A DNA stretch of 64,000 nucleotides, taken from positions 1,758,501 through 1,822,500 of the forward strand of contig NZ_CP069128.1 of NCBI RefSeq assembly GCF_029637485.1, read 5' to 3'. The stretch is from Sphingomonas sp. LHG3406-1. Its GTDB lineage: Bacteria > Pseudomonadota > Alphaproteobacteria > Sphingomonadales > Sphingomonadaceae. The notes below the pieces were generated by a model. That model was given only the letters and a program-made list of their open reading frames with translations, ran no database searches and was not told where the DNA came from. The position numbers and the translations under genes are program-made. This document shows positions 1 through 64,000 of the stretch, one piece after another (within the stretch, counting starts at the first letter, position 1; each line of letters begins with the position of its first letter).

Positions 1-803
1 CGCGACGATGCGCCGCCGCCGGCGATGTCGGCGAACAGGCGCGCGGCGAGGTAATCCTCGGCCTTCTGCCCCGGTGCCTCGTAGCCAGCGGTCAGCTGCG
101 CCTGATCGGCCTTGGCAGGATCGCGGCGGACCCTGGGGGTAAAGCGGGCAGGTTCCGCTTCGGGTGCTTCGCCCGCCTGAAGCTCGCCCAGGTGCCGCTC
201 GGCGAGCGCGACCAGCGCCTCATGCTCGACCGCGCCAGCCGCCGACAGCACCATCGATCCGCCCCGATAATGGCGGTCGCGCCAGCCGGTCAGGTCGTCC
301 CGGCCGATGCCACGAACGCTCTCCTCGCTGCCGAGGATCGAGCGGCCGAGCGGCTGTTCGGCAAACGCCTGGCTCCACAGATGATCGAAGATGATGTCCG
401 ACGGCGTGTCTTCCGCCTCGGCCAGTTCCTGCAGCACGACCTCGGCTTCACGGGCGAGCTCGTCGGGGTCGAACTGCGGCCGGGCGACGAGGTCGCCGAG
501 CAGCTCGACCGCCAGGGGGACGTGATCGCCGAGCACGGCAGCGGTGAAGCTCGTCTGGTCGCGCTCGGTGCAGGCGTTGAGCTCGCCGCCGACATCCTCG
601 ATCGCCTCGGAGATCTGCCGGGCCGAACGGCCGCCCGCGCCCTTGAACACCATATGCTCGAACAGATGGGCGAGGCCGTTGACCCGCGCCTCCTCGTGCC
701 GCGAGCCGGCGCCGGCGAACAGGGCAATGCTGGCGGTCTCCAGCCCCGGCATCGGGCGGCTGATGACGGTCAGCCCGTTGGCGAGATGGCTGATCCTGGT
801 CAC
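1..803 (-). CDS. M16 (insulinase/mitochondrial processing peptidase-like) zinc peptidase, C-terminus outside the window
   Basis: The first 267 or so residues of an M16 metallopeptidase are present; the gene runs off the left edge. The inverted zinc motif HLFEH lies at residues 46-50, following an NGLTV strand and a GAGSRHE segment that are typical of the family. Members cleave peptides as processing peptidases; there is no signal peptide, so a cytoplasmic form resembling the single-domain mpp-type enzymes is likely. I take the GTG at 803 because it overlaps the SURF1 stop as GTGA, the same coupling seen along this gene string. The substrate is unknown, and the position after cytochrome oxidase assembly genes does not prove a role in oxidase maturation. 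Confidence 0.85.
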   Translation of the reverse strand, partial: MTRISHLANGLTVISRPMPGLETASIALFAGAGSRHEEARVNGLAHLFEHMVFKGAGGRSARQISEAIEDVGGELNACTERDQTSFTAAVLGDHVPLAVELLGDLVARPQFDPDELAREAEVVLQELAEAEDTPSDIIFDHLWSQAFAEQPLGRSILGSEESVRGIGRDDLTGWRDRHYRGGSMVLSAAGAVEHEALVALAERHLGELQAGEAPEAEPARFTPRVRRDPAKADQAQLTAGYEAPGQKAEDYLAARLFADIAGGGASS

Positions 804-1399
804 GCCCGCCGCCTCCTCAGCGCAAGGACATAGATGACCAGCGCGACGGCGGCAAAGGCGAACCATTGCACCGCATAGCTGCGATGGTTGTTGGGAATGT
901 CGGCGATGCTCGGGGGAGCCGGCCGCTCCGAGAAGGGAATGACCGGCGGATCGGCGACGATCATCGGCATCGGCGGACGGGGATCGGCGATCCTCGCCGG
1001 CAGGGCGCGATTATCCGGTGCCTGGGTAAGCGTGCCGGTGACGTCGCCCCCGCTCCACTGGCCCGCGCCGATCAGCCGGCGGGTCGTGCCCAGTTGCACC
1101 ATCAACATCTGCCCGCCGTCCAGCGGCCGGCAGTCGGCGAGCAGGCGGAAGCCGAAGCGGCCGGCGCCCTCCAGCCGGGTCGGCGACGGGCCGCAGGTCG
1201 CGCTCGCGGGGCGGAACAGCTGGCGATCGAGGTCGACGGTCCGGTCGATCGCGATCGGTGCGGCGTCGAGATTGGAAGCGAGGCGCGCAATTGCCACCTC
1301 CTTTTCCTTGGCGCGATCGAGCTGCCAGAAGCCGAGGCCCGCCATCGTCGCGCAGGCGAGCAGCACCACCAGGGTGGCGAAGATCGGCACCCGCCTCAC
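800..1399 (-). CDS. SURF1 family cytochrome c oxidase assembly protein
   Basis: This 199-residue protein has the SURF1 plan: an N-terminal membrane helix (about residues 5-24) ending in GLGFWQL, a periplasmic domain, and a C-terminal helix (YAVQWFAFAAVALVIYV region). SURF1 proteins assist haem a insertion into subunit I of aa3 oxidases. The GTG start at 1399 overlaps the preceding DUF983 stop by four bases; a longer frame extends upstream but would run through that gene. It lies last among the oxidase assembly genes, directly before the M16 peptidase, and is probably co-transcribed with ctaG and ctaE. Confidence 0.9.
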   Translation of the reverse strand: MRRVPIFATLVVLLACATMAGLGFWQLDRAKEKEVAIARLASNLDAAPIAIDRTVDLDRQLFRPASATCGPSPTRLEGAGRFGFRLLADCRPLDGGQMLMVQLGTTRRLIGAGQWSGGDVTGTLTQAPDNRALPARIADPRPPMPMIVADPPVIPFSERPAPPSIADIPNNHRSYAVQWFAFAAVALVIYVLALRRRRA

Positions 1400-1752
1400 T
1401 TGACCAGCCGCCCCTCGTGCGCGGCGTTGCGATATTCCGCGCCGAGCAGCCATGCCTTGGCCAGCCTGAGGCCGCCGAGGGTCAGTCCAAGTCCGAGCGG
1501 GATCCACACCAGATGGACCCAGAATGGCGGCTCAAAGGCTGCATCGACGAGCAGCGCGGCCACGACCAGCAGGGCGCCGACGACGAGGATGAGGAAGGCC
1601 GCCGGCCCGTCGCCGACGTTGAACTGCTGGAAGTCGAGCCCGCAATGCTCGCACCGCTCGCGCAAACGAACAGGGCCGGCGAACAGCCGGCCCTTCTCGC
1701 AAGCGGGGCAGGTCCCGGCGAGCCACTGGCCCGCCGGTCCCGCGATGCTCAT
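1396..1752 (-). CDS. DUF983 zinc-ribbon membrane protein
   Basis: This 118-residue protein starts with two CxxC pairs (C15/C18 and C34/C37), consistent with a small zinc ribbon, followed by two hydrophobic helices around residues 50-73 and 80-100. That matches DUF983, a family often found beside cytochrome oxidase genes in alphaproteobacteria; its biochemical role is not established. The ATG at 1752 shares one base with the ctaE stop (TGATG), so translational coupling is likely. An upstream in-frame start exists but would lie inside ctaE. Confidence 0.85.
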   Translation of the reverse strand: MSIAGPAGQWLAGTCPACEKGRLFAGPVRLRERCEHCGLDFQQFNVGDGPAAFLILVVGALLVVAALLVDAAFEPPFWVHLVWIPLGLGLTLGGLRLAKAWLLGAEYRNAAHEGRLVK

Positions 1753-2582
1753 CAGCCGTGCCACTCGGCGCCCCAGCCGCCCCACAGGTAGATGGAGACG
1801 AACAGGAACAGCCAGACGACGTCGACGAAATGCCAGTACCAGGCAGCCGCCTCAAAGCCGAAGTGCTTTTCCTTAGTGAAGTCGCCGCGAACCGCACGGA
1901 AGTAGCAGACGATCAGGAAGATGGTGCCGATCAGCACGTGCGCGCCGTGGAAGCCGGTGGCCATCATGAAGGCCGAACCATAGACGTTTCCGCCGCTCGA
2001 GCTGACGAAGCCGAACGGGGCGTGCGCATATTCATAGGCCTGGATGCCGCTGAACACGACGCCGAGCGCGATGGTCGCGAGAAGGCCGTTCTTCAGCCCC
2101 TGCCGGTCGCCGTTGATCAGCGAATGGTGCGCCCAGGTCACGGTGGTGCCGGAGCAGAGCAGGATCAAGGTGTTGAGCAGCGGGAAGCCGAGCGGGTTGA
2201 TGACCGCCATGTCCTTCGGCGGCCAGACCCCGCCGACGCTCTCGACCGCGCTCGGGAACAGGGAGAAATCGAAGAAGGCCCAGAACCAGGCCAGAAAGAA
2301 CATCACCTCCGAGGCGATGAACAGGATCATGCCGTAGCGCAGGTGGAGCTGGACGATCGGTGTGTGGTCGCCGGCCCGGCTCTCGTGAACCACGTCCCGC
2401 CACCAGCTGAACATCGTCAGCAGCACGCCCGACAGGCCCGCCAGAAGGACGAACTTGCCATACGGATTGTCGTGCATCCACAGCACGCCGCCCGCGGTCA
2501 GCGCGAGGGCCGAGAAGCTTCCGATCAGCGGCCAGAGGCTGGGCGGAAGAATGTGGTAAGGATGGTTGCGGGTCGCGGCCAT
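1752..2582 (-). CDS. ctaE: Cytochrome c oxidase subunit III
   Basis: This 276-residue polytopic membrane protein opens with the usual HPYHILPPSLWPLIGS segment and contains the SEVMFFLAWFWAFF helix, which carries the conserved glutamate of subunit III, and FHGAHVLIG near the C-terminus. About seven membrane helices are expected. Subunit III stabilises the aa3 oxidase core in the cytoplasmic membrane. It follows ctaG after a 44-bp gap, the order ctaB-small gene-ctaG-ctaE being standard in alphaproteobacteria. The ATG at 2582 gives the canonical family N-terminus. Confidence 0.96.
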   Translation of the reverse strand: MAATRNHPYHILPPSLWPLIGSFSALALTAGGVLWMHDNPYGKFVLLAGLSGVLLTMFSWWRDVVHESRAGDHTPIVQLHLRYGMILFIASEVMFFLAWFWAFFDFSLFPSAVESVGGVWPPKDMAVINPLGFPLLNTLILLCSGTTVTWAHHSLINGDRQGLKNGLLATIALGVVFSGIQAYEYAHAPFGFVSSSGGNVYGSAFMMATGFHGAHVLIGTIFLIVCYFRAVRGDFTKEKHFGFEAAAWYWHFVDVVWLFLFVSIYLWGGWGAEWHG

Positions 2583-2626
2583 GGATCCTCGAAAGCTAGT
2601 CGCTTGAACATACAATGGACCGCGCT

Positions 2627-3199
2627 CTAGCGAGCCTCGGCGCGCTTTTCCACTGGGTAAAAGGTGTAGGAGAGGGTGATCTCCTCGATGTGGGCCGTGG
2701 CGGGGTCCGTCCGGATCTTCGGATCGACGAAGAAGACCACCGGCATCTCGACTTTCTGCCCGGGCTTCAGCGTCTGCTCGGTGAAGCAGAAGCATTCCAT
2801 CTTGTTGAAATATTGCCCGGCATTGGCGGGAGAGACGTTGAAGCTGGCGGTGCCTGTCGTCTGGCGCGCGGTCAGGTTCTTGGCGGTGTAGTAAGTGACG
2901 ATCCGCTCGCCCGCCGCCACCTTGACCTTGTTGGTCTCCGCCTTGAACTCCCACGGCAGCGCCGCATTGACGTTGGCATCGAAACGCACCCCGACCGGCG
3001 CCAGCACGGCCTGCGCGCCAGGAGCCGCATCGGCCCGCATCGGAGTCCCGCCGAAGCCCGTCACCTGGCAGAAGATGCGATAAAGCGGCACGCTCGCATA
3101 GGCGAGGCCGATCATGAACAGAACGAACAGCACCGCACGGCCCGCGACCTTGCGGTTCTTCGCGGCCAAATCCCTGGGGTCGATGGATGCCGCCGTCAC
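2627..3199 (-). CDS. ctaG: Cytochrome c oxidase assembly protein CtaG/Cox11 (CuB insertion)
   Basis: This 190-residue protein has one N-terminal membrane anchor (residues 20-38) and a periplasmic immunoglobulin-like domain with the copper-binding CFCF motif (C136, C138) plus the conserved YRIFCQ cysteine (C44). Cox11/CtaG delivers copper to the CuB centre of subunit I. The GTG start at 3199 overlaps the stop of the preceding small membrane gene as GTGA. All expected copper ligands are present, so the protein should be functional. Confidence 0.95.
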   Translation of the reverse strand: MTAASIDPRDLAAKNRKVAGRAVLFVLFMIGLAYASVPLYRIFCQVTGFGGTPMRADAAPGAQAVLAPVGVRFDANVNAALPWEFKAETNKVKVAAGERIVTYYTAKNLTARQTTGTASFNVSPANAGQYFNKMECFCFTEQTLKPGQKVEMPVVFFVDPKIRTDPATAHIEEITLSYTFYPVEKRAEAR

Positions 3200-3327
3200 T
3201 GGTTCACCGTCAGCTTCGCGATGGTGACAAGAAAGGTCAGCGCGATGAACGCGAAGAGCAGCATCGCCGTCACCCGTGCCGCCTTGCGCTGCCTTGCGCG
3301 CACCACTTCGTCCTCGGGCCGGCTCAC
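3196..3327 (-). CDS. Small single-pass membrane protein of the cytochrome oxidase cluster
   Basis: This 43-residue ORF sits between ctaB and ctaG with a four-base GTGA overlap at each end, which is strong evidence that it is translated. It has a charged N-terminus rich in Arg/Glu and one hydrophobic helix (about residues 20-38, rich in Leu, Phe and Ala), ending LTVNQ. Small membrane proteins (CoxF-like or unnamed) commonly occupy this position in alphaproteobacterial oxidase operons. A role in oxidase assembly is inferred from context only. The GTG at 3327 is chosen from the overlap. Confidence 0.75.
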
Positions 3328-4223
3328 AGGAAACGATCCACGACCAGCGCTCCGAACAGGGCGAAAAGGTACAGGATGGAGAATTTGAACAAGGCCCTTT
3401 CCGGGCCCATCGTTGCCGGATCGGTCGACTTGTTGGCGAGGACCCGCAGGCTGAGAAGCAGAAACACCGCGCTCAGCACGGTGGCAAGGACGCCGTAGAG
3501 GGGACCAGTCAGGCCGAGAGGCCATGGGGCGATGGCCACCGCGGCCATCGGCAGGGTGTAGAGCGCGATCTGCTTGCGGGTATGCTCGACGCCGTTTGTC
3601 ACCGGCAGCATCGGCACGCCCGCAGCGGCATAATCGCTCTTCACGAACAGGCTGAGCGCCCAGAAATGCGGCGGCGTCCACAGGAAGATCAGGCTGAACA
3701 ACAGCACCGGCAGAAGGTCGATGCTGCCCGTCGCCGCGACCCAGCCGATCAGCGGCGGGAAGGCGCCCGCGGCTCCGCCGATGACGATGTTCTGCGGCGT
3801 CCGGCGCTTCAACCAGGCCGTGTAGATGATCGCATAGAAGAAGATGCTGAAGGCGAGGATGCCGGCGGCGAGGTGATTGGTCGCGAGGTCCATCAGCACC
3901 ACGCTGCCGAGGCACAGCCCGACCGCGAACTGGAAGGCGGTCTCGGGGCTCAGCCGGCCGCCCGGGAGCGGCCGCTTGGCGGTGCGCTTCATCTTGGCGT
4001 CGAGGTCGGCCTCGTACCACATGTTGAGTGCGCCCGCCCCGCCAGCGCCGAGCGCGATGCACAGGACGGCCGTGAAGGCGAGCACCGGGTGCATCGGCGC
4101 CGGTGCAGCGAGCAGCCCGCACAGGCCGGTGAACACCACCAGGGTCATGACGCGCGGCTTGGTCAACGCGAACAGGTCGCGCCAGTCGGCCGGGAGGTCG
4201 CGGGTGGGAACGGCTTGGTCCAT
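3324..4223 (-). CDS. ctaB: Protohaem IX farnesyltransferase (haem O synthase)
   Basis: This 299-residue UbiA-family membrane enzyme converts haem B to haem O, the first step toward the haem a of the oxidase encoded around it. It begins [14 protein letters not shown], carries the prenyl-diphosphate-binding acidic motif [15 protein letters not shown], and has the second conserved region [12 protein letters not shown]. About nine membrane helices are expected. The ATG at 4223 gives the normal family length. It heads the ctaB-ctaG-ctaE string but is separated from ctaC-ctaD by two opposite-strand genes. Confidence 0.96.
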
Positions 4224-4252
4224 GATTCCGGGCGAATATAGGGAGGAATGCT

Positions 4253-4270
4253 CCCCTGCGAAAGCAGGGG
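4253..4270. repeat. Intergenic hairpin repeat upstream of ctaB
   Basis: A 7-bp perfect stem (cccctgc/gcagggg) closes a GAAA loop in the divergent region between ctaB and the cyclophilin gene, followed by a second short inverted repeat ending near a ggaatgac motif. Such small palindromes are scattered between genes in this window; no terminator T-run follows. Confidence 0.45.
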
Positions 4271-4340
4271 CACCGGCGGGTCTCCGGAATGACGAACAAC
4301 AGGTCTCCTGCTTTCCGGGGAGAACGGCTAAGCCTATCCC

Positions 4341-4955
4341 ATGCATACCCGAATCGCTTTCGCTTTCAGCGCCTTGGCCCTCGTTTGCTCCGCCTCGGCG
4401 CAGGCCCGGATTTCCGGTGATCAGGCGTCCCCGGCGACCGCGCCGGCCGCAGACCTCGTCCATGTCCGCCTCGACACGGAAAAAGGTCCAATTCTGGTTG
4501 CGCTCGACCGCGGCCGCGCGCCGGTCACCACCGCCAACTTCCTCCGCTACGTCGATGCCAGGCGCTTCGATGGTATCGCCTTCTACCGGGCCATGCCGGC
4601 CGACAGCGGCAACGGCCTGATCCAGGCCGGCATCACCAAGGACGCCCGCCTGCTCTATCCGCCAATCGCGCACGAGCCGCCGAGCGCCACCGGCCTCACC
4701 CACGAACCCGGCTCGCTGATGATGGCCAATGGCGGGCCCGGCACCGCCCGCAGCGACTTCTTCATCACCGTCGGCGCCATGCCCGGCTTCGAGGACAGCT
4801 TCGCCCTGTTCGGCCGGGTGGTGGAGGGCATGGACGTGGTCAGGGCGATCTTCGCCTCGCCCGTTGATCCTCAGAAGGGTGCCGGCCCGATGAAGGGCCA
4901 GATGCTCGAACCGACGATCAAGATCCGCACCGCCCGGCGCGTGGACCGCCCCTGA
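4341..4955 (+). CDS. Cyclophilin-type peptidylprolyl isomerase, exported
   Basis: This 204-residue protein has a Sec-type signal peptide (residues 1-22, ending SASAQA) and a cyclophilin domain. It keeps [43 protein letters not shown] and the [14 protein letters not shown] strand. The QAGI stretch replaces the usual QGGDP, as in many divergent periplasmic bacterial cyclophilins. It probably catalyses Xaa-Pro isomerisation during periplasmic folding. It is divergent from ctaB and followed by the HD-GYP gene on the same strand; no link with the oxidase is shown. Confidence 0.88.
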
Positions 4956-5051
4956 AGCAGCGATGGCAGCCCTTGCGAAGGCAGGGCCGCCTGCCGCGGT
5001 TAACCACGTCCGGAGAGATCCCGCTCACACCTCAGTCGCTAACGGTCGGCG

Positions 5052-6395
5052 ATGTTCGAGCAGCGTATCGACGCCCCGACGGCGACCCGCGCGGAAATCA
5101 TCGCGGCCTTCAGCTATGCGCTTGACCTCACTGAAGGTCAGCCCGCTGGTCATTGCATCCGCGCCTGCTGGATCGGAATGCGCACCGGCCGAGCGCTTGG
5201 GCTCACCGCGGCCGAACTCGCCGATCTCTACTACGTCCTGCTGCTGAAGGATCTCGGCTGCTCCAGCAATGCAGCCCGCATCTGCGAGCTGTACGAGGCC
5301 GACGACCGCGCCTTCAAGCAGGGCTACAAGACGGTCGGCACCAGCCTCGCTGCCACCCTCCACTTCGTCTTCAGCAAGACCGCACGGGGCAAGCCCCTGC
5401 ATCGCCGCGCGGCTGCGATCGGCAACATCCTGCGCAACGGCGGCGACATCGCTCAGGAGCTGATCGTCTCGCGCTGCACGCGCGGCGCAGATATCGCCCG
5501 CACCCTTCGCTTCCCGGCGAGCGTGTGCGAGGGAATCTATCGCCTCGACGAGCATTGGGATGGCTCGGGCCGCCCAGGACGCCTGCGCGGCGATGCCATC
5601 CCGCTCACCTCTCAGATCGCTCTGCTGGCGCAGGTGGTCGACGTCTTCCACGGTCATGCCGGCGCGGAAGCCGCGCTCGACGAGGCACGCCGGCGGGCTG
5701 GCGGCTGGTTCGACCCACGGCTCGTCCGCGCGCTCGAAACGGCGGCGGCCGAGCCGGACTTCTGGTTCACCCTCACCTCCTCGGTGGTCGAGGGCCGGGT
5801 CGTGCGCATGGCGCCCGAAGAGCTGGGCGCCACCATCGGAGAGGATTATCTCGACGCCATCGCGGATGCCTTCGGACAAGTGATCGACGCCAAGAGCCCG
5901 TTCACCGCCGGGCACAGCCGCCGGGTCGGCGAACTCAGCCTTGCCATGGCCGGTCATCTTGGCCTTCCGCAGGCGCGCGCCTTCTGGCTCCGCCGAGCCG
6001 CCGTGCTCCACGACGTCGGCAAGCTCGGCGTATCCAGCGCCATTCTCGAGAAGCCGGCCGGCCTCGACGAGCGCGAGTGGGAAGAGATGCGCGGCCATGC
6101 CGCCCATACCCGCGAGATCCTCGGTCGGATCGGCGTCATGGCCGATCTCGCCGACGTCGCCGCCGCTCACCACGAACGGCTGGATGGGGCTGGCTACCCC
6201 CTTCGGCTCGGCGGCGCGACCATCAGTCGCGAGACGCGCATCATCACCGCCTGCGATTTCTACGATGCGCTGACCAGCGACCGGCCCTATCGCGCCGCCC
6301 TTCCGGTCGAGGAAGCCTTCCGGATCATGGATCAGGCGGTCGGCACCGCCCTCGATGCCGACTGCGTCGCGGCGCTGAAGGCGAGCGTCGCCTAG
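5052..6395 (+). CDS. HD-GYP domain protein with a degenerate N-terminal HD-GYP-like half
   Basis: This 447-residue protein has a complete C-terminal HD-GYP domain: HD at 320-321, the RGHAAHTREIL histidines (349-357), HHERLDGAGYP at 373-383 and DALTSDRPYR near 405-414. Such domains hydrolyse cyclic di-GMP. The N-terminal half looks like a decayed second copy: KDLGC (66-70) stands where HD is expected, and DEHWDGSGRP (166-175) resembles the GYP loop, so that half is probably regulatory or structural. There is no membrane segment or receiver domain, so the input signal is not evident. It lies inside the cytochrome oxidase cluster on the opposite strand. Confidence 0.88.
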   Translation: MFEQRIDAPTATRAEIIAAFSYALDLTEGQPAGHCIRACWIGMRTGRALGLTAAELADLYYVLLLKDLGCSSNAARICELYEADDRAFKQGYKTVGTSLAATLHFVFSKTARGKPLHRRAAAIGNILRNGGDIAQELIVSRCTRGADIARTLRFPASVCEGIYRLDEHWDGSGRPGRLRGDAIPLTSQIALLAQVVDVFHGHAGAEAALDEARRRAGGWFDPRLVRALETAAAEPDFWFTLTSSVVEGRVVRMAPEELGATIGEDYLDAIADAFGQVIDAKSPFTAGHSRRVGELSLAMAGHLGLPQARAFWLRRAAVLHDVGKLGVSSAILEKPAGLDEREWEEMRGHAAHTREILGRIGVMADLADVAAAHHERLDGAGYPLRLGGATISRETRIITACDFYDALTSDRPYRAALPVEEAFRIMDQAVGTALDADCVAALKASVA

Positions 6396-6607
6396 TAAGG
6401 CTCGACGGCGACCTCCGTCTCATTCCGCCCTCCTGTCGGCCTAGGGCGGGCGCGGCAGCCAGTCCGGCCGTGCACCGCTGCCGGCCACCATCTGCCCACC
6501 ACGGCCGCCAGCGCCACCTGCGCGATGCCCACAACGGTGAAGACGGGCTTTTCGCCCTCACCTCGCCGCCGGATCACGGCTACCCGGCTTTCGCGGCTCC
6601 AACGAGA

Positions 6608-6639
6608 AAGGCCCGCCCTGCATCGGCAGGACGGGCCTT
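6608..6639 (-). terminator. Terminator downstream of ctaD
   Basis: A 14-bp stem with one G-T position encloses an ATCG loop; on the minus strand it is followed by TTTC. It lies 23 bp past the ctaD stop and would separate ctaC-ctaD transcription from the opposite-strand HD-GYP gene. The rest of 6396-6661 holds no convincing gene. Confidence 0.75.
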
Positions 6640-6661
6640 ACTCAACTCGCGAAGCCTTGGA

Positions 6662-8359
<1,698 letters not shown>

Positions 8360-9568
8360 TTAATTGGTGCCGTCGGTCGCGCGATTGGCGACGCCGGGAG
8401 TGGTGTTTCCGGGAGCGGCCGGCTGCGCGCCTGCCGAAGGAGCGGCCGGAAGCGCCGGCGCCGGGGCGGTGACCGCCGCCGGGCTGACCACGGTCGCCGC
8501 CGTGCTGTCGGCCGCCGCCGGGGTCGCGCCCGGCATGGTGCCACCCTTGGCCGCCACCCACTGGGCGAAGCGCTCGGGAGTGACCACCTCGACCGCGATC
8601 GGCATGTAGGCGTGGCGCGCACCGCAAAGTTCGGAGCACTGGCCGAAATAGACGCCCGGCCGGTCGACCTTGACCCAGGTCTCGTTGAGGATGCCCGGGT
8701 TGGCGTCGGTCTTGGTCCAGAAGGCCGGCATGGCGAAGCTGTGGATGACGTCGTTCGAAGTGACGATGAACTTCACCGTCTTGCCGGCAGGGATGACCAG
8801 CCGCTCGTCGACCGCGAGGAGGCGCGGGCCGTCGGCGTCGGTGCGGAAGCGGGCGCCGGCGGCGACCTCGTTCTGCTCCTTCAGCATGTTCGAGACGATC
8901 TCGAACCCTCCATTGTCCGGATACTGGTAGGACCAGTACCACTGGTTGCCGATCACCTTGACGGTGAGGTCGGCCGGCGGCGGGCTGTACTGGTGGCGGA
9001 TCAGCCGGATCGAGGGCACCGCGATGGCGACCAGGATCAGCACCGGAACCAGGGTCCACACTACTTCGACCAGCGTGTTGTGGCTGGTCCGGCTCGGCGT
9101 CGGATTGGCGCCGCGACGATAGCGGACCATGGTCCACAGCAGCAGCGCCAGCACGAACAGGCTGATCAGCGCGCACAGCACCAGCAGCCAGTTGTTGTGG
9201 AAGGCGGCGGCTTCGCGGCCGACCGGCGTGAACTGGTCCTGCAGGCCCATGCGTCCATCGGGCATGCCGATGCCGGGCGTCGGCGCTGCATGCTGGAAGG
9301 CAGGAGCCGCGGGTGCGGCGCCAGGGGCGACGGCGCTCGCGCCGGTCGCGTCGACGCCGGCGGCCGGAGTCGCGCTCGGATTGGCGGCAGCCGCGCTCGG
9401 GCCCGCCGGAACAGCGCTGCTCTCGCCGCCCGCGGGGGCCGCGGGGCCGGTGGCAGCCGATGCGGCCTGCTGTTGCTCAGGGGTCGGATTCGCGCCCGTT
9501 TGTCCCTGCGCGGCCGCCGGCACGAGCCCGACGGCAGCAAGCGCGATCATCCATTTCTTCAAGTTCAT
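8360..9568 (-). CDS. ctaC: Cytochrome c oxidase subunit II with long Ala/Pro-rich extensions
   Basis: This 402-residue subunit holds the CuA electron-entry site: H276, then C311, E313, C315, H319 and M322 in CSELCGARHAYM, plus the aromatic patch QWYWSYQYP (209-217). Two membrane helices lie near 126-147 and 166-187. It is longer than usual because an Ala/Pro/Gly-rich region of about 90 residues follows the signal peptide and a 60-residue Ala/Pro/Thr tail follows the cupredoxin domain. The ATG at 9568 is chosen because MNLKKWMIALAAVG begins a proper signal peptide. It transcribes into ctaD. Confidence 0.96.
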   Translation of the reverse strand: MNLKKWMIALAAVGLVPAAAQGQTGANPTPEQQQAASAATGPAAPAGGESSAVPAGPSAAAANPSATPAAGVDATGASAVAPGAAPAAPAFQHAAPTPGIGMPDGRMGLQDQFTPVGREAAAFHNNWLLVLCALISLFVLALLLWTMVRYRRGANPTPSRTSHNTLVEVVWTLVPVLILVAIAVPSIRLIRHQYSPPPADLTVKVIGNQWYWSYQYPDNGGFEIVSNMLKEQNEVAAGARFRTDADGPRLLAVDERLVIPAGKTVKFIVTSNDVIHSFAMPAFWTKTDANPGILNETWVKVDRPGVYFGQCSELCGARHAYMPIAVEVVTPERFAQWVAAKGGTMPGATPAAADSTAATVVSPAAVTAPAPALPAAPSAGAQPAAPGNTTPGVANRATDGTN

Positions 9569-9735
9569 CACGACCCCGGTCACAGGTTCAAGCCACAGGA
9601 GCACCCGGTCGGGCCCACCTGAAATCGGCGGCCTTATAGGCAGGGGCTCCACCCTTCTCAAGCGCTTGTCTCTGAAGCTATTGCGCGGCACTGGAAAGCC
9701 AGCCGAAAGACCATGGCGAAGAAGGCGCGAAACAG

Positions 9736-10320
9736 ATGACCGAGGAAGAGATACTGGCCGAGTTCAGGGCCGCTAAGGCGTTGCTCGAAGGTCACTTCAT
9801 CCTGTCGTCCGGCCTTCGCTCGCCCCGCTACCTGCAATGCGCGCGGGTGCTGATGGACCCGGCCCGCGCCGAGCGCCTCGCCCGCGCCCTCGCCGACCGG
9901 ATCGCCCCGGCCCTTCGAAGCCGGCTCCAGGCGGTCGTCTCGCCGGCGATGGGCGGAGTCATCATCGGCCACGAGATGGGCCGTGCACTCGGCCTCCCCG
10001 CCATGTTCGTCGAGCGGCCGACCGGCACGTTCGAGCTGCGCCGCGGCTTCCGCCTCGATCCCGGCACCCGCGTCCTGCTGGTCGAGGACGTGGTCACCAC
10101 CGGCCTGTCCAGCCGCGAGGCGATCAAGGCGATTGGCGAAGCGGGCGGGGAAGTCGTCGCCGCCGCGTCGCTGGTCGACCGCTCCAACGGCAGTGCCGAC
10201 CTTGGTGTCCCCTTCACGCCGCTGATCCGCCTCGACGTCCCGACCTACGCCGCCGACGCCCTCCCGCCCGAACTCGCCGCCATCCCCGCGATCAAGCCCG
10301 GCAGCCGCGCCGCTGCCTGA
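9736..10320 (+). CDS. pyrE: Orotate phosphoribosyltransferase
   Basis: This 194-residue type-I phosphoribosyltransferase makes orotidine 5'-monophosphate from orotate and PRPP in pyrimidine synthesis. The PRPP loop [11 protein letters not shown] is at 113-123 and the [17 protein letters not shown] segment at 19-35 matches the family N-terminus. It is divergent from ctaC and leads the tight string pyrE-pdxJ-acpS-lepB. The ATG at 9736 overlaps the stop of an eight-codon mini-ORF; I attach no weight to that. Confidence 0.95.
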
Positions 10321-10356
10321 TTGAACAAAGCCCTCCCGGCTGCCATCTCCCGGCCC

Positions 10357-11091
10357 ATGGCAATGGCTTCATCGCTCCGGCTGGGCGTCAACATCGACCA
10401 TGTCGCGACCATCCGGAACGCCCGCGGCGGCGACTTCCCCGATCCCGTGCGCGCCGCTCACGCCGCCGAAGCGGCAGGCGCGCAGGGCATCACCGCCCAC
10501 CTCCGCGAGGATCGCCGACACATTCGCGACGACGACCTCGTCCGGCTGAAGAACGAGATCGCGCTTCCCCTCAATCTCGAAATGGCCGCGACCGACGAGA
10601 TGCTGCGCATCGCGCTGGCCACCCGCCCACACGCCGCCTGCATCGTTCCGGAGAAGCGGGAGGAGCGGACCACCGAGGGAGGTCTCGACGCCCATGGCAT
10701 GCGGGAGAGCCTGCGCCGCTTCGTCGGGGAGCTCGGCAGCGCCGGCATCCGCGTGTCCCTCTTCGTTGAGCCCGAGGCTGCCCAGATCGACGCCGCGCTG
10801 AAGCTCGGGGCGCCGGTGGTCGAGCTCCACACCGGTCGCTACGCCCATCTTGGCGAAGGAGAGCGCGAGGCCGAGCTCAAGCGTCTCGCCGATGCCGCCG
10901 CGCTCGCCGCCAAGAACGGCATCGAGCCCCACGCCGGCCACGGCCTGACCTTCGCCAACGTCCAGCCGATCGCCGCCATCCCCCAGCTCGCCGAGCTCAA
11001 CATCGGTCATTTCCTGGTCGGCGAAGCGATCTTCGTCGGGCTGGATGCGAGCATCCGGCGGATGCGCGAGCTGATGGACAGCGCGCGATGA
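10357..11091 (+). CDS. pdxJ: Pyridoxine 5'-phosphate synthase
   Basis: PdxJ condenses 1-deoxy-D-xylulose 5-phosphate with 3-amino-2-oxopropyl phosphate to give pyridoxine 5'-phosphate, the last ring-forming step of vitamin B6 synthesis. Signatures are [48 protein letters not shown] and [13 protein letters not shown] choose the ATG at 10357 (244 residues, normal length); another ATG is at 10363 and a TTG at 10321 abuts the pyrE stop. The 3' end overlaps acpS by four bases (ATGA). Confidence 0.95.
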
Positions 11092-11498
11092 TCGTCGGTC
11101 TCGGCTCCGATCTTTGCAATATCGAGCGGATCCAGTCCTCCTTCGATCGCTTCGGCGACCGGTTCCTCACCCGCGTCTTCACCGCCACCGAGCAGGCCAA
11201 GGCCAGGCGTCGTCCCTTCACCATCGCCGGGACCCTCGCCAAGCGCTTCGCCGCCAAGGAGGCCTTCTCCAAGGCGGTCGGCACCGGCTTCAAGAACGGC
11301 GTGTTCATGAAGGACATCGGCGTCGTCAATCTGCCAAGCGGCGCGCCCACTCTACGACTGACGGGCGGAGCGGCCGAGCGCCTTGACGCGCTCACCCCTC
11401 CGGGCCACGCCATGCGCGTGCATCTGACGATGACGGACGACCACCCCTGGGCGCAGGCGTTCGTCATTCTCGAAGCCGTGCCGATTGCGGAGACCTGA
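11088..11498 (+). CDS. acpS: Holo-[acyl-carrier-protein] synthase
   Basis: This 136-residue enzyme transfers 4'-phosphopantetheine from CoA to apo-ACP, activating fatty acid synthesis. It has the [12 protein letters not shown] motif with the metal-binding aspartate at residue 8 and the [16 protein letters not shown] motif around residues 52-67. It is translationally coupled to pdxJ (ATGA overlap) and directly followed by lepB with no spacer. The pdxJ-acpS-lepB order is a conserved alphaproteobacterial arrangement. Confidence 0.95.
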
Positions 11499-12383
11499 GT
11501 GAGCGAGACCCTGGCCAGCGAGGCCGACCTTCCGAAGACCGGCAGCGAGCCGCCCCCCGCCGTCGCCGAACCGGCCAAGAAGGGCTCCGCCCTGTGGCGC
11601 GAGGTCAAGGGCCTGTTCTGGGTGCTGGTCGCCGTGCTGGCCTTCCACAGCTTCGTCGCCAAGCCCTTCTACATCCCGTCGGAATCGATGATGCCGGCCC
11701 TGCTCAAGGGCGACCGGCTGGTGGTCAGCAAATATCCCTATGGCTGGTCGTGGGTCAGCCCGAGCTTCTATCTCTGGCCGCAGCAGTCCGGACGCATCTT
11801 CGGCAGCCTGCCCAGGCAGGGCGACATCGTCATCGTTACCCCGCCGGGCCGCAAGGAAGACTGGATCAAGCGGGTGGTCGGTCTTCCCGGCGACACGGTC
11901 GAGGTGCGGGACGGCCGGCTGATCCTGAACGGCATCCCGGTCAAGCGCCAGGTCCTGCCGGCGCGGCTGGTTCCGGTGGACGCCAACGCGCCGTGCGGCG
12001 TGGAGCAGTTCGCGGGCCGGCTGGTTCAGCAGGGCGACGGCAGCTTCGCCTGTTTGCTGCCGATCGTTCGCGAAACCCTTCCCAACGGCGCCACCTACGA
12101 CACGGTCGACCTCGGCCAGTCGCAGGGCGATGATTTCTCGCCTGTCAGGGTGCCCGCCAACCACGTCTTCCTGATGGGCGACAATCGCGACCGCAGCGCC
12201 GACAGCCGATTCGGCCTTGAGGAGACCGGGCTCGGCGGCGCGGTGCCGTGGGAGAATATCGGCGGCCGCGCCGAGTTCATCACCTTCAGCCTCGACGGGT
12301 CCGCCAGCTGGTGGAACCCGATCAGCTGGCTCACCAGCCTTCGTGGCGGGCGCGCTGGGACGAGCCTGAGGACAGGCGCCTGA
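11499..12383 (+). CDS. lepB: Signal peptidase I
   Basis: This 294-residue membrane-bound serine protease removes signal peptides from exported proteins. It has a single membrane anchor (about residues 38-54), the catalytic SESM box with S63, the general-base lysine K124 in DWIKRVVGLPGD, and the GDNRDRSADSRF box. It starts at a GTG immediately after the acpS stop. The N-terminal 30 residues are polar and Ala/Pro/Glu-rich. It faces the FKBP gene convergently. Confidence 0.96.
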   Translation: MSETLASEADLPKTGSEPPPAVAEPAKKGSALWREVKGLFWVLVAVLAFHSFVAKPFYIPSESMMPALLKGDRLVVSKYPYGWSWVSPSFYLWPQQSGRIFGSLPRQGDIVIVTPPGRKEDWIKRVVGLPGDTVEVRDGRLILNGIPVKRQVLPARLVPVDANAPCGVEQFAGRLVQQGDGSFACLLPIVRETLPNGATYDTVDLGQSQGDDFSPVRVPANHVFLMGDNRDRSADSRFGLEETGLGGAVPWENIGGRAEFITFSLDGSASWWNPISWLTSLRGGRAGTSLRTGA

Positions 12384-12405
12384 TCAGAACGCCACGGGCC
12401 GGGGC

Positions 12406-12936
12406 TTACTGGCCCGGCGCCGGAGTCGGCGGGGGAACCTCGGCGCCCGGCGGAAGGCCCTGCGCGCCGATCTGCGCCGCCGCATTCGGCACCACCCGCT
12501 TGATGGCGATCTCGAAATCGAGCGGGCTGTTCGGCGGGATGGGCGAACCCGGCGGCGGGTTGGCACCGTAGGCGAGCTCACCCGGGATGCGGACCTTGTA
12601 GCGGCCGTTCGGCTTCATGTTCTGGAGCGCCTCGGCAAAGCCCGGCACGACCTGCGCGACCAGCAGCGGGGCGTCCTGCGCCTCGTCGAACTTGGTCCCG
12701 TCCGGGAGCGTGCCGACATAGTCGATGATGACGCCGTCCTGCGGCCCGATCAGCTCACCCTCGCCCGCCTTGATGGTACGGATCTGCAGCCCGCTCGCAG
12801 TCACTTCCGGCCGCATCTGCCCGGCACCTGCCCAGGCCAGCGCGGCGCCGGCCAGCACCAGCAGGACGAGCCCGAAGGCAAGCCGCAGCCGCGTGGCGCG
12901 GGAGATCGGGCGGAAGGGGACCTGGGTGGCGCTCAT
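12406..12936 (-). CDS. FKBP-type peptidylprolyl isomerase, membrane anchored
   Basis: This 176-residue protein has an N-terminal membrane helix or uncleaved signal (residues 17-38) and an FKBP domain from about residue 45 to 150. It contains VIIDYVGTLPDGTKFDEA, a VVPGFAEALQNMK strand, and IPGELAYGANPP followed by SPLDFEIAIKRV. The tail is Pro/Gly/Ala-rich. It probably acts as a periplasmic folding catalyst. The ATG at 12936 is preferred over upstream in-frame starts because those would read through the rpsU terminator. Confidence 0.88.
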   Translation of the reverse strand: MSATQVPFRPISRATRLRLAFGLVLLVLAGAALAWAGAGQMRPEVTASGLQIRTIKAGEGELIGPQDGVIIDYVGTLPDGTKFDEAQDAPLLVAQVVPGFAEALQNMKPNGRYKVRIPGELAYGANPPPGSPIPPNSPLDFEIAIKRVVPNAAAQIGAQGLPPGAEVPPPTPAPGQ

Positions 12937-12973
12937 GCGGGTCAGTCCTGCTTGGAAGGGAGGCACAAAAGGA

Positions 12974-12999
12974 AAGGCCGCCCGGTAAGGGGCGGCCTT
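12974..12999 (-). terminator. rpsU terminator
   Basis: A perfect 10-bp stem (aaggccgccc with its complement) and a 6-base loop are followed on the minus strand by TTTCCTTTTG. It lies 32 bp beyond the rpsU stop and just before the FKBP start, so it should end most rpsU transcripts. Confidence 0.85.
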
Positions 13000-13031
13000 G
13001 GCTTGGGTCAAGAAAAACCGGTGTCCGGCGC

Positions 13032-13238
13032 TTAACGCGCACCCTCGCGCTCGGCACGCTTGCGCTCCAGCTTGCGGGCGCGGCGGATGGCGGCGGCGCG
13101 CTCACGGGCGCGCTTCTCGGAGGGCTTCTCGTAGTGACGGCGCAGCTTCATCTCGCGGTAGACGCCCTCGCGCTGCAGCTTCTTCTTGAGCGCGCGCAGC
13201 GCCTGGTCGACGTTATTGTCGCGAACGATGATTTGCAT
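13032..13238 (-). CDS. rpsU: 30S ribosomal protein bS21
   Basis: This 68-residue, highly basic protein has the bS21 signature [20 protein letters not shown], the [21 protein letters not shown] core and an Arg/Lys/Glu C-terminal helix. It binds the 30S subunit near the anti-Shine-Dalgarno region during initiation. The gene stands alone with its own upstream space and a strong terminator. Confidence 0.97.
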
Positions 13239-13551
13239 AAAAGTCCGTCACTCCATTGTCTTAAGGTTGCGCCCACGCCGGCCGAATGCGGACGGCTAGG
13301 CATCGCACTGTCACGGACCGGAAGGTCCGGCCGACAGGCGACCAAAGCGGCTTGCGGGCAGACCAGAGGCCTCCCGGAAGGGGCGCCCTCTAACAGGCAT
13401 GCCGTGATTCGACAACCCGAAGGGACGGGTGCGACGAAGCGGCATTGCCAAGCGCTCGGAAGAGCCCGCCGCCTGCCCGTGGTTATCGTGCATTAACCTA
13501 TTGCCGTGTATAGGCTTTTCCATCGTTTCCAAACATCTGAAGGGGCAACGG
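13239..13551. other. Intergenic region, rpsU / L,D-transpeptidase-like gene
   Basis: This 313-bp stretch between two divergent genes must hold promoters for both. I see no convincing ORF, RNA gene or repeat. The last 50 bp before the plus-strand gene are AT-richer (gtgtataggcttttcc), a plausible promoter area. Confidence 0.5.
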
Positions 13552-14268
13552 ATGAGCGTCAATCGTCGTGACATGCTTCGGCACATCGGTCTTGGTGGCG
13601 GGGCTGCGCTCATCTCGGGCGCGGCGTTCGCGGCCGATCTGCCGGGTCTGATCGCGGGCCGGAAGCCGTTCGCCGGTGAGCCGCTGGCGCCGCTCGCCCC
13701 CGCGACGCCGACCATCGCCAATGCGCCGATCGTGCCTGCGCCGACCACTCCGGGCGGCATCGATCCGCAGCTGTTCGCACGCGCCAAGGCGGCGCTGGAG
13801 CGGCATCGCTCTTCGCTTCGCCACACCGACCGGATCGGCATCGCCGACTTCTCGGCTGCCAGTCGCGATCCGCGCTTCCATGTCGTCGACCTGGCCTCGG
13901 GCCGGGTCGAGAGCCACCGCGTCGCCCACGGCCGCGGGTCGGACCGTGGCCACACCGGCTTCCTTGAGCAGTTCTCGAACGACTTCGGCAGCAATGCGAC
14001 ATCGAATGGCGCCTATTCGACCGCCGACTTCTACCATGGCAAGTACGGCCTCTCGATGCGGCTGAACGGGCTCGACTGGTCGAACAACAATGCGCTGGAG
14101 CGGGCCATCGTGGTTCACCAGGCCTGGTATGCCGAGGCCGACATGATCGGTGCGCACGGCAAGCTCGGCCGCTCGGAAGGCTGCTTCGCCTTCGGCCGCA
14201 ACAGCCACTTCGAGATCATGCGCACGCTTGGTGAAGGCCGCATGATCTACGCGGACAAGCTGGCCTAG
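13552..14268 (+). CDS. YkuD_2-type L,D-transpeptidase-like protein with Tat signal
   Basis: This 238-residue protein begins with a twin-arginine signal (NRRDMLRHIGLGGGAAL, cleavage near residue 28) and a Pro/Ala linker. The domain matches the 'murein L,D-transpeptidase catalytic domain family' (PF13645-like): RVAHGRGSDRGHTGF, FSNDFGSNATSNGAYST, AIVVHQAWY (H189) and GRSEGCFAF with the candidate nucleophile C211. It probably cross-links or edits peptidoglycan or anchors proteins in the periplasm. Tat export is inferred from the RR motif. It faces another L,D-transpeptidase gene across a shared terminator. Confidence 0.85.
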   Translation: MSVNRRDMLRHIGLGGGAALISGAAFAADLPGLIAGRKPFAGEPLAPLAPATPTIANAPIVPAPTTPGGIDPQLFARAKAALERHRSSLRHTDRIGIADFSAASRDPRFHVVDLASGRVESHRVAHGRGSDRGHTGFLEQFSNDFGSNATSNGAYSTADFYHGKYGLSMRLNGLDWSNNNALERAIVVHQAWYAEADMIGAHGKLGRSEGCFAFGRNSHFEIMRTLGEGRMIYADKLA

Positions 14269-14306
14269 TCGCTCCCTCGTTGGTGCCGCTCCGGACCGAC
14301 AACTAG

Positions 14307-14332
14307 AAGGGCTCCCTGACTCGGGAGCCCTT
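14307..14332. terminator. Bidirectional terminator between two L,D-transpeptidase genes
   Basis: A perfect 10-bp stem (aagggctccc/gggagccctt) with a 6-base loop lies between the convergent genes ending at 14268 and 14337. It has a T-rich flank on the plus side (tctgtt), and the AA at the left base supplies Ts on the minus strand. Confidence 0.75.
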
Positions 14333-14336
14333 TCTG

Positions 14337-15653
14337 TTACCTAGCGGCGGACCGGACCTTCGGCCTGGCTACTCCGTCACGGTCGTTGAGGGCCGTGAGC
14401 ACCGGCGCATCGCGCTTGTAGAGATCGGTATACTTGACGATGTTGCCGTCGTTCAGCGCGGCAATCGAGAAATAGACGATGTAGACCGGCACCGGCTTCA
14501 CGAAGGTGGCCGCGACCGTCTTCTTCGATTCGAGCACGCCGTCGATCCGCTCGCGCGTCCACTCGCCGCCATCGTCACTCAGCAGCTCGGCCGCGAGGTC
14601 GAGGATATGCTCGGTGCGGATGCAGCCGTGGCTGAGAAAGCGCGAACGCGCGTCGAACAGGCCGCGGTTGTTGGTGTCGTGCAGATAGATGTTCTGCGGA
14701 TTGTACATGGTGAACTTGATCTTGCCGAGCGCATTGCCGGGCCCCGGCGGCTGCCGCCAGCGCTGCACGGTCCCGTCCTTGCGCTTGACCGCGACATAGC
14801 CGGCCTTGCCCGCCACTTCGCGCGACAGGCTCGGCGGCACCTCCCACCAGGGATTGAGGACCACGCCGGTCGCCTGCACCGCAAGCTGCGGGGTCGGGGT
14901 CTTCACCGCGCCGGCGATCGCCCGCCGCTTCCAGCGAGTGACGCTATCCTCGACGAGGGTGGCGTGTTCGCCGGGCACGTTGACGATGATATAACGGCTG
15001 CCGAGGTCGCGCGGCAGCCAGCGCCAGCGATCCATGTTGATGCGGATCTTGCCCACTGTCGCCGAATCGTTCGGGTCGGCCTTGGCGAGCGCGGCCTTGA
15101 GCGAGAGATATTGCGGGTGCGTCGGAAGCAGGCCGTTCAGCACGGTCGCGATGCCGACCCCGCCGATCGCCTGGTCGAGATGCGTGCGAAGCGCGCCTTC
15201 GGGCAGGTCGGGGTCGCGCACGTACCACTGGACCCGCGACGATCCGCGGACGTGGCCGAGCGCGAGATCGGTCGCGACCTTGTTGAAGGTGGTGGTCGCA
15301 ACCGCCGACATCGCGACCGGATCGCCGCCCTTCATTGCCGCCTCGAGCAGGGGAAGGTCATAGTCGCGCGGATCGAGGCCCTCGCGGCCGACCTGCCGGA
15401 CGTAGGCGAGCAGTTCGGCGACTTGGGCCTGTTGCCATACGGGCGGGGGAAGCTCGACCACCGGCGGCGCCTCCGGCGCTACGGGGCTGCCTGGCTGCGC
15501 GGGCGCCGGGGCGAGCGGATCGGCCCGCGGAGCCGTGGCGACCGGCGCGGCCGGAGCCATGTTCGGCGCCACCGGCGGGCGCGTCTGCGCCCAAGCCGTT
15601 CCAGCGCCCAGAGCCAGCATCACCGAACCCGCAACCAACCCGCGCATTTCCAT
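14337..15653 (-). CDS. YcbB/LdtD-like L,D-transpeptidase
   Basis: This 438-residue exported protein has a signal peptide (residues 1-22), a 50-residue Pro/Ala linker, a scaffold domain (about 75-205) and a YkuD catalytic domain (about 220-400). Catalytic landmarks are YLHDT (H325) and FLSHGCIRTEH with nucleophile C344; PVYIVYFSIAALNDG after the domain is typical of YcbB-type enzymes. These form 3-3 meso-diaminopimelate cross-links in peptidoglycan. The start could be residue 1 or the Met at residue 3. Its upstream region contains a perfect 20-bp palindrome. Confidence 0.92.
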   Translation of the reverse strand: MEMRGLVAGSVMLALGAGTAWAQTRPPVAPNMAPAAPVATAPRADPLAPAPAQPGSPVAPEAPPVVELPPPVWQQAQVAELLAYVRQVGREGLDPRDYDLPLLEAAMKGGDPVAMSAVATTTFNKVATDLALGHVRGSSRVQWYVRDPDLPEGALRTHLDQAIGGVGIATVLNGLLPTHPQYLSLKAALAKADPNDSATVGKIRINMDRWRWLPRDLGSRYIIVNVPGEHATLVEDSVTRWKRRAIAGAVKTPTPQLAVQATGVVLNPWWEVPPSLSREVAGKAGYVAVKRKDGTVQRWRQPPGPGNALGKIKFTMYNPQNIYLHDTNNRGLFDARSRFLSHGCIRTEHILDLAAELLSDDGGEWTRERIDGVLESKKTVAATFVKPVPVYIVYFSIAALNDGNIVKYTDLYKRDAPVLTALNDRDGVARPKVRSAAR

Positions 15654-15711
15654 CCCCGAACAATTTGACCCAAAATCAGTTCAGGCGCTTATCGCCACGG
15701 CTCCTGTTACC

Positions 15712-15731
15712 GGAGATGAACGTTCATCTCC
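15712..15731. promoter_or_regulatory. Perfect 20-bp palindrome, candidate operator
   Basis: GGAGATGAAC is followed directly by its reverse complement with no central gap. It lies 58 bp upstream of the L,D-transpeptidase start and about 170 bp upstream of the PilZ gene, in the only non-coding stretch between them. The dyad looks like a site for a dimeric regulator rather than a terminator: there is no loop and no T-run. The regulator is unknown. Confidence 0.5.
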
Positions 15732-15902
15732 AGTGGCCCTTGCGCCACATCGGGTCGTGATCCGGCACGCTTTGTCCATTGCGACCCGTTACTTAGCGAG
15801 CTCTGGCCTTTCGATCAGGATTGCGCCATAGGCGCGCGTTCGTGCCGCTCGCCGTGGCCATCCGGCCGGCACCCTCATGAACGCCCCAGGAGTTGTTTCG
15901 CC

Positions 15903-16217
15903 TTGGTCATCGACGCCCGCATTGCCAAGGACCTGACCGGCGAGGAGCGCCGCGGCCAGCCGCGCGCGCCGGTCGAGATCGAGGCGCATGTCCGGGAACT
16001 GGGAACGACCGGCAACGAAGCCCGTGTGCTCAATGTCTCGGCGACCGGCTTCATGGCCGAGACCAGCACCGTTTATGAGGTGGGTGCGCGCGTATGGCTG
16101 ATCCTGCCGGGCCGCGAGCGGGCAAGTGCGATCGTCCGCTGGACCGCCGCCGGCAAGCTCGGCGCCCAGTTCGCCGAACCGCTGAGCAACGAAGCGCTGC
16201 TGCAGATCGGCAGCTGA
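15903..16217 (+). CDS. PilZ domain protein
   Basis: This 104-residue single-domain protein has an Arg-rich N-terminal c-di-GMP-binding stretch (EERRGQPRAPVEIEAHV), the NVSATGF motif replacing the consensus D/NxSxxG, and beta strands through LIVRW-like SAIVRWTAAGKLGAQF. PilZ proteins bind cyclic di-GMP. I choose the TTG at 15903 because an AGGAG sits 10 bp upstream; no in-frame ATG precedes the domain. The start is therefore less certain than the domain. Confidence 0.82.
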   Translation: MVIDARIAKDLTGEERRGQPRAPVEIEAHVRELGTTGNEARVLNVSATGFMAETSTVYEVGARVWLILPGRERASAIVRWTAAGKLGAQFAEPLSNEALLQIGS

Positions 16218-16220
16218 AGT

Positions 16221-16862
16221 TCAGCGCTGGCGGGCCAGCGCCCGCTGCACCGTCGGCAGGATGCCCGTCACCATTCGCTTGATGCCCTCGAAGTTCGGAT
16301 GAACCCCGTCGCTCAGCAAAAGCGCGCGGTTTCCGACCACGCCTTGGAGGATGAACGGGTAGAGATCCGCATCATATTTGCGCGCAAGGCTGGGGAAGAT
16401 CGTCTCGTAGCGCCGGCGATAGTCGGGCCCCAGGTTGGGCGCCGCCAGCATGCCTGCGACCAGCACCGGCACCCCCTGCTTCTTGAGCTCGGCAAGGATG
16501 GCGTCGAGATTGGCCTCGGTCACCGCCGGATCGACCCCGCGCAGCATGTCGTTGGCGCCCAGTTCGACGATGGCGAGGTCGGGTTTCGAACCCATGCGCT
16601 GCAGCGTCCAGCCGAGACGCGCCCTGCCACCCGCCGTCGTGTCACCCGACACGCCGGCATCATGGACGCGCGCCTTGATTCCATGACGGCGCAGTGCATC
16701 CTGGAGCTGTGGAGCGAAACCGAGGCCCCGCCCCAGTCCATATCCGGCCGTCAGGCTGTCCCCGAAGGCCAGGATCAAAGGCCCGTCGCTTTTCGACAAA
16801 GGGACCTGTGCCGTCGCCGGAACGGCGGCGAAAAGGGCGGGAAGCAGGAGCCAGCGGTACAT
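16221..16862 (-). CDS. GDSL/SGNH arylesterase (TesA-like)
   Basis: This 213-residue SGNH hydrolase has a signal peptide (residues 1-18). Block I is FGDSLTAGYG with catalytic S36, block II VSGDTTAGG, block III ELGANDMLRG and block V LSDGVHPN holding the Asp/His pair. TesA-type enzymes are periplasmic thioesterases, lysophospholipases or arylesterases. It is divergent, over a 55-bp gap, from a YbbA/YbbP-like ABC pair; that trio is conserved in many Proteobacteria. Confidence 0.92.
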   Translation of the reverse strand: MYRWLLLPALFAAVPATAQVPLSKSDGPLILAFGDSLTAGYGLGRGLGFAPQLQDALRRHGIKARVHDAGVSGDTTAGGRARLGWTLQRMGSKPDLAIVELGANDMLRGVDPAVTEANLDAILAELKKQGVPVLVAGMLAAPNLGPDYRRRYETIFPSLARKYDADLYPFILQGVVGNRALLLSDGVHPNFEGIKRMVTGILPTVQRALARQR

Positions 16863-16917
16863 CCCTGACCATCTAGGCCATTGTCGCTGCCCTTCAAGCT
16901 TCCTAGCTGCCAGCGTA

Positions 16918-17592
16918 ATGACCCAGCCTCCCCTCATCCAGCTCGACGGCGTCCGCCTTACCCTCGGCGAGGGCGCCGCCCGGACCGAGATCCTCCGCGG
17001 CATCAGCCTGACCGTGGAGGAGGGAGAGACCGTCGCGGTCCTCGGTGCATCCGGATCGGGCAAGAGCTCGCTGATGGCGGTGATCGCCGGCCTGGAGCGG
17101 GCGACCAGCGGCACCGCCAGGGTGCTCGGCGAGGACATGAGCGCGCTGGGCGAGGACTCGCTGGCACGGCTGCGCGGCCGGTCCATCGGCGTGGTCCTCC
17201 AAGCTTTCCACCTGCTTCCGACCATGACCGCGCTGCAGAACGTGATGGTGCCGATGGAGCTGTCCGGCGCGGCCGATCCCCTGCCCCGCGCCCGCGCCGA
17301 GCTTGCCGCCGTCGGGCTGGCGGCCCGCGAGAACCACTACCCCGCGCAGCTGTCGGGCGGCGAGCAGCAGCGCGTCGCCATCGCCCGTGCCACGGCGCCA
17401 GCACCGAAACTGCTGCTGGCGGACGAGCCGACCGGCAACCTCGACGCGGCGACCGGCGCCAAGATCATCGACCTGCTGTTCGACCGGGTGGCGGCGGCCG
17501 GCGCCGGCCTGCTCGTCATCACCCATGACCCCGCCGTCGCCGCGCGCGCCGGGCGGATCGTCCGCATCGCCGACGGGCTGCTCGCGCAGTGA
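16918..17592 (+). CDS. ABC transporter ATP-binding protein (YbbA/LolD-type)
   Basis: This 224-residue ATPase has Walker A GASGSGKSS, the Q-loop VVLQAFHLLP, signature LSGGEQQRVAIARA, Walker B LLLADEPTGNLD and the H-loop VITHDP. The closest group by pattern is the MacB/LolD/YbbA class that powers FtsX-type permeases rather than classical transport. Its stop overlaps the permease start as GTGA. The function of YbbA/YbbP is unsettled; envelope or lipid-related roles are suggested by the adjacent TesA-like esterase. Confidence 0.93.
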   Translation: MTQPPLIQLDGVRLTLGEGAARTEILRGISLTVEEGETVAVLGASGSGKSSLMAVIAGLERATSGTARVLGEDMSALGEDSLARLRGRSIGVVLQAFHLLPTMTALQNVMVPMELSGAADPLPRARAELAAVGLAARENHYPAQLSGGEQQRVAIARATAPAPKLLLADEPTGNLDAATGAKIIDLLFDRVAAAGAGLLVITHDPAVAARAGRIVRIADGLLAQ

Positions 17593-20066
17593 GCGCGGGG
17601 CTGAGGCTCGGCCGGCGCGACCTCGCGCAGGGCATCGGCGGCCTGTGGCTGCTGCTCGCCTGCCTCACCGTCGCGGTGGCTGGCCTGGCGGCGGTGACCA
17701 GCCTGTCCAGCGCCATCAGCTCGACCATCGACGGCCAGGCCCGCGAACTGCTCGGCGGCGATCTTGCCCTTAGCGTCGCCCAGCGCGAGCCGACCGTCGA
17801 GGAACGGGCCGCCATCGCGCGGCTCGGCACGGTGCGGGAAAGCATCACGCTGCGCAGCACCGCCCAGGTGAACGGACAGACGGCCCTGGTCGACCTGTCC
17901 GGCATCGACGAGGGCTGGCCAGCAGCGGGCAAGGTCACGCTCTCCGCCGGACGAATGCCGCGGGGCGGCGGCGAGGTGGCGATCGGCCGCGAGCTGGCCG
18001 AACGATACTCGCTGCGGCTCGGAAGCCCGGTCCGGCTCGGTTTCGCCGACCTGCGGGTCAGCGGGATCATCGAGGCGCTTCCTGCACCCTCGGGCTTCGC
18101 CCTCGCGCCGCCGGTCCTGGTCGGCAAGGCCGGGCTCGACGCCACGCGCCTGGTCCAGCCTGGCAGCCTCTACACTACCACCTACCGGATTGCGCTTCCG
18201 ACCGGTGCCGAGTCCGAGGCGATCGGCGAGGCGTTCCAGCAGCGCTTCCCCGAAGGCGGCTGGCGGGTGACCGACAAGGGCGATGCCGCGGCGGGCACGC
18301 GCCGCTTTACCGACCGGACCGGGCAGATGCTGCTGCTGATCGCGCTCGGCGCGCTTGGCATCGGAAGCATCGGAATCGCTTCGGCCGCGGGTGCTTTCGC
18401 TGCCTCGCGCCGATCGACCATCGCCATCCTCAAGGTCCATGGCGCCGGCCGCCGCGACCTGCTGGTGATGCTCGGCACCAGCGTCGCCATTCTCGCCGCC
18501 ACCGCCATCCTGCTCGGCCTGCTGATTGGGGCGACGGTGCCGGCGATCGTCGGCCGGGCCGCCGCCGACCTGCTCCCGGTCGCGCCCGATCCGAGCCCGC
18601 AATGGGGCGCGCTCGGCCAGTCGGCGGTGTTTGGCCTCCTCGTCACCATTGCCGCCGCCTGGACGCCGCTCGCCCGCGCCGCCCGCGCGCGGCCGGCCTC
18701 GGTCCTGCGCGGCGACGTCGAGGAGCGCGGCGCGGGGATTCGCGACCTGCTCGTTCCGCTCATCGCCGCCGCGGCTGTCGCCGCGCTCGCCATCCTCACC
18801 TCGGGCGATGCCGTGGTGACCGCCTTCACCATCGCTGGTGGACTGATCCTCGCCTTCCTGTTCGCCGGGGCAGGCTGGCTGCTCGCGCGGACGGCGCGGG
18901 CGATCGGCGGGCGCGGCGGTCCGCTCACCCGCCTCGGCCTTGCCGCGCTGCACCGGCCGGGCGCCGCCACCGTCCGGCTCAGCGTCGCGCTCGGGCTCGG
19001 CCTTGCCCTGCTGGTCGCGCTTGCAGGGATCGGCGGCAGCGTCCGGGCCGAGCTTGGCGGCAACATCCCGACCAAGGCGCCGGCGCTGTTCATGCTCGAC
19101 ATTCCGGCCAGCGAGGAAACCCGCTTCCGCGCGCTTGGGCAGCGCCACCTGCCCGGTGCGGAGCTCCGCCTCGTGCCCTCCCTGCGCGGGCCCGTCACCG
19201 CCCTCAATGGGCAGCCCGTCTCCGCGCTCAAGTCCATTCCCGAGGGCGCGTGGATCCTGCGCGGCGATCGCGGTCTCACCTTCGCCGGCGAGCTTCCGCC
19301 CGGAAACGAGGTGGTCGAGGGCCAATGGTGGCCTGCCAATTACAGCGGCCCGCCGCTGGTCAGCCTCGACATCGAGGCGGCGCGGGCACTCAACCTAAAG
19401 ATCGGCGACACCATGACCATCGCCGTGCTCGGTTCGCCGATCGAGGCGCGGATCGCCAGCTTCCGGACGATCGACTGGCGCAGCTTCGGCTTCAACTTCG
19501 CCATCATCTTCGCGCCCGGCACGCTCGAGCAGGCGCCCTACACGCTGATGGCGACCGCGGCGCCGGAGCAGGGCACGTCGACCCTCGCCTTCGAGCGGGC
19601 GCTGGCGGCCGAACTGCCGATGGTCAGCACGATACGGGTCAGCGATGTGGTCGAGCGGGTGACGACGATCCTCGAAGGCCTCGATTCGGCCATCCGCCTG
19701 GCCACCCTTGTCGCCATCCTGATCGGTGTGACAGTCCTCGCCGGGGCGGTCGCAGCCACGCGCCGTACGCGGGCCCGGGAGAGCGTGCTGCTCAAGCTGG
19801 TCGGCGCCACCCGCGGGCAGGTACTGACAGCGCAGGGGATCGAGTTCGCGAGCATGAGCGGCGGCATCGTCCTGCTCGCCTTCCTGACCGGAAGCGCGGC
19901 AGCCTGGGCGGTGGTGACGCAGCTTTTCGAATTGCCGTTCCGGCCCGACTGGCCAAGCCTCCTGCTGCTTCCGATAGCCGGCATGGCGGTATCGATCCTG
20001 ACCGCGCTGGCGGCCGCCTGGCCTGCCCTCAAGGCGCGTCCGGCGACCGCGCTGCGGAGTGTCTGA
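17589..20066 (+). CDS. FtsX-like ABC permease (YbbP-like)
   Basis: This 825-residue protein has an N-terminal membrane helix, a first periplasmic domain, three helices (about residues 250-360), a central helix block and a second FtsX-type three-helix block at the C-terminus (about 700-820). That is the ten-helix duplicated layout of YbbP permeases. It should work with the ATPase just upstream, to which it is translationally coupled. Substrate is not evident; the architecture fits a mechanotransmitting or lipoprotein-type ABC system. Confidence 0.9.
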   Translation: MSAGLRLGRRDLAQGIGGLWLLLACLTVAVAGLAAVTSLSSAISSTIDGQARELLGGDLALSVAQREPTVEERAAIARLGTVRESITLRSTAQVNGQTALVDLSGIDEGWPAAGKVTLSAGRMPRGGGEVAIGRELAERYSLRLGSPVRLGFADLRVSGIIEALPAPSGFALAPPVLVGKAGLDATRLVQPGSLYTTTYRIALPTGAESEAIGEAFQQRFPEGGWRVTDKGDAAAGTRRFTDRTGQMLLLIALGALGIGSIGIASAAGAFAASRRSTIAILKVHGAGRRDLLVMLGTSVAILAATAILLGLLIGATVPAIVGRAAADLLPVAPDPSPQWGALGQSAVFGLLVTIAAAWTPLARAARARPASVLRGDVEERGAGIRDLLVPLIAAAAVAALAILTSGDAVVTAFTIAGGLILAFLFAGAGWLLARTARAIGGRGGPLTRLGLAALHRPGAATVRLSVALGLGLALLVALAGIGGSVRAELGGNIPTKAPALFMLDIPASEETRFRALGQRHLPGAELRLVPSLRGPVTALNGQPVSALKSIPEGAWILRGDRGLTFAGELPPGNEVVEGQWWPANYSGPPLVSLDIEAARALNLKIGDTMTIAVLGSPIEARIASFRTIDWRSFGFNFAIIFAPGTLEQAPYTLMATAAPEQGTSTLAFERALAAELPMVSTIRVSDVVERVTTILEGLDSAIRLATLVAILIGVTVLAGAVAATRRTRARESVLLKLVGATRGQVLTAQGIEFASMSGGIVLLAFLTGSAAAWAVVTQLFELPFRPDWPSLLLLPIAGMAVSILTALAAAWPALKARPATALRSV

Positions 20067-20093
20067 GGAGCAACAATCCCTTATTTACCAACG

Positions 20094-20119
20094 GGAACCT
20101 TCGCGGCTGCCTCGCCGTT
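20094..20119 (+). promoter_or_regulatory. EcfG-type general stress promoter
   Basis: GGAAC at 20094-20098 and CGTT at 20116-20119 are separated by exactly 17 bp, matching the alphaproteobacterial EcfG (sigma-T) consensus GGAAC-N16/17-CGTT. It lies 25 bp upstream of the small zinc-knuckle gene's ATG, with a Shine-Dalgarno-like AAAGGA between. Confidence 0.65.
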
Positions 20120-20143
20120 GAGCGCGGCTGAAAGGATGTCGTC

Positions 20144-20404
20144 ATGACCAATTTCCCGACCCTCGGAGACCTCGGCCTCAAGCACGATCCCAAGGGCCGC
20201 GGCTATCATGCCGTCTATCGCGAGCAGGAGGTCAACCACTGCCCAGGCTGCGGCCGGACGCATTGGCTGATCGGACGTGTGTCGGCGGAATGTGCCTTCT
20301 GTGCCACGGCCCTGCCGCTGGCCGAAGCCAGCACGCGGCATCACAACGGCCCCGCGATCATCCAGCACCGCAATCGCAATCAGGGACACGCCTGGGCAGC
20401 GTAA
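20144..20404 (+). CDS. Small conserved-looking CxxC/CxxC protein, probably stress-induced
   Basis: This 86-residue soluble protein has two cysteine pairs, C33-x2-C36 (HCPGCGR) and C50-x2-C53 (CAFC), spaced like a small zinc ribbon, and a His/Asn-rich C-terminus. I do not recognise a named family. The ATG at 20144 has an AAAGGA ribosome-binding site 8 bp upstream, and a consensus EcfG promoter lies just before it, so induction in the general stress response is inferred. It is monocistronic, with a convergent cyclophilin gene downstream. Confidence 0.78.
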   Translation: MTNFPTLGDLGLKHDPKGRGYHAVYREQEVNHCPGCGRTHWLIGRVSAECAFCATALPLAEASTRHHNGPAIIQHRNRNQGHAWAA

Positions 20405-20469
20405 CGCCACGTCCCCGCGGCACCAGGGAAGGAGCGCGGCTCTGCTCCGCGCCCGCCGTATGGGGACGA

Positions 20470-21354
20470 CTAACGCAGGGAAGATGGCGCCGGTGTCCGC
20501 CTGACGGGCACCGGCGCATTGCATAGGTCGACCCCGCCCGCGGGCACGTTGAAGAAGGCGTCCTTGCGGTTGGCCCGCGCGCGGACATAGGCGCCGAAGC
20601 TGGCGCTCGCCGTACGCATCACCTGGAAGCTCGGGCGGTCCGCTGCCGGCAGCGCCGACGCCAGCCGCACGGAACGGATCATCCGCGCGACCGAGCCGGT
20701 CTTGTAGAAGCCCAGCGCCTCGGTCCCGCGCGGCAGGGCCGACATCTGCTCAATCCCCTCGACCACCCGTCCGACGAGTGCGATGTTGAGATCAAGGTGT
20801 CGGGGAGCATGTCCGATCACCGCGTAGAGCTCGCCGCCCATGCCGGTGTCCGGAGCCATGTCGCGGCCGACCCCGACCATGCCGTAGCAATGGGTGAGGT
20901 TGGCGCGGCCGGTCTTCGGGTTCCAGGCGACCGGCCAGCCAAGCGCATGGCCGACGCGGGGCGCGTAATTGTCGAGGAAGCCGAGCGGCCTGACAGTCAG
21001 TCCCCGCAGCGGGCGGTCATATTCGGCCGGCGGCTTCTGGATAACGCTGGCGGGCACCTTGGGGCCGCCTTCGTTGACGCCCCATTGCGCGACATAATTG
21101 TCCTGCACGCGGTAGATGCTCGAGCCGGTCCAGTAGCCTGCGGTCGCAAGCGCACGGATGTTGGCGACGTGCACCGGCGCAAAGGCCGGCGCGAGCTCGA
21201 TCACCGTCCGCCCGCCGCCCTCATAGTCGATCACCAGCAGATCGTCGGGCTTCACCGCCTGCCACGCCGCGGCGGGCGCCTGGGCGACGATCTCGGACGG
21301 GGTGAGCGGCTTGGCGGCGGTGGCCTGGACGGCAAGGGCGAGGAGAAGGCTCAT
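20470..21354 (-). CDS. Cyclophilin-type peptidylprolyl isomerase, divergent
   Basis: This 294-residue exported protein has a very short signal-like N-terminus (MSLLLALAVQATAAKP) and a cyclophilin-like core: NIRALATAGYWTGSSIYRVQDNYVAQWG, THCYGMVGVGRD and DLNIALVGRVVEGIEQMSALPRG. Spacing between the blocks is larger than in classical cyclophilins, and the C-terminal 70 residues are outside the domain. Catalytic competence is uncertain. It is divergent from purT with only 14 bp between the starts, so their promoters must overlap. Confidence 0.82.
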   Translation of the reverse strand: MSLLLALAVQATAAKPLTPSEIVAQAPAAAWQAVKPDDLLVIDYEGGGRTVIELAPAFAPVHVANIRALATAGYWTGSSIYRVQDNYVAQWGVNEGGPKVPASVIQKPPAEYDRPLRGLTVRPLGFLDNYAPRVGHALGWPVAWNPKTGRANLTHCYGMVGVGRDMAPDTGMGGELYAVIGHAPRHLDLNIALVGRVVEGIEQMSALPRGTEALGFYKTGSVARMIRSVRLASALPAADRPSFQVMRTASASFGAYVRARANRKDAFFNVPAGGVDLCNAPVPVRRTPAPSSLR

Positions 21355-21368
21355 GCCCGCACCCTATC

Positions 21369-22577
21369 GTGCGCCGCACGCTTGCGGTAGGCACCCCGTC
21401 CATGTTCCTCGCCAAGCTCATGCTGCTCGGATCCGGCGAACTGGGCCGGGAGTTCGCCATCGCCGCCAAACGCCTCGGCTGCGCGGTCGTCGCCTGCGAC
21501 CGCTATGCCGACGCACCTGCCATGCAGGTCGCCGACACCTTCGAGGTCTTCTCCATGCTCGACGGCGCGGCGCTGCGCAGCGCGGTCGAGAAGCATCGCC
21601 CCGATTACATCGTGCCCGAGATTGAGGCGATCGACACGGCGACGCTGGCGGCGCTCGAAGGCGAGGGCTGGCATGTGGTGCCGTCCGCCAAGGCGGCGCA
21701 GCTGACCATGAACCGCGACGGCATCCGCCGCTTCGCCGCCGAGGAGCTGGGTCTTACCACCAGCCGCTACCGCTTCGCGGAAAGCGAGGAGGAGGCGCTG
21801 GCCGCCGCCGAGTTTGTCGGCCTGCCCTGCGTGATCAAGCCGGTCATGTCCTCGTCGGGCAAGGGGCAGAGCACCGCCTCCAGCCCGGACGAAGTCCGCA
21901 CCTCCTTCCGCTACGCCATCGAGAAGATGCGCGGCGACCGGCCGCGGGTGATCGTCGAGGAATTCATCCGCTTCGAGAGCGAGATCACGCTGCTGACCGT
22001 GGCCGCAGCGGACGGCATCCACTTCTGCGCCCCCATCGGTCACCGGCAGGAGGCCGGCGACTATCGCGAGAGCTGGCAGCCGGCGGCGCTGCCGGCCGAC
22101 GTGCTGGACAGTGCCCGGCAGCAGGCCGCCACCATCGTGGCGGCACTTGGCGGGCGCGGGCTGTTCGGAGTGGAGTTCTTCATCGCCGGCGATCGTGCCA
22201 TCTTCTCCGAGCTCAGCCCCAGGCCGCACGACACGGGCATGGTGACGCTGGTCGGCCAGGAGCCGAACGAGTTCGAGCTGCACCTTCGCGCCATACTCGG
22301 CCTGCCGGTCGCGCCGATCCTGCAGCGTGGGCCGAGCGCCTCGGCGGTGATCCTGGCCGACCGTCCCTCGTCGAATTTCCGCTTCGATGGTGTTGCGAAG
22401 GCGCTTGCGCTTGGCCGTCCGGAAACCCCGGTCGACCTTCGGCTGTTCGGTAAGCCGGAGACTTTGGTCAACCGCCGCATGGGCGTCGCCCTCGCCCGTG
22501 CCGGCAGTGTCGATGAAGCGGTCGCGCTGGCCACGGCTGCCGCGGCGGCGGTGTCGATCGACTATGAGGAGAATTGA
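21369..22577 (+). CDS. purT: Formate-dependent phosphoribosylglycinamide formyltransferase
   Basis: This 402-residue ATP-grasp enzyme makes formyl-GAR from GAR, formate and ATP, the folate-independent route for step three of purine synthesis. Signatures are MLLGSGELGREFAIAAKRLG, PEIEAIDT, CVIKPVMSSSGKGQS and FFIAGDRAIFSELSPRPHDTGMVT. The GTG at 21369 is kept because GTP-x-ARLMLL-like residues precede the first domain as in other PurT proteins; an in-frame ATG at 21402 is the alternative. The small lipoprotein gene follows after two bases. Confidence 0.95.
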   Translation: MRRTLAVGTPSMFLAKLMLLGSGELGREFAIAAKRLGCAVVACDRYADAPAMQVADTFEVFSMLDGAALRSAVEKHRPDYIVPEIEAIDTATLAALEGEGWHVVPSAKAAQLTMNRDGIRRFAAEELGLTTSRYRFAESEEEALAAAEFVGLPCVIKPVMSSSGKGQSTASSPDEVRTSFRYAIEKMRGDRPRVIVEEFIRFESEITLLTVAAADGIHFCAPIGHRQEAGDYRESWQPAALPADVLDSARQQAATIVAALGGRGLFGVEFFIAGDRAIFSELSPRPHDTGMVTLVGQEPNEFELHLRAILGLPVAPILQRGPSASAVILADRPSSNFRFDGVAKALALGRPETPVDLRLFGKPETLVNRRMGVALARAGSVDEAVALATAAAAAVSIDYEEN

Positions 22578-22579
22578 AC

Positions 22580-22996
22580 ATGCGTCTGCCGGTCCTTGCC
22601 CTAGCCGCCCTGACCCTTGCCGCATGCGGGAGCGGAGGCGGCGGCACCGAGCAGGCCGCGACCAACACGATGGACATCTCCGTCCGCAGCGAGGAGCAGA
22701 ACCGGCTCCACCAGTTGCCCGACCTTTACCGCGACATCGCCCTGAAGCGCGCCATCCTCGCCAGCGGGCTGCGCTGCAAGCGGGTGGTCCGCTCCGGCTA
22801 CGTGGCCGAGTATAACAAGCTGTCGATGTGGTCGGCGGACTGCGACGACAATCGCAGCTGGGGCATCTTTGTCGGCCCTGACGGCAGCGCGCAGGTCCGC
22901 CCGTGCAGCGACATGACCCGCTTCAAGCTTCCGGATTGCCGGATTGCGGAAGATCCCAGCGGCCGCACGGCGAGGGGTATCCCGAAGCAGAGCTGA
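22580..22996 (+). CDS. Small lipoprotein of unknown function
   Basis: This 138-residue protein starts with a lipoprotein signal whose lipobox LAAC places the acylated cysteine at residue 16, followed by a Gly-rich linker. The mature part holds four further cysteines (RCKR, ADCD, RPCS, PDCR), likely two disulfides in the periplasm. No family recognised. It follows purT almost directly and is probably co-transcribed. A TTG six bases upstream, overlapping the purT stop, is a possible alternative start. Confidence 0.75.
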   Translation: MRLPVLALAALTLAACGSGGGGTEQAATNTMDISVRSEEQNRLHQLPDLYRDIALKRAILASGLRCKRVVRSGYVAEYNKLSMWSADCDDNRSWGIFVGPDGSAQVRPCSDMTRFKLPDCRIAEDPSGRTARGIPKQS

Positions 22997-23028
22997 TCAA
23001 CTGGCCTCCGGCATTCGCCGGAGAACAG

Positions 23029-23313
23029 TCAGTCGCAGCGGCGGCTTTCCTTGAACTCGCCGGTTGCGCTCTTCTCGCGGATGACGATGCAATTGCCCTG
23101 CTTGCTCTCTTCGCGCCAGCTGCCGTCCGCGTTCCTGACGCGGTTCGACGGCTTGGGAACGCGCTGGCCGTTGCAGATCATGTAGTTCATGCCCGGCGGC
23201 GAGACGCAGCCCGGATTGGACGACTGGGCCGCCGCCGAATCCGGCACGGCCGCAAGCCCAATCCCGGCCGCGGCAATCGCGGTGGCAATGGTGGTACGGA
23301 CGAACATGCGCAT
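23029..23313 (-). CDS. Small exported cysteine-containing protein
   Basis: This 94-residue protein has a clear Sec signal peptide (residues 1-29, ending SAAAQ) and a mature domain of about 65 residues with four cysteines (PGCVSP, MICNGQ, GNCIVI and RRCD at the C-terminus), suggesting two disulfides. I do not recognise the family. It stands alone between the convergent lipoprotein gene and the rpmJ terminator region. Confidence 0.7.
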   Translation of the reverse strand: MRMFVRTTIATAIAAAGIGLAAVPDSAAAQSSNPGCVSPPGMNYMICNGQRVPKPSNRVRNADGSWREESKQGNCIVIREKSATGEFKESRRCD

Positions 23314-23346
23314 CGAATCGGCTCCTCTAGGGAGCCCGATATAGGA

Positions 23347-23388
23347 AAAGCGACCTGAACCGTCGATGACGGCAGGCCGCTCTTTTTT
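23347..23388. terminator. Imperfect hairpin with T6, downstream of rpmJ
   Basis: An interrupted stem (agcg-cctg-ccgtc with bulges) is followed by six Ts on the plus strand and by TTTTCC on the minus strand. It lies between rpmJ and the small exported protein gene. It probably ends rpmJ transcription; the bulges lower confidence. Confidence 0.45.
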
Positions 23389-23426
23389 GCCGATGGGTTG
23401 AGCCGGCCGGTTAAGGCCGGTTCAGC

Positions 23427-23552
23427 TCAGCCCTGGCGCGCCTTGAAGCGGCGGTTCGTCTTGTTGATGACGTAGGTCCGGCCGCGACGACGGATCACGC
23501 GGCAATCCCGGTGGCGATCCTTGAGGCTCTTGAGCGAATTGCGAATCTTCAT
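23427..23552 (-). CDS. rpmJ: 50S ribosomal protein bL36, cysteine-poor form
   Basis: This 41-codon gene encodes [14 protein letters not shown], then [17 protein letters not shown] and a C-terminus ending RFKARQG. That is bL36 of the C-minus type, which lacks the four-residue zinc site of the C-plus form (only one of its cysteines remains). This is the normal alphaproteobacterial version. bL36 binds 23S rRNA late in large-subunit assembly. It stands alone, followed by an M28 peptidase gene on the same strand upstream. Confidence 0.95.
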
Positions 23553-23658
23553 GGCGGGTGGACCCGTCTCTCTAATCTTGGTTGTCAGCTGACGCCCCGG
23601 AAGGCTTGCGGTGCGCCCCTATGGGAGGCGCCCCGCAGAGTCAAGGTTGGCGGGCGCC

Positions 23659-25290
23659 TCAGCGGCTGAGCTTGGGCTGGTTGGCGCCGAAGCTCCTGCC
23701 GAAATAGCTGTCGGCATACCAGCGCGGCCGCTCGGCCGCGTCGGCGAGCTGCCGGGCGATGCGGTAGTTGAGCTCGCCGAAGCGCGCGCCCGCCTGCCAG
23801 TCGATCCCCTGCTTCACGTCGTCGCACGGCGAATGGTAGCAGCCGCCGCCGAGGAACTTCTTCCACTGCGCCTCGCCTCCATTGGCATAGCCGGTCATCA
23901 GGAAGACGCTGGGCACGCCGCGGGTGACGAAGCGGTAATGGTCGGAACGGACGAACAGGCCCTGTTCCGGCATCGGGTCGGCCGAGGCGGTCACCTGCAT
24001 CGAGCGGCCGGCGGCATCGACGGCCTGGACGATGTTGCTGTGCTCCGCGCCGAACGGGATCACGTCCTGGAACGGATAGAGCAGCAAGGGCATGTCGAGG
24101 TTCACCAGCGCCGCGATCTGCTGCAGCGGCACCGTCGGCTTGGTCGCATAATAGTCCGCGCCGACCAGCCCGAGCTCCTCGCCGGTGACGGCCAGGAACA
24201 TGAGGGTGCGGCGCGAAGGCTTGCCGGAAGTGACGAACGCCCGGGCCGTCTCGATCATGGTGGCGACGCCGCTGGCATTGTCGAGCGTGCCATTGTTGAT
24301 CGCATCATCGCCCGCCTTGGCGTTCTTGCGGACGCCGATGTGGTCGAGGTGGCCCATCAGCGCGACATGCTCGGCGGCGAGCTTCGGATCGCTCCCGGGC
24401 AGCAGGCCGATCACCTGCGGGCTGGTGAAGTCGCTCCATTCGCTCGTCGCGCGGACCGTGAGCCGCCCGGTCAGCGGGAATCCCTTGGGCGAGCGGCCTT
24501 CGCGCGCTTCGGCCTGGACCGCGGCGAGGTTCTGGCGGGCGCCGGCGAACAGCCGCTCGGCGGTCGCCTGGGTGAGGGACATCCTCAGCAGGCCAGAGGC
24601 GGCCCCCTGCCCGCTGCCGCCCTTGCCGTCCGCCCAGCTGGTGAGCGGACGCGCGGCGATCACCGACGGCGGCGCCCAGGCACTGGCAGCGGCGTTGGTC
24701 GGAATCTCGAGAAAGCCGACGGCGCCACGCGCGGCCGCCATCTGCGCCTTGACCGAGCCGATGTGCGAGGCGACGTCGGACCGCAGCCCCTTGGGCGCCC
24801 CCCCGAGCGCGACGACGATCTTCCCCTTCGCGTTGACGCCTGCGTAATCGTTGATGCCGAGCACCGGATCGGCGATGCCGAAGCCGACGAACACGAAATC
24901 GGCCGCCACGTCGGTCTGCTTGTTGACCAGGTTCGGCCGGATGGCGATGTCGACGCCCTGCTGGAGCGTGACCGCGGCGCCCTTGGCGGCGAAGCTGACG
25001 CTCGGCGTTCCGGAAATGGTCGCGCGGCGGAACGGCACCTGCTGGTACCAGCTGCCATTCTCGCCGCCGGGCTTCAGGCCGAGGGACTGAAACTGGCTGA
25101 CGACATAGCCGGCGGCGATCTCATGGCCGCGGCTCCCGGTATCGCGCCCCTCGAGGAGGTCGCTCGACAGGAACTCGACATGGGCGCGCACCCGGTCGGC
25201 CGCCGACGCCTGGGCAATGGTGTCGGAAGGCTGGGCGGCGCCGATCAGCGCGAAGGCGAGCGGCAGGGCGGCGAACGTGGTCAGGCGCAA
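23659..25290 (-). CDS. M28 family zinc aminopeptidase with PA-domain insert
   Basis: This 543-residue exported peptidase has a signal peptide (residues 1-19), an insert resembling a protease-associated domain (about 110-280), and an M28 core. Metal and catalytic residues are visible: H314 in LMGHLDHIG, D337 in GTLDNASG, the EE pair 371-372 in VTGEELGLVGA, D399 in VNLDM and H486 in CYHSPCDD. It should release N-terminal amino acids in the periplasm. It is 10 bp downstream of galE on the same strand, possibly co-transcribed. Confidence 0.92.
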   Translation of the reverse strand: MRLTTFAALPLAFALIGAAQPSDTIAQASAADRVRAHVEFLSSDLLEGRDTGSRGHEIAAGYVVSQFQSLGLKPGGENGSWYQQVPFRRATISGTPSVSFAAKGAAVTLQQGVDIAIRPNLVNKQTDVAADFVFVGFGIADPVLGINDYAGVNAKGKIVVALGGAPKGLRSDVASHIGSVKAQMAAARGAVGFLEIPTNAAASAWAPPSVIAARPLTSWADGKGGSGQGAASGLLRMSLTQATAERLFAGARQNLAAVQAEAREGRSPKGFPLTGRLTVRATSEWSDFTSPQVIGLLPGSDPKLAAEHVALMGHLDHIGVRKNAKAGDDAINNGTLDNASGVATMIETARAFVTSGKPSRRTLMFLAVTGEELGLVGADYYATKPTVPLQQIAALVNLDMPLLLYPFQDVIPFGAEHSNIVQAVDAAGRSMQVTASADPMPEQGLFVRSDHYRFVTRGVPSVFLMTGYANGGEAQWKKFLGGGCYHSPCDDVKQGIDWQAGARFGELNYRIARQLADAAERPRWYADSYFGRSFGANQPKLSR

Positions 25291-25300
25291 GCTAATGTCC

Positions 25301-26290
25301 TCAGGCGTACAGGCGGCGTTCCCAGTCGAGCGCGCTCTGGATGATGGTGTCGGTATCGGCGAAGCGCGGTGCCCAGCCCAGCCGTTCGACCAAGCGGCGG
25401 TTGGAGGCGACGAGTTGCGGTGGATCGCCCGCGCGGCGCGGTCCCATCACCCGCGGCACCGGCGCGCCGTTCACCCGGTCGAGCGCATCCAGCATCTCGA
25501 GGACCGACGTGCCCCGGCCATAACCGCAGTTGAGGGTGAAGCTCTCCGACGGGCTGGCGATCAGGCTTTCCAGCGCCAGCACGTGCGCGCTGGCGAGGTC
25601 CGACACGTGGATATAGTCCCGAATGCAGGTGCCGTCCGGCGTCGGATAATCGGTTCCGAACACGTTGACATGGGGGCGCTTGCCTACCGCCGCCTCGCAG
25701 GCGACCTTCAGCAGGTGGGTCGCCCCCTTGCCGACCTGGCCCGAGCGGCCCTGCGGATCGGCGCCGGCGACGTTGAAGTAGCGCAGCGCGCCATAGTTGA
25801 AGGCACCGGTCGCGGCGATGTCGCGGAGCATCTGCTCGGTCATCAGCTTCGACCAGCCATAGGGGTTGATCGGGCGGGTCGGCGTGTCCTCGTCGATCGG
25901 AACCGTGTCGGGAGCGCCATAGGTCGCGGCAGTCGAGGAGAAGAGGATGTGGCGGACACCGGCCGTCATCGCCGCGCCGACCAGCGCATGGCTCGCGACC
26001 GTGTTGTTGCGATAATAGAAATGCGGATCGGAGACGCTCTCCGGCACCACGATCGACCCGGCAAAGTGCATGATCGCGCCGATGTTGCGCTCGGCCAAGA
26101 CCCGCGCCATCGCCGCGCCGTCACCGACGTCGACCTCGACCAGCTCCACCCCGTCCGGAACCGCCTCGCGGCGGCCGTTGGAAAGATTGTCGGCGACGAC
26201 GACCCGCCAGCCGGCATCGTGGAGGGCGAGGACGGCGTGGCTGCCGATGTAACCGGCACCGCCGGTGACGAGAACTGGAGGCTTGCTCAT
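25301..26290 (-). CDS. galE: UDP-glucose 4-epimerase
   Basis: This 329-residue short-chain dehydrogenase-type epimerase interconverts UDP-glucose and UDP-galactose for surface polysaccharides. The NAD motif TGGAGYIGSH is at residues 9-18, the SSTAATYG strand and the NPYGWSK catalytic Tyr/Lys pair follow, and DGTCIRDYIHVSDLASAH is GalE-specific. The ATG at 26290 is chosen over a GTG eight codons earlier. No other sugar-nucleotide genes are adjacent. Confidence 0.94.
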   Translation of the reverse strand: MSKPPVLVTGGAGYIGSHAVLALHDAGWRVVVADNLSNGRREAVPDGVELVEVDVGDGAAMARVLAERNIGAIMHFAGSIVVPESVSDPHFYYRNNTVASHALVGAAMTAGVRHILFSSTAATYGAPDTVPIDEDTPTRPINPYGWSKLMTEQMLRDIAATGAFNYGALRYFNVAGADPQGRSGQVGKGATHLLKVACEAAVGKRPHVNVFGTDYPTPDGTCIRDYIHVSDLASAHVLALESLIASPSESFTLNCGYGRGTSVLEMLDALDRVNGAPVPRVMGPRRAGDPPQLVASNRRLVERLGWAPRFADTDTIIQSALDWERRLYA

Positions 26291-26388
26291 GGTTAAGGCC
26301 GCTAGCCGCGTCACCGCGCGATGGAAAGGGCGGCGGGTGTCCTTGCTCCGACGCCTTGGTCGCGAGTGCCGTCAGGCGGGCCCGCCGG

Positions 26389-26784
26389 TCAGTTGACGCG
26401 CGTCCAGACCTGCGTCTTGCAGATGACGCCGGCAACGCAGCCGGTGACGCTCATCCGGTCGCGCGACTGCATGGTCACGGTGCTGCCGACCTTGGACCGG
26501 ACCTTGGGGACATAGACCTGGCCCTTCCAGCGGCCGGGGCCGGCCGGCTTGAGGCCAGTCAACATCTGCTCGCCTTCGAGCTGGTCGACGCCGTTCCGGG
26601 CCGCCTTGGCCTGCTGCTTGGCGCTGGCCTTGACGACCTTGCCGCACCAGCTGCTGCCGCAGGAGGCAATTTGCACCACGACCGACTTCTTGGGATTGGC
26701 CCACAAGCCCTCGATCGGGCTTTGCGCGGCAGCCGGGGCCGCGACGAGCAACAGGCTCGCACCGAGGAGAATGAGGTTTCGCAT
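26389..26784 (-). CDS. DUF2147 exported protein
   Basis: This 131-residue protein has a signal peptide (residues 1-21) and a DUF2147-type domain beginning SPIEGLWANPKKSVVVQIASCG. It also has GCVAGVICKTQVWTRV at the C-terminus and four cysteines. DUF2147 proteins are small lipocalin-like periplasmic proteins of unknown role, often seen near DNA-damage or envelope genes. It is monocistronic with the mutasome operon ending 74 bp away on the same strand. Confidence 0.85.
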   Translation of the reverse strand: MRNLILLGASLLLVAAPAAAQSPIEGLWANPKKSVVVQIASCGSSWCGKVVKASAKQQAKAARNGVDQLEGEQMLTGLKPAGPGRWKGQVYVPKVRSKVGSTVTMQSRDRMSVTGCVAGVICKTQVWTRVN

Positions 26785-26857
26785 AACGTTCTTATAGCAT
26801 CCGCGGCTTGCGCTAACCTTGCCGAAGCATGGCGGGAATGTGGCAGGCGACGCCCGG

Positions 26858-29800
26858 TCAGTGCGTCGGGCAGTTGATGATCCGTGCCTTGGGGATGATC
26901 TCGGCCTCCCGCGGGTGGCGGGCCATGGGTGGGCGGCTGGGACCGGCGCCGTCGCCGCGGCCGACCCGGGGATCGAGCGCCTGGCCGTCGCTCAATGTCC
27001 GCAGCCGCCAGCTTTCGTCTTCCAGCCGGCTGGCGATCAGGTGGCAGACCGCCTCGTCATGCTGGACGATGCCGTGGACGACCATCAGCCGTGCGCCCAT
27101 CACCACCTTGCGCTGCGCGGCGAAGGCATCGGGCCAGACGACGAGATTGGCGGTGCCTGTCTCGTCCTCGAGGGTGATGAAGCAGACGCCCTTGGCGCTG
27201 CCCGGCCGCTGCCGGATGAGGACCAGCCCGGCGAGGCTGACCCGTCTGCCATAGCGGATGTCGCGCAGGTCCGCGGCACGGACGAAGCCCTGGGCCGCAT
27301 AATGGTCGCGCAGGAACTGCATCGGATGCGCCTTCAGGCTGAGGCGCAAGGTCTGGTAATCGCTGACCACATGCTCTGCGAGCGGCATGGTGGGGAGGAC
27401 GGCCTTCTCCCTTTCCTCGCCTTCATCCCGCGCCCGGGCGGCGGCGAAGAGGGGGAGTTCGGGCGAGGGCCGGAGAGCGCGGGCGTCCCACAGGGCTTGC
27501 CGGCGGTCGAGTCCGATCGAGCGGAAGCAGTCGGCCTCGGCGAGGCGGACGACGGCATGGGGCGGAACTCCGCCGCGGCGGTGCAGGTCTTCCACCGTGG
27601 CATAAGGGACGGCGGCGACGAGGCGCGCGGCATCCATGGCGCGGAGGCCCTCGACCTGGCGGAGGCCGAGGCGGAGGGCGACTTCTCCCCTCCCGCTTGC
27701 GGGAGGGGTCGGGGGAGGGCCTGTGCGAGGAGCATTTGACACGCCCTCCCCTCCGCGCTTCGCGCTCCTCCCCTCCCGCAAGCGGGAAGGGATGTGCTCC
27801 AGTGAACAATCCCAGCCGCTCTCGTTCACGTCCACCGGCAGCACCGTCACGCCATGCGCTTGCGCGTCCTTCACGATCTGGGCGGGCGCATAGAAACCCA
27901 TCGGCTGCGAATTGAGCAGTGCCGCCGCGAAGGCCGCCGGATAGCGCCAGCGCAGCCAGCTCGAGACATAGACGAGGTGGGCGAAGCTGGCCGCGTGGCT
28001 TTCGGGAAAGCCATATTCGCCGAAGCCGCGGATCTGGTGGAAGCAGCGTGTCGCGAACTCGCGCTCGTAGCCGCGCGTCACCATGCGTTCGACCATCTTG
28101 TCCTGGAGGAGGTCGATGGTGCCGCGGCTGCGGAAGGTGGCCATGGCCTTCCTCAGCTGGTTGGCCTCGGCCGAGCTGAACCGCGCGGCGTCGAGCGCGA
28201 TCTTCATCGCCTGCTCCTGGAACACCGGCACGCCGAGCGTGCGCTTGAGGATCCGCTCCAGCTCGTCGGGCGGGCCATGGTCCGGCGAAGGCCGGGGATA
28301 GACCACCGCCTCCTTGCCCTGCCGGCGCTTGAGATAGGGGTGGACCATGTCGCCCTGGATCGGTCCCGGACGGACGATCGCCACTTCGATGACCAGGTCG
28401 TAGAAGCAGCGGGGCCGGAGCCGTGGCAGCATGTTCATCTGCGCCCGGCTTTCGATCTGGAAGACGCCGAGCGAATCGCCCTTGCACAGCATGTCGTAGA
28501 CTTGGCTCTCCTCGCGCGGGACGGTGGCGAGTTCCCATGTGTCGCCGTGCACCTCCTCGATCAGCTGGAAGCATTTGCGGATGCAGGTCAGCATGCCGAG
28601 CGCAAGCACGTCGATCTTGAGGATTCCGAGGTCCTCGATGTCGTCCTTGTCCCATTCGATGAAGGTGCGGTCGGGCATGGCGCCATTGCCGATCGGCACC
28701 GTCTCGATCAGCGGCCGCTCGGTCAGGATGAAGCCGCCGACATGCTGGGAAAGGTGGCGCGGCATGCCGATCAATTGTTCGGCGAGCCGGATGGTCCGGG
28801 CGAGGTGGGGATCGGAGAGGTCGAGCCCGGCTTCCCTGACGTGGGTCTCGGTGACGTCCTCGCCCCAGCCCCAGATGGTGCCGGCGATGGCCGCGCAAAT
28901 GTCCTCGGAAAGGCCCATCACCTTGCCCACCTCCCGGATGGCCGAGCGCGGACGATAGTGGATCACGGTCGCGCACAGCCCCGCGCGGTCGCGGCCGTAC
29001 TTCTCGTAGATGTGCTGGATCACCTCTTCGCGCCGCTCATGCTCGAAATCGACGTCGATGTCGGGCGGCTCGCGGCGTTCTTCGGAGATGAAGCGCTCGA
29101 ACAGGAGGTCGGTGGAGGACGGATCGACCGCGGTGATGGCGAGGCAGTAGCAGACCGCGCTGTTCGCCGCCGACCCGCGGCCCTGGCAGAGGATCGGCGG
29201 CTCGCACGAGCGGGCGAAGGCGACGATGCTGTGGACGGTGAGGAAGTAGCGGGCGAAGTCGAGCTTCTCGATCAGCCGGAGTTCGTGGTCGATCTGCCGG
29301 ACCACCCTGTCGGGCACGCCGTCCGGATAGCGCTCCTTCGCGCCTTCCCAGGTGAGGTGGACCAGTTGCTCCTGCGGGGTGCGTCCCTCGGGCACGCTTT
29401 CGCGCGGATATTCGTAGCGGAGCTCGTCGAGGCTGAAGTCGAGGCTGTCGGCGAACGCGCGGGTGGCCCGGATCGCATGCGGCCAGCGGGCGAACAGCCG
29501 CGCCATCTCCTCCGGCCCCTTGAGGTGCCGCTCGGCATTGGCGTGGAGGCGGTAGCCGGCTTCGGCCAGCGTCACCTTCTCGCGGATGCAGGTGACGATA
29601 TCCTGCAGCGGCCGCTTCTCGGGTGCGTGATAATGGACGTCGTTGGAAGCAAGGATGGTCCCGCCGATGCCCCGCGCCATGCGGTCGAGCCGCTCGATGC
29701 GGGCGAGGTCGTCGCCCCGATAGAGATGCGTTGCGGCGATGTGGCGGAGGTCGGGGATGGCGGCGAGAATCCGCGGCAGCCGGGCCTCGAACGCGTCGAG

Positions 29801-30367
29801 GTCCTCGCCCGGCCAGGCGATGAAGGCGATCCCCTCGCGATGGTCGGCGACATCGTCGAGCGACAGGTCGCACGCGCCCTTGACCGCCCGGCCCTGGCCG
29901 AGGCTGAGCAAGCGGGCGAGGCGGGCATAGCCTTCGCGGTCGACGGGATAGGCGAGGAGTTCGATCTCTTCCTCTCCCCTTCCGCTTGCGGGCGGGGCTG
30001 GGGGAGTGCCTGCCACCAGTCGCAACAAGCCCTCCCCGTCGCCACTCCTCGGCTCTTCCTCCTCCGCGCGTGGACAGGGGGAGTCGTGCACCACCAGCCG
30101 GCACCCGATCAGCGGCCTGAGTCCGGCCGTCCTGGCATTGGTGTGGATCCTGACCACGCCGGCCAGCGTGTTGCGGTCGGCCACTCCGATCGCGTCCATG
30201 CCGAGGTCCATGACGGCCGGGATCAGTTCGAGCGCGTCGGACACGCCGCGGAGGAAGGAAAAAGGGGTGGCGATGCCAAGCTCGACGAATGGCGCCCTGG
30301 GGATGGGCGCGAGCGGGCCGCCGCTCCGCTCCAGCCGGCGGCGGGCATAGCCTTCCTGTTCAGGCAT
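26858..30367 (-). CDS. dnaE2: Error-prone DNA polymerase DnaE2/ImuC, with two in-frame repeat insertions
   Basis: This 1169-residue C-family polymerase performs translesion synthesis in the SOS response with ImuA and ImuB. A PHP domain opens the protein (ATPFSFLRGVSDALELI); the polymerase acidic triad lies within PPDIDVDFEHERR and nearby strands, and a C-terminal OB fold ends in RLEDESWRLRTLSDG. DnaE2 proteins are usually near 1080-1090 residues. The excess fits two low-complexity inserts, at about residues 96-134 and 858-896. Both are encoded by palindrome-rich DNA and both fall in loops between conserved blocks (before IELLAYPVDREG and before ALRLGLRQVEGL). The reading frame is intact throughout. 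Confidence 0.95.
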   Translation of the reverse strand: MPEQEGYARRRLERSGGPLAPIPRAPFVELGIATPFSFLRGVSDALELIPAVMDLGMDAIGVADRNTLAGVVRIHTNARTAGLRPLIGCRLVVHDSPCPRAEEEEPRSGDGEGLLRLVAGTPPAPPASGRGEEEIELLAYPVDREGYARLARLLSLGQGRAVKGACDLSLDDVADHREGIAFIAWPGEDLDAFEARLPRILAAIPDLRHIAATHLYRGDDLARIERLDRMARGIGGTILASNDVHYHAPEKRPLQDIVTCIREKVTLAEAGYRLHANAERHLKGPEEMARLFARWPHAIRATRAFADSLDFSLDELRYEYPRESVPEGRTPQEQLVHLTWEGAKERYPDGVPDRVVRQIDHELRLIEKLDFARYFLTVHSIVAFARSCEPPILCQGRGSAANSAVCYCLAITAVDPSSTDLLFERFISEERREPPDIDVDFEHERREEVIQHIYEKYGRDRAGLCATVIHYRPRSAIREVGKVMGLSEDICAAIAGTIWGWGEDVTETHVREAGLDLSDPHLARTIRLAEQLIGMPRHLSQHVGGFILTERPLIETVPIGNGAMPDRTFIEWDKDDIEDLGILKIDVLALGMLTCIRKCFQLIEEVHGDTWELATVPREESQVYDMLCKGDSLGVFQIESRAQMNMLPRLRPRCFYDLVIEVAIVRPGPIQGDMVHPYLKRRQGKEAVVYPRPSPDHGPPDELERILKRTLGVPVFQEQAMKIALDAARFSSAEANQLRKAMATFRSRGTIDLLQDKMVERMVTRGYEREFATRCFHQIRGFGEYGFPESHAASFAHLVYVSSWLRWRYPAAFAAALLNSQPMGFYAPAQIVKDAQAHGVTVLPVDVNESGWDCSLEHIPSRLREGRSAKRGGEGVSNAPRTGPPPTPPASGRGEVALRLGLRQVEGLRAMDAARLVAAVPYATVEDLHRRGGVPPHAVVRLAEADCFRSIGLDRRQALWDARALRPSPELPLFAAARARDEGEEREKAVLPTMPLAEHVVSDYQTLRLSLKAHPMQFLRDHYAAQGFVRAADLRDIRYGRRVSLAGLVLIRQRPGSAKGVCFITLEDETGTANLVVWPDAFAAQRKVVMGARLMVVHGIVQHDEAVCHLIASRLEDESWRLRTLSDGQALDPRVGRGDGAGPSRPPMARHPREAEIIPKARIINCPTH
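27685..27791. repeat. Composite palindromic element inside dnaE2
   Basis: A 22-base palindrome (cccctcccgc-tt-gcgggagggg, 27687-27708) and an inverted second unit (tcccgc-aa-gcggga, 27774-27787) flank a gcgcttcgcgc hairpin. The segment keeps the dnaE2 frame and encodes a Gly/Arg/Pro-rich insert of about 39 residues. Confidence 0.8.
29971..30072. repeat. Second palindromic element inside dnaE2
   Basis: The core ccttccgcttgcgggcgggg (29979-29998) is a diverged copy of the same palindrome, followed by pyrimidine/purine-biased sequence to about 30072. In frame it encodes the Glu/Pro/Gly-rich insert at about residues 96-134 of DnaE2. Confidence 0.7.
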
Positions 30368-30376
30368 GGTCCCGCC

Positions 30377-31912
30377 TCACGCGAACAGCCCGTGGACGAA
30401 CCACGCCGGCGGGCCGCCGCGACCGTCGCCGACCAGGCCCTGGCGGAAGATCCAGAAGCGGCGGCCTTCGCTGTCCTCGACCTTGTAATAATCGCGCAGC
30501 CGGGCGCTCGACCGCTCGCGCCACCATTCGGGGGAGATCCGCCGCGGGCCCTGGGCCCGGGCGATGTCATGGACCTTGCGCCGCCAGACGAAGCGTCGTG
30601 GCAGGCCTTCGGGCGTGGCATAGATGACGGCGATCTCCTCGGGCGAGTCGAGCAGGCGGGTGGGATCGTCGCCTTCCCGCTTGCGGGAGGGCGTGGCGGG
30701 CAGGGAAGCCGCCACCCCTTCCACCCATCCCGCCGCCCGTTCGGGCACATGGCTCTCCGCCGGTGCCGGCCGCCGCACCTTGCCCGGTCCCAGCCGCACG
30801 CTCAGCCGGTCGACCAAGGCGGCGATGGCGGTGTCGGCGGTGGGCGGCCCGAGCAGGGCCTCCTGCGCGGAATCGAGCCGTTCCCACCAGCGCACCTCAA
30901 GCGCGAAGGCGTCGATGCCGAAGCCCGGATCGATCCCCTGCCGCTCGAGCATGCCCGACAGCAGGCGGTGGAGGTGGCCGGGCTCGCGCGACGGGATGGA
31001 GGTGGCGACCTCCACCTCGCCGAGGCTGCCGTCGACCCGATAGGCGGTCAGCACCAGCTGCCGGGCGCCGAGCTTGCGGGTCTCGAGCTCCCGCGCCAGC
31101 CGGGGGACGAGCTGGCGCAGCGCCTGCTCCAGCGCTTCCGGATGCACCACCGGCTCCTTGATCGGCAGCAGCGCGCGGGGCGGCGGGTCCTCCGGCAGCG
31201 GGGTCAGCGGCTCGGGCTTGCGCCCCAGCGCCCGGTCGAGCGCGTCCAGCGGATGCTCGTCCCTGGGGAATCGCCGGGCGAGCGTCTTGCGCGGCACGCC
31301 GGCAAGGTCGCCGACCTGCTTCAGCCCGAGCCGCACCAGCATGTGGGTGGCGATCGGTGACAGGCGCAGCGCGCCGACGGGGAGCGGGGCGAGGACCCGC
31401 GCCAGCTCCTCCTCATGGACCGGGCGCGGCCGGGGGGCGTAGCGGGCAAGGGCCCAGGCCGCGCCGGCCGTCGGCGCGACCGCCGCCCGCGCGCCGACAC
31501 CCATGGCCTCGAACCGGGCCACCATGTCGCCGAGCAGGCCCTGCTCGCCCCCGAACAGATGGGCGATTCCGCTCACGTCGAGGCGCAGGGCGTCGCTTCC
31601 GTCCACCTCGACCAGCGGCGACCAGCGGCTCGCCCAGCGCGCCGCGGCGCGCAGCCAGGCGGCCTCGCCGGCGACATCGGCCGCTTCCGCTTCCAACGCG
31701 GGATCGAGGGCACGGGCATCGGCGAGCCGGCCGCCGGGCCGCGCCCCGCGCTCCGCCGCGGCCGGCGTCACCGCATGGATCAGCTGGCCGTGGCGGCCCT
31801 CGACGGTGAGGACCAGCGTCCGGGCAAGCGCCGCCTCAGGCGTGCCGCTGCCATTGGCCCAGCGCTCGATCGCCAGGTTCGGCAGCCACAGGGAGCAGAT
31901 CCGGCGCTTCAT
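30377..31912 (-). CDS. imuB: ImuB, Y-family polymerase-like mutasome adaptor
   Basis: This 511-residue Y-family homologue has lost the catalytic acidic residues: the N-terminus reads LWLPNLAIERW instead of the DxD-type motif, and VDGSDALRLDVSGIAHLFGG lacks the SxDE pair. ImuB is known as a non-catalytic hub that bridges the beta clamp, ImuA and DnaE2. A palindromic element encodes an extra low-complexity stretch at about residues 398-415. The C-terminal block RRFWIFRQGLVGD is typical of ImuB. It overlaps imuA by 77 bp and precedes dnaE2 by 9 bp. Confidence 0.94.
   Translation of the reverse strand: MKRRICSLWLPNLAIERWANGSGTPEAALARTLVLTVEGRHGQLIHAVTPAAAERGARPGGRLADARALDPALEAEAADVAGEAAWLRAAARWASRWSPLVEVDGSDALRLDVSGIAHLFGGEQGLLGDMVARFEAMGVGARAAVAPTAGAAWALARYAPRPRPVHEEELARVLAPLPVGALRLSPIATHMLVRLGLKQVGDLAGVPRKTLARRFPRDEHPLDALDRALGRKPEPLTPLPEDPPPRALLPIKEPVVHPEALEQALRQLVPRLARELETRKLGARQLVLTAYRVDGSLGEVEVATSIPSREPGHLHRLLSGMLERQGIDPGFGIDAFALEVRWWERLDSAQEALLGPPTADTAIAALVDRLSVRLGPGKVRRPAPAESHVPERAAGWVEGVAASLPATPSRKREGDDPTRLLDSPEEIAVIYATPEGLPRRFVWRRKVHDIARAQGPRRISPEWWRERSSARLRDYYKVEDSEGRRFWIFRQGLVGDGRGGPPAWFVHGLFA
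30668..30723. repeat. Palindromic element inside imuB
   Basis: The core tcccgc-tt-gcggga at 30675-30688 is identical to the central 14 bases of the dnaE2 element, with a trailing gggcgtggcgggcaggg segment. It is in frame and encodes a Ser/Pro/Arg/Lys-rich stretch. Confidence 0.75.
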
Positions 31913-32636
31913 CGCCGACCAGCCAGGTGCCGGGAAGCCGGCGGCGGGAGCGGAACAGCTCGGCCTTCCAGCGCGGCGCGCCGGGTGCCCTCAAATCGAA
32001 CGGATGATCGGCGCTGGGTGCGCTGGCAAGGCGCCAGCGTTCGCGCGCACCGCTGAGGTTGGCGCTGCCCTGCAGCCGGATCAGCCAGCAGGCGACGCCC
32101 GACCGCTCGGACGCCACGGCCAGGCGCCGGGTCGCGGTGAAGTCCAGCGCGGCGGAATCGCCCCAGAGTTCGCCGATGACTCCCCCTAGCGCCGGACATC
32201 GGAGCCCCTCCTCCATCGCCCACAGCGCCGCCTTGGCATCGCGCGCCTCGACATGGATGAGGCGCGGTGCGGCTGCGCCGAGCCCCGCCGCATGGACCCG
32301 CCCCGCCTCGAGGATCGCCATCCGCTCCTGCACCCACAGCAGCGGCTTGGACGGGGCGAGCCGGGCGAGGACGAAGCCGGTCCAGCCGGCATCGCGCGGG
32401 GAAGCGGCGAACAGTTCGGAGAGGATGGCTTCGTGCCCCCTCCCTGCCGCCGGCGGTGGTGGGGAGGGCGACCGCTCGGCCGGAGGCCGCGTGGTGGAGG
32501 GGCCGCCAGCGTCGCCAGGGGCCCCTCCATCCCCGTGCCGCGTACGGCGGTCCCCCTCCCCATTGCCATGCAACGGGGAGGTTGAAGAGGCCGCGCGGGA
32601 TCCCCCGCCGGCGACCAGGCGAAACCTTGGGTCCAC
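31836..32636 (-). CDS. imuA: ImuA (RecA/SulA-like mutasome protein) with repeat-derived N-terminus
   Basis: This 266-residue protein has the ImuA core from about residue 69: ILSELFAASPRDAGWTGFVLARLA, PLLWVQERMAILEAGR, RLIHVEARDAKAALWAMEEGLRC and a strand near ACWLIRLQG. ImuA interacts with RecA and ImuB in SOS mutagenesis. Residues about 10-68 are low-complexity (Gly/Ser/Pro/Arg) and are encoded by palindrome-rich DNA, so the usual N-terminus is replaced or interrupted. The GTG at 32636 lies 19 bp from a LexA box; a later internal start is possible. Confidence 0.8.
   Translation of the reverse strand: MDPRFRLVAGGGSRAASSTSPLHGNGEGDRRTRHGDGGAPGDAGGPSTTRPPAERSPSPPPPAAGRGHEAILSELFAASPRDAGWTGFVLARLAPSKPLLWVQERMAILEAGRVHAAGLGAAAPRLIHVEARDAKAALWAMEEGLRCPALGGVIGELWGDSAALDFTATRRLAVASERSGVACWLIRLQGSANLSGARERWRLASAPSADHPFDLRAPGAPRWKAELFRSRRRLPGTWLVGDEAPDLLPVAAEPGDRALGQWQRHA
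32439..32600. repeat. Cluster of palindromic repeats in the 5' part of imuA
   Basis: Several inverted units lie in series: ctgccgccggcggtggtggggaggg, a gcgtcgccaggggcccctcc area, and cctccccattg...caacggggagg (about 32563-32581). The class differs in sequence from the tcccgcttgcggga units of imuB/dnaE2 but has the same style. Frame is maintained. Confidence 0.6.
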
Positions 32637-32654
32637 ACGACTCGCAACGCTGTT

Positions 32655-32669
32655 GTTCTGCTTTTGTTC
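32655..32669 (-). promoter_or_regulatory. LexA box of the imuA-imuB-dnaE2 operon
   Basis: GTTC-TGCTTTT-GTTC is an exact match to the alphaproteobacterial LexA site GTTC-N7-GTTC (GAAC-N7-GAAC read on the operon strand). It sits 18 bp upstream of the imuA GTG, where LexA would block transcription until DNA damage. Confidence 0.85.
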
Positions 32670-32718
32670 TTATTCGCGCGAGTCCGCGAACGGAGTCAAT
32701 CGGGCGACTCGGCAGGAC

Positions 32719-33258
32719 CTAGCGGGCGAGGAAGCGGTTCATCCCGAGTGCGCCGGCATGATCGCGCTCGGCAGCGAGGGCGAAGCGCGCGAACTGGCGC
32801 AGGGTCGGGCTTCCGCCCGCCGCCGCGAACCGCTCATGCAGGATCACGGCCTCCTGATGGGCCTGGAGCAGGCGGCGCTGCAGCCCGACCTCGAACGGCT
32901 GGCTGGCTTCCAGCATGGCGAGCCACTGCCGTTCGGTGGCGTTGAGCCGCGGCGAGGGCAGCAGGTTCACGCGCTGCCCGGCCATGCGCAGCTGGGCGGA
33001 CAGGCCGCGATGATCGGTGGCGAGCGCCTCGAGCCGGTTGCGAAGCGCCGGATCGCGGGTCCGCTCCAGCCCCAGCGCGCAGGCCCGGGCGACAAACTGC
33101 TCGATCGAGGCGATGCGCGTGACATAGTCGACAGGCGTGAGGGCGGGTCCGGGCACCTGAACCGGGCTCGGCGCGGGGCGTGGCGCAGGAACGGGCATCG
33201 GCGCCTTGGTCGCGCAGCCGGCGAGGAGGAGCGCGAACAGAGGGAGAAGCTTGCGCAT
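32719..33258 (-). CDS. DUF4142-like lipoprotein
   Basis: This 179-residue protein has a lipoprotein signal ending LLAGC and a Pro/Ala linker. Its helical domain (about 45-175) has paired His-containing segments, LATDHRGLSAQLRMAG and LLQAHQEAVILHERFAA, that recall the ferritin-like DUF4142 fold. The family's function is unknown. The start could be the ATG at 33258 or one three codons earlier at 33267. It lies between the SOS operon promoter and fumC, on the same strand as both. Confidence 0.75.
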   Translation of the reverse strand: MRKLLPLFALLLAGCATKAPMPVPAPRPAPSPVQVPGPALTPVDYVTRIASIEQFVARACALGLERTRDPALRNRLEALATDHRGLSAQLRMAGQRVNLLPSPRLNATERQWLAMLEASQPFEVGLQRRLLQAHQEAVILHERFAAAGGSPTLRQFARFALAAERDHAGALGMNRFLAR

Positions 33259-33261
33259 GAT

Positions 33262-33353
33262 CGTCATCCCGGGCTTGAGCCGGGATCCGCCTGCCTTCGC
33301 CCGGGCAGCCGAAGGAAGAAGAAGGCGGGCCCCGGGTCAAGCCCGGGGCGACG
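33262..33353. repeat. Inverted pair of intergenic repeats between fumC and the lipoprotein gene
   Basis: Units at 33262-33286 (cgtcatcccgggcttgagcc...) and 33329-33353 (its near reverse complement) face each other and are each internally palindromic around cccggg-cttga. The pair could fold into a long cruciform and fills the whole intergenic gap. Confidence 0.7.
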
Positions 33354-33375
33354 TGCTTGTTCGGCGTGCGCCTGC

Positions 33376-34767
<1,392 letters not shown>

Positions 34768-34782
34768 GCGATCCCTCAAGAA

Positions 34783-34865
34783 CGTCATGCTGAACTTGTT
34801 TCAGCATCTTGTCTGAGGGAGGCGCCTAGCCGCGAAATGGATCCTGAAACAAGTTCAGGATGACG
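34783..34865. repeat. Inverted pair of intergenic repeats upstream of fumC
   Basis: Units at 34783-34808 and 34840-34865 both contain ctgaacttgtttcag or its exact reverse complement, with flanking gtcat/atgac ends. They lie head to head between sspB and fumC, a second family distinct from the cccggg units. Confidence 0.75.
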
Positions 34866-34877
34866 GCCGAGGGCCGG

Positions 34878-35363
34878 TCACTTCTTCCGCGTGAAGTCCA
34901 CCGAGACGACGTTCGACCCGTCCTCGACCGGCACGACCGCCGGAGCGTCATTCTCGGCGTCGTCATGCTCTTCATGACCGTCGTTCTCGGCGCCATTGGC
35001 CTGGAACTTGAGGCTGAAGTCGACGGCCGGATCGACGAAATCGGTCACCGCCGCGAACGGCACGCGCAGGGTGGCGGGAACGCCGCCGAAGCTCAGCCCG
35101 ACGGTGAAATGGTCCGGCGCGACCTTCAGGTCCCAGTAGCGGTGCTGGATGACGATCGTCATCTCGTCCGGAAAGCGCTGGGCGAGGTGCTTGGGGATCT
35201 CGACCCCCGGCATCCGGGTGCGGAAGGTGATGTAGAAATGGTGGCCGCCCGGCAGCGCGCCGCCCTTCTCCACCGAGGAAAGGACGCGCCCGACCACATC
35301 GCGCAGGGCTTCCTGCACGATCTCGTCGTAGGGAATCAGGCTTTCCGGAGTCTCGTCGGCCAT
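34878..35363 (-). CDS. sspB: SspB, ClpXP specificity adaptor
   Basis: This 161-residue protein has the SspB domain: IPYDEIVQEALRDVVGRVL, HHFYITFRTRMPGVEIP, LSFGGVPATLRVPFAAVTDFVDPAV. An acidic linker follows, then a C-terminal VVSVDFTRKK tail of the type that docks on ClpX. It delivers ssrA-tagged and other substrates to ClpXP. The ATG at 35363 gives the alphaproteobacterial family N-terminus. It is divergent from the HIT gene. Confidence 0.92.
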   Translation of the reverse strand: MADETPESLIPYDEIVQEALRDVVGRVLSSVEKGGALPGGHHFYITFRTRMPGVEIPKHLAQRFPDEMTIVIQHRYWDLKVAPDHFTVGLSFGGVPATLRVPFAAVTDFVDPAVDFSLKFQANGAENDGHEEHDDAENDAPAVVPVEDGSNVVSVDFTRKK

Positions 35364-35415
35364 GCGTCGAACTGGTAGCGAGGCATGGACTAGGGTCAAC
35401 CGGGAAACGTGCCTT

Positions 35416-35793
35416 ATGCCGATCGATCACAAGCAGCCGTACGACGACAGCAACATCTTCGCCCGAATCCTCCGCGGCGAACTGCCGTGCAAGAAGGTGA
35501 TGGAAAACGAGCATGCGCTGGCCTTCCACGACATCAACCCGCTCGCGGCCGTGCACGTGCTGGTCATTCCCAAGGGCGCCTATGTCAGCTGGGAGGATTT
35601 CTCCGCCAACGCGTCGGAGGCGGAGATCGCCGGCTTCGTCCGGGCGGTGGGCGAAACGGCGCGGATCGTCGGCGCCGAGCCCCAGGGCTATCGCCTGCTC
35701 GCCAACACCGGCAAGCGCGCCGGCCAGGAGGTGCCGCACCTTCACGTGCACCTGTTCGGCGGCCAGCCGCTCGGCCCGATGCTGGCGCGCTGA
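35416..35793 (+). CDS. HIT family (Hint-type) nucleotide-binding protein
   Basis: This 125-residue protein has the histidine triad HLHVHLFGG near its C-terminus, IFARILRGELPCKKVMEN at the N-terminus and HVLVIPKG in the middle. Hint enzymes hydrolyse aminoacyl- or phosphoramidate-linked AMP. Start ATG at 35416 is chosen as it gives the usual family length; the longer frame would overlap the sspB start. Confidence 0.92.
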   Translation: MPIDHKQPYDDSNIFARILRGELPCKKVMENEHALAFHDINPLAAVHVLVIPKGAYVSWEDFSANASEAEIAGFVRAVGETARIVGAEPQGYRLLANTGKRAGQEVPHLHVHLFGGQPLGPMLAR

Positions 35794-35885
35794 GTGTCGC
35801 CTTTGTTGCAGAGGGATTGCACCAGAAGAACAAGCCGCTAGGCTCCGCGCCGAACGGCTTAAGTCATGCCGCTAAGGGGACCTTG

Positions 35886-37481
35886 ATGAGATTTGCCCGC
35901 GTCAAACCGCTCGACGCCATTCTGGCGACGGCCGAGAAGAAATCACTTCACCGCTCGCTTGGCGCGATCCAGCTGACCCTGTTCGGGATCGGCTGCGTGA
36001 TCGGCACCGGCATTTTCGTTCTGACCTCGGCCGGTGCGCAAAAGGCCGGCCCAGGGCTGATGCTGGCGTTCGCCATCGCCGGCGCCATCTGCATCGTCGC
36101 CGCCCTCTGCTATGCGGAGATTGCGGCCATGCTCCCGGTCGCAGGCTCCGCCTACACCTACACCTATTCGGTGATGGGCGAACTGCTCGCCTGGACGGTC
36201 GGATGGGCGCTGGTGCTGGAATATGCGGTCGCAGCATCGGCGGTATCCGTCGGCTGGTCAGGCTATTTTTCAGGGACCATCCTGAATGAGTTCTTTGGGG
36301 TGCAATTGCCGGCGTGGCTTGCGGCCGGTCCGCTGGCGCTCGGCGGCGCCCCTGGCGGCCTGATCAACCTTCCGGCGCTGGTGATCGCCCTCCTGGTGAC
36401 CTGGCTCCTGATGATCGGCACCAGCGAAAGTGCCAAGGTCAACGCCGTGCTGGTGGCGATCAAGGTGACGGCCCTGACCGCTTTCATCATCCTCACGCTG
36501 CCCGCCGCCGAGGCCGAGAAATTCAACCCGTTCCTGCCCGCGGGCGTGTTCGGGGGGTTCGGCTCGGGTGTCGGAGCGGTGGGCGCGGCTGCGACCATCT
36601 TCTTCGCTTATGTCGGCTTCGACGCGGTCTCCACCGCGGCCGAGGAAACCCGCGATCCGCAGCGCAACGTGCCGATCGGCCTGGTCGGCAGCCTGCTGTT
36701 CTGCACCGTCTTCTACATCCTGGTCGCCGCCGGCGCGATTGGCGCCTCTCCAACCGGCGGTCAGCCGATCTTCGGTCCGAACGGCATTCCGTTCCCGGCC
36801 GGTTCGGAGGAACTCGCCCGGCAGTGCGCGCTCCCGCAGTATAGCGAGTGGCTGGTCTGCTCCAACGAGGCGCTTGCGCACGTGCTGCGCGAGATCGGTT
36901 ATTCCTCGATCGGCAACATGCTCGGCATCGCGGCCTTTGTCGCCCTGCCGTCGGTCATCCTGATCCTGTTGTTCGGCCAGACCCGCATCTTCTTCGTGAT
37001 GAGCCGCGACGGCCTTCTTCCCGAGAAGCTCTCGACCATCCATCCAAAGTGGAAGACCCCCTACATCGTAACGGCGCTGACCGGCGCGGTGGTTGCGGTG
37101 GCCGCGGCCTTCCTCCCGGTCGGCGCGCTTGCCGACATCGCCAATGCGGGCACGCTCTACGCCTTCATGATGGTGGCGATTGCGGTGATGATGCTCCGCA
37201 AGACCGAACCCAACCGGCCGCGCAAGTTCCGGACACCGGCCTTGTGGTTGATCGGCCCGCTGACCATTGCAGGCTGTATCTTCCTGTTCCTCAACCTTCC
37301 GTTTGAAGCCATGATCGTCCTGCCGGTCTGGGCTGGGATCGGCCTCGTCATCTACTATCTCTACGGTTACCGCCACAGCCACCTTGGCCGCGGCATCGTC
37401 GAGGTGCCGGAAGCGGAAGTCGACATGCTGCAGCCGAACGTAGCTGGCATCGGCGGCGAAGGCCCTGATCAGCGCGACTGA
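35886..37481 (+). CDS. APC superfamily amino acid permease
   Basis: This 531-residue protein has about 12 membrane helices and the APC substrate-binding signature LFGIGCVIGTGIFVLTSAGAQKAGPG. A conserved FFAYVGFDAVSTAAEE helix follows, then RIFFVMSRDGLLPEKLS. That pattern is close to the cationic amino-acid transporter subfamily (YfnA/CAT-like). An extended loop with two cysteines (QCALPQYSEWLVC) lies before helix 8. Substrate cannot be assigned from sequence alone. It converges with the kinase gene at a strong terminator. Confidence 0.9.
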   Translation: MRFARVKPLDAILATAEKKSLHRSLGAIQLTLFGIGCVIGTGIFVLTSAGAQKAGPGLMLAFAIAGAICIVAALCYAEIAAMLPVAGSAYTYTYSVMGELLAWTVGWALVLEYAVAASAVSVGWSGYFSGTILNEFFGVQLPAWLAAGPLALGGAPGGLINLPALVIALLVTWLLMIGTSESAKVNAVLVAIKVTALTAFIILTLPAAEAEKFNPFLPAGVFGGFGSGVGAVGAAATIFFAYVGFDAVSTAAEETRDPQRNVPIGLVGSLLFCTVFYILVAAGAIGASPTGGQPIFGPNGIPFPAGSEELARQCALPQYSEWLVCSNEALAHVLREIGYSSIGNMLGIAAFVALPSVILILLFGQTRIFFVMSRDGLLPEKLSTIHPKWKTPYIVTALTGAVVAVAAAFLPVGALADIANAGTLYAFMMVAIAVMMLRKTEPNRPRKFRTPALWLIGPLTIAGCIFLFLNLPFEAMIVLPVWAGIGLVIYYLYGYRHSHLGRGIVEVPEAEVDMLQPNVAGIGGEGPDQRD

Positions 37482-37504
37482 TCGCAGGCGACAGCTAAAA
37501 AAGA

Positions 37505-37536
37505 AAAGGGCCGGTGCAGTGATGCACCGGCCCTTT
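37505..37536. terminator. Bidirectional terminator, permease / PfkB kinase
   Basis: A perfect 14-bp stem (aaagggccggtgca) with a GTGA loop, followed by CCTTTT on the plus side and by TTCTTTTTT on the minus side, sits between the convergent stops at 37481 and 37561. Confidence 0.9.
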
Positions 37537-37560
37537 CCTTTTGCCCGTTAGCGGGACCGC

Positions 37561-38553
37561 TCAGAGGAGATCGGAAGCCAGCGCCTTCAGGTCCTGCTCC
37601 GGCCTCGCACCATAATGCTGGATCACCTCGGCCGCGGCGATGGCGCCAAGCCGGAGCGAAGCTTCGAGCCCGAGCCCGCGCACTTCGCCGGCAAGGAAAC
37701 CGGCGGCGAACAGGTCGCCCGCACCGGTGGTGTCGACCAGATCGGCAATGGGCTCCGCCGCGACCCGCGCCCGCTCGGTGCCGCGCACCGCGACCGCACC
37801 CTGATCGCCGTGCGTGGCGACCAACAGCGGCACCTTCGGCGCCAGCGCCTCGACGGCGGCATCGAACGTCGACGCGCCGGTCATGGCGATCAGCTCGGCC
37901 TCGTTGCCGAACAGGATGTCGAGCCGCCCCTCGTCCAGAAGGCGCCGGAAGTCGTCCCCGTGGCGATCGACGACGAACGTGTCGGAGAGGGTCAGCGCAA
38001 CCTTTCGCCCGGCGGAGCGGGCAGCGGCCATCGCCTCGACCATCGCCGCGCGCGGCAGCTCGGGATCCCACAGATAGCCTTCGAGGTAGAGGATGCTGGC
38101 ATCGGCGGCGACGGACGGATCGAAGTGGCCAAGCTCGAGCCGCTGCGTCGCGCCAAGAAAGGTGTTCATCGTCCGCTGCGCATCGGGCGTGACGAGGATG
38201 AGGCTGGTGGCCGTGGCGCCGATGCCGCCGCGGGGCGCGACGATGAAGTCGATGCCCTGCGCCTTGATGTCATGGGCGTAGATGGCGCCGAGCTGGTCGT
38301 CCGCCACCTGGCCGGCGTAGGCGACCTTCAGCCCCAGAGCGGCAAGCCCCGCCGCCGTGTTGCCGGCCGAGCCGCCGCTGATCTCGCGCCCCGCCTTCAT
38401 GCGCCCGTAGAGGCGGGTCGACTCGGCTTCGTCGATCAGCCGCATCGAGCCCTTCACCAGCCCCTCGGCCGAGAGGAAGGCATCGTCGGCGTCGGCGATC
38501 ACGTCGACGATGGCATTGCCGATGGCCAGCACGTCGTAGCGGGGAGCGGTCAT
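37561..38553 (-). CDS. PfkB family carbohydrate/adenosine kinase
   Basis: This 330-residue ribokinase-fold protein has the N-terminal SGGSAGNTAAGLAALG motif and the catalytic DTTGAGDLFAAGFL signature with the anion hole and Asp base. The overall pattern (AIGNAIVDVIA start, GATATSLILVTPDAQRTMNTFLGA) is close to proteobacterial adenosine kinases. It probably phosphorylates adenosine or another nucleoside with ATP; the precise substrate is not proven. It is alone on its strand. Confidence 0.88.
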   Translation of the reverse strand: MTAPRYDVLAIGNAIVDVIADADDAFLSAEGLVKGSMRLIDEAESTRLYGRMKAGREISGGSAGNTAAGLAALGLKVAYAGQVADDQLGAIYAHDIKAQGIDFIVAPRGGIGATATSLILVTPDAQRTMNTFLGATQRLELGHFDPSVAADASILYLEGYLWDPELPRAAMVEAMAAARSAGRKVALTLSDTFVVDRHGDDFRRLLDEGRLDILFGNEAELIAMTGASTFDAAVEALAPKVPLLVATHGDQGAVAVRGTERARVAAEPIADLVDTTGAGDLFAAGFLAGEVRGLGLEASLRLGAIAAAEVIQHYGARPEQDLKALASDLL

Positions 38554-38633
38554 GAAAATTCCTGGATGATGGGGTCGATAAAGTGCGCGGGCGGGTAGCC
38601 GCCACTCGCTTGTCAGTCCAGCGCATTGCCGCC

Positions 38634-38999
38634 ATGGCCTTCCCGATGCGCCGCCTGTTCCCCCTTGCCGCCCTGATCCTCGGCGCCTGCGCCACTACGC
38701 CGCGACCGGCACCTCCGGCCGCGCAGCCGAGGCCCGAGGCGCCGCCGCCGGTGCGCACCAATCTGTCGGGCCTGGCGGAACCGGATCTCGTCCGCCGCTT
38801 CGGTGCCGCGCCGTTCCGGGTCAGCGAAGGTCCGGGCCTTAAGCTCCAGTGGCAGAGCGCGACCTGCGTCCTCGACACCTACCTCTACCCGCCCCAGGGC
38901 GGAGGAGCGGCGACCGTCCTCCATGCCGACGCACGGCGGCCGCTGACGGGGGAGACCATTCCCGTCGAGGTCTGCGTGGCGAGCTTCCCGGTCCGCTAG
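38634..38999 (+). CDS. Small lipoprotein of unknown function
   Basis: This 121-residue protein has a lipobox LILGAC and a Pro/Ala linker. A compact domain (NLSGLAEPDLVRRFGAAPFRVSEG, then WQSATCVLDTYLYP) resembles the SmpA/BamE-like beta fold seen in small envelope lipoproteins. That likeness is by eye only. ATGs at 38634 and 38646 are both possible starts. Its stop overlaps the convergent queG stop by four bases. Confidence 0.72.
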   Translation: MAFPMRRLFPLAALILGACATTPRPAPPAAQPRPEAPPPVRTNLSGLAEPDLVRRFGAAPFRVSEGPGLKLQWQSATCVLDTYLYPPQGGGAATVLHADARRPLTGETIPVEVCVASFPVR

Positions 39000-40039
39000 G
39001 CGGTCAGGCGCCCTGCCGCCCAGCCGGCGGCTTCGGCCACGACCGGGTCCTCGTCGCTGCGCAACCGTTCGACGTGCGGGCGCAGGGAAGGATCGCCGCT
39101 GTTCCCCGCCGCGATCAGGCAGTTGCGGAGGAAACGCTTCACTCCGATCCGCTTGATCGGACTGCCCGCAAACAATGCCCGGAAGCCCTCGTCGTCCAGC
39201 ATCAGCAGGTCGGCGAGCCTCGGCGCGACCAGTTCGGCGCGCGGCAGAAAGGCCCTGTTCGCCTGCGCCTGCTCGGCAAAGCGGTTCCACGGACAGGCGG
39301 CAAGGCAGTCGTCGCAGCCGTAGATGCGATTGCCCATGGCCTCTCGAAACTCGAGCGGGATCGGGCCACTATGCTCGATGGTCAGGTAGGAGATGCACTT
39401 GCGGGCATCGATCCGGCGCGGGCCGTCGATGGCGCCGGTCGGGCAAGCGGCCATGCAGGCGGTGCAGCTGCCGCAATGGTCGCGCCCCGGCTCGTCGGGT
39501 TCGAGCTCCAGTTCCGTGAAGATGACGCCCAGGAACAGCCAGTTGCCGTGGCTGCGGGAAAGAAGATTGGTATGCTTCCCCTGCCAGCCGATCCCGGCGG
39601 CGGCGCTCAGCGGCTTTTCCATCACCGGCGCGGTGTCGACGAACACCTTGAGCTGCGACGGCACGCTGTCGACGATGAAGCGCGCGAGGGCCTTGAGCGC
39701 CTTCTTGACCGTCTTGTGATAGTCGGCGCCCTGGGCATAGACGCTGATCCGGCCGTGATCCGGCGCCCCCTCCAGGGCACGCGGGTCGGTTCCGGGCGCA
39801 TAGCTCATGGCGAGCGCGATCACGCTCCTGGCCTCCGGCCACAGCGATTGCGGATGGGCCCGCTGGCCGGCCCTCTCCTCCATCCAGCCCATCGTCCCGT
39901 GGCGGCCTTCCGCCAGCCACGCGCGCAGCGCCTCGCCCGCCTGCGGCACGGCATCGGCGCGCGCAAAGCCGCACGTGACGAAGCCGATCCGCTCGGCCTC
40001 CGCCCGTATCCGTTCCTTAAGACTTGCAGGCTCAAGCAC
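38996..40039 (-). CDS. queG: Epoxyqueuosine reductase
   Basis: This 347-residue cobalamin and 4Fe-4S enzyme performs the last step of queuosine synthesis in tRNA. Cluster ligands are C189, C192, C195, C199 (CGSCTACMAACP) and C242, C245, C249 (CDDCLAACPWN), with the partner cysteine C215; D135 in VDTAPVMEK is the likely catalytic acid. The C-terminal HEAT-like tail (FLRNCLIAAGNSGDP) binds tRNA in known QueG structures. The GTG at 40039 is the best start. No other queuosine genes are adjacent. Confidence 0.95.
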   Translation of the reverse strand: MLEPASLKERIRAEAERIGFVTCGFARADAVPQAGEALRAWLAEGRHGTMGWMEERAGQRAHPQSLWPEARSVIALAMSYAPGTDPRALEGAPDHGRISVYAQGADYHKTVKKALKALARFIVDSVPSQLKVFVDTAPVMEKPLSAAAGIGWQGKHTNLLSRSHGNWLFLGVIFTELELEPDEPGRDHCGSCTACMAACPTGAIDGPRRIDARKCISYLTIEHSGPIPLEFREAMGNRIYGCDDCLAACPWNRFAEQAQANRAFLPRAELVAPRLADLLMLDDEGFRALFAGSPIKRIGVKRFLRNCLIAAGNSGDPSLRPHVERLRSDEDPVVAEAAGWAAGRLTA

Positions 40040-40079
40040 TTGGTCTCACTACAGGCGGCGAGACGGGGAGACCAGACGA

Positions 40080-41027
40080 GTGCTGCAGCAGGCGAGTGGG
40101 GGCGACTTTGCCGTCGAAGCCCACGATCTGGTCAAGGATTTCGGTGACAAGCGCGCTGTCGATGGTGTCAGCCTGGAGGTCCCGACCGGCAGCATCTTCG
40201 GCCTGCTCGGCCCCAATGGCGCGGGCAAGACGACCAGCCTGCGTCTCCTGCTCGGGATCATCGATCCCGACAGCGGCACGCGCCGCCTGCTCGGCCGGGC
40301 AGCACCGCTCGAAGCCGCATCGGACGTCGGCTACCTGCCCGAGGAGCGCGGCCTCTACCCGGCGATGACCGCCCGCGAGGCAATTGCCTTCATGGGTGCT
40401 CTTCGTGGGCTCCCCCTTGCCGAAGGCCGCCTTCGCGCGTCCGCCATGCTCGCCGAGCGCGGGCTGTCGGACTGGGAGAAGAAGCCGATCCGCACCTTGT
40501 CCAAGGGCATGGCGCAGACGGTGCAGCTGCTCGGAACGCTGGTCCACCGGCCCAGGCTGATCGTCCTCGACGAGCCCTTCTCCGGCCTCGACGCGATCAA
40601 CCAGGAGAAGCTCGAAGGGTTGATCCGGGCCGAGGCGGCGGGCGGCGCGACGATCATCTTCTCGACCCATGTGATCGCCCATGCCGAGCGCCTGTGCGAA
40701 CGGATCGCGATCATCGCCGGCGGCAAGGTCGCCTTCGCCGGCGAAGTCGATGCGGCCCGCGGCCGGCTTCGCCCGATCGTTCGCCTGCAGACCCGGGCGG
40801 CCGACGGCCCCTGGCGTGCCGCCCTGCCGCCAGGAGCGCGTCAGGTCGGGCGCGAGTGGCGTTTCGAACTCCCGCAGGAGGGTCCCGAGCCCTTGCTTCG
40901 CGCCCTGCTTGAGGGCGGTGCTGGCATCGAAACCCTGTCGATCGAGCGGCCGGGCCTGCACGACGCCTTCGTCGCGATCGCCGGGGCGAGTGCCGTGGAA
41001 GCGATGGCGCAGGAGGTCGGCGCGTGA
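40080..41027 (+). CDS. ABC transporter ATP-binding protein (NatA-like)
   Basis: This 315-residue ATPase has Walker A GPNGAGKTT, a modified signature LSKGMAQTVQL, Walker B LIVLDEPFSGLD and H-loop STHVIAHAE. A C-terminal DUF4162-like domain follows (RLQTRAADGPWRAALPPGARQV). The pattern matches NatA-type ATPases that pair with NatB permeases. The GTG at 40080 is only 40 bp from the divergent queG start. It overlaps the permease gene as GTGA. Confidence 0.92.
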   Translation: MLQQASGGDFAVEAHDLVKDFGDKRAVDGVSLEVPTGSIFGLLGPNGAGKTTSLRLLLGIIDPDSGTRRLLGRAAPLEAASDVGYLPEERGLYPAMTAREAIAFMGALRGLPLAEGRLRASAMLAERGLSDWEKKPIRTLSKGMAQTVQLLGTLVHRPRLIVLDEPFSGLDAINQEKLEGLIRAEAAGGATIIFSTHVIAHAERLCERIAIIAGGKVAFAGEVDAARGRLRPIVRLQTRAADGPWRAALPPGARQVGREWRFELPQEGPEPLLRALLEGGAGIETLSIERPGLHDAFVAIAGASAVEAMAQEVGA

Positions 41028-42226
41028 CCCGCTCGATGAACCGCTTCCAGGCCGCCTTCGTCATCGCCCGTCGCGATTATGCGGCGACCGTGCTCAGCCG
41101 GACCTTCCTCTTCTTCCTGCTCGGCCCCCTCTTCCCGCTGGCCATCGCCGGCCTGTTCGCCGGCATCGGCGCGAACGTCGGCAGTCGCGAACTGCCGCAG
41201 CTGGCGGTCATCGCCGCGCCCGCCGACTTCGCGCGTCTCGCTTCGGCCCGGGAGCAGCTCGAAGGCATCCCCGGTGTCGGCGGCTTCCCGCAACTGGTCC
41301 CGGCTGCCCCGGGCACAGACCCGCGGGCCTTGCTTGCCGCCAGGGACAGGCCGGTCGTCGCCGTCCTCGTCCGGCCATTCGACAATCCCCGCCTGATCGG
41401 CGCGGTCGAGCGGAACGGGAGCATGAGCGGGCAGGTGCGCCTGATGATCGCCCGCGCGTCGCCTGCAGCCGCCCCGCTGCCCGACATCGCGGTCGAGCGG
41501 GTCGCCGGGGCGTCCGGAGCGGTCGAATCTGCACGGGCCACCACCGCCCGTGCCGGCCAGGCCCTGCTCTTTTTCCTGACTCTGCTCCTGTCCGGCATGC
41601 TGTTGTCGCAGTTCATCGAGGAGAAATCGAACAAGGTCATCGAGATCCTCGCCGCCGCCGTCCCCGTCGAAACGGTGTTCCTTGGCAAGCTGTTCGCGAT
41701 GATGACCGTCAGTCTGACCGGCATCGCCGTCTGGACCAGCAGCGGGCTGGCCGCGGCCTTGCTTCTCGTGCCTTCGGAACGCCTGATGTCGCTTCCGGCG
41801 CCGGCGGTCGGCTGGCCCTTCTTCTTGTTCCTGGGCTGCGCCTACTTCGCGATGAGCTACCTGCTGACCGGCGCGGCGTTCCTCGGGATCGGAGCGCAGG
41901 CGAACTCGGCGCGCGAGGTTCAGACCCTGTCGATGCCGGTCACGATGAGCCAGGTCGCGCTGTTCGCCATCGCCAGTGCGGCGGTCACCAACCCCTATGG
42001 AGCAAGCGGCCTGTTCGCCGCCGCCTTCCCCCTGTCGTCGCCCTACGCGATGATGGCACGCGCCGCGATGGATCCGGCGATCCTGCCCCACCTTGCCGCA
42101 CTGGCATGGCAGATGCTCTGGCTGGCGCTGATCCTCAAGCTGGCGGCCGCCTGGTTCCGCCGCTCCGTGCTCAGCGGCAAGAGTGGCAGGAAGGGCTGGT
42201 GGAAGCGCAAGGCCGCCAAGGCGTGA
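41024..42226 (+). CDS. ABC-2 type permease (NatB-like)
   Basis: This 400-residue protein has an N-terminal helix (residues 30-50) and a large extracytoplasmic domain. Five or six C-terminal helices from about residue 180 include LSGMLLSQFIEEKSNKVIEIL, the hallmark of NatB/ABC-2 permeases. The C-terminus is Lys/Arg-rich. Together with the upstream ATPase it forms an exporter; NatAB systems export Na+ but many homologues have unknown substrates. Confidence 0.9.
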   Translation: MTRSMNRFQAAFVIARRDYAATVLSRTFLFFLLGPLFPLAIAGLFAGIGANVGSRELPQLAVIAAPADFARLASAREQLEGIPGVGGFPQLVPAAPGTDPRALLAARDRPVVAVLVRPFDNPRLIGAVERNGSMSGQVRLMIARASPAAAPLPDIAVERVAGASGAVESARATTARAGQALLFFLTLLLSGMLLSQFIEEKSNKVIEILAAAVPVETVFLGKLFAMMTVSLTGIAVWTSSGLAAALLLVPSERLMSLPAPAVGWPFFLFLGCAYFAMSYLLTGAAFLGIGAQANSAREVQTLSMPVTMSQVALFAIASAAVTNPYGASGLFAAAFPLSSPYAMMARAAMDPAILPHLAALAWQMLWLALILKLAAAWFRRSVLSGKSGRKGWWKRKAAKA

Positions 42227-42248
42227 GCGCCCCGGCGCGTCTCCCGGC

Positions 42249-42830
42249 CTAAGCCGCCGCCTTCTGTGCGTACATTGCCTGGTCGGCGCGGGCGAGCACC
42301 GCTGCGGGCGTGTCGCCGGGCCGGATCTCGGCGATGCCGATAGCCGCGGACAGCGGGATGGCACTGCCGTCGTAGGTGAAGCTGCTGTCCGCGATGCGGT
42401 CGGTGAGCCGAAGCGCCGTTTCGGTCGCCTGGCCAAGATCGATCCGCTCGAGCAGCACGGCGAATTCGTCACCCCCGAATCGGGCCACGCAATCGCTCTG
42501 GCGCACGCCGCCGGTCAGCAGCTCGGCGACATGGATCAGCGCCGCATCGCCGGCTTCGTGCCCAAAGCTATCGTTGACCATCTTCAGCCCGTCAACGTCG
42601 ACGAACAGCAGCGCACCGCAGTCGCCATAGCGCTCCGCCCGGTCGATCAGCGCCAAGAGCTGCCGTTCGAACCCGCGGCGGTTGGGGACAGGAACGAGCG
42701 CGTCGTGATGGGCCAGCCGGTCGAGTTCGCCGACCTGCCGCTCGAGCCGGGCGACCGTTGCGCGCAGCCGTGCGATCTCCGCCCGCAGGACCAGCGGATC
42801 ATCGTCGATCATCGGTCGCTCGTCCGTCAT
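42249..42830 (-). CDS. Diguanylate cyclase, single GGDEF domain
   Basis: This 193-residue protein has a short coiled coil (about 14-40) and a complete GGDEF domain: LFVDVDGLKMVNDSFGHEAGD, GGDEF at 119-123 and ADQAMYAQK at the end. RQSD at 110-113 lies exactly five residues before GGDEF, the position of the product-inhibition I-site. It makes cyclic di-GMP from GTP; dimerisation by the coiled coil is inferred. No sensory domain is attached. ATG at 42830 is chosen over the adjacent GTG. Confidence 0.93.
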   Translation of the reverse strand: MTDERPMIDDDPLVLRAEIARLRATVARLERQVGELDRLAHHDALVPVPNRRGFERQLLALIDRAERYGDCGALLFVDVDGLKMVNDSFGHEAGDAALIHVAELLTGGVRQSDCVARFGGDEFAVLLERIDLGQATETALRLTDRIADSSFTYDGSAIPLSAAIGIAEIRPGDTPAAVLARADQAMYAQKAAA

Positions 42831-42953
42831 CACCGTCCCCGCTGCTTACGGCTGCACGGCCCATAACCCAGATCAAGGCTCTTGGGGAGCGGGTGACAGC
42901 ACGCACGCGCCGCTCTAGACAGCAGCCCGAGCTGAGGAAGGCGATCGGGGCTA

Positions 42954-43427
42954 ATGGACGTCGGTATCATCATGGGTAGTCAGTCCGACTGGGAGACGAT
43001 GCGACATGCCGCATCCATTCTCGACGAGCTCGGCATCCCCCATGAAGCAAAGGTGGTGTCCGCGCACCGTACACCGCAGCGCCTGTACGAATATGCAACA
43101 GGAGCGAAGGCCCGCGGGCTCAAGCTGATCATCGCCGGTGCGGGCGGAGCGGCCCATCTTCCCGGCATGACCGCATCGATGACCAGCCTTCCGGTCCTTG
43201 GTGTACCGGTCGAGAGCAAGGCCCTGTCCGGGCTGGATAGCTTGTTGTCCATCGTCCAGATGCCGGGCGGCATCCCCGTCGCCACTCTGGCGATCGGCAA
43301 GGCGGGTGCGATCAACGCCGGGCTGCTCGCCGCCTCGATCCTCGCCCTGTCCGACCAAGCCCTGGCGGGACGCCTCGACGCCTGGCGGGCGCGGCAGACC
43401 GAGAGCATCGCCGAGCAGCCCGAGTGA
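42954..43427 (+). CDS. purE: N5-carboxyaminoimidazole ribonucleotide mutase
   Basis: This 157-residue class I PurE converts N5-CAIR to CAIR in purine synthesis. Signatures are [24 protein letters not shown] and [14 protein letters not shown] with the active-site histidines. It overlaps purK by four bases (GTGA), the usual purEK pair. Confidence 0.97.
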
Positions 43428-44479
43428 TCCCTCCCGGAGCGACCATCGGGATCATCGGCGGCGGCCAGCTTGGCCGGATGCTCGCCCTCGCCGCAGCCCC
43501 GCTCGGCTACAGGTGCCACATCTTCGACCCGCATGAATCGCCCTGTGCCGCCGATGTCGCCGCAAGCTTCACGCGTGCCGCCTTCGACGACGTGCCAGCA
43601 CTGGAGCGCTTCGCCGCCGAGTGCGCGGTCGTCACCTACGAGTTCGAGAACCTTCCCGTCGGCCCGCTTGCGACCATCGCCGGCAAGCTCAGGCCCGGCA
43701 CTCCTAGCCTGGCCATCGCGCAGGACCGCGCGGCCGAGAAGGCGTTCGTCGAGGAGGCGGGCGCCAGCCCGGCCGCCTGGCGCAAGGTCGACGGGCCGGA
43801 CGACATCAGGGCCGCGGCCGAGGCGCTCGGGCTCCCGCTCGTGCTCAAGACGCGGCGCGACGGCTATGACGGCAAGGGGCAGGCATGGCTTCGCTCCGCC
43901 GATGCCGCCGACCGACTGTGGCAGGAACTTGGCCAACGGCCGCTGGTGGCGGAACAGGCGATCCGCTTCGAGGCGGAATTCTCCGTCGTCCTTGCGCGCG
44001 GCGCGGATGGGGCCGTCGCCTTCTTCGATTCGACCCGCAACATCCATGAAGGCGGTATCCTGCGCCGCTCGGAGCTGCCGGCGGGGCCGGCGATCGAGCG
44101 CCATCTGGCGGAAGCCCGCACCCATGCCGCGGCGATCGCCGAGCGGCTCGGCCATGTCGGCGTGCTCACGGTCGAGTATTTCGCCTGCGCAGCAGGTCCC
44201 CTCGTCAACGAGATAGCGCCGCGTGTGCACAATAGCGGGCACTGGACCATCGAAGGCGCCGCCACGTCGCAGTTCGAGCAGCATATCCGCGCCATCTGCG
44301 GGCTCCCGCTCGGCGGCACGACCCTGCGGGCGTCGCGGGTGACGATGGACAATCTGATCGGCGACGACATCGAGCAATGGCCGGCGTTGGTCGCCGACCC
44401 TGCCGTCAATGCGCACCTCTACGGCAAGGGCGAGCCCCGGTCCGGCCGCAAGATGGGGCACGTCACGCGCCTCGGCTAA
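43424..44479 (+). CDS. purK: N5-carboxyaminoimidazole ribonucleotide synthase
   Basis: This 351-residue ATP-grasp enzyme makes N5-CAIR from AIR, bicarbonate and ATP. Motifs are [47 protein letters not shown] and [18 protein letters not shown]. It is coupled to purE. The GTG start at 43424 follows from the overlap. Confidence 0.96.
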
Positions 44480-44511
44480 GCCGCCGACGAAACACCCAGG
44501 GGCTTCGCGAG

Positions 44512-45018
44512 TTGTGGCCGCGTAGCCGACCATCGGAGTTCCGGATCCTGTACCGCCTCGCGCCGCTGGCCTTGCTGGCGTTCGCCGCCAGCACTGACGC
44601 CGCTGCCCCCGCGCCTCCCGGCGCGGCGCTCCGCTTCATGCGCGGCGACTGCGAGGCGCTGGCGATGCCGGGCGGCCGCGGCACCAACTGCCGGCCGGAA
44701 CTGGTCAACCTCGTCTATGCCTCGGGTGCCGTTTCCTTCGTCTTCACCGGCAATGACCGCCGTCTGCTGAGCTTCAGGGGCCGGGTCGCCGGCAACCAGG
44801 GCGACCAGGCTCGGGTGCGTGTCGAGCAGGTGACCATCGTCGCCCCTCGCGGGGGTGCCGTCCGGACCCAGCCGGCCAAGGGCTCGTGCCTGCTCACCCC
44901 ATTTGCCGTCGACCGCAGCCGCCTCGATTGCACGGCAACGGGCAATGGCGGTCGCTATTCGGGCACCTTCCGGACCAGCGACGAGCGGCCGCGCCTCGTC
45001 ACCCTCACCGGCGCCTGA
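44512..45018 (+). CDS. Exported protein of unknown function
   Basis: A protein of about 168 residues: a hydrophobic signal-like segment (LYRLAPLALLAFAASTDAAA) leads into a beta-rich mature domain of about 130 residues with four cysteines (GDCEA, TNCRP, GSCLL, DCTA). I do not recognise the family. No ATG fits; TTG at 44512 (with CAGGGG upstream) or CTG at 44548 are the candidates, so the N-terminus is uncertain. It follows purK by 32 bp. Confidence 0.65.
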   Translation: MWPRSRPSEFRILYRLAPLALLAFAASTDAAAPAPPGAALRFMRGDCEALAMPGGRGTNCRPELVNLVYASGAVSFVFTGNDRRLLSFRGRVAGNQGDQARVRVEQVTIVAPRGGAVRTQPAKGSCLLTPFAVDRSRLDCTATGNGGRYSGTFRTSDERPRLVTLTGA

Positions 45019-45033
45019 AACGTAGAAAAAGGA

Positions 45034-45063
45034 ACGGGCCCCGGCGTTCCCGCCGGAGCCCGT
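45034..45063 (-). terminator. Terminator of the M16 peptidase gene
   Basis: A 13-bp stem with one G-T pair (acgggccccggcg/cgccggagcccgt) and a TTCC loop is followed on the minus strand by CCTTTTTC. It lies between convergent stops at 45018 and 45089. Confidence 0.85.
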
Positions 45064-45088
45064 CCTCATTGGTTCAAGGACTTGGGCC

Positions 45089-47893
45089 TCACTTGGGCTC
45101 GATCACCTGCACCGGATAGCCGAGCTTCGCGAGCTGCGGCTGCACCTTGGCGGCCTCGCCGACCACCAGCCAGGTGAAGGCGTTGGGATCGATCGCCTGA
45201 CGCAGCGAGGAGTCGATGCCGGCCTGGTTCAGCGCGCGATACTTGGCCGCCAGCTGCTCCTGATAGTCGTCCGGACGGCCAAGCAGGCTGTTCGACAGCA
45301 TCGCGTTCAGCACCGCGCTCGACGTTTCGAAGCGGCCCGGAAGCGTGTTGACGTTGTTGCTGACCAGTCGGCCAAGCTCCTCGTCAGTCACGCCCTTGGT
45401 GCCGAGCAGGTCGGTGACCTGCTGTTTGACCGCGGCGATCGAGTCACCGGTCCGGTCGGCCTGGACCGGCGCCGTCAGCACATAAGGAACGCCGTTGCGG
45501 TTCAGCGAGAAGTTGCCGCCCGCACCGTAGCTCCAGCCCCTGGTCTCACGCAGATCGGTGTTGATGCGCGACAGGAAGTTGCCGCCGAGCACTTCGCTGC
45601 CGGCCTGCGTGGCAATGATGTCGGCACGCGGGTCGAGTCCGGTCACCTGCGCCGCGACAACCACCGACTGCGGCGCGTTCGGCACGTTGACGAGGTAGAT
45701 GGTCGGCTGGCTCGGACGGGCCGGAGCCGCGCCGAACTGCTTGACGCCCTTGGCGACGCCGGCCGGAGCCGCCCAGTTGCCGAAGCGGCGCTCGAGCTGC
45801 TGCGTGAGCTGCGCCAGCGGCAGGTTCGAGACGACGAAGATCTCGACATTGTCCGGCCGCAGCCACTTCTGCTGGAAGCCGACCACGTCGTTGCGGGTGA
45901 AGGCCCGCATCGCCGCTGCGTCGCCGGCGCCGACCGTCGCATAGGGGTGGCTGGCACCCCAGATGAGCGACGGCAGGGTGCGCGTCGCGATCCCGTTCGG
46001 ATCACGCTGCTGCGCGGCGATGGCGGTCAGCGCCTGTGCCCGGACGCGCTCCAGCTCGGGCTGGGCGAAGGTCGGCTGCTCGACCAGCGTCTCGAGCAGG
46101 TCGAGGCTGGGGGCGAGGTTGGCCGACAGGGCCGACAGGGTCACCGTGCTGCGGTCGAGGCTGGACCCGGCGCTGATGTCGGCGCCCAGTTCTTCCTGGC
46201 GCTCAGCGATCTGTTGGCTGGTGAGGCTGCCCGCACCTTCCTCCAGCAGGCCGAGTGCTAGGCCCTGGAGCCCGCGCTGGTTCGGCGCATCGGCCGCCTG
46301 GCCGGCGTCAAACGCCAGCGCCATGGTGGTCACCGGAACGGCGTTGCGCTGCGCATAGTTGATGCGGATGCCGTTCGAGAGCGTCGCGCGCTGGATGGTC
46401 GGGAAGTCGAGCGCGGCGAAGCTGCCGACCTCAGGAAGCTCGCGCCTGGTGGGCGGCGGCGGGGTACCGGCACCCTTCTGCGCAGTCGCACCCTTCGCCT
46501 CGACATAGGCCGGACGGTCACCCGGTTCGAGGCGGATCTTGAGCGGCGGGCGAACCAAATACTGGCGGAACGCTGCCTGCACCTGTGCCGGGGTGACCCG
46601 GGCATATTCCTCGAGCTGCTTCTTGAAGAAGTTCGGATCGTTCGCGTAGAGCTGGCCTTGCGCCAACGCTACGGCCTTGCCGCCGAAGCCGCCGACCTGT
46701 TCCAGCCCCTTGATGGTACCGGACACTTCCTGGGTGGCGGCGCGCTTCAGTTCCGCCTGGGTCGGCCCCCTTGCGATGAAGTCGGCCATGAGCTCATCAA
46801 GACGCTTCTCGACCTGGGCCGGATCCACACCCGGGCGGACGGTCGCCTGGACGGTGAACAGGCCGACGCGGTGCTGCGGCTGGGCACCGGCGGAGACGCT
46901 GACGACCAGCTTCTCATTGCGCACCAGCGCATTGTCGAGGCGCGAGCTGGCGAGGCCGCCGAGCACCGAGCCGCCGAGCTCGAGCGCGGCGGTCTGCTTG
47001 TCGAGCAGGCCGGGGATGGCCCAGGCCCGGGTCAGGATGACGGTCGGCACGCGATCCTTCATCACGATCGTCTTGCCGCTGGCGGCCGGCACGGCGGCCA
47101 TCGCCGGCGTGTTCACCGGGCCGCGCTTGATCGCTCCGAAATACTTCTCGACCAGCGGACGGGCTTCGGCGGCATTGATGTCGCCGGCCAAGACCAGAAC
47201 CGCATTGTTCGGCCCGTAATTGTCACGAAACCACTGCTGCACGTCGGCGAGGCTGGCGGCGTCGAGATCGGCCATCGAGCCAATCGGCGTGTGATGGTAG
47301 GGGTGGCCGGCCGGGAAGAGGTTGCCGAAGATCTCGTACTGGACCAGGCCGCCTGGCCGGTTGTCACCCTGACGCTTCTCGTTCTGGACGACGCCGCGCT
47401 GGTTATCCAGCTTCTCCTGGGTCACCGCGCCGAGCAGGTAGCCCATGCGATCCGATTCCATGAACAGCGCCTTCTCGAGCGCGGCCTTGGGCACCGTCTG
47501 GAAATAGTTGGTGCGGTCGAAGCTTGTGGTGCCGTTGAGGTCGGTCGCGCCGATCTGCGCGGTGTACTTGAAGTAATCGTCCGGCAAGTTCTCCGAGCCG
47601 TTGAACATCAGATGTTCGAACAGGTGGGCAAAGCCGGTCTTGCCCCGAGGCTCGTCCTTGGAGCCGACATTGTACCAGACGCTGACGGCCACGACGGGCG
47701 CCTTGCGGTCCTCGTGGACAACGACGGTCAGGCCGTTCTGCAGCTTGAACACCTGGTTGGGAATCTTCACTTCGCTGACGAGCGAGGGCAGCGGCGCGGC
47801 GGTGGTGCCCTGGGCAGCCGCGACGGACGGCATGGAGAGCGCGCCGAGGGAGGCGCCGGCAAGCAGCAAGGAGAGTCGGAACGGATGGCGCAT
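45089..47893 (-). CDS. M16 family metallopeptidase, two-copy (pitrilysin-like) exported form
   Basis: This 934-residue protein has a signal peptide (residues 1-27) and two tandem M16 halves. The first half holds the zinc motif HLFEH at 90-94 in FAHLFEHLMFNGSENLPDDYF and a distal glutamate region near 170. The second half, from about residue 490, lacks the motif, as expected for the inactive half. It probably degrades peptides in the periplasm. The gene is monocistronic with its own terminator and is divergent from lepA over 199 bp. Confidence 0.93.
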   Translation of the reverse strand: MRHPFRLSLLLAGASLGALSMPSVAAAQGTTAAPLPSLVSEVKIPNQVFKLQNGLTVVVHEDRKAPVVAVSVWYNVGSKDEPRGKTGFAHLFEHLMFNGSENLPDDYFKYTAQIGATDLNGTTSFDRTNYFQTVPKAALEKALFMESDRMGYLLGAVTQEKLDNQRGVVQNEKRQGDNRPGGLVQYEIFGNLFPAGHPYHHTPIGSMADLDAASLADVQQWFRDNYGPNNAVLVLAGDINAAEARPLVEKYFGAIKRGPVNTPAMAAVPAASGKTIVMKDRVPTVILTRAWAIPGLLDKQTAALELGGSVLGGLASSRLDNALVRNEKLVVSVSAGAQPQHRVGLFTVQATVRPGVDPAQVEKRLDELMADFIARGPTQAELKRAATQEVSGTIKGLEQVGGFGGKAVALAQGQLYANDPNFFKKQLEEYARVTPAQVQAAFRQYLVRPPLKIRLEPGDRPAYVEAKGATAQKGAGTPPPPTRRELPEVGSFAALDFPTIQRATLSNGIRINYAQRNAVPVTTMALAFDAGQAADAPNQRGLQGLALGLLEEGAGSLTSQQIAERQEELGADISAGSSLDRSTVTLSALSANLAPSLDLLETLVEQPTFAQPELERVRAQALTAIAAQQRDPNGIATRTLPSLIWGASHPYATVGAGDAAAMRAFTRNDVVGFQQKWLRPDNVEIFVVSNLPLAQLTQQLERRFGNWAAPAGVAKGVKQFGAAPARPSQPTIYLVNVPNAPQSVVVAAQVTGLDPRADIIATQAGSEVLGGNFLSRINTDLRETRGWSYGAGGNFSLNRNGVPYVLTAPVQADRTGDSIAAVKQQVTDLLGTKGVTDEELGRLVSNNVNTLPGRFETSSAVLNAMLSNSLLGRPDDYQEQLAAKYRALNQAGIDSSLRQAIDPNAFTWLVVGEAAKVQPQLAKLGYPVQVIEPK

Positions 47894-48092
47894 GAGTCTG
47901 AAGCTCCACGGGAAACTAGAACCGGCGATGGGTGGGGCTATTCAGGTCATTGAACGCTTGTTCATCGACAAACGGCGGCTGGACTTCGACGAGTGGCGGG
48001 GCGGCGGGGAACGGGCTCCGGCTCTCCGCCGGGCATGGGCTCGACGCCATGGCTGACAGCGTGCCGCCTTCCTGCTAGCGGCCCTTCTCGAC

Positions 48093-49916
48093 ATGACCGA
48101 CCGTTCCAAGATCCGCAACTTCTCGATCATTGCCCATATCGATCATGGCAAGTCGACGTTGGCCGACCGGCTGATCCTCCGCTGCGGAGGGCTGACCGAG
48201 CGGGAGATGACCCATGGCCAAGTCCTCGACAACATGGAAATCGAGCAGGAGCGCGGGATCACCATCAAGGCGCAGACCGTGCGCCTCCAATATCAGGCGA
48301 GGGACGGCGAGACCTACACGCTCAACCTGATGGACACGCCTGGCCACGTCGACTTCGCCTACGAGGTCAGCCGCAGCCTCGCCGCCTGTGAGGGCGCCCT
48401 CCTTGTCGTCGACGCCGCGCAGGGCGTCGAAGCGCAGACGCTCGCCAACGTCTACCAGTCGATCGAGCATGATCATGAGATCGTGCCGGTCATCAACAAG
48501 ATTGATTTGCCGGCCGCCGAGCCCGACAAGGTCAAGGCCGAGATCGAGGAAGTGATCGGCCTCGACGCATCGGACGCCGTCCTCACCAGCGCGAAGAGCG
48601 GTATCGGCATCGAGGAAGTGCTGGAAGCCGTCGTCCACCGGATTCCGCCGCCAAAGGGCGATACCGAAGCGCCGCTCAAGGCGATGCTCGTGGACTCATG
48701 GTACGACCCTTATCTCGGCGTCGTCATCCTGATCCGTGTGATCGACGGCTTCATCCGCAAGGGTCAGGAGATCGTCTTCATGGCCGCCGGCACCCGCCAC
48801 CTCGTGGACCGCGTCGGCTGCATGAATCCCAAGCTCGAGCTGCTGCCTGAGCTCGGACCCGGCGAGATCGGGATCATCACCGCGCAGATCAAGGAAGTCG
48901 CCCAGACCCGTGTGGGCGACACCATCACCGACGCCAGGCGCCGCGCCGCCGATCCCCTGCCCGGCTTCAAGGAGGTCCAGCCGGTGGTCTTCTGCGGCCT
49001 GTTCCCGGTCGACGCCGCCGACTTCGAGAAGCTGCGCGAGAGCATCAGCAAGCTCCGGCTAAACGACGCCAGTTTCAGCTTCGAGACGGAGAGCAGCGCA
49101 GCGCTCGGCTTCGGCTTCCGTTGCGGCTTCCTCGGCCTCCTCCATCTGGAGATCATCCAGGAGCGGCTCACCCGCGAGTATGACCTCGACCTCATCACCA
49201 CCGCGCCGAGCGTGGTCTACACGATGCACCTGACGCATTCGAAGAATGAGGATGCCAAGACCATTTACCTCCACAACCCGGCCGACATGCCCGACCCCAA
49301 CCGGATCGAAAGCATCGAGGAGCCGTGGATCGAGGCGACCATCTACGTGCCGGATGAATATCTGGGACCCATCCTGAAGCTGTGCCAGGACCGCCGCGGA
49401 ATCCAGAAGAACCTGACCTACGTCGGCGGCCGCGCCCAGCTGACCTACGAATTGCCGTTGAACGAAGTCGTGTTCGATTTCTACGACCGGCTGAAGAGCA
49501 TGTCGAAGGGCTATGCGAGCTTCGACTATCACCAGATCGGGACTCGCGAGGGCGACCTCGTCAAGATGAGCATCCTCGTCAACGAGGAGCCGGTCGATGC
49601 CCTGTCGATGATCGTTCACCGCGGCACCGCCGAACAGCGCGGCCGCGGCATGGTCGAGCGCCTCAAGGAGCTGATCCCGAGGCACATGTTCAAGATTCCG
49701 ATCCAGGCCGCGATCGGCGGCAAGGTCATCGCCCGCGAGACGATCAGCGCGCTGCGCAAGGACGTGACCGCCAAATGCTACGGCGGCGACGCCACCCGCA
49801 AGCGCAAGCTGCTGGAGAAGCAGAAGAAGGGCAAGGCGCGGATGCGGGAATATGGCAACGTCAGCATTCCGCAGGAGGCGTTCATCGCGGCGTTGCGAAT
49901 GGGGGATGAGGGCTGA
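48093..49916 (+). CDS. lepA: Elongation factor 4 (LepA GTPase)
   Basis: This 607-residue translational GTPase has G1 [10 protein letters not shown]2 RGITI, G3 DTPGH, G4 NKID and the LepA-specific C-terminal domain with [12 protein letters not shown] and [21 protein letters not shown]4 acts on stalled or mistranslocated ribosomes. Length and start are typical. It is a single gene. Confidence 0.98.
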
Positions 49917-50283
49917 GCACCGCGGTCGCCTGACCTCTCCGGATCGGGACGCAAATTGGTCTGTTCAAGTGCCTGGCGAGGGTTGCACTTCGCACGTTGC
50001 TGGTCTCAGCGCTCCCGTGACGCTCGCCTGAAGGCCAAGGTAGTCGGCGTCTCCTCGAGGCGGCTGGCATTACCGCAGCATGCGGCCTTTTGCCTTGCTC
50101 AAGCATTCCCCATCTACGACCGCCGAACTCAAAGGCTTGGCCGGCGCGCGATCGTGCCTGGAGCTGAACCGTATCGCGCCGGACGCTCCATGAACGATGT
50201 CGCTTGCCGAACCAGAAAGCAGGTTCGGCGACTGGCATTTCGTGTGTGGAACGACCCCGGAGTCTGCAAGGTTTGTCCGTGAA
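49917..50283 (+). other. Intergenic region, lepA / LuxR-type regulator
   Basis: This 367-bp stretch holds no recognisable gene or repeat. A frame open from an ATG at 50197 would add 29 residues to the next protein but does not look like the HTH family. A weak GGAAC...GTTT pair (50248-50274) has 18-bp spacing, outside the EcfG norm. Confidence 0.4.
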
Positions 50284-50751
50284 ATGAAGCAGTCGGCTCC
50301 CCTGACCAGCGCCTTCGCTAGCCTATCCGACCGGCAGCGGCTGTGTCTGCGACTCATCGGTCGCGGGCTGACCAGCAAGGAGATTGCGCTGGAGACGGGG
50401 CTAACCCCGCAAACAGTCGACACTTACATCAAGAGCGCCATGGCCAAGCTCAACGCGTCGAGCCGGCGCGAAGCGGCGCGGGCGCTGCAGGGCCATGAGG
50501 CGCGGCTATCCCAGCAATTGGGATCACCGCCGCAAGCCGTTGCCGCGACGGCTCCGACCCGCCATCCCGAGGCCACGGCCGGTCGAGGCGGGATTGCCAG
50601 AGCGCTGATCTTTCCTCCGCTGGGCGGAAGACGCAACGAGCTCACGCTGAGCCAACGCACCTTTGCGGTGCTGCGGGTCGCCGGTGTCTCCGCGATCGTT
50701 CTGTCGGCACTGGTCTTGCTGATCGCCGGCGTGATGATGACCTTCCGCTGA
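50284..50751 (+). CDS. LuxR-type HTH regulator with C-terminal membrane anchor
   Basis: This 155-residue protein has a LuxR/GerE-type helix-turn-helix (about residues 13-68: LSDRQRLCLRLIGRGLTSKEIALETGL, then TVDTYIKSAMAKL). A variable Ala/Pro/Arg linker follows, and one C-terminal membrane helix (about 128-153). That layout predicts a transcription factor tethered to the inner membrane. I choose the ATG at 50284 because it puts the HTH at the N-terminus. It is the first gene of a four-gene plus-strand string. Confidence 0.75.
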   Translation: MKQSAPLTSAFASLSDRQRLCLRLIGRGLTSKEIALETGLTPQTVDTYIKSAMAKLNASSRREAARALQGHEARLSQQLGSPPQAVAATAPTRHPEATAGRGGIARALIFPPLGGRRNELTLSQRTFAVLRVAGVSAIVLSALVLLIAGVMMTFR

Positions 50752-50801
50752 CGGACCGTCGGTGTGCCCCCGAAGGGCGCGACAGAAAGCGAAGGTGGAT
50801 C

Positions 50802-51170
50802 ATGATCGAACTTAAGCCCGGAGCGGGCCTCGTCGTCGCGGGTGATGTGCGCAGCGCCTTCGACACGGTCGACGATGCGTTGCTCAATGGAGCGCGAATG
50901 GTGGTGTCGGTACTCGAAGCGACCCAATCGGCGAACATGCCGGCCGCGCAGAAGCAGCGCCTGCTGAACAACCTCACCGCAGGGATCAACGGCGTGCTCG
51001 ACGGACGGGGCCACCTGGTTTCGGCGCTGAAGGACATGCTGGAGATCAAGGCACAGAGCAATCTTGCGCCCGTCAGCTATGGCTGCCCCGAGGGCTGGAA
51101 GGCCGCTTCGACCGTTATTGTCGGCGACGTAGCGCCAGCCGCCGCCAAGCCTGAAAGCGCGCACGCCTGA
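50802..51170 (+). CDS. Unknown helical protein of the 50-52 kb module
   Basis: This 122-residue, apparently soluble protein is mainly amphipathic helix (about residues 17-90, including VVSVLEATQSANMPAAQKQRL and VSALKDMLEIKAQSN). A C-terminal region with a single cysteine (SYGCPEGWK) and an Ala-rich end follows. I do not recognise it. Position suggests it works with the tethered regulator and the membrane protein on either side. Confidence 0.65.
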   Translation: MIELKPGAGLVVAGDVRSAFDTVDDALLNGARMVVSVLEATQSANMPAAQKQRLLNNLTAGINGVLDGRGHLVSALKDMLEIKAQSNLAPVSYGCPEGWKAASTVIVGDVAPAAAKPESAHA

Positions 51171-51198
51171 GCCTGTGCGGCATGGAGGCTGACAAGGG

Positions 51199-51645
51199 AT
51201 GATCATCGGAATTGCATTCTGGACCCTCACGCTGGCCAGTTGCACCTATGCAAGCTGGCGCGGCGGGACGGACGGACGGATTGTGGCGATCCTGATTCTT
51301 GGCGCATCCCTTCTCAGCATTCCGGCCGCGGACACCGGCGCCGCATTCGTCAGGACCGAGCATGGGATCCTAGTGGTAGACTTCCTGCTCCTGATCGGAC
51401 TCGCGGCGATGGCGATGCGGAGCGAGCGCTATTTTATTTTGTGGGTGACTGGCTTCCACCTCGTGGCGGTGGCCAGTCACCTCAGCACGGTCGTGGCGCC
51501 GGACTTCACCCCCAGGATCTATCGTGCGCTCAGCAGCTTCTGGGCGCTCCCGATCGCCCTCGTGATGTTTTTCGGAATTCGTGCCGATCATCGGTCCGGG
51601 CTGCTCCGGTCCTCAACGACTTCAGGGGAAGTGCCCGGTGAGTAA
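51199..51645 (+). CDS. Small polytopic membrane protein of the 50-52 kb module
   Basis: This 148-residue protein has four to five hydrophobic helices: about 1-20, 26-46, 54-72, 78-97 and 108-127. A polar C-terminal tail follows. There is no recognised transporter motif. It overlaps the next gene by 8 bp. A sensor or anchor role beside the membrane-tethered HTH protein is only an inference. Confidence 0.65.
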   Translation: MIIGIAFWTLTLASCTYASWRGGTDGRIVAILILGASLLSIPAADTGAAFVRTEHGILVVDFLLLIGLAAMAMRSERYFILWVTGFHLVAVASHLSTVVAPDFTPRIYRALSSFWALPIALVMFFGIRADHRSGLLRSSTTSGEVPGE

Positions 51646-52195
51646 GGGGGGTCGCGAACAGTCGCCATCGGTGGCAGACAGGCCGGAAGGACGAGAAGTG
51701 CCCTCGGCTGTTGTTGCCGAGTTGGTCAACCTTCTGCAGCAGATCACGGCAACGAAGGCACCCACTATGGCGGCGGATCACAAGCGGCCCGACGAGCGGC
51801 GAGGGACCACGCGAAGACTGGCGCAATCGGAGATCAACATACGTCGCGCCCGCCTCAGCTATTTCTCACCGGCTCTGTTCGGAGAGCCTGCCTGGGACAT
51901 CCTCCTGCTCCTCTACACACATGACGACGCCGCTGCGCCCCTCACCACAAGCCAGCTGAGCGAGCTGACCGCAGTTCCTCTCACGACCGCAATCCGCTGG
52001 CTCGACTATCTCGAGTCCAGCGCATTCATCACGCGAGAACGCAAGCTGTCGGATCGCCGAAGCGTTTGCGTCGAGCTAACCAGGAAAGCCGAGCTTTCGC
52101 TCGAGGACTATTTCTGCGGTGAGGCGTCGGACGAAAGCTCTGGCCGACAAGAGGTCAAGCTGTTCCGGTGGCAGCGAGCAGCTCCCGAACCCTGA
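51638..52195 (+). CDS. MarR-like winged-helix protein
   Basis: This 185-residue protein has a disordered N-terminal third and a winged-helix domain: FGEPAWDILLLLYTHDD, LTTSQLSELTAVPLTTAIRWL (recognition region), and the wing RKLSDRRSVCVELTRKAELSL. It probably binds DNA as a dimer. The GTG at 51638 has CAGGGGAA upstream and overlaps the preceding gene. Its last 41 bp overlap a convergent small ORF. Confidence 0.75.
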   Translation: MSKGGREQSPSVADRPEGREVPSAVVAELVNLLQQITATKAPTMAADHKRPDERRGTTRRLAQSEINIRRARLSYFSPALFGEPAWDILLLLYTHDDAAAPLTTSQLSELTAVPLTTAIRWLDYLESSAFITRERKLSDRRSVCVELTRKAELSLEDYFCGEASDESSGRQEVKLFRWQRAAPEP

Positions 52196-52307
52196 GGACG
52201 ATTTCGTCGACACGGGCTGCGATGTCCGCCGGCGCGTTGGCACGGTCGAGCATCTGCATCGCCTCCGTCAGCAGGTTGGCGGCATGGGCAATCAACTGAA
52301 CATCCAT
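52155..52307 (-). CDS. Small 50-residue helical ORF convergent with the winged-helix gene
   Basis: The ORF encodes MDVQLIAHAANLLTEAMQML and continues as one long acidic, amphipathic helix with no cysteine or aromatic cluster. A GAGAGAAG ribosome-binding-type sequence lies 8-15 bp upstream of the ATG, and codon use is normal. Its 3' end overlaps the plus-strand winged-helix gene by 41 bp, so the transcripts would be partly antisense. The call rests on composition and the ribosome-binding site only. Confidence 0.5.
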   Translation of the reverse strand: MDVQLIAHAANLLTEAMQMLDRANAPADIAARVDEIVLRVRELLAATGTA

Positions 52308-52439
52308 TTTGAAAACTTCTCTCGCAGTCACAAACGGATAGGCCGCTAGGCCGGCCGTTCTGACAGCGGGAGTAGGCGAAGGTCCAGTGTCCCGGAACGG
52401 AACAGCCCAGGCACGCTAGGTGCGATGCCGACGCAGGTG

Positions 52440-53129
52440 TCAGCGCTCGCTGAGGTAGTAGCGGTCCTGGCGAAGGAGCTGTTCGTCCAGCTCATAGATG
52501 ATCGGCTGACCGGTCGGAATCTCAAGGCCGGTAATGTCGGCGTCGGAGATGCCGGACAGATGCTTCTCGAGCGCGCGAAGCGAGTTGCCGTGAGCGGCGA
52601 CGAGGATGCGCTCGCCCCGCTTCAGCGCCGGGGCGATCTCGGCTTCAAAGTAGGGAAGGACGCGGGCGATCGTGTCCTTGAGGCTTTCGGTCGCGGGGAC
52701 CGGAATGCCGGAGTAGCGGCGGTCGTCTTGCAGGGCCGCATACGGGCTGTCCGCTTCCAGCGGCGGCGGCGGTACATCGAAGCTGCGGCGCCAGATCCTG
52801 ACCTGCTCCTCACCGACCTTGGCGACGGTTTCCGCCTTGTTGAGGCCGGTCAGGCCGCCATAGTGACGCTCGTTGAGGCGCCAGTCCTTGGTGATCGGCA
52901 GCCAGGCGCGGTCCATGGCGTCGAGCGTCAGGTTGGCGGTGCGGATGGCGCGCTTCTGAACCGAGGTGAAGACGCGGTCGAGGTCGAGCCCCCTGTCCTT
53001 CAGAAGCTGACCGGCCGCGAGTGCCTCAGCCTCGCCCGCCTCGGTGATGTCCACGTCCCACCAGCCGGTGAAGCGGTTCTCGAGGTTCCACTGGCTCTGG
53101 CCATGGCGGAGAAGGACGAGGGTCGGCAT
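52440..53129 (-). CDS. gpmA: 2,3-bisphosphoglycerate-dependent phosphoglycerate mutase
   Basis: This 229-residue enzyme interconverts 2- and 3-phosphoglycerate in glycolysis and gluconeogenesis. The phospho-histidine motif [10 protein letters not shown] is at residues 6-15 (H9), followed by [23 protein letters not shown] and [15 protein letters not shown]. It follows the M14 carboxypeptidase gene with three bases between, probably in one transcript with hutH. Confidence 0.96.
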
Positions 53130-53132
53130 GTT

Positions 53133-54260
53133 CTAGCGCTGCTCCAGCTCGGGAAGGATCTGGTGGAGTGCGTCGAGACAGGAGCGGGCAAGGGCCTTCG
53201 ATCGGTCGGGCGACCAGCCGTGAAGCGGATCGGCCAGGGGCGCATGGTCCTTGAAGGGCATCTCGAGAGTCATCGACACGCAGCCATAACGCTCAGCGAG
53301 CTGAGTGGTGCTCATCGACAAATTGGCCTCGCCAGGGCGCGAGAGTTCGTAGCCTTCCTCCGTCTGGAAGTCGGGGCAGATGCGCTCCAGCGTCCGCGCG
53401 AACAGATGGTAGAGCTCTTCCTGCCGTTCGGTGAGGCTCGGAATGCCCTCGAAACCGGCAAGGAAGTTGGCGGCGATCGCCTCATCGCCGTGGATGTCCA
53501 TGGCGAACACCGGCGGTGCCTCGTCCATGGCGTTGCGGACGCACAGGACCTCGGGGCTGCGCTCGTCCGACGGAGCGTGCCATTCCCGATTGAGGTTCAC
53601 GCCGGCAGCGTTGGTGCGCAGATGACCGCGAACGGAGCCGTCCGGGTTCATGTTCGGCACGCAATGGAAGGTGCAGCGCTGGCGGAGCGCGCGCGCGACG
53701 GCGTCGTCCGGATCGACCAGCCGCTCCAGCGCGCCTTCCATCCACCATTCGGCCATGCTCTCGCCCGGATGCTGACGGGCATAGAGCCAGACGGTGAGCG
53801 GGCCTTCGCCGATGGTCAGGCAGTCGATCGGCTGGCCGTCGAGGCTGGTGCCGAGGGTGCGGTGACGGACGTCGGAAAGCTCGGCCAGCGTTGCGACGAA
53901 ATCGTGGTGACGCTCCATCGAATAAGGGGCGAAGTAGGCGAGCCAGAGAAGATCGGTGTCCGTCTCGACCTGAATGGTGAGGGTGCCGTCTTCATAGGTC
54001 GTGTCGGCCAGGAACCAGGTCTCGCGATCGGTCGAGACGCGCGCCTGGTAGCCGGGCCAGCCCATCGGATAGGCGGCGCCTGCGCAATTGGTGATGCGCA
54101 GCGTCAGCGCCTGGCCCCTGACGCCCGACAGGCGGAAGTGGAACCACTGATAGAAGTCGGAATGGGCATCCTGCCTGATCTCGAGGTCGAGGACTGGGCC
54201 ATCGGCCTTGAGGAGGCGGATGTTGCCGCTGTCGAACGCGCTGGTAACGATGATGGTCAT
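53133..54260 (-). CDS. M14 cytosolic carboxypeptidase (CCP-like)
   Basis: This 375-residue protein has the N-terminal beta-sandwich domain of CCP-type carboxypeptidases (about 1-125) and a zinc carboxypeptidase domain. Zinc ligands are H164 and E167 (RQHPGES) with H257 (DIHGDE); NPDG (205-208), R215, NREW (224-227) and E333 (TLEMPFKD) complete the active site. Bacterial homologues (PaCCP group) lack a signal peptide and act inside the cell. Substrate is unknown. It is 25 bp downstream of hutH. Confidence 0.9.
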
Positions 54261-54285
54261 GGAGGCGCCCTCTAGGGGGTCAGGG

Positions 54286-55794
54286 TCAAAGAAGGAAGCC
54301 GCCGGTAAAGGCGCCGGCAAGGATGGCGGCCTGGAGGGTTGCCATCTCGTCCGCCCAATAGCGGTCCGCCTCCAGATGCGGGCTGATCGCGCGGACGTCG
54401 GCGTGGAGCTTCCGCAACGCCGGCGAGGTGGTGAGCGGGGCGTGATAGTCGACGCCTTGCGCCGCGGTGATCAGCTCCACTGCAACGACCCCGGCCGTGT
54501 TGCGGGCAATGGCGGCGGCTTTGCGCGCGCAGATCGGGGCCATCGAAACATGATCCTCCTGCCCGGCCGAGGTCGGAATGGAGTCGACCGAGGCCGGAAA
54601 GGCAAGGCTGCGGTTCTCGGCGACCAGCGCGGCCGCGGTGACCTGCGGAATCATCAGGCCGCTGTTGACCCCGCCGTCATCGGTCAGGAAGGCGGGCAGG
54701 CCGCTCATCTTGGGATCGACCAGGACCGAGATGCGGCGCTCCGACAGGCTCGCAACTTCGCACAAGGCCATGGCGATAGTGTCGGCGGCGAAGGCCACCG
54801 GCTGAGCGTGGAAATTGCCGCCGGAAATGGCCTGGTCGCCGTCTTCGCCCGAAAACAGGATTGGATTGTCGGTCACGGCCGCCGCTTCAATGACCAGGGT
54901 GCGGGCAGCATTGTGAAGCAAATCGAGAGCGGCACCCATCACCTGCGGCTGACAGCGAAAGCTGTACGGGTCCTGCACCCGCCCGCAGCGATGGTGCGAG
55001 GAGACGATGTCGCTTCCCTCCAGCAAGGACGACAGCTCTGCCGCGACCCTGATCTGGCCGGGCTGGCCGCGCAGCGCCGAAATGCGTGAATCGAATGGTT
55101 TCACGCTGCCCTTCAGCGCATCGACGGCAAGCGCGCCGGCGTGGAGCGCGGTGCCGAACACCCGCTCGGCGGCGAACAAGGCGTCGAGGGCCACAGCGGT
55201 GCTGAATTGGGTTCCGTTGATGAGAGCGAGACCCTCCTTTGGTCCAAGTTCGAGCGGAGCGCGGCCCAGCCGCTCCAGCGCCACGGCCGCCGGCAGTCGC
55301 TCGGCGACGAGGTCAATCCAGCCGTGACCCATCAGCGCCGCCGTCATGTGGGCGAGGGGCGCGAGGTCGCCGCTCGCTCCGACCGATCCCTGCGAGGGGA
55401 TGACCGGCATGGCGTCATGGTCGAGCAAGGCCTGCAGCGCGTCGATCACCGAGCGCCGGACGCCCGAATGTCCGCGGCCCAGGCCGAGCAGCTTTAAGAC
55501 GATCATCAGGCGCGTGACGTGCCGCGGCGTCGCTTCACCGAGGCCGCAACTGTGCGAGAGGATCAGGTTTCGCTGAAGCTCGACCAGGCGGCCGGCCGGG
55601 ATCCGCTCCTGCGCGAGGAGGCCGAAGCCGGTGTTGATTCCGTAGACAGTCTCCCCGCCGGCAACGATGCGCGACACGCCGGCGGCGGCGGCGTCCACCC
55701 TGGCCAGCGCGGCGTCGGAGAGGCAGGCAGGCGCGCCGGTCCACAGCTCGCGAAGGGTGGCGAGCGTGACGGCTTGGGGATCGAGGATCAGCAT
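54286..55794 (-). CDS. hutH: Histidine ammonia-lyase
   Basis: This 502-residue enzyme deaminates histidine to urocanate, the first step of the Hut pathway. The MIO cofactor forms from Ala-Ser-Gly at 140-142 in [18 protein letters not shown]51 ([12 protein letters not shown]) is the catalytic tyrosine. Urocanate then goes to HutU and HutI encoded 4-6 kb away. It lies 57 bp downstream of the LOV kinase gene, so co-transcription with the sensor cannot be excluded. Confidence 0.97.
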
Positions 55795-55851
55795 GGCTCC
55801 GCGCCTTAGTGCGGAACGCTCCCTTGTGGGAGGGGGCGGCTGAGCTTCTCC

Positions 55852-57495
55852 TTACGCCTCGGCGGCACCGTAATCGGAAGGAGTGCGCCGCACGTCGCCG
55901 GCATTGACCCGATTGTCGAGCGCCTGGCGTACGCGGTCCAGCAGCTCGGAGCGCCGGTATGGCTTGCCGAGCACGTCCCGGTGGGGCCGCTCCGGACCGC
56001 TGATGACCAGCTCCTCATTGTAGCCGGTGGTCAGCAGCACGCCGACAGCGGGATCGCGCTTGAGTATCTCGTCAGCGAGCGCAAGCCCATTGATCCCGCC
56101 CGGCATAACGAGGTCGGTGAACAACAGATCGAAGGTGCCCGGCGGCGACTGCTCGAACAGGCGAAGCGCAATTTCGCCGCTCTCCGCCGTTGTGACGCGG
56201 TAGCCGGCGGCACCGAGCAGTTCGACTGCCAGTTCGAGCACCTCGGCGCTATCTTCGACGACCAGCAGATGCTCGCTGTGAAGGGAGCGGCGCTCCGACG
56301 TGGCGCTTTCGGCGGTCAGTCGGAGCGGCTCTTCCGCAACGTCGCGGGTGATCGGGAAGAGCATCCGGATGAGGGCGCCCTTGCCTTCCTCTGATTCGAT
56401 CTCGAGGCGTCCGCGCGACTGCTGGACGAAGCCTGACGCCATAGCGAGGCCAAGGCCAGTTCCCTTGCCTTGCCCTTTGGTGGTGAAGAAGGGTTCGATT
56501 GCTCGGTCGATGACGTCGCTGCTCATGCCAGCGCCTTCGTCCGATACTTCGAGCGCGACGTAAGTGCCTTCACTGAGATGACGCGAGGGCGCATCGCCAT
56601 TGAGGGTGATGGCACGGGTAGTAACGGTCACCACCCCACTCCCCAACGTGGCGTCGCGGGCGTTCATAAGAATGTTTAGCAGCGCCATTTCGAGCTGCTC
56701 CGGATCGACCATCACCCGCGGCAGCCGGCGGCGCAGATTGAGCTGCAGCTCGATTTGCTTGCCGAGCGAGCTTTCGATCACGTCGACGAAGTTGCTGACC
56801 AATTGGCTGAGATCGATCGGCTTGGGGGTGAGGCGAGTTTTGCGAGCAAAAGCAAGGAGTTGGCGAGTTAGTTTGGCGCCGCGGTCGGCGGCGGAGCGAG
56901 CGTTATCGATGTACCTCTTCGATTTCTCTCCGTCGACCGAGGAAGAGAGCAGTTCCAAGTTGCCGTTCACCACCTGGAGCAGATTATTGAAGTCGTGGGC
57001 GAGACCGGCGGTCAGCTGGCCGATCGATTCCATCTTCTGCGCCTGGCGGAAGGCCTGCTCGCTGTTGCGGCGACGCGTGACGTCCAGCTGGCTCGCGAAC
57101 TGATAGGCGAGCTTGCCGGACTGATCGAAGACTGGACCGATGAAGAGCGCATTCCAGAACGGCGAACCGTCGCGCTTGTAGTTGAGGATCTCGGCCGCGA
57201 TCGAGTGGCCCTGGGCGACGGCCTCGCGGACTTGGGCAACGGTTTCCCGATCCGTTTGCGGGCCTTGCAGGAACCGGCAGTTACGGCCGACGACCTCGCT
57301 ATCCTCGTAACCCGTGAGGTCGAGAAAGGCCTTGTTGGCAAAGACGATCGGATTGTCGGGCTGATTGGGATCGGTGAGGATCATCGGCATCCGAGTCATT
57401 TCGATCGCCGCGAAGAAGACGTTGCCGCGCTCGTCGAGACCGGGATGGGAGATGACGCTTTCGCGCCAATGCTTCATTCCGGTCGACTCACCCAT
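55852..57495 (-). CDS. LOV-domain hybrid histidine kinase (blue-light sensor)
   Basis: This 547-residue protein has, in order, a LOV domain (about 25-145), a HisKA/HATPase kinase (about 150-385) and a receiver (about 408-525). The LOV photoadduct motif GRNCRFLQ carries C73, with KRDGSPFWN and QFASQLDVT strands conserved. The kinase H-box is [10 protein letters not shown] (H167), N-box [10 protein letters not shown]-box GKGTGLGL. In the receiver E414/D415, D461 (FTDLVMP) and K511 are present. Plan and motifs resemble Pseudomonas-type LOV hybrid kinases. The ATG at 57495 is preferred; 57477 is possible. Confidence 0.93.
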
Positions 57496-57811
57496 CGTGT
57501 CGGGCTCGGCCAGATCGACCGCCCCGCGGGCCGGAACCCCGCGGCTCTGCCCCCCTCCCTCGATGTCGGTGGCGTCGTGATGGGGACCGATGGGTTCGTC
57601 GTGCAACGCGAAACTTCCTATCACTGGCCCCACCTGGTTTCGCCCGCTAGCGAAATCGGCCCGCAGTGAAAAGACCACTTCACGCTTTCGCAGCCGTACT
57701 CGGCGGCGCGCACTCCTTGCGCCCCGACGCTACCGCAAGATCTGAAAAGCAGGCCCCGGGACCTTGGTCCACGAGCAGAGCCGGACGGTCTTCCGCCGCT
57801 CGGGACGCTCC
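57496..57811. other. Divergent intergenic region, LOV kinase / sensor fragment
   Basis: This 316-bp stretch must hold the LOV kinase promoter. An open frame continues upstream of the kinase start but shows no domain. I see no repeat, RNA gene or recognisable operator. Confidence 0.4.
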
Positions 57812-58018
57812 ATGCGCAACTCGCTCAACGCCTTCTTTGCCGGGGAATTGTCTTCCCACGGCTCCTGCCTACTGTGGGATCCGGGGCTGGTGTGGATGCA
57901 TGTCGTTTCGGGCGCGCCGATCGCCGCCGCCTGTTTCTCGATCCCGATCGCGCAGATGACGTTCGTGCGCCGCCCAGAAGATGGCAAGTTCGGGAAGATG
58001 TTCTGGCTGTTCGACTAG
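57812..58018 (+). pseudogene. Truncated N-terminal membrane-sensor fragment (ETR-like module)
   Basis: This 68-residue ORF starts MRNSLNAFFAGELSSHGSCL and continues LLWDPGLVWMHVVSGAPIAA and a FSIPIA helix up to FVRRPEDGKFGKMFWLFD, where it stops. That is the opening of the ETR-like multi-helix module found at the N-terminus of some hybrid sensor kinases (HGxCxLWxPGLVWLHVxSD type). Only about the first helix and a half remain, and no kinase follows in any frame. It therefore looks like a remnant, though a short membrane protein cannot be excluded. Its stop overlaps the hutG stop. Confidence 0.6.
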
Positions 58019-58914
58019 GAGCGGCGCTCGAAGCCGGCGAGCACTTCGGCCAGCCAGCGCCCGGCGGTGAGCGCGCTGAGGTCCGTCGCGTCGAGCGGCG
58101 GGTCCCATTCGGCAAGATCGATGACCCGCACGCGCGGATCGGCCGAAATGCGCCGGACCGCGCTGAAGAAGTCGTTCGCCGGCATGCCGCCCGGCCGCGC
58201 ACCTGGCGCAGCCGGAAATTGACTCCGATCGATCACGTCGATGTCGCAGTCGAGCAGGATCGCCTTGAGGCCCTCCATCCGGTCCATGGCGAAATCAACC
58301 GACTTGCCAATCCCCTGCTCCTGGACGTCACGGGCGGTGATCACCAGATGGCCGCCGCGTATCGCATCCTCGTGCATGGCGCGACTGTTGGCGAAGGGCG
58401 CGAGCCCGATCTGCGCGATGTTGCGGCCAGGAAGCCCGTCCTCACGCAGCGCCCGCACCGGATTGCCGTTGCTCAGGCCCTGCTCGAGCCCGCGCAGGTC
58501 GAAATGGGCGTCGAGGGTGATGAGGCCGACCTCGTCGAGCCCGAGGCCGAGCGCCTCGGCCATGCCGAGCAGCCCGGGCCGGGTCACCGCATTGTTGCCG
58601 CCGACGAGCAGGGAGAGGTCATGGTGCGCGACCGCGGCGCGGACGGCCGCCTTGATCAGGCCCGTCGCTGCCGCAATGTCCAGGCCCGCGATCGCCACGT
58701 CGCCCTCGTCGGAGATCACGGCGGACAGTTCGCGACCGCTGTCGGTGTCATATCGGCCAACGCGGCGGAGGACCTTGCGAAGCTCTCCAGGCGCCAGGTC
58801 GCAACGGCCTGGCGTTACCGAGCCGGCGCCGAGCGGCGCTCCGACGAGCGCGACGGATGCCGTCGCACCGGCGGGCTGGAGAAGGTCGCTGAGATTGGGC
58901 CAGGCGCTGGTCAT
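58015..58914 (-). CDS. hutG: Formimidoylglutamase (arginase family)
   Basis: This 299-residue ureohydrolase-fold protein lies beside hutI-hutU and should hydrolyse N-formimidoyl-glutamate to glutamate and formamide. Metal-binding segments DAHFD (135-139) and DCDID (222-226) are intact. The first segment, normally GGDHS, reads GGNNA (105-109), so the usual first histidine ligand is replaced by Asn. Some formiminoglutamases are reported to carry such a substitution, so activity is still likely. It is divergent from hutI over 37 bp. Confidence 0.85.
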   Translation of the reverse strand: MTSAWPNLSDLLQPAGATASVALVGAPLGAGSVTPGRCDLAPGELRKVLRRVGRYDTDSGRELSAVISDEGDVAIAGLDIAAATGLIKAAVRAAVAHHDLSLLVGGNNAVTRPGLLGMAEALGLGLDEVGLITLDAHFDLRGLEQGLSNGNPVRALREDGLPGRNIAQIGLAPFANSRAMHEDAIRGGHLVITARDVQEQGIGKSVDFAMDRMEGLKAILLDCDIDVIDRSQFPAAPGARPGGMPANDFFSAVRRISADPRVRVIDLAEWDPPLDATDLSALTAGRWLAEVLAGFERRS

Positions 58915-58951
58915 TGCCTTGTCCTCTAGCAGCCGCCTAAGGCCTTGTCCC

Positions 58952-60154
58952 ATGTGGGACCGTCTGCTGACCGACTGCCACGTTCTGACCATGGTGCCGA
59001 CGCCGGGCGATCCGCTGGGCGTCGTCCGCAATGCCGCGATCGGCATCCACGAAGGCCGGATCGTCCGGGTCGGGCGCCGCACCGAGCTGGCGGGCACCCG
59101 TGCCGCGGAGGTCGTGCCGCTCGGCGGCGCCTTCGTCACGCCCGGCCTGATCGATTGCCACACCCATCTCGTCTTCGGAGGCACCCGCGCTGCCGAGCAT
59201 GCAATGCGCCGTGCGGGCGCGACTTATGAAGAGATAGCGGCGGCCGGAGGGGGCATTGCCTCGACCGTGCGCGCCACCGCCGCGGCCAGCGTCACGGAGC
59301 TGCTCGACCAGAGCCGAGCACGCCTACATGCGCTGATTCGGGGCGGGGTGACTACGGTCGAGATCAAGTCGGGTTATGGCCTCGACCCGGCGTCCGAGCT
59401 TCGCCTGCTCAACATCGTCCGCACCCTGGCACGGTCCGAGCCGGTGCGGATCGTTCCGACCCTGCTCGCGCTCCACGCGCTGCCGCAGGGCGCCGACCGC
59501 GCGGCCTTCGTCGAGCGGATGATCGAAGACCTGCTGCCGACCGTCGCCCGGCTCGGCCTCGCCACCAGCGTCGACGCCTTCTGCGAGGGGATCGCCTTCA
59601 CGCACGCGGAGACCGAACGGCTGTTCGAGGCCGCCGCCGCCCACGGATTGCCCGTTCGCCTCCACGCCGAGCAATTGTCGAACAGCAACGGCGCCGCGCT
59701 TGCCGCCCGCCATCAGGCGCTCTCCGCCGATCACCTCGAGCATCTCGACGAAGCAGGCGCGGCGGCGATGGCCGCTGCCGGGACGGTCGCCGTCCTCCTG
59801 CCGGGCGCCTTCTACACCCTGCGCGAGACGAAGCGCCCGCCGGTCGACCTGCTGCGCAGGCACAAGGTCCGCATCGCCGTTGCTTCCGACTGCAACCCCG
59901 GCACCTCGCCTTGCCTGGTGCCGCAGCTGGCGATGAACATGGCGTGCACCCTGTTCGGCCTGACGCCCGAGGAGGCGATCGCGGGCATGACCGTGAACGC
60001 GGCCCATGCGCTCGGGCTTGCCGGGGAGGTTGGAACGCTTCAGCCCGGCAAAGCCGCCGACCTCGCGGTCTGGCGCATCGCCGAGCCGCAGGAGCTCGGC
60101 TACTGGCTCGGCCTCATGCCGGAACGCCGCATCTTCAGGGGACAGGATCAGTGA
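58952..60154 (+). CDS. hutI: Imidazolonepropionase
   Basis: This 400-residue amidohydrolase converts imidazolonepropionate to formimidoyl-glutamate, third step of Hut. It has the metal motif [31 protein letters not shown] and [10 protein letters not shown]. It overlaps hutU by four bases (GTGA) and is divergent from hutG. No hutC repressor gene is seen, so regulation may come from elsewhere. Confidence 0.96.
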
Positions 60155-61824
60155 CCGACCGCCGCGACAATCAGCGCATCATCCGGGCACGGCGCGGGCC
60201 GGAACGGAAGGCGAAGAGCTGGCAGACCGAGGCAGCCGTCCGGATGCTGATGAACAACCTCGACGAGGAGGTCGCGGAGGACCCGCAGAGCCTGGTCGTC
60301 TATGGCGGGATCGGGCGGGCGGCGCGGGACTGGCAGGCGTTCGACCGGATCGTCGCCACGCTGGAGCGGCTGGAGGATGACGAGACCCTGCTCGTCCAGT
60401 CGGGCAAGCCGGTCGGTGTCTTCCGCACCCACCCCGATGCGCCGCGCGTGTTGCTGGCGAACTCGAACCTGGTGCCCAAGTGGGCGACCTGGGAGCATTT
60501 CCACAAGCTCGATCGCGCGGGCCTCATGATGTACGGCCAGATGACCGCCGGGAGCTGGATCTACATCGGCACGCAGGGCATCGTTCAGGGCACCTACGAG
60601 ACCTTTGCCGAGATGGGCCGCCAGCATTTCGGCGGCGACCTTTCCGGCAAGTGGATCCTCACCGCCGGGCTTGGCGGCATGGGCGGCGCGCAGCCGCTGG
60701 CGGCGGTGATGGCAGGGGCGCATTGCATCGCCATCGAATGCCAGGAAAGCCGGATCGAAAAGCGGCTCGAGACCCGCTATCTCGACCGCCGCGCATCCAC
60801 CATCGACGAGGCGCTGGAGATCATCGGCACGGCAAGCCAGCCGACCAGCGTCGGACTGCTCGGCAATGCCGCCGAACTCGTGCCCGAAATGCTCGCGCGG
60901 GGGATTCGGCCCGATGCCATTACCGACCAGACCAGCGCCCACGATCCGGTCAACGGCTATCTGCCGATGGGCTGGACCGTCGCCGAGTGGATCGAGCGGC
61001 GGGAGCGCGATCCCGAGGGCACCGCCGCCGCCGCCCGTATCTCCATGGCCCGCCATGTCGAAGCACTGCTGAGCTACAAGGCGATGGGCATTCCGATCTT
61101 CGACTATGGCAACAACATCCGCCAGGAAGCGCTCGACACGGGCGTCGCGGGCGCGTTCGACTTTCCCGGCTTCGTGCCCGCCTACATCCGCCCGCTCTTC
61201 TGCCGCGGGATCGGGCCGTTCCGCTGGGTCGCGCTGTCGGGCGATCCCGAGGACATCTATCGCACCGATGCCAGAGTGAAGGAGCTGATCCCCGACGATC
61301 CGCACCTCCACCGATGGCTCGACATGGCGCGGGAGCGGATCGCCTTCCAGGGCCTGCCTGCGCGCATCTGCTGGGTCGGTCTTGGGCAGCGCCACCGGCT
61401 CGGCCTCGCGTTCAACGAAATGGTGGCGTCGGGCGAGCTCAAGGCACCGATCGTCATCGGCCGCGACCACCTCGACAGCGGCAGCGTCGCCTCGCCCAAC
61501 CGCGAGACGGAGGCGATGAAGGACGGCAGCGATGCGGTCAGCGACTGGCCCTTGCTCAACGCCCTTCTCAACACCGCGTCGGGCGCGACCTGGGTGTCGC
61601 TCCACCATGGCGGCGGCGTCGGCATGGGCTATTCGCAGCATGCCGGCATGGTGATCGTCGCCGACGGGACGCCTGAAGCGGCTCGCCGGCTGGAGCGGGT
61701 CCTCTGGAACGATCCTGGTACCGGTGTCATGCGCCATGCCGATGCGGGCTATGAGGAAGCGCAGGCGTGCGCGCGCGAGCAGGGACTGGACCTGCCGAGC
61801 CTTGCCGAGGTCCGGGACAGCTAG
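60151..61824 (+). CDS. hutU: Urocanate hydratase
   Basis: This 557-residue NAD+-dependent enzyme hydrates urocanate to imidazolonepropionate. It has the [27 protein letters not shown] region (split here: [15 protein letters not shown], then IVQGTYETF), the [12 protein letters not shown] nucleotide site and [14 protein letters not shown]. The GTG start at 60151 overlaps hutI. Its stop overlaps the convergent ligase stop by four bases. Confidence 0.97.
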
Positions 61825-62849
61825 GGAGTTCGGGAGGAAGAGCGGAGGAGTTCGCCAAGCTCGACGGGCGTGAGCGGATGGTCGAGCTGCTCGCAGCCGC
61901 ACTGCCTCGGATCCTTGTCGGGGCGCCGGCGGAGGAGGCGCGTGCCGTGGCGGAAGCGGCCGCCCGTGACCTGGTCGTAGAGCAGTTCGACGACGATGAC
62001 CGGGCGAAGCGGTTGCCATTCGGCGGTGCGCTCGGTCGCCCAGCGGCTCCTGGTGTCGGGGCGGTCGCCGGTGAAGCCAGGGGGCTCGATCAGAGGTTCA
62101 AGTTCCGCGGTCCAGGCGCGGCGTTCGGCGGCTTTGAATGAGGAGCAGAAGCCGACGTGGTTGAGCAGGCCGGAAGCATCGTAAAGGCCGAGCAGGAGCG
62201 AGGCGACCTGCTGCCCTTCCCTATCGTAGCGAAAGCCGCCGACCACGCAGTCTGCCGTGCGGTGCTGCTTGACCTTGAGCATCGCCCGCTCACCCGCGCG
62301 ATAGGGCTGGTCGGCCCGCTTGGCGACCACGCCATCGAGCGCGCCGCCGGTCCGCTCCAGCCAGCCGAGCGCATGGCCGCGATCCTTTGTCTGAGGCGAG
62401 AGGGAGAGGCCGGGCGCGGGGTGAAGGCGAAGGAAGCGCTCGAGCCGCGTGCGGCGCTCGGAGAAAGGCAGGGAGCGGAGGTCATCCCCGCCTTCTTCGA
62501 GCAGGTCGAATGCCATGAGGCGCGCCGGCGTCGCGGCAGCGAGCTTGCGAACGCGACTCTCGGCAGGGTGGAGGCGCTGGGAGAGAGCATCGAAGCTCAA
62601 TCCCTCCAACGTTTCGACGATCAGTTCGCCGTCAAGGAGAAAGTCCCTTCCATCCAGGCCGGCGAGCATGGCGACGACCTCGGGAAAGTAGCGGCCGAGC
62701 GGCTTGCCCGAGCGCGACCACAGCAGGACCACGCCATCCTTCCGGTGGGCGAGGCAGCGGAAGCCGTCCCACTTGGGCTCGAACCGCCAGCCGGGTTCGT
62801 CGGGCAGGGCCTCCACCAGCAGCGCTTCCATCGTCGCGGGGGCGGTCAT
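61821..62849 (-). CDS. ATP-dependent DNA ligase (LigC/LigD-ligase-domain type)
   Basis: This 342-residue ligase has the adenylation lysine K26 in EPKWDGFR, motif [12 protein letters not shown], motif [11 protein letters not shown] and motif V MLKVK. A C-terminal OB domain ([10 protein letters not shown] to [12 protein letters not shown]) follows. It has no polymerase or nuclease domain. The gene overlaps xth as ATGA, suggesting a repair pair. No Ku gene is in the window, so a role in end joining is not supported here. Confidence 0.9.
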
Positions 62850-63616
62850 TCGAGCTCGATCCACACCGGTGCGTGGTCGCTGGTCTTGGGGAGGGCCCGA
62901 ACGGAGCGATCGACGCCCGCCGAGCGAAGACGGCTGGCGGCGGCCGCGTTCAGCAGATGGTGGTCGATCCGCAGGCCGGCATCGCGCGGAAAGGCGTTGC
63001 GGAAATAGTCCCAGAAGGTGAACAGCTTGTCGCCCGGGTGAAGCTTCCGAAGCGCATCGGTCCAGCCGGCGCCGGTAAGGCGCCCGAAAGCGGCGCGGAC
63101 CTCCGGCGCGAACAGCGCATCGTCCAGCCAGCGTTCGGGCTTGTAGACGTCGGCGTCGGTCGGGATGATGTTGTAGTCGCCCGCCAGCACCACCGGCTGG
63201 TCGATGGCGAGCAGCTCGCTCGCCAGCGCCTCGAAGGCGGCGATCCAGCGCAGCTTGTAGTCGAACTTGGGCCCGGGCCGCGGATTGCCGTTCGGGAGGT
63301 AGAGGCAGCCGACCAGCACGCCGTTCACCGCCGCCTCGAGATAGCGGCTTTGCGTCGGATCAGGATCGTCGGGGAAACCGCGGCGGGTCTCCACCGGGTC
63401 GCAGCCGCGGGCAAGGATGGCGACGCCGTTCCAGCTCTTCTGGCCATGCCAGACCGCGCCATAGCCGGCATCGCGGATGGCGGCCTCGGGGAACTTCTCG
63501 GACCCGGCCTTCAGTTCCTGCAGGCAGGCAACATCCGGCTGCGTGGTGGTCAGCCAGTCAAGCAGGACCGGCAGGCGCCCGTTGACGCCGTTCACGTTGT
63601 AGGTCGCGATGCGCAC
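62846..63616 (-). CDS. xth: Exodeoxyribonuclease III
   Basis: This 256-residue EEP-superfamily nuclease handles abasic sites and 3' ends in base excision repair. It begins RIATYNVNGVNGRL, with CLQELKA (Glu), GDYNIIPTDADVY (Asp/Asn), DYFRNAFPRDAGLRIDH and [12 protein letters not shown] at the C-terminus carrying the catalytic Asp/His. GTG start at 63616. It heads the xth-ligase pair and lies just downstream of the tRNA-fMet terminator. Confidence 0.95.
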   Translation of the reverse strand: MRIATYNVNGVNGRLPVLLDWLTTTQPDVACLQELKAGSEKFPEAAIRDAGYGAVWHGQKSWNGVAILARGCDPVETRRGFPDDPDPTQSRYLEAAVNGVLVGCLYLPNGNPRPGPKFDYKLRWIAAFEALASELLAIDQPVVLAGDYNIIPTDADVYKPERWLDDALFAPEVRAAFGRLTGAGWTDALRKLHPGDKLFTFWDYFRNAFPRDAGLRIDHHLLNAAAASRLRSAGVDRSVRALPKTSDHAPVWIELE

Positions 63617-63708
63617 CCATCGGCAACGGACCTTGCCGGCTTAGGCTCCCGATGGCGCAATCGGCATCGTCACGGCGAAGGGCCGACGGACCGCGCGGAA
63701 ACGCAAAA

Positions 63709-63730
63709 AGGCCGCCCCGAAGGGCGGCCT
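63709..63730 (-). terminator. Terminator after tRNA-fMet (end of rrn operon)
   Basis: A 9-bp perfect stem (aggccgccc/gggcggcct) with a CGAA loop is followed on the minus strand by TTTTTGCG. It closes the 5S-tRNA transcript. Confidence 0.85.
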
Positions 63731-63735
63731 CTTGG

Positions 63736-63812
<77 letters not shown>

Positions 63813-63851
63813 TCACCAGTTCGACGCACCTACGCGCGTCTGAAGACAAGA

Positions 63852-63886
63852 ACGCCGCCGCACCCTCGAAAGGGTAGCGGCGGCGT
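63852..63886 (-). other. Hairpin in the 5S-tRNA spacer
   Basis: A 15-bp stem with one bulge (acgccgccgc-accct) and a CGAA loop lies between 5S and tRNA-fMet. On the minus strand it is followed by TTCTTGTCTTC. It may be an RNA-processing or partial-termination structure. Confidence 0.6.
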
Positions 63887-63932
63887 ACTTCAACATGTGA
63901 ATGGGTTTCTCTCGTGCCCGCCGGCTGCAAAG

Positions 63933-64000
63933 CCTGGCGACGACCTACTCTTCCGCAGCTTAGGCTGAAGTACCATCGGCGCTGCCTGGTTTCACGGCCG
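63933..64000 (-). rRNA. rrf: 5S ribosomal RNA, 3' part only
   Basis: The last 68 nt or so of 5S rRNA are recognisable: CGATGGTACTTCAGC, then GCGGAAGAGTAGGTCGTCGCCAGG at the 3' end (given here in two parts). The 5' part and the rest of the rrn operon lie beyond the right edge. Confidence 0.9.

Follow-up and report, generated by a model that had tools for sequence, protein, structure and literature searches.

The SOS mutasome genes of this locus raise the question of whether a self-mutagenic operon preferentially tolerates or acquires palindromic repeats within its own coding sequences, a question that had already appeared in print in 2013 (PMC3733652, in the part of that paper available). The window, by which we mean the whole 64-kb stretch of DNA that was analyzed, comes from a genome assembled as a single contig of 2,845,504 bases (G000). 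The initial annotation placed in-frame palindromic repeat DNA in each of dnaE2, imuB and imuA, and the open reading frames and the repeat cores found within them confirm this placement.

The mutasome operon

The three genes are arranged on the minus strand in the order imuA, imuB and dnaE2, behind a LexA-type box.

26858..30367, minus strand: dnaE2 (imuC), error-prone DNA polymerase, 1169 aa (open reading frame; Pfam PHP, DNA_pol3_alpha, finger, HHH_6 and OB)
30377..31912, minus strand: imuB, 511 aa (open reading frame; Pfam IMS, IMS_C and DUF6504)
31836..32636, minus strand: imuA, 266 aa, GTG start (open reading frame; N-terminal stretch kept across the genus)
32655..32669, plus strand: GTTCTGCTTTTGTTC, directly upstream of imuA, which we take to be a LexA-type box from its form

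Boxes of this form occur three times in the 64-kb window against 1.16 expected, and one lies close to the opening of the imuA frame in all of the genomes examined (28/28). The Pfam scan gave no match for imuA, and Rfam at gathering thresholds found nothing in the window except one tRNA. The nearest relative of the G000 dnaE2 is 88% identical. The named DnaE2 relatives (the best 80 of at least 592 loci) comprised several Sphingomonadales together with other Alphaproteobacteria.

A dispersed palindromic repeat family

The initial annotation had noted a core common to dnaE2 and imuB. We found the 16-base palindrome CTCCCGCNNGCGGGAG in both genes, at 27690-27705 (no mismatches), 27773-27788 (one) and 29979-29994 (two) in dnaE2 and at 30674-30689 (one) in imuB, and we refer to this family as F1 (the names F1 to F5 were coined in the present analysis). 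When up to three mismatches were allowed, the 64-kb window contained 25 matches against 24.3 expected, which is chance level, so the window alone is no proof of a repeat family. The proof is supplied by the genome-wide search that had been suggested: at up to one mismatch, the 2.85-Mb genome contained 51 matches, compared with 3 for the reversed-pattern control. In the window, matches at this stringency were confined to dnaE2 and imuB.

Three of the 51 matches lie in the mutasome, and the other 48 form 33 clusters (in 32 stretches). Two facing palindromes with a span of 67-115 bp were present in 19 of these 33 clusters when the partner palindromes were allowed up to three mismatches; one of the 19 (L124) was judged to be native coding sequence. 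The peptides encoded by F1 are alike between sites (e.g., SRLREG...PPASGRG), and stop codons are somewhat scarce in the 19 paired elements, with a mean of 4.6 of the 6 frames open compared with 3.7 in shuffles and 3.9 in neighboring DNA. Among 61 genomes of the genus, F1 was present (at least one match) in 51, and G000 had the highest count.

Two sites in DnaE2

Two palindromic segments had been assigned to dnaE2. They correspond to the following elements.

27685..27792: DnaE2 site 2 (codons about 859-892, within the HHH_6 match), a complete F1 element made up of two palindromes that face each other
29971..30072: DnaE2 site 1 (codons about 97-132), a decayed F1 element that falls in a turn of the PHP domain flanked by two predicted strands

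The site 2 segment is strongly palindromic, with a folding z of -7.0 against codon shuffles. The site 1 segment is decayed (z = +0.3), its right half matching F1 and its left half being degraded; clear F1 elements occupy site 1 in sister species (z = -6.9 in L074 and -4.1 in L077). The G000 protein has 1169 residues compared with a consensus of 1081 over 113 orthologues, and its inserts measure 38 and 34 residues; an excess of about 80 residues had been noted initially. When the protein was aligned across 41 genomes, as had been proposed, the extra residues fell at two places, site 1 and site 2, which are short turns in most repeat-free relatives. None of the repeat-free orthologues aligned had the same inserted residues.

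The AlphaFold2 model of the G000 DnaE2 has a mean pLDDT of 80.1, and the only long internal segments with pLDDT below 50 are residues 102-131 and 864-892, flanked by strands 84-94/134-141 and 855-858/896-899. The model, which covers DnaE2 only, predicts that the inserts are disordered and lie in surface loops. By profile, site 1 corresponds to a turn whose length differs among solved DnaE chains too, with 5 extra residues in 5fku and 14 in 2hpi. Outside the inserts, DnaE2 and ImuB are under purifying selection; for DnaE2, comparison with four sisters gave a dN of 0.064-0.091 and a dS of 0.48-0.56.

Elements in ImuB and ImuA

The repeat DNA of the other two genes is of a different kind in each.

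30668..30723: imuB, F1 half-element with its core at 30674-30689, located between the matches to IMS_C (253-325) and DUF6504 (433-497)
32436..32600: imuA N-terminal linker, F2-family element with three F2 cores (codons 36, 55 and 65 from the frame opening)

An extra loop had been proposed for each gene. This is borne out for the two DnaE2 inserts. At the site of the half-element in imuB, the G000 ImuB does not exceed in length close relatives that lack the half-element; thus, no net insertion was demonstrated for imuB in G000. In other species the same site holds full elements of other families.

The cluster at the 5' end of imuA is palindromic repeat DNA, as claimed, but belongs to a family, F2, that is distinct from the F1 of dnaE2 and imuB. 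Its arm, GCGGTCCCCCTCCCC, gave 22 matches in G000 at up to one mismatch against 1 for the control and, over the 61 genus genomes, 249 against 41 (sums made by hand). Upstream of the F2 element lies a stretch that is kept across the genus, directly behind the LexA-type box; this suggests that the stretch is probably coding, that GTG is the correct start and that the F2 element is translated. Repeat-motif matches were found in imuA in 7 of 28 genomes, as exact F2 cores in 2 and as one-mismatch matches in the rest. Because local alignment trims the N-terminal linker, imuA is in effect outside the insertion-length count used below (0/28).

Different repeats at the same loops in related species

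In related species, the DnaE2 and ImuB loops are occupied by other repeat families, at least five by eye. F1 is found at the mutasome loop codons in, e.g., L074, L077 and L080, and F3 (GTTCGTCCTGAGC...GTCGAAGG) in L078, L082, L094 and others. F2 is found within imuB in L082, L083 and L096, a CATTGCGAGCGAAGCGAAGCAATCC family within imuB in L098 and a CGTCATTCCCGCG family at DnaE2 site 2 of another genus (L107). F3 was present in 35 of the 61 genus genomes, with one control match in total. With classes assigned by eye and mapped onto a tree built from 33 DnaE2 cores (31 genomes for imuB), the minimum number of changes of insert class was 7 at site 1, 11 at site 2 and 8 in imuB; when only presence or absence of a repeat was scored, it was 5, 9 and 6, respectively.

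Within the genus, internal insertions of at least 10 aa, of any kind, were present in 27 of 53 DnaE2 and 24 of 50 ImuB proteins. The first 33 operons were mostly the best scoring of the 61 against an insert-bearing query, and 20 members were then added irrespective of insert, among which insertions were found in 9/20 DnaE2 and 6/18 ImuB proteins. Eight genomes with a fragmentary, split or no clear dnaE2 were left out (G128, G130, G144, G152, G154, G156, G167 and G170). Strong palindromy (z < -3) at site 1 or 2 was found in 17/53 DnaE2 genes (12/33 of the first set and 5/20 of those added).

The set of named Alphaproteobacteria, the best 80 of at least 592 loci, contributed 80 DnaE2 and 71 ImuB proteins. 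Among 113 DnaE2 proteins (33 from the genus and these 80), insertions of at least 15 residues fell mostly at five turns: site 2 (32/113) and consensus positions 141 (15), 84, which is site 1 (14), 67 (7) and 828 (7). The folding z was below -3 against codon shuffles for 17/32 insertions at site 2, 9/14 at site 1, 4/15 at 141, 3/7 at 828 and 0/7 at 67, so some of the insertions are not repeats; the control medians in the site 2 and site 1 comparison were -0.35 and -0.4. Palindromic inserts at site 2 extend to other Alphaproteobacteria, for example, Roseomonas (L238), Reyranella (L235) and Caulobacter (L233).

Nine species share a conserved site 2 insert (RRSWGST type) of 35-37 residues that has no palindrome (z between -0.7 and 1.9); a tenth species, G133, has an F3 element next to RRSWGST-like sequence. 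Extra site 1 residues without a palindrome were also found in L081 and L091 (z = 0.5 and -0.1). Some inserts are of other origin, have decayed or have been put to use.

F1 in other conserved genes

The repeats are not exclusive to the mutasome. A Pfam scan of 40 open reading frames, covering 30 of the 33 F1 sites outside the mutasome (L126, L129 and L134 being left out), placed F1 in frame in seven further conserved genes of G000. These encode MutL, HrpB, the tRNA synthetases ValRS and IleRS, PccA, a 2-oxoacid dehydrogenase E2 and a cyclopropane-fatty-acid synthase. Against solved chains, 40 residues of IleRS stand opposite 3, 32 of cyclopropane synthase opposite 4 and 59 of HrpB opposite 31, and PccA, less sharply, has 11 net extra residues. 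The ValRS insertion (410-445) is present in G000 alone of 29 aligned genomes, and G168, outside the alignment, matched across the stretch. The F1 of the dehydrogenase E2 was placed between two domain matches by Pfam positions alone, and the MutL linker is variable in all species compared, with turnover of repeat-like peptides by eye. F1 also lies outside the matched domain in the neighborhoods of UDG, YlxR, MurB, HemW, an ABC transporter and an inositol phosphatase.

The F1 matches in MetH (L138) and LacI (L124) were rejected as native sequence because the Pfam matches run through them ungapped. Repeats elsewhere in the window had been described as intergenic. The single one looked at, at 33262-33353, is essentially so.

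Comparison with control genes

Internal insertions of at least 10 aa were present in DnaE2 in 18/33 genomes and in ImuB in 17/32, compared with 7/29 for ValRS and 2/30 for MutL, both of which were selected as controls for having F1 in G000. No such insertions were found in DnaE1 (0/20), M16 peptidase (0/30), amidohydrolase (0/30), histidine kinase (0/12) or FumC (0/7); the control set is small, and three of its genes were chosen nonrandomly from the window by size and Pfam match. The loci used amounted to 12/30 for the histidine kinase, 7/33 for FumC and 29/30 for ValRS. The N-terminal ~225 aa of the amidohydrolase are often not open in relatives, and the remainder, mostly ~400 aa aligned, is the effective control. 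By Fisher test, DnaE2 differed from DnaE1 (p = 1.7e-5) and from ValRS (p = 0.02). This length count is independent of motifs and takes in any insertion.

Motif matches against codon-shuffle expectation were 42 versus 6.0 for dnaE2, 18 versus 4.3 for imuB, 9 versus 1.7 for imuA, 13 versus 2.3 for mutL, 5 versus 1.7 for ValRS and 4 versus 2.7 for dnaE1, a count that is biased towards mutasome genes since the F2-F5 cores were composed after inspection of mutasome inserts. The M16 peptidase gave 3 versus 4.0, the amidohydrolase 0 versus 1.0, the histidine kinase 0 versus 1.7 and FumC 0 versus 0.3. The expectation came from three codon shuffles with hits counted singly, and bins of 60 bases were used to pool the observed hits. 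In G000, the operon holds 2 of the 35 F1 clusters, where 0.07 would be expected (P = 0.0024 in a post hoc test).

Carriers of a mutasome element tend to have a high genome-wide load of the same family. With insert classes assigned by eye, the median number of F1 copies was 20 in carriers and 2 in noncarriers (9 versus 24 genomes; p = 3e-5), and p was 3e-4 after 4 copies per carrier were subtracted. The corresponding medians were 9 and 1 for F2 (p = 0.003; 0.025 after subtraction of 4) and 4.5 and 0 for F3 (p = 6e-4), a difference that disappeared under the same harsh correction (p = 0.6).

Explanations for the recurrent inserts

The best reading of these data, and one that we consider probably correct, is that mobile repeats are tolerated in permissive loops. 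Palindromic repeats of several families, short, GC-rich and mostly free of stop codons, would have spread through the genomes of the genus. Copies that land in genes would normally be lost, and the survivors would be in-frame copies in surface turns and linkers that tolerate 10-60 extra residues. The permissive places would be two turns of DnaE2 (in the PHP domain and the HhH region), one linker of ImuB and the N-terminal linker of ImuA, each struck repeatedly by the locally abundant family, with decay following. We infer that the inserts are neutral, that tolerance, rather than targeting or benefit, shapes the pattern and that the insert-bearing mutasome proteins are probably made and active. 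Since DnaE1 had no insertions in 20 genomes despite the same architecture, whereas tRNA synthetases had them, tolerance alone requires stricter loops in DnaE1. The excess of DnaE2 over ValRS is neither predicted nor excluded by pure tolerance.

The 2013 mutator hypothesis would instead have insert-altered activity favored under stress, so that mutasome and repair genes are preferred. We regard this as unlikely. The preference of a self-mutagenic operon that the initial annotation asked about does find an echo in the excess of DnaE2 and ImuB over the five control genes, and MutL also carries repeats, as does site 2 in Roseomonas, Reyranella and Caulobacter. However, F1 is carried by ValRS, IleRS, PccA, HrpB, cyclopropane synthase and dehydrogenase E2 too, the inserts decay, those of DnaE2 are predicted to be disordered, and dissimilar peptides occur at one site, so that no common function is apparent. 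It is likewise unlikely that different mobile palindromes land in the mutasome preferentially and repeatedly across Alphaproteobacteria because a looser or altered DnaE2-ImuB-ImuA assembly is periodically favored; if that were true, selfish repeats would help tune the mutation rate.

Rather improbable is the idea that the loops are physical hot spots of insertion, owing to a target-site preference of transposition, and do not merely hold survivors. The same codons are indeed struck, but by families of unlike sequence, which makes a single target preference unlikely. Mobilization by a Y1 transposase of the RAYT type was also unsupported, as no PF01797 match was found in G000 and only 3 of the 61 genus genomes had one; such an enzyme may since have been lost or may lie beyond the reach of the PF01797 model. 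Finally, an origin by chance, from GC-rich palindromes and coding sequence of low complexity with no mobile repeats involved, would suit the chance-level window count and the imuB copy without added length. It was rejected as very improbable on the genome-wide F1 count against its control and the paired palindromes, and the insert gaps in DnaE2 orthologues and the folding scores at sites 1 and 2 speak against it as well.

Relation to known repeats

Rickettsia palindromic elements (RPE-1 and others) lie in frame in functional genes, where they add residues to varied targets. The likeness to them suggested initially is sound: the repeats described here are in-frame coding palindromes that add residues to varied targets, belong to a dispersed palindromic family and stand in frame in conserved genes, being missing from orthologues in the case of DnaE2, ValRS, IleRS and others. 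The Rickettsia elements differ in having other sequences and AT-rich hosts, and here several families use one landing site.

According to the available part of PMC3733652, REPs lie inside genes, many of them replication and repair genes with DnaE2 named, and are proposed to play a possible part in the origin of mutator strains; neutral insertion into linkers and loops is put forward as well. The same paper cites the Rickettsia elements. The GTAG/CGTC-tagged REPs of that report resemble the present repeats, as far as its available text goes, in being short palindromes that often form facing dimers, most of them intergenic and some in frame inside genes, and in occurring in DnaE2, further repair genes and tRNA synthetases, with E. 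litoralis and S. alaskensis included. F1, F2 and F3, by eye, have no CGTC or GTAG tag. F4-type copies (CGTCATTCCCGCG...) resemble the CGTC type by eye. In the portion of the paper available, CGTC-type REPs are said to be without a dedicated transposase, same-site insertion of different REPs is given for recB of two Xanthomonas species, and the main text makes no mention of ImuA, ImuB, the mutasome or MutL. Enterobacterial MITE-like small mobile repeats, which belong to other hosts and families, are reported to carry reading frames within genes (PMC2759123, available part). Among the open-licence PMC papers listed, we found no closer report of palindromic coding repeats. The kind of repeat is thus already known, and what is added is family swapping at fixed mutasome loops, with DnaE1 as a clean control.

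Taken with this control, the refilling of the same loops and the empty and filled orthologues of sister species amount to a natural experiment, in which one error-prone polymerase complex has had the same loops refilled by different mobile repeats. The 2013 speculation on repeats and mutator evolution thereby becomes testable, and the finding suggests one way in which bacterial proteins may acquire disordered segments.

Insertions in DnaE2 and ValRS

At site 2 of DnaE2, the turn in the HhH region where palindromic repeats recurrently insert, nine genomes (loci L081, L084-L089, L105 and L414) share a conserved 35-37-residue insert, QRRSWGSTALP...PDSLPPPSPR, and the DNA encoding it lacks a palindrome in all nine. 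At the same site in L090, an element of the dispersed palindromic family F3 adjoins sequence similar to this insert. The insert may be an old insertion that has since been put to use.

Palindromic insertions were also found in Bradyrhizobium DnaE2 at consensus position 828, a turn distinct from site 2, with folding z scores of -6.6 (L252), -4.6 (L267) and -7.3 (L276). Several further ValRS loops carry species-specific insertions in relatives within the genus (loci L369-L398), and the longest ValRS open frame in the genus reaches 1025 aa.

Other repeats and boxes in the window

33262-33353, inverted repeat lying almost wholly in the intergenic space that separates fumC from the small ORF 32719-33267; 31-base arms, 84% complementary, CGTCATCCCGGGCTTGAGCCGGGATCC...
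14644-14658, GTTC-N7-GTTC box
36791-36805, GTTC-N7-GTTC box

By eye, the inverted repeat resembles the CGTC-type repeats. The two boxes are additional to that upstream of imuA and may be chance occurrences, since three were observed in the 64-kb window against 1.16 expected.

Integrity of the mutasome genes

The dnaE2 gene is seemingly broken across frames in two genus members (G128 and G170), as is imuA in a third (G157), which suggests a mutasome that these strains can do without or are losing, or else errors in the assemblies.
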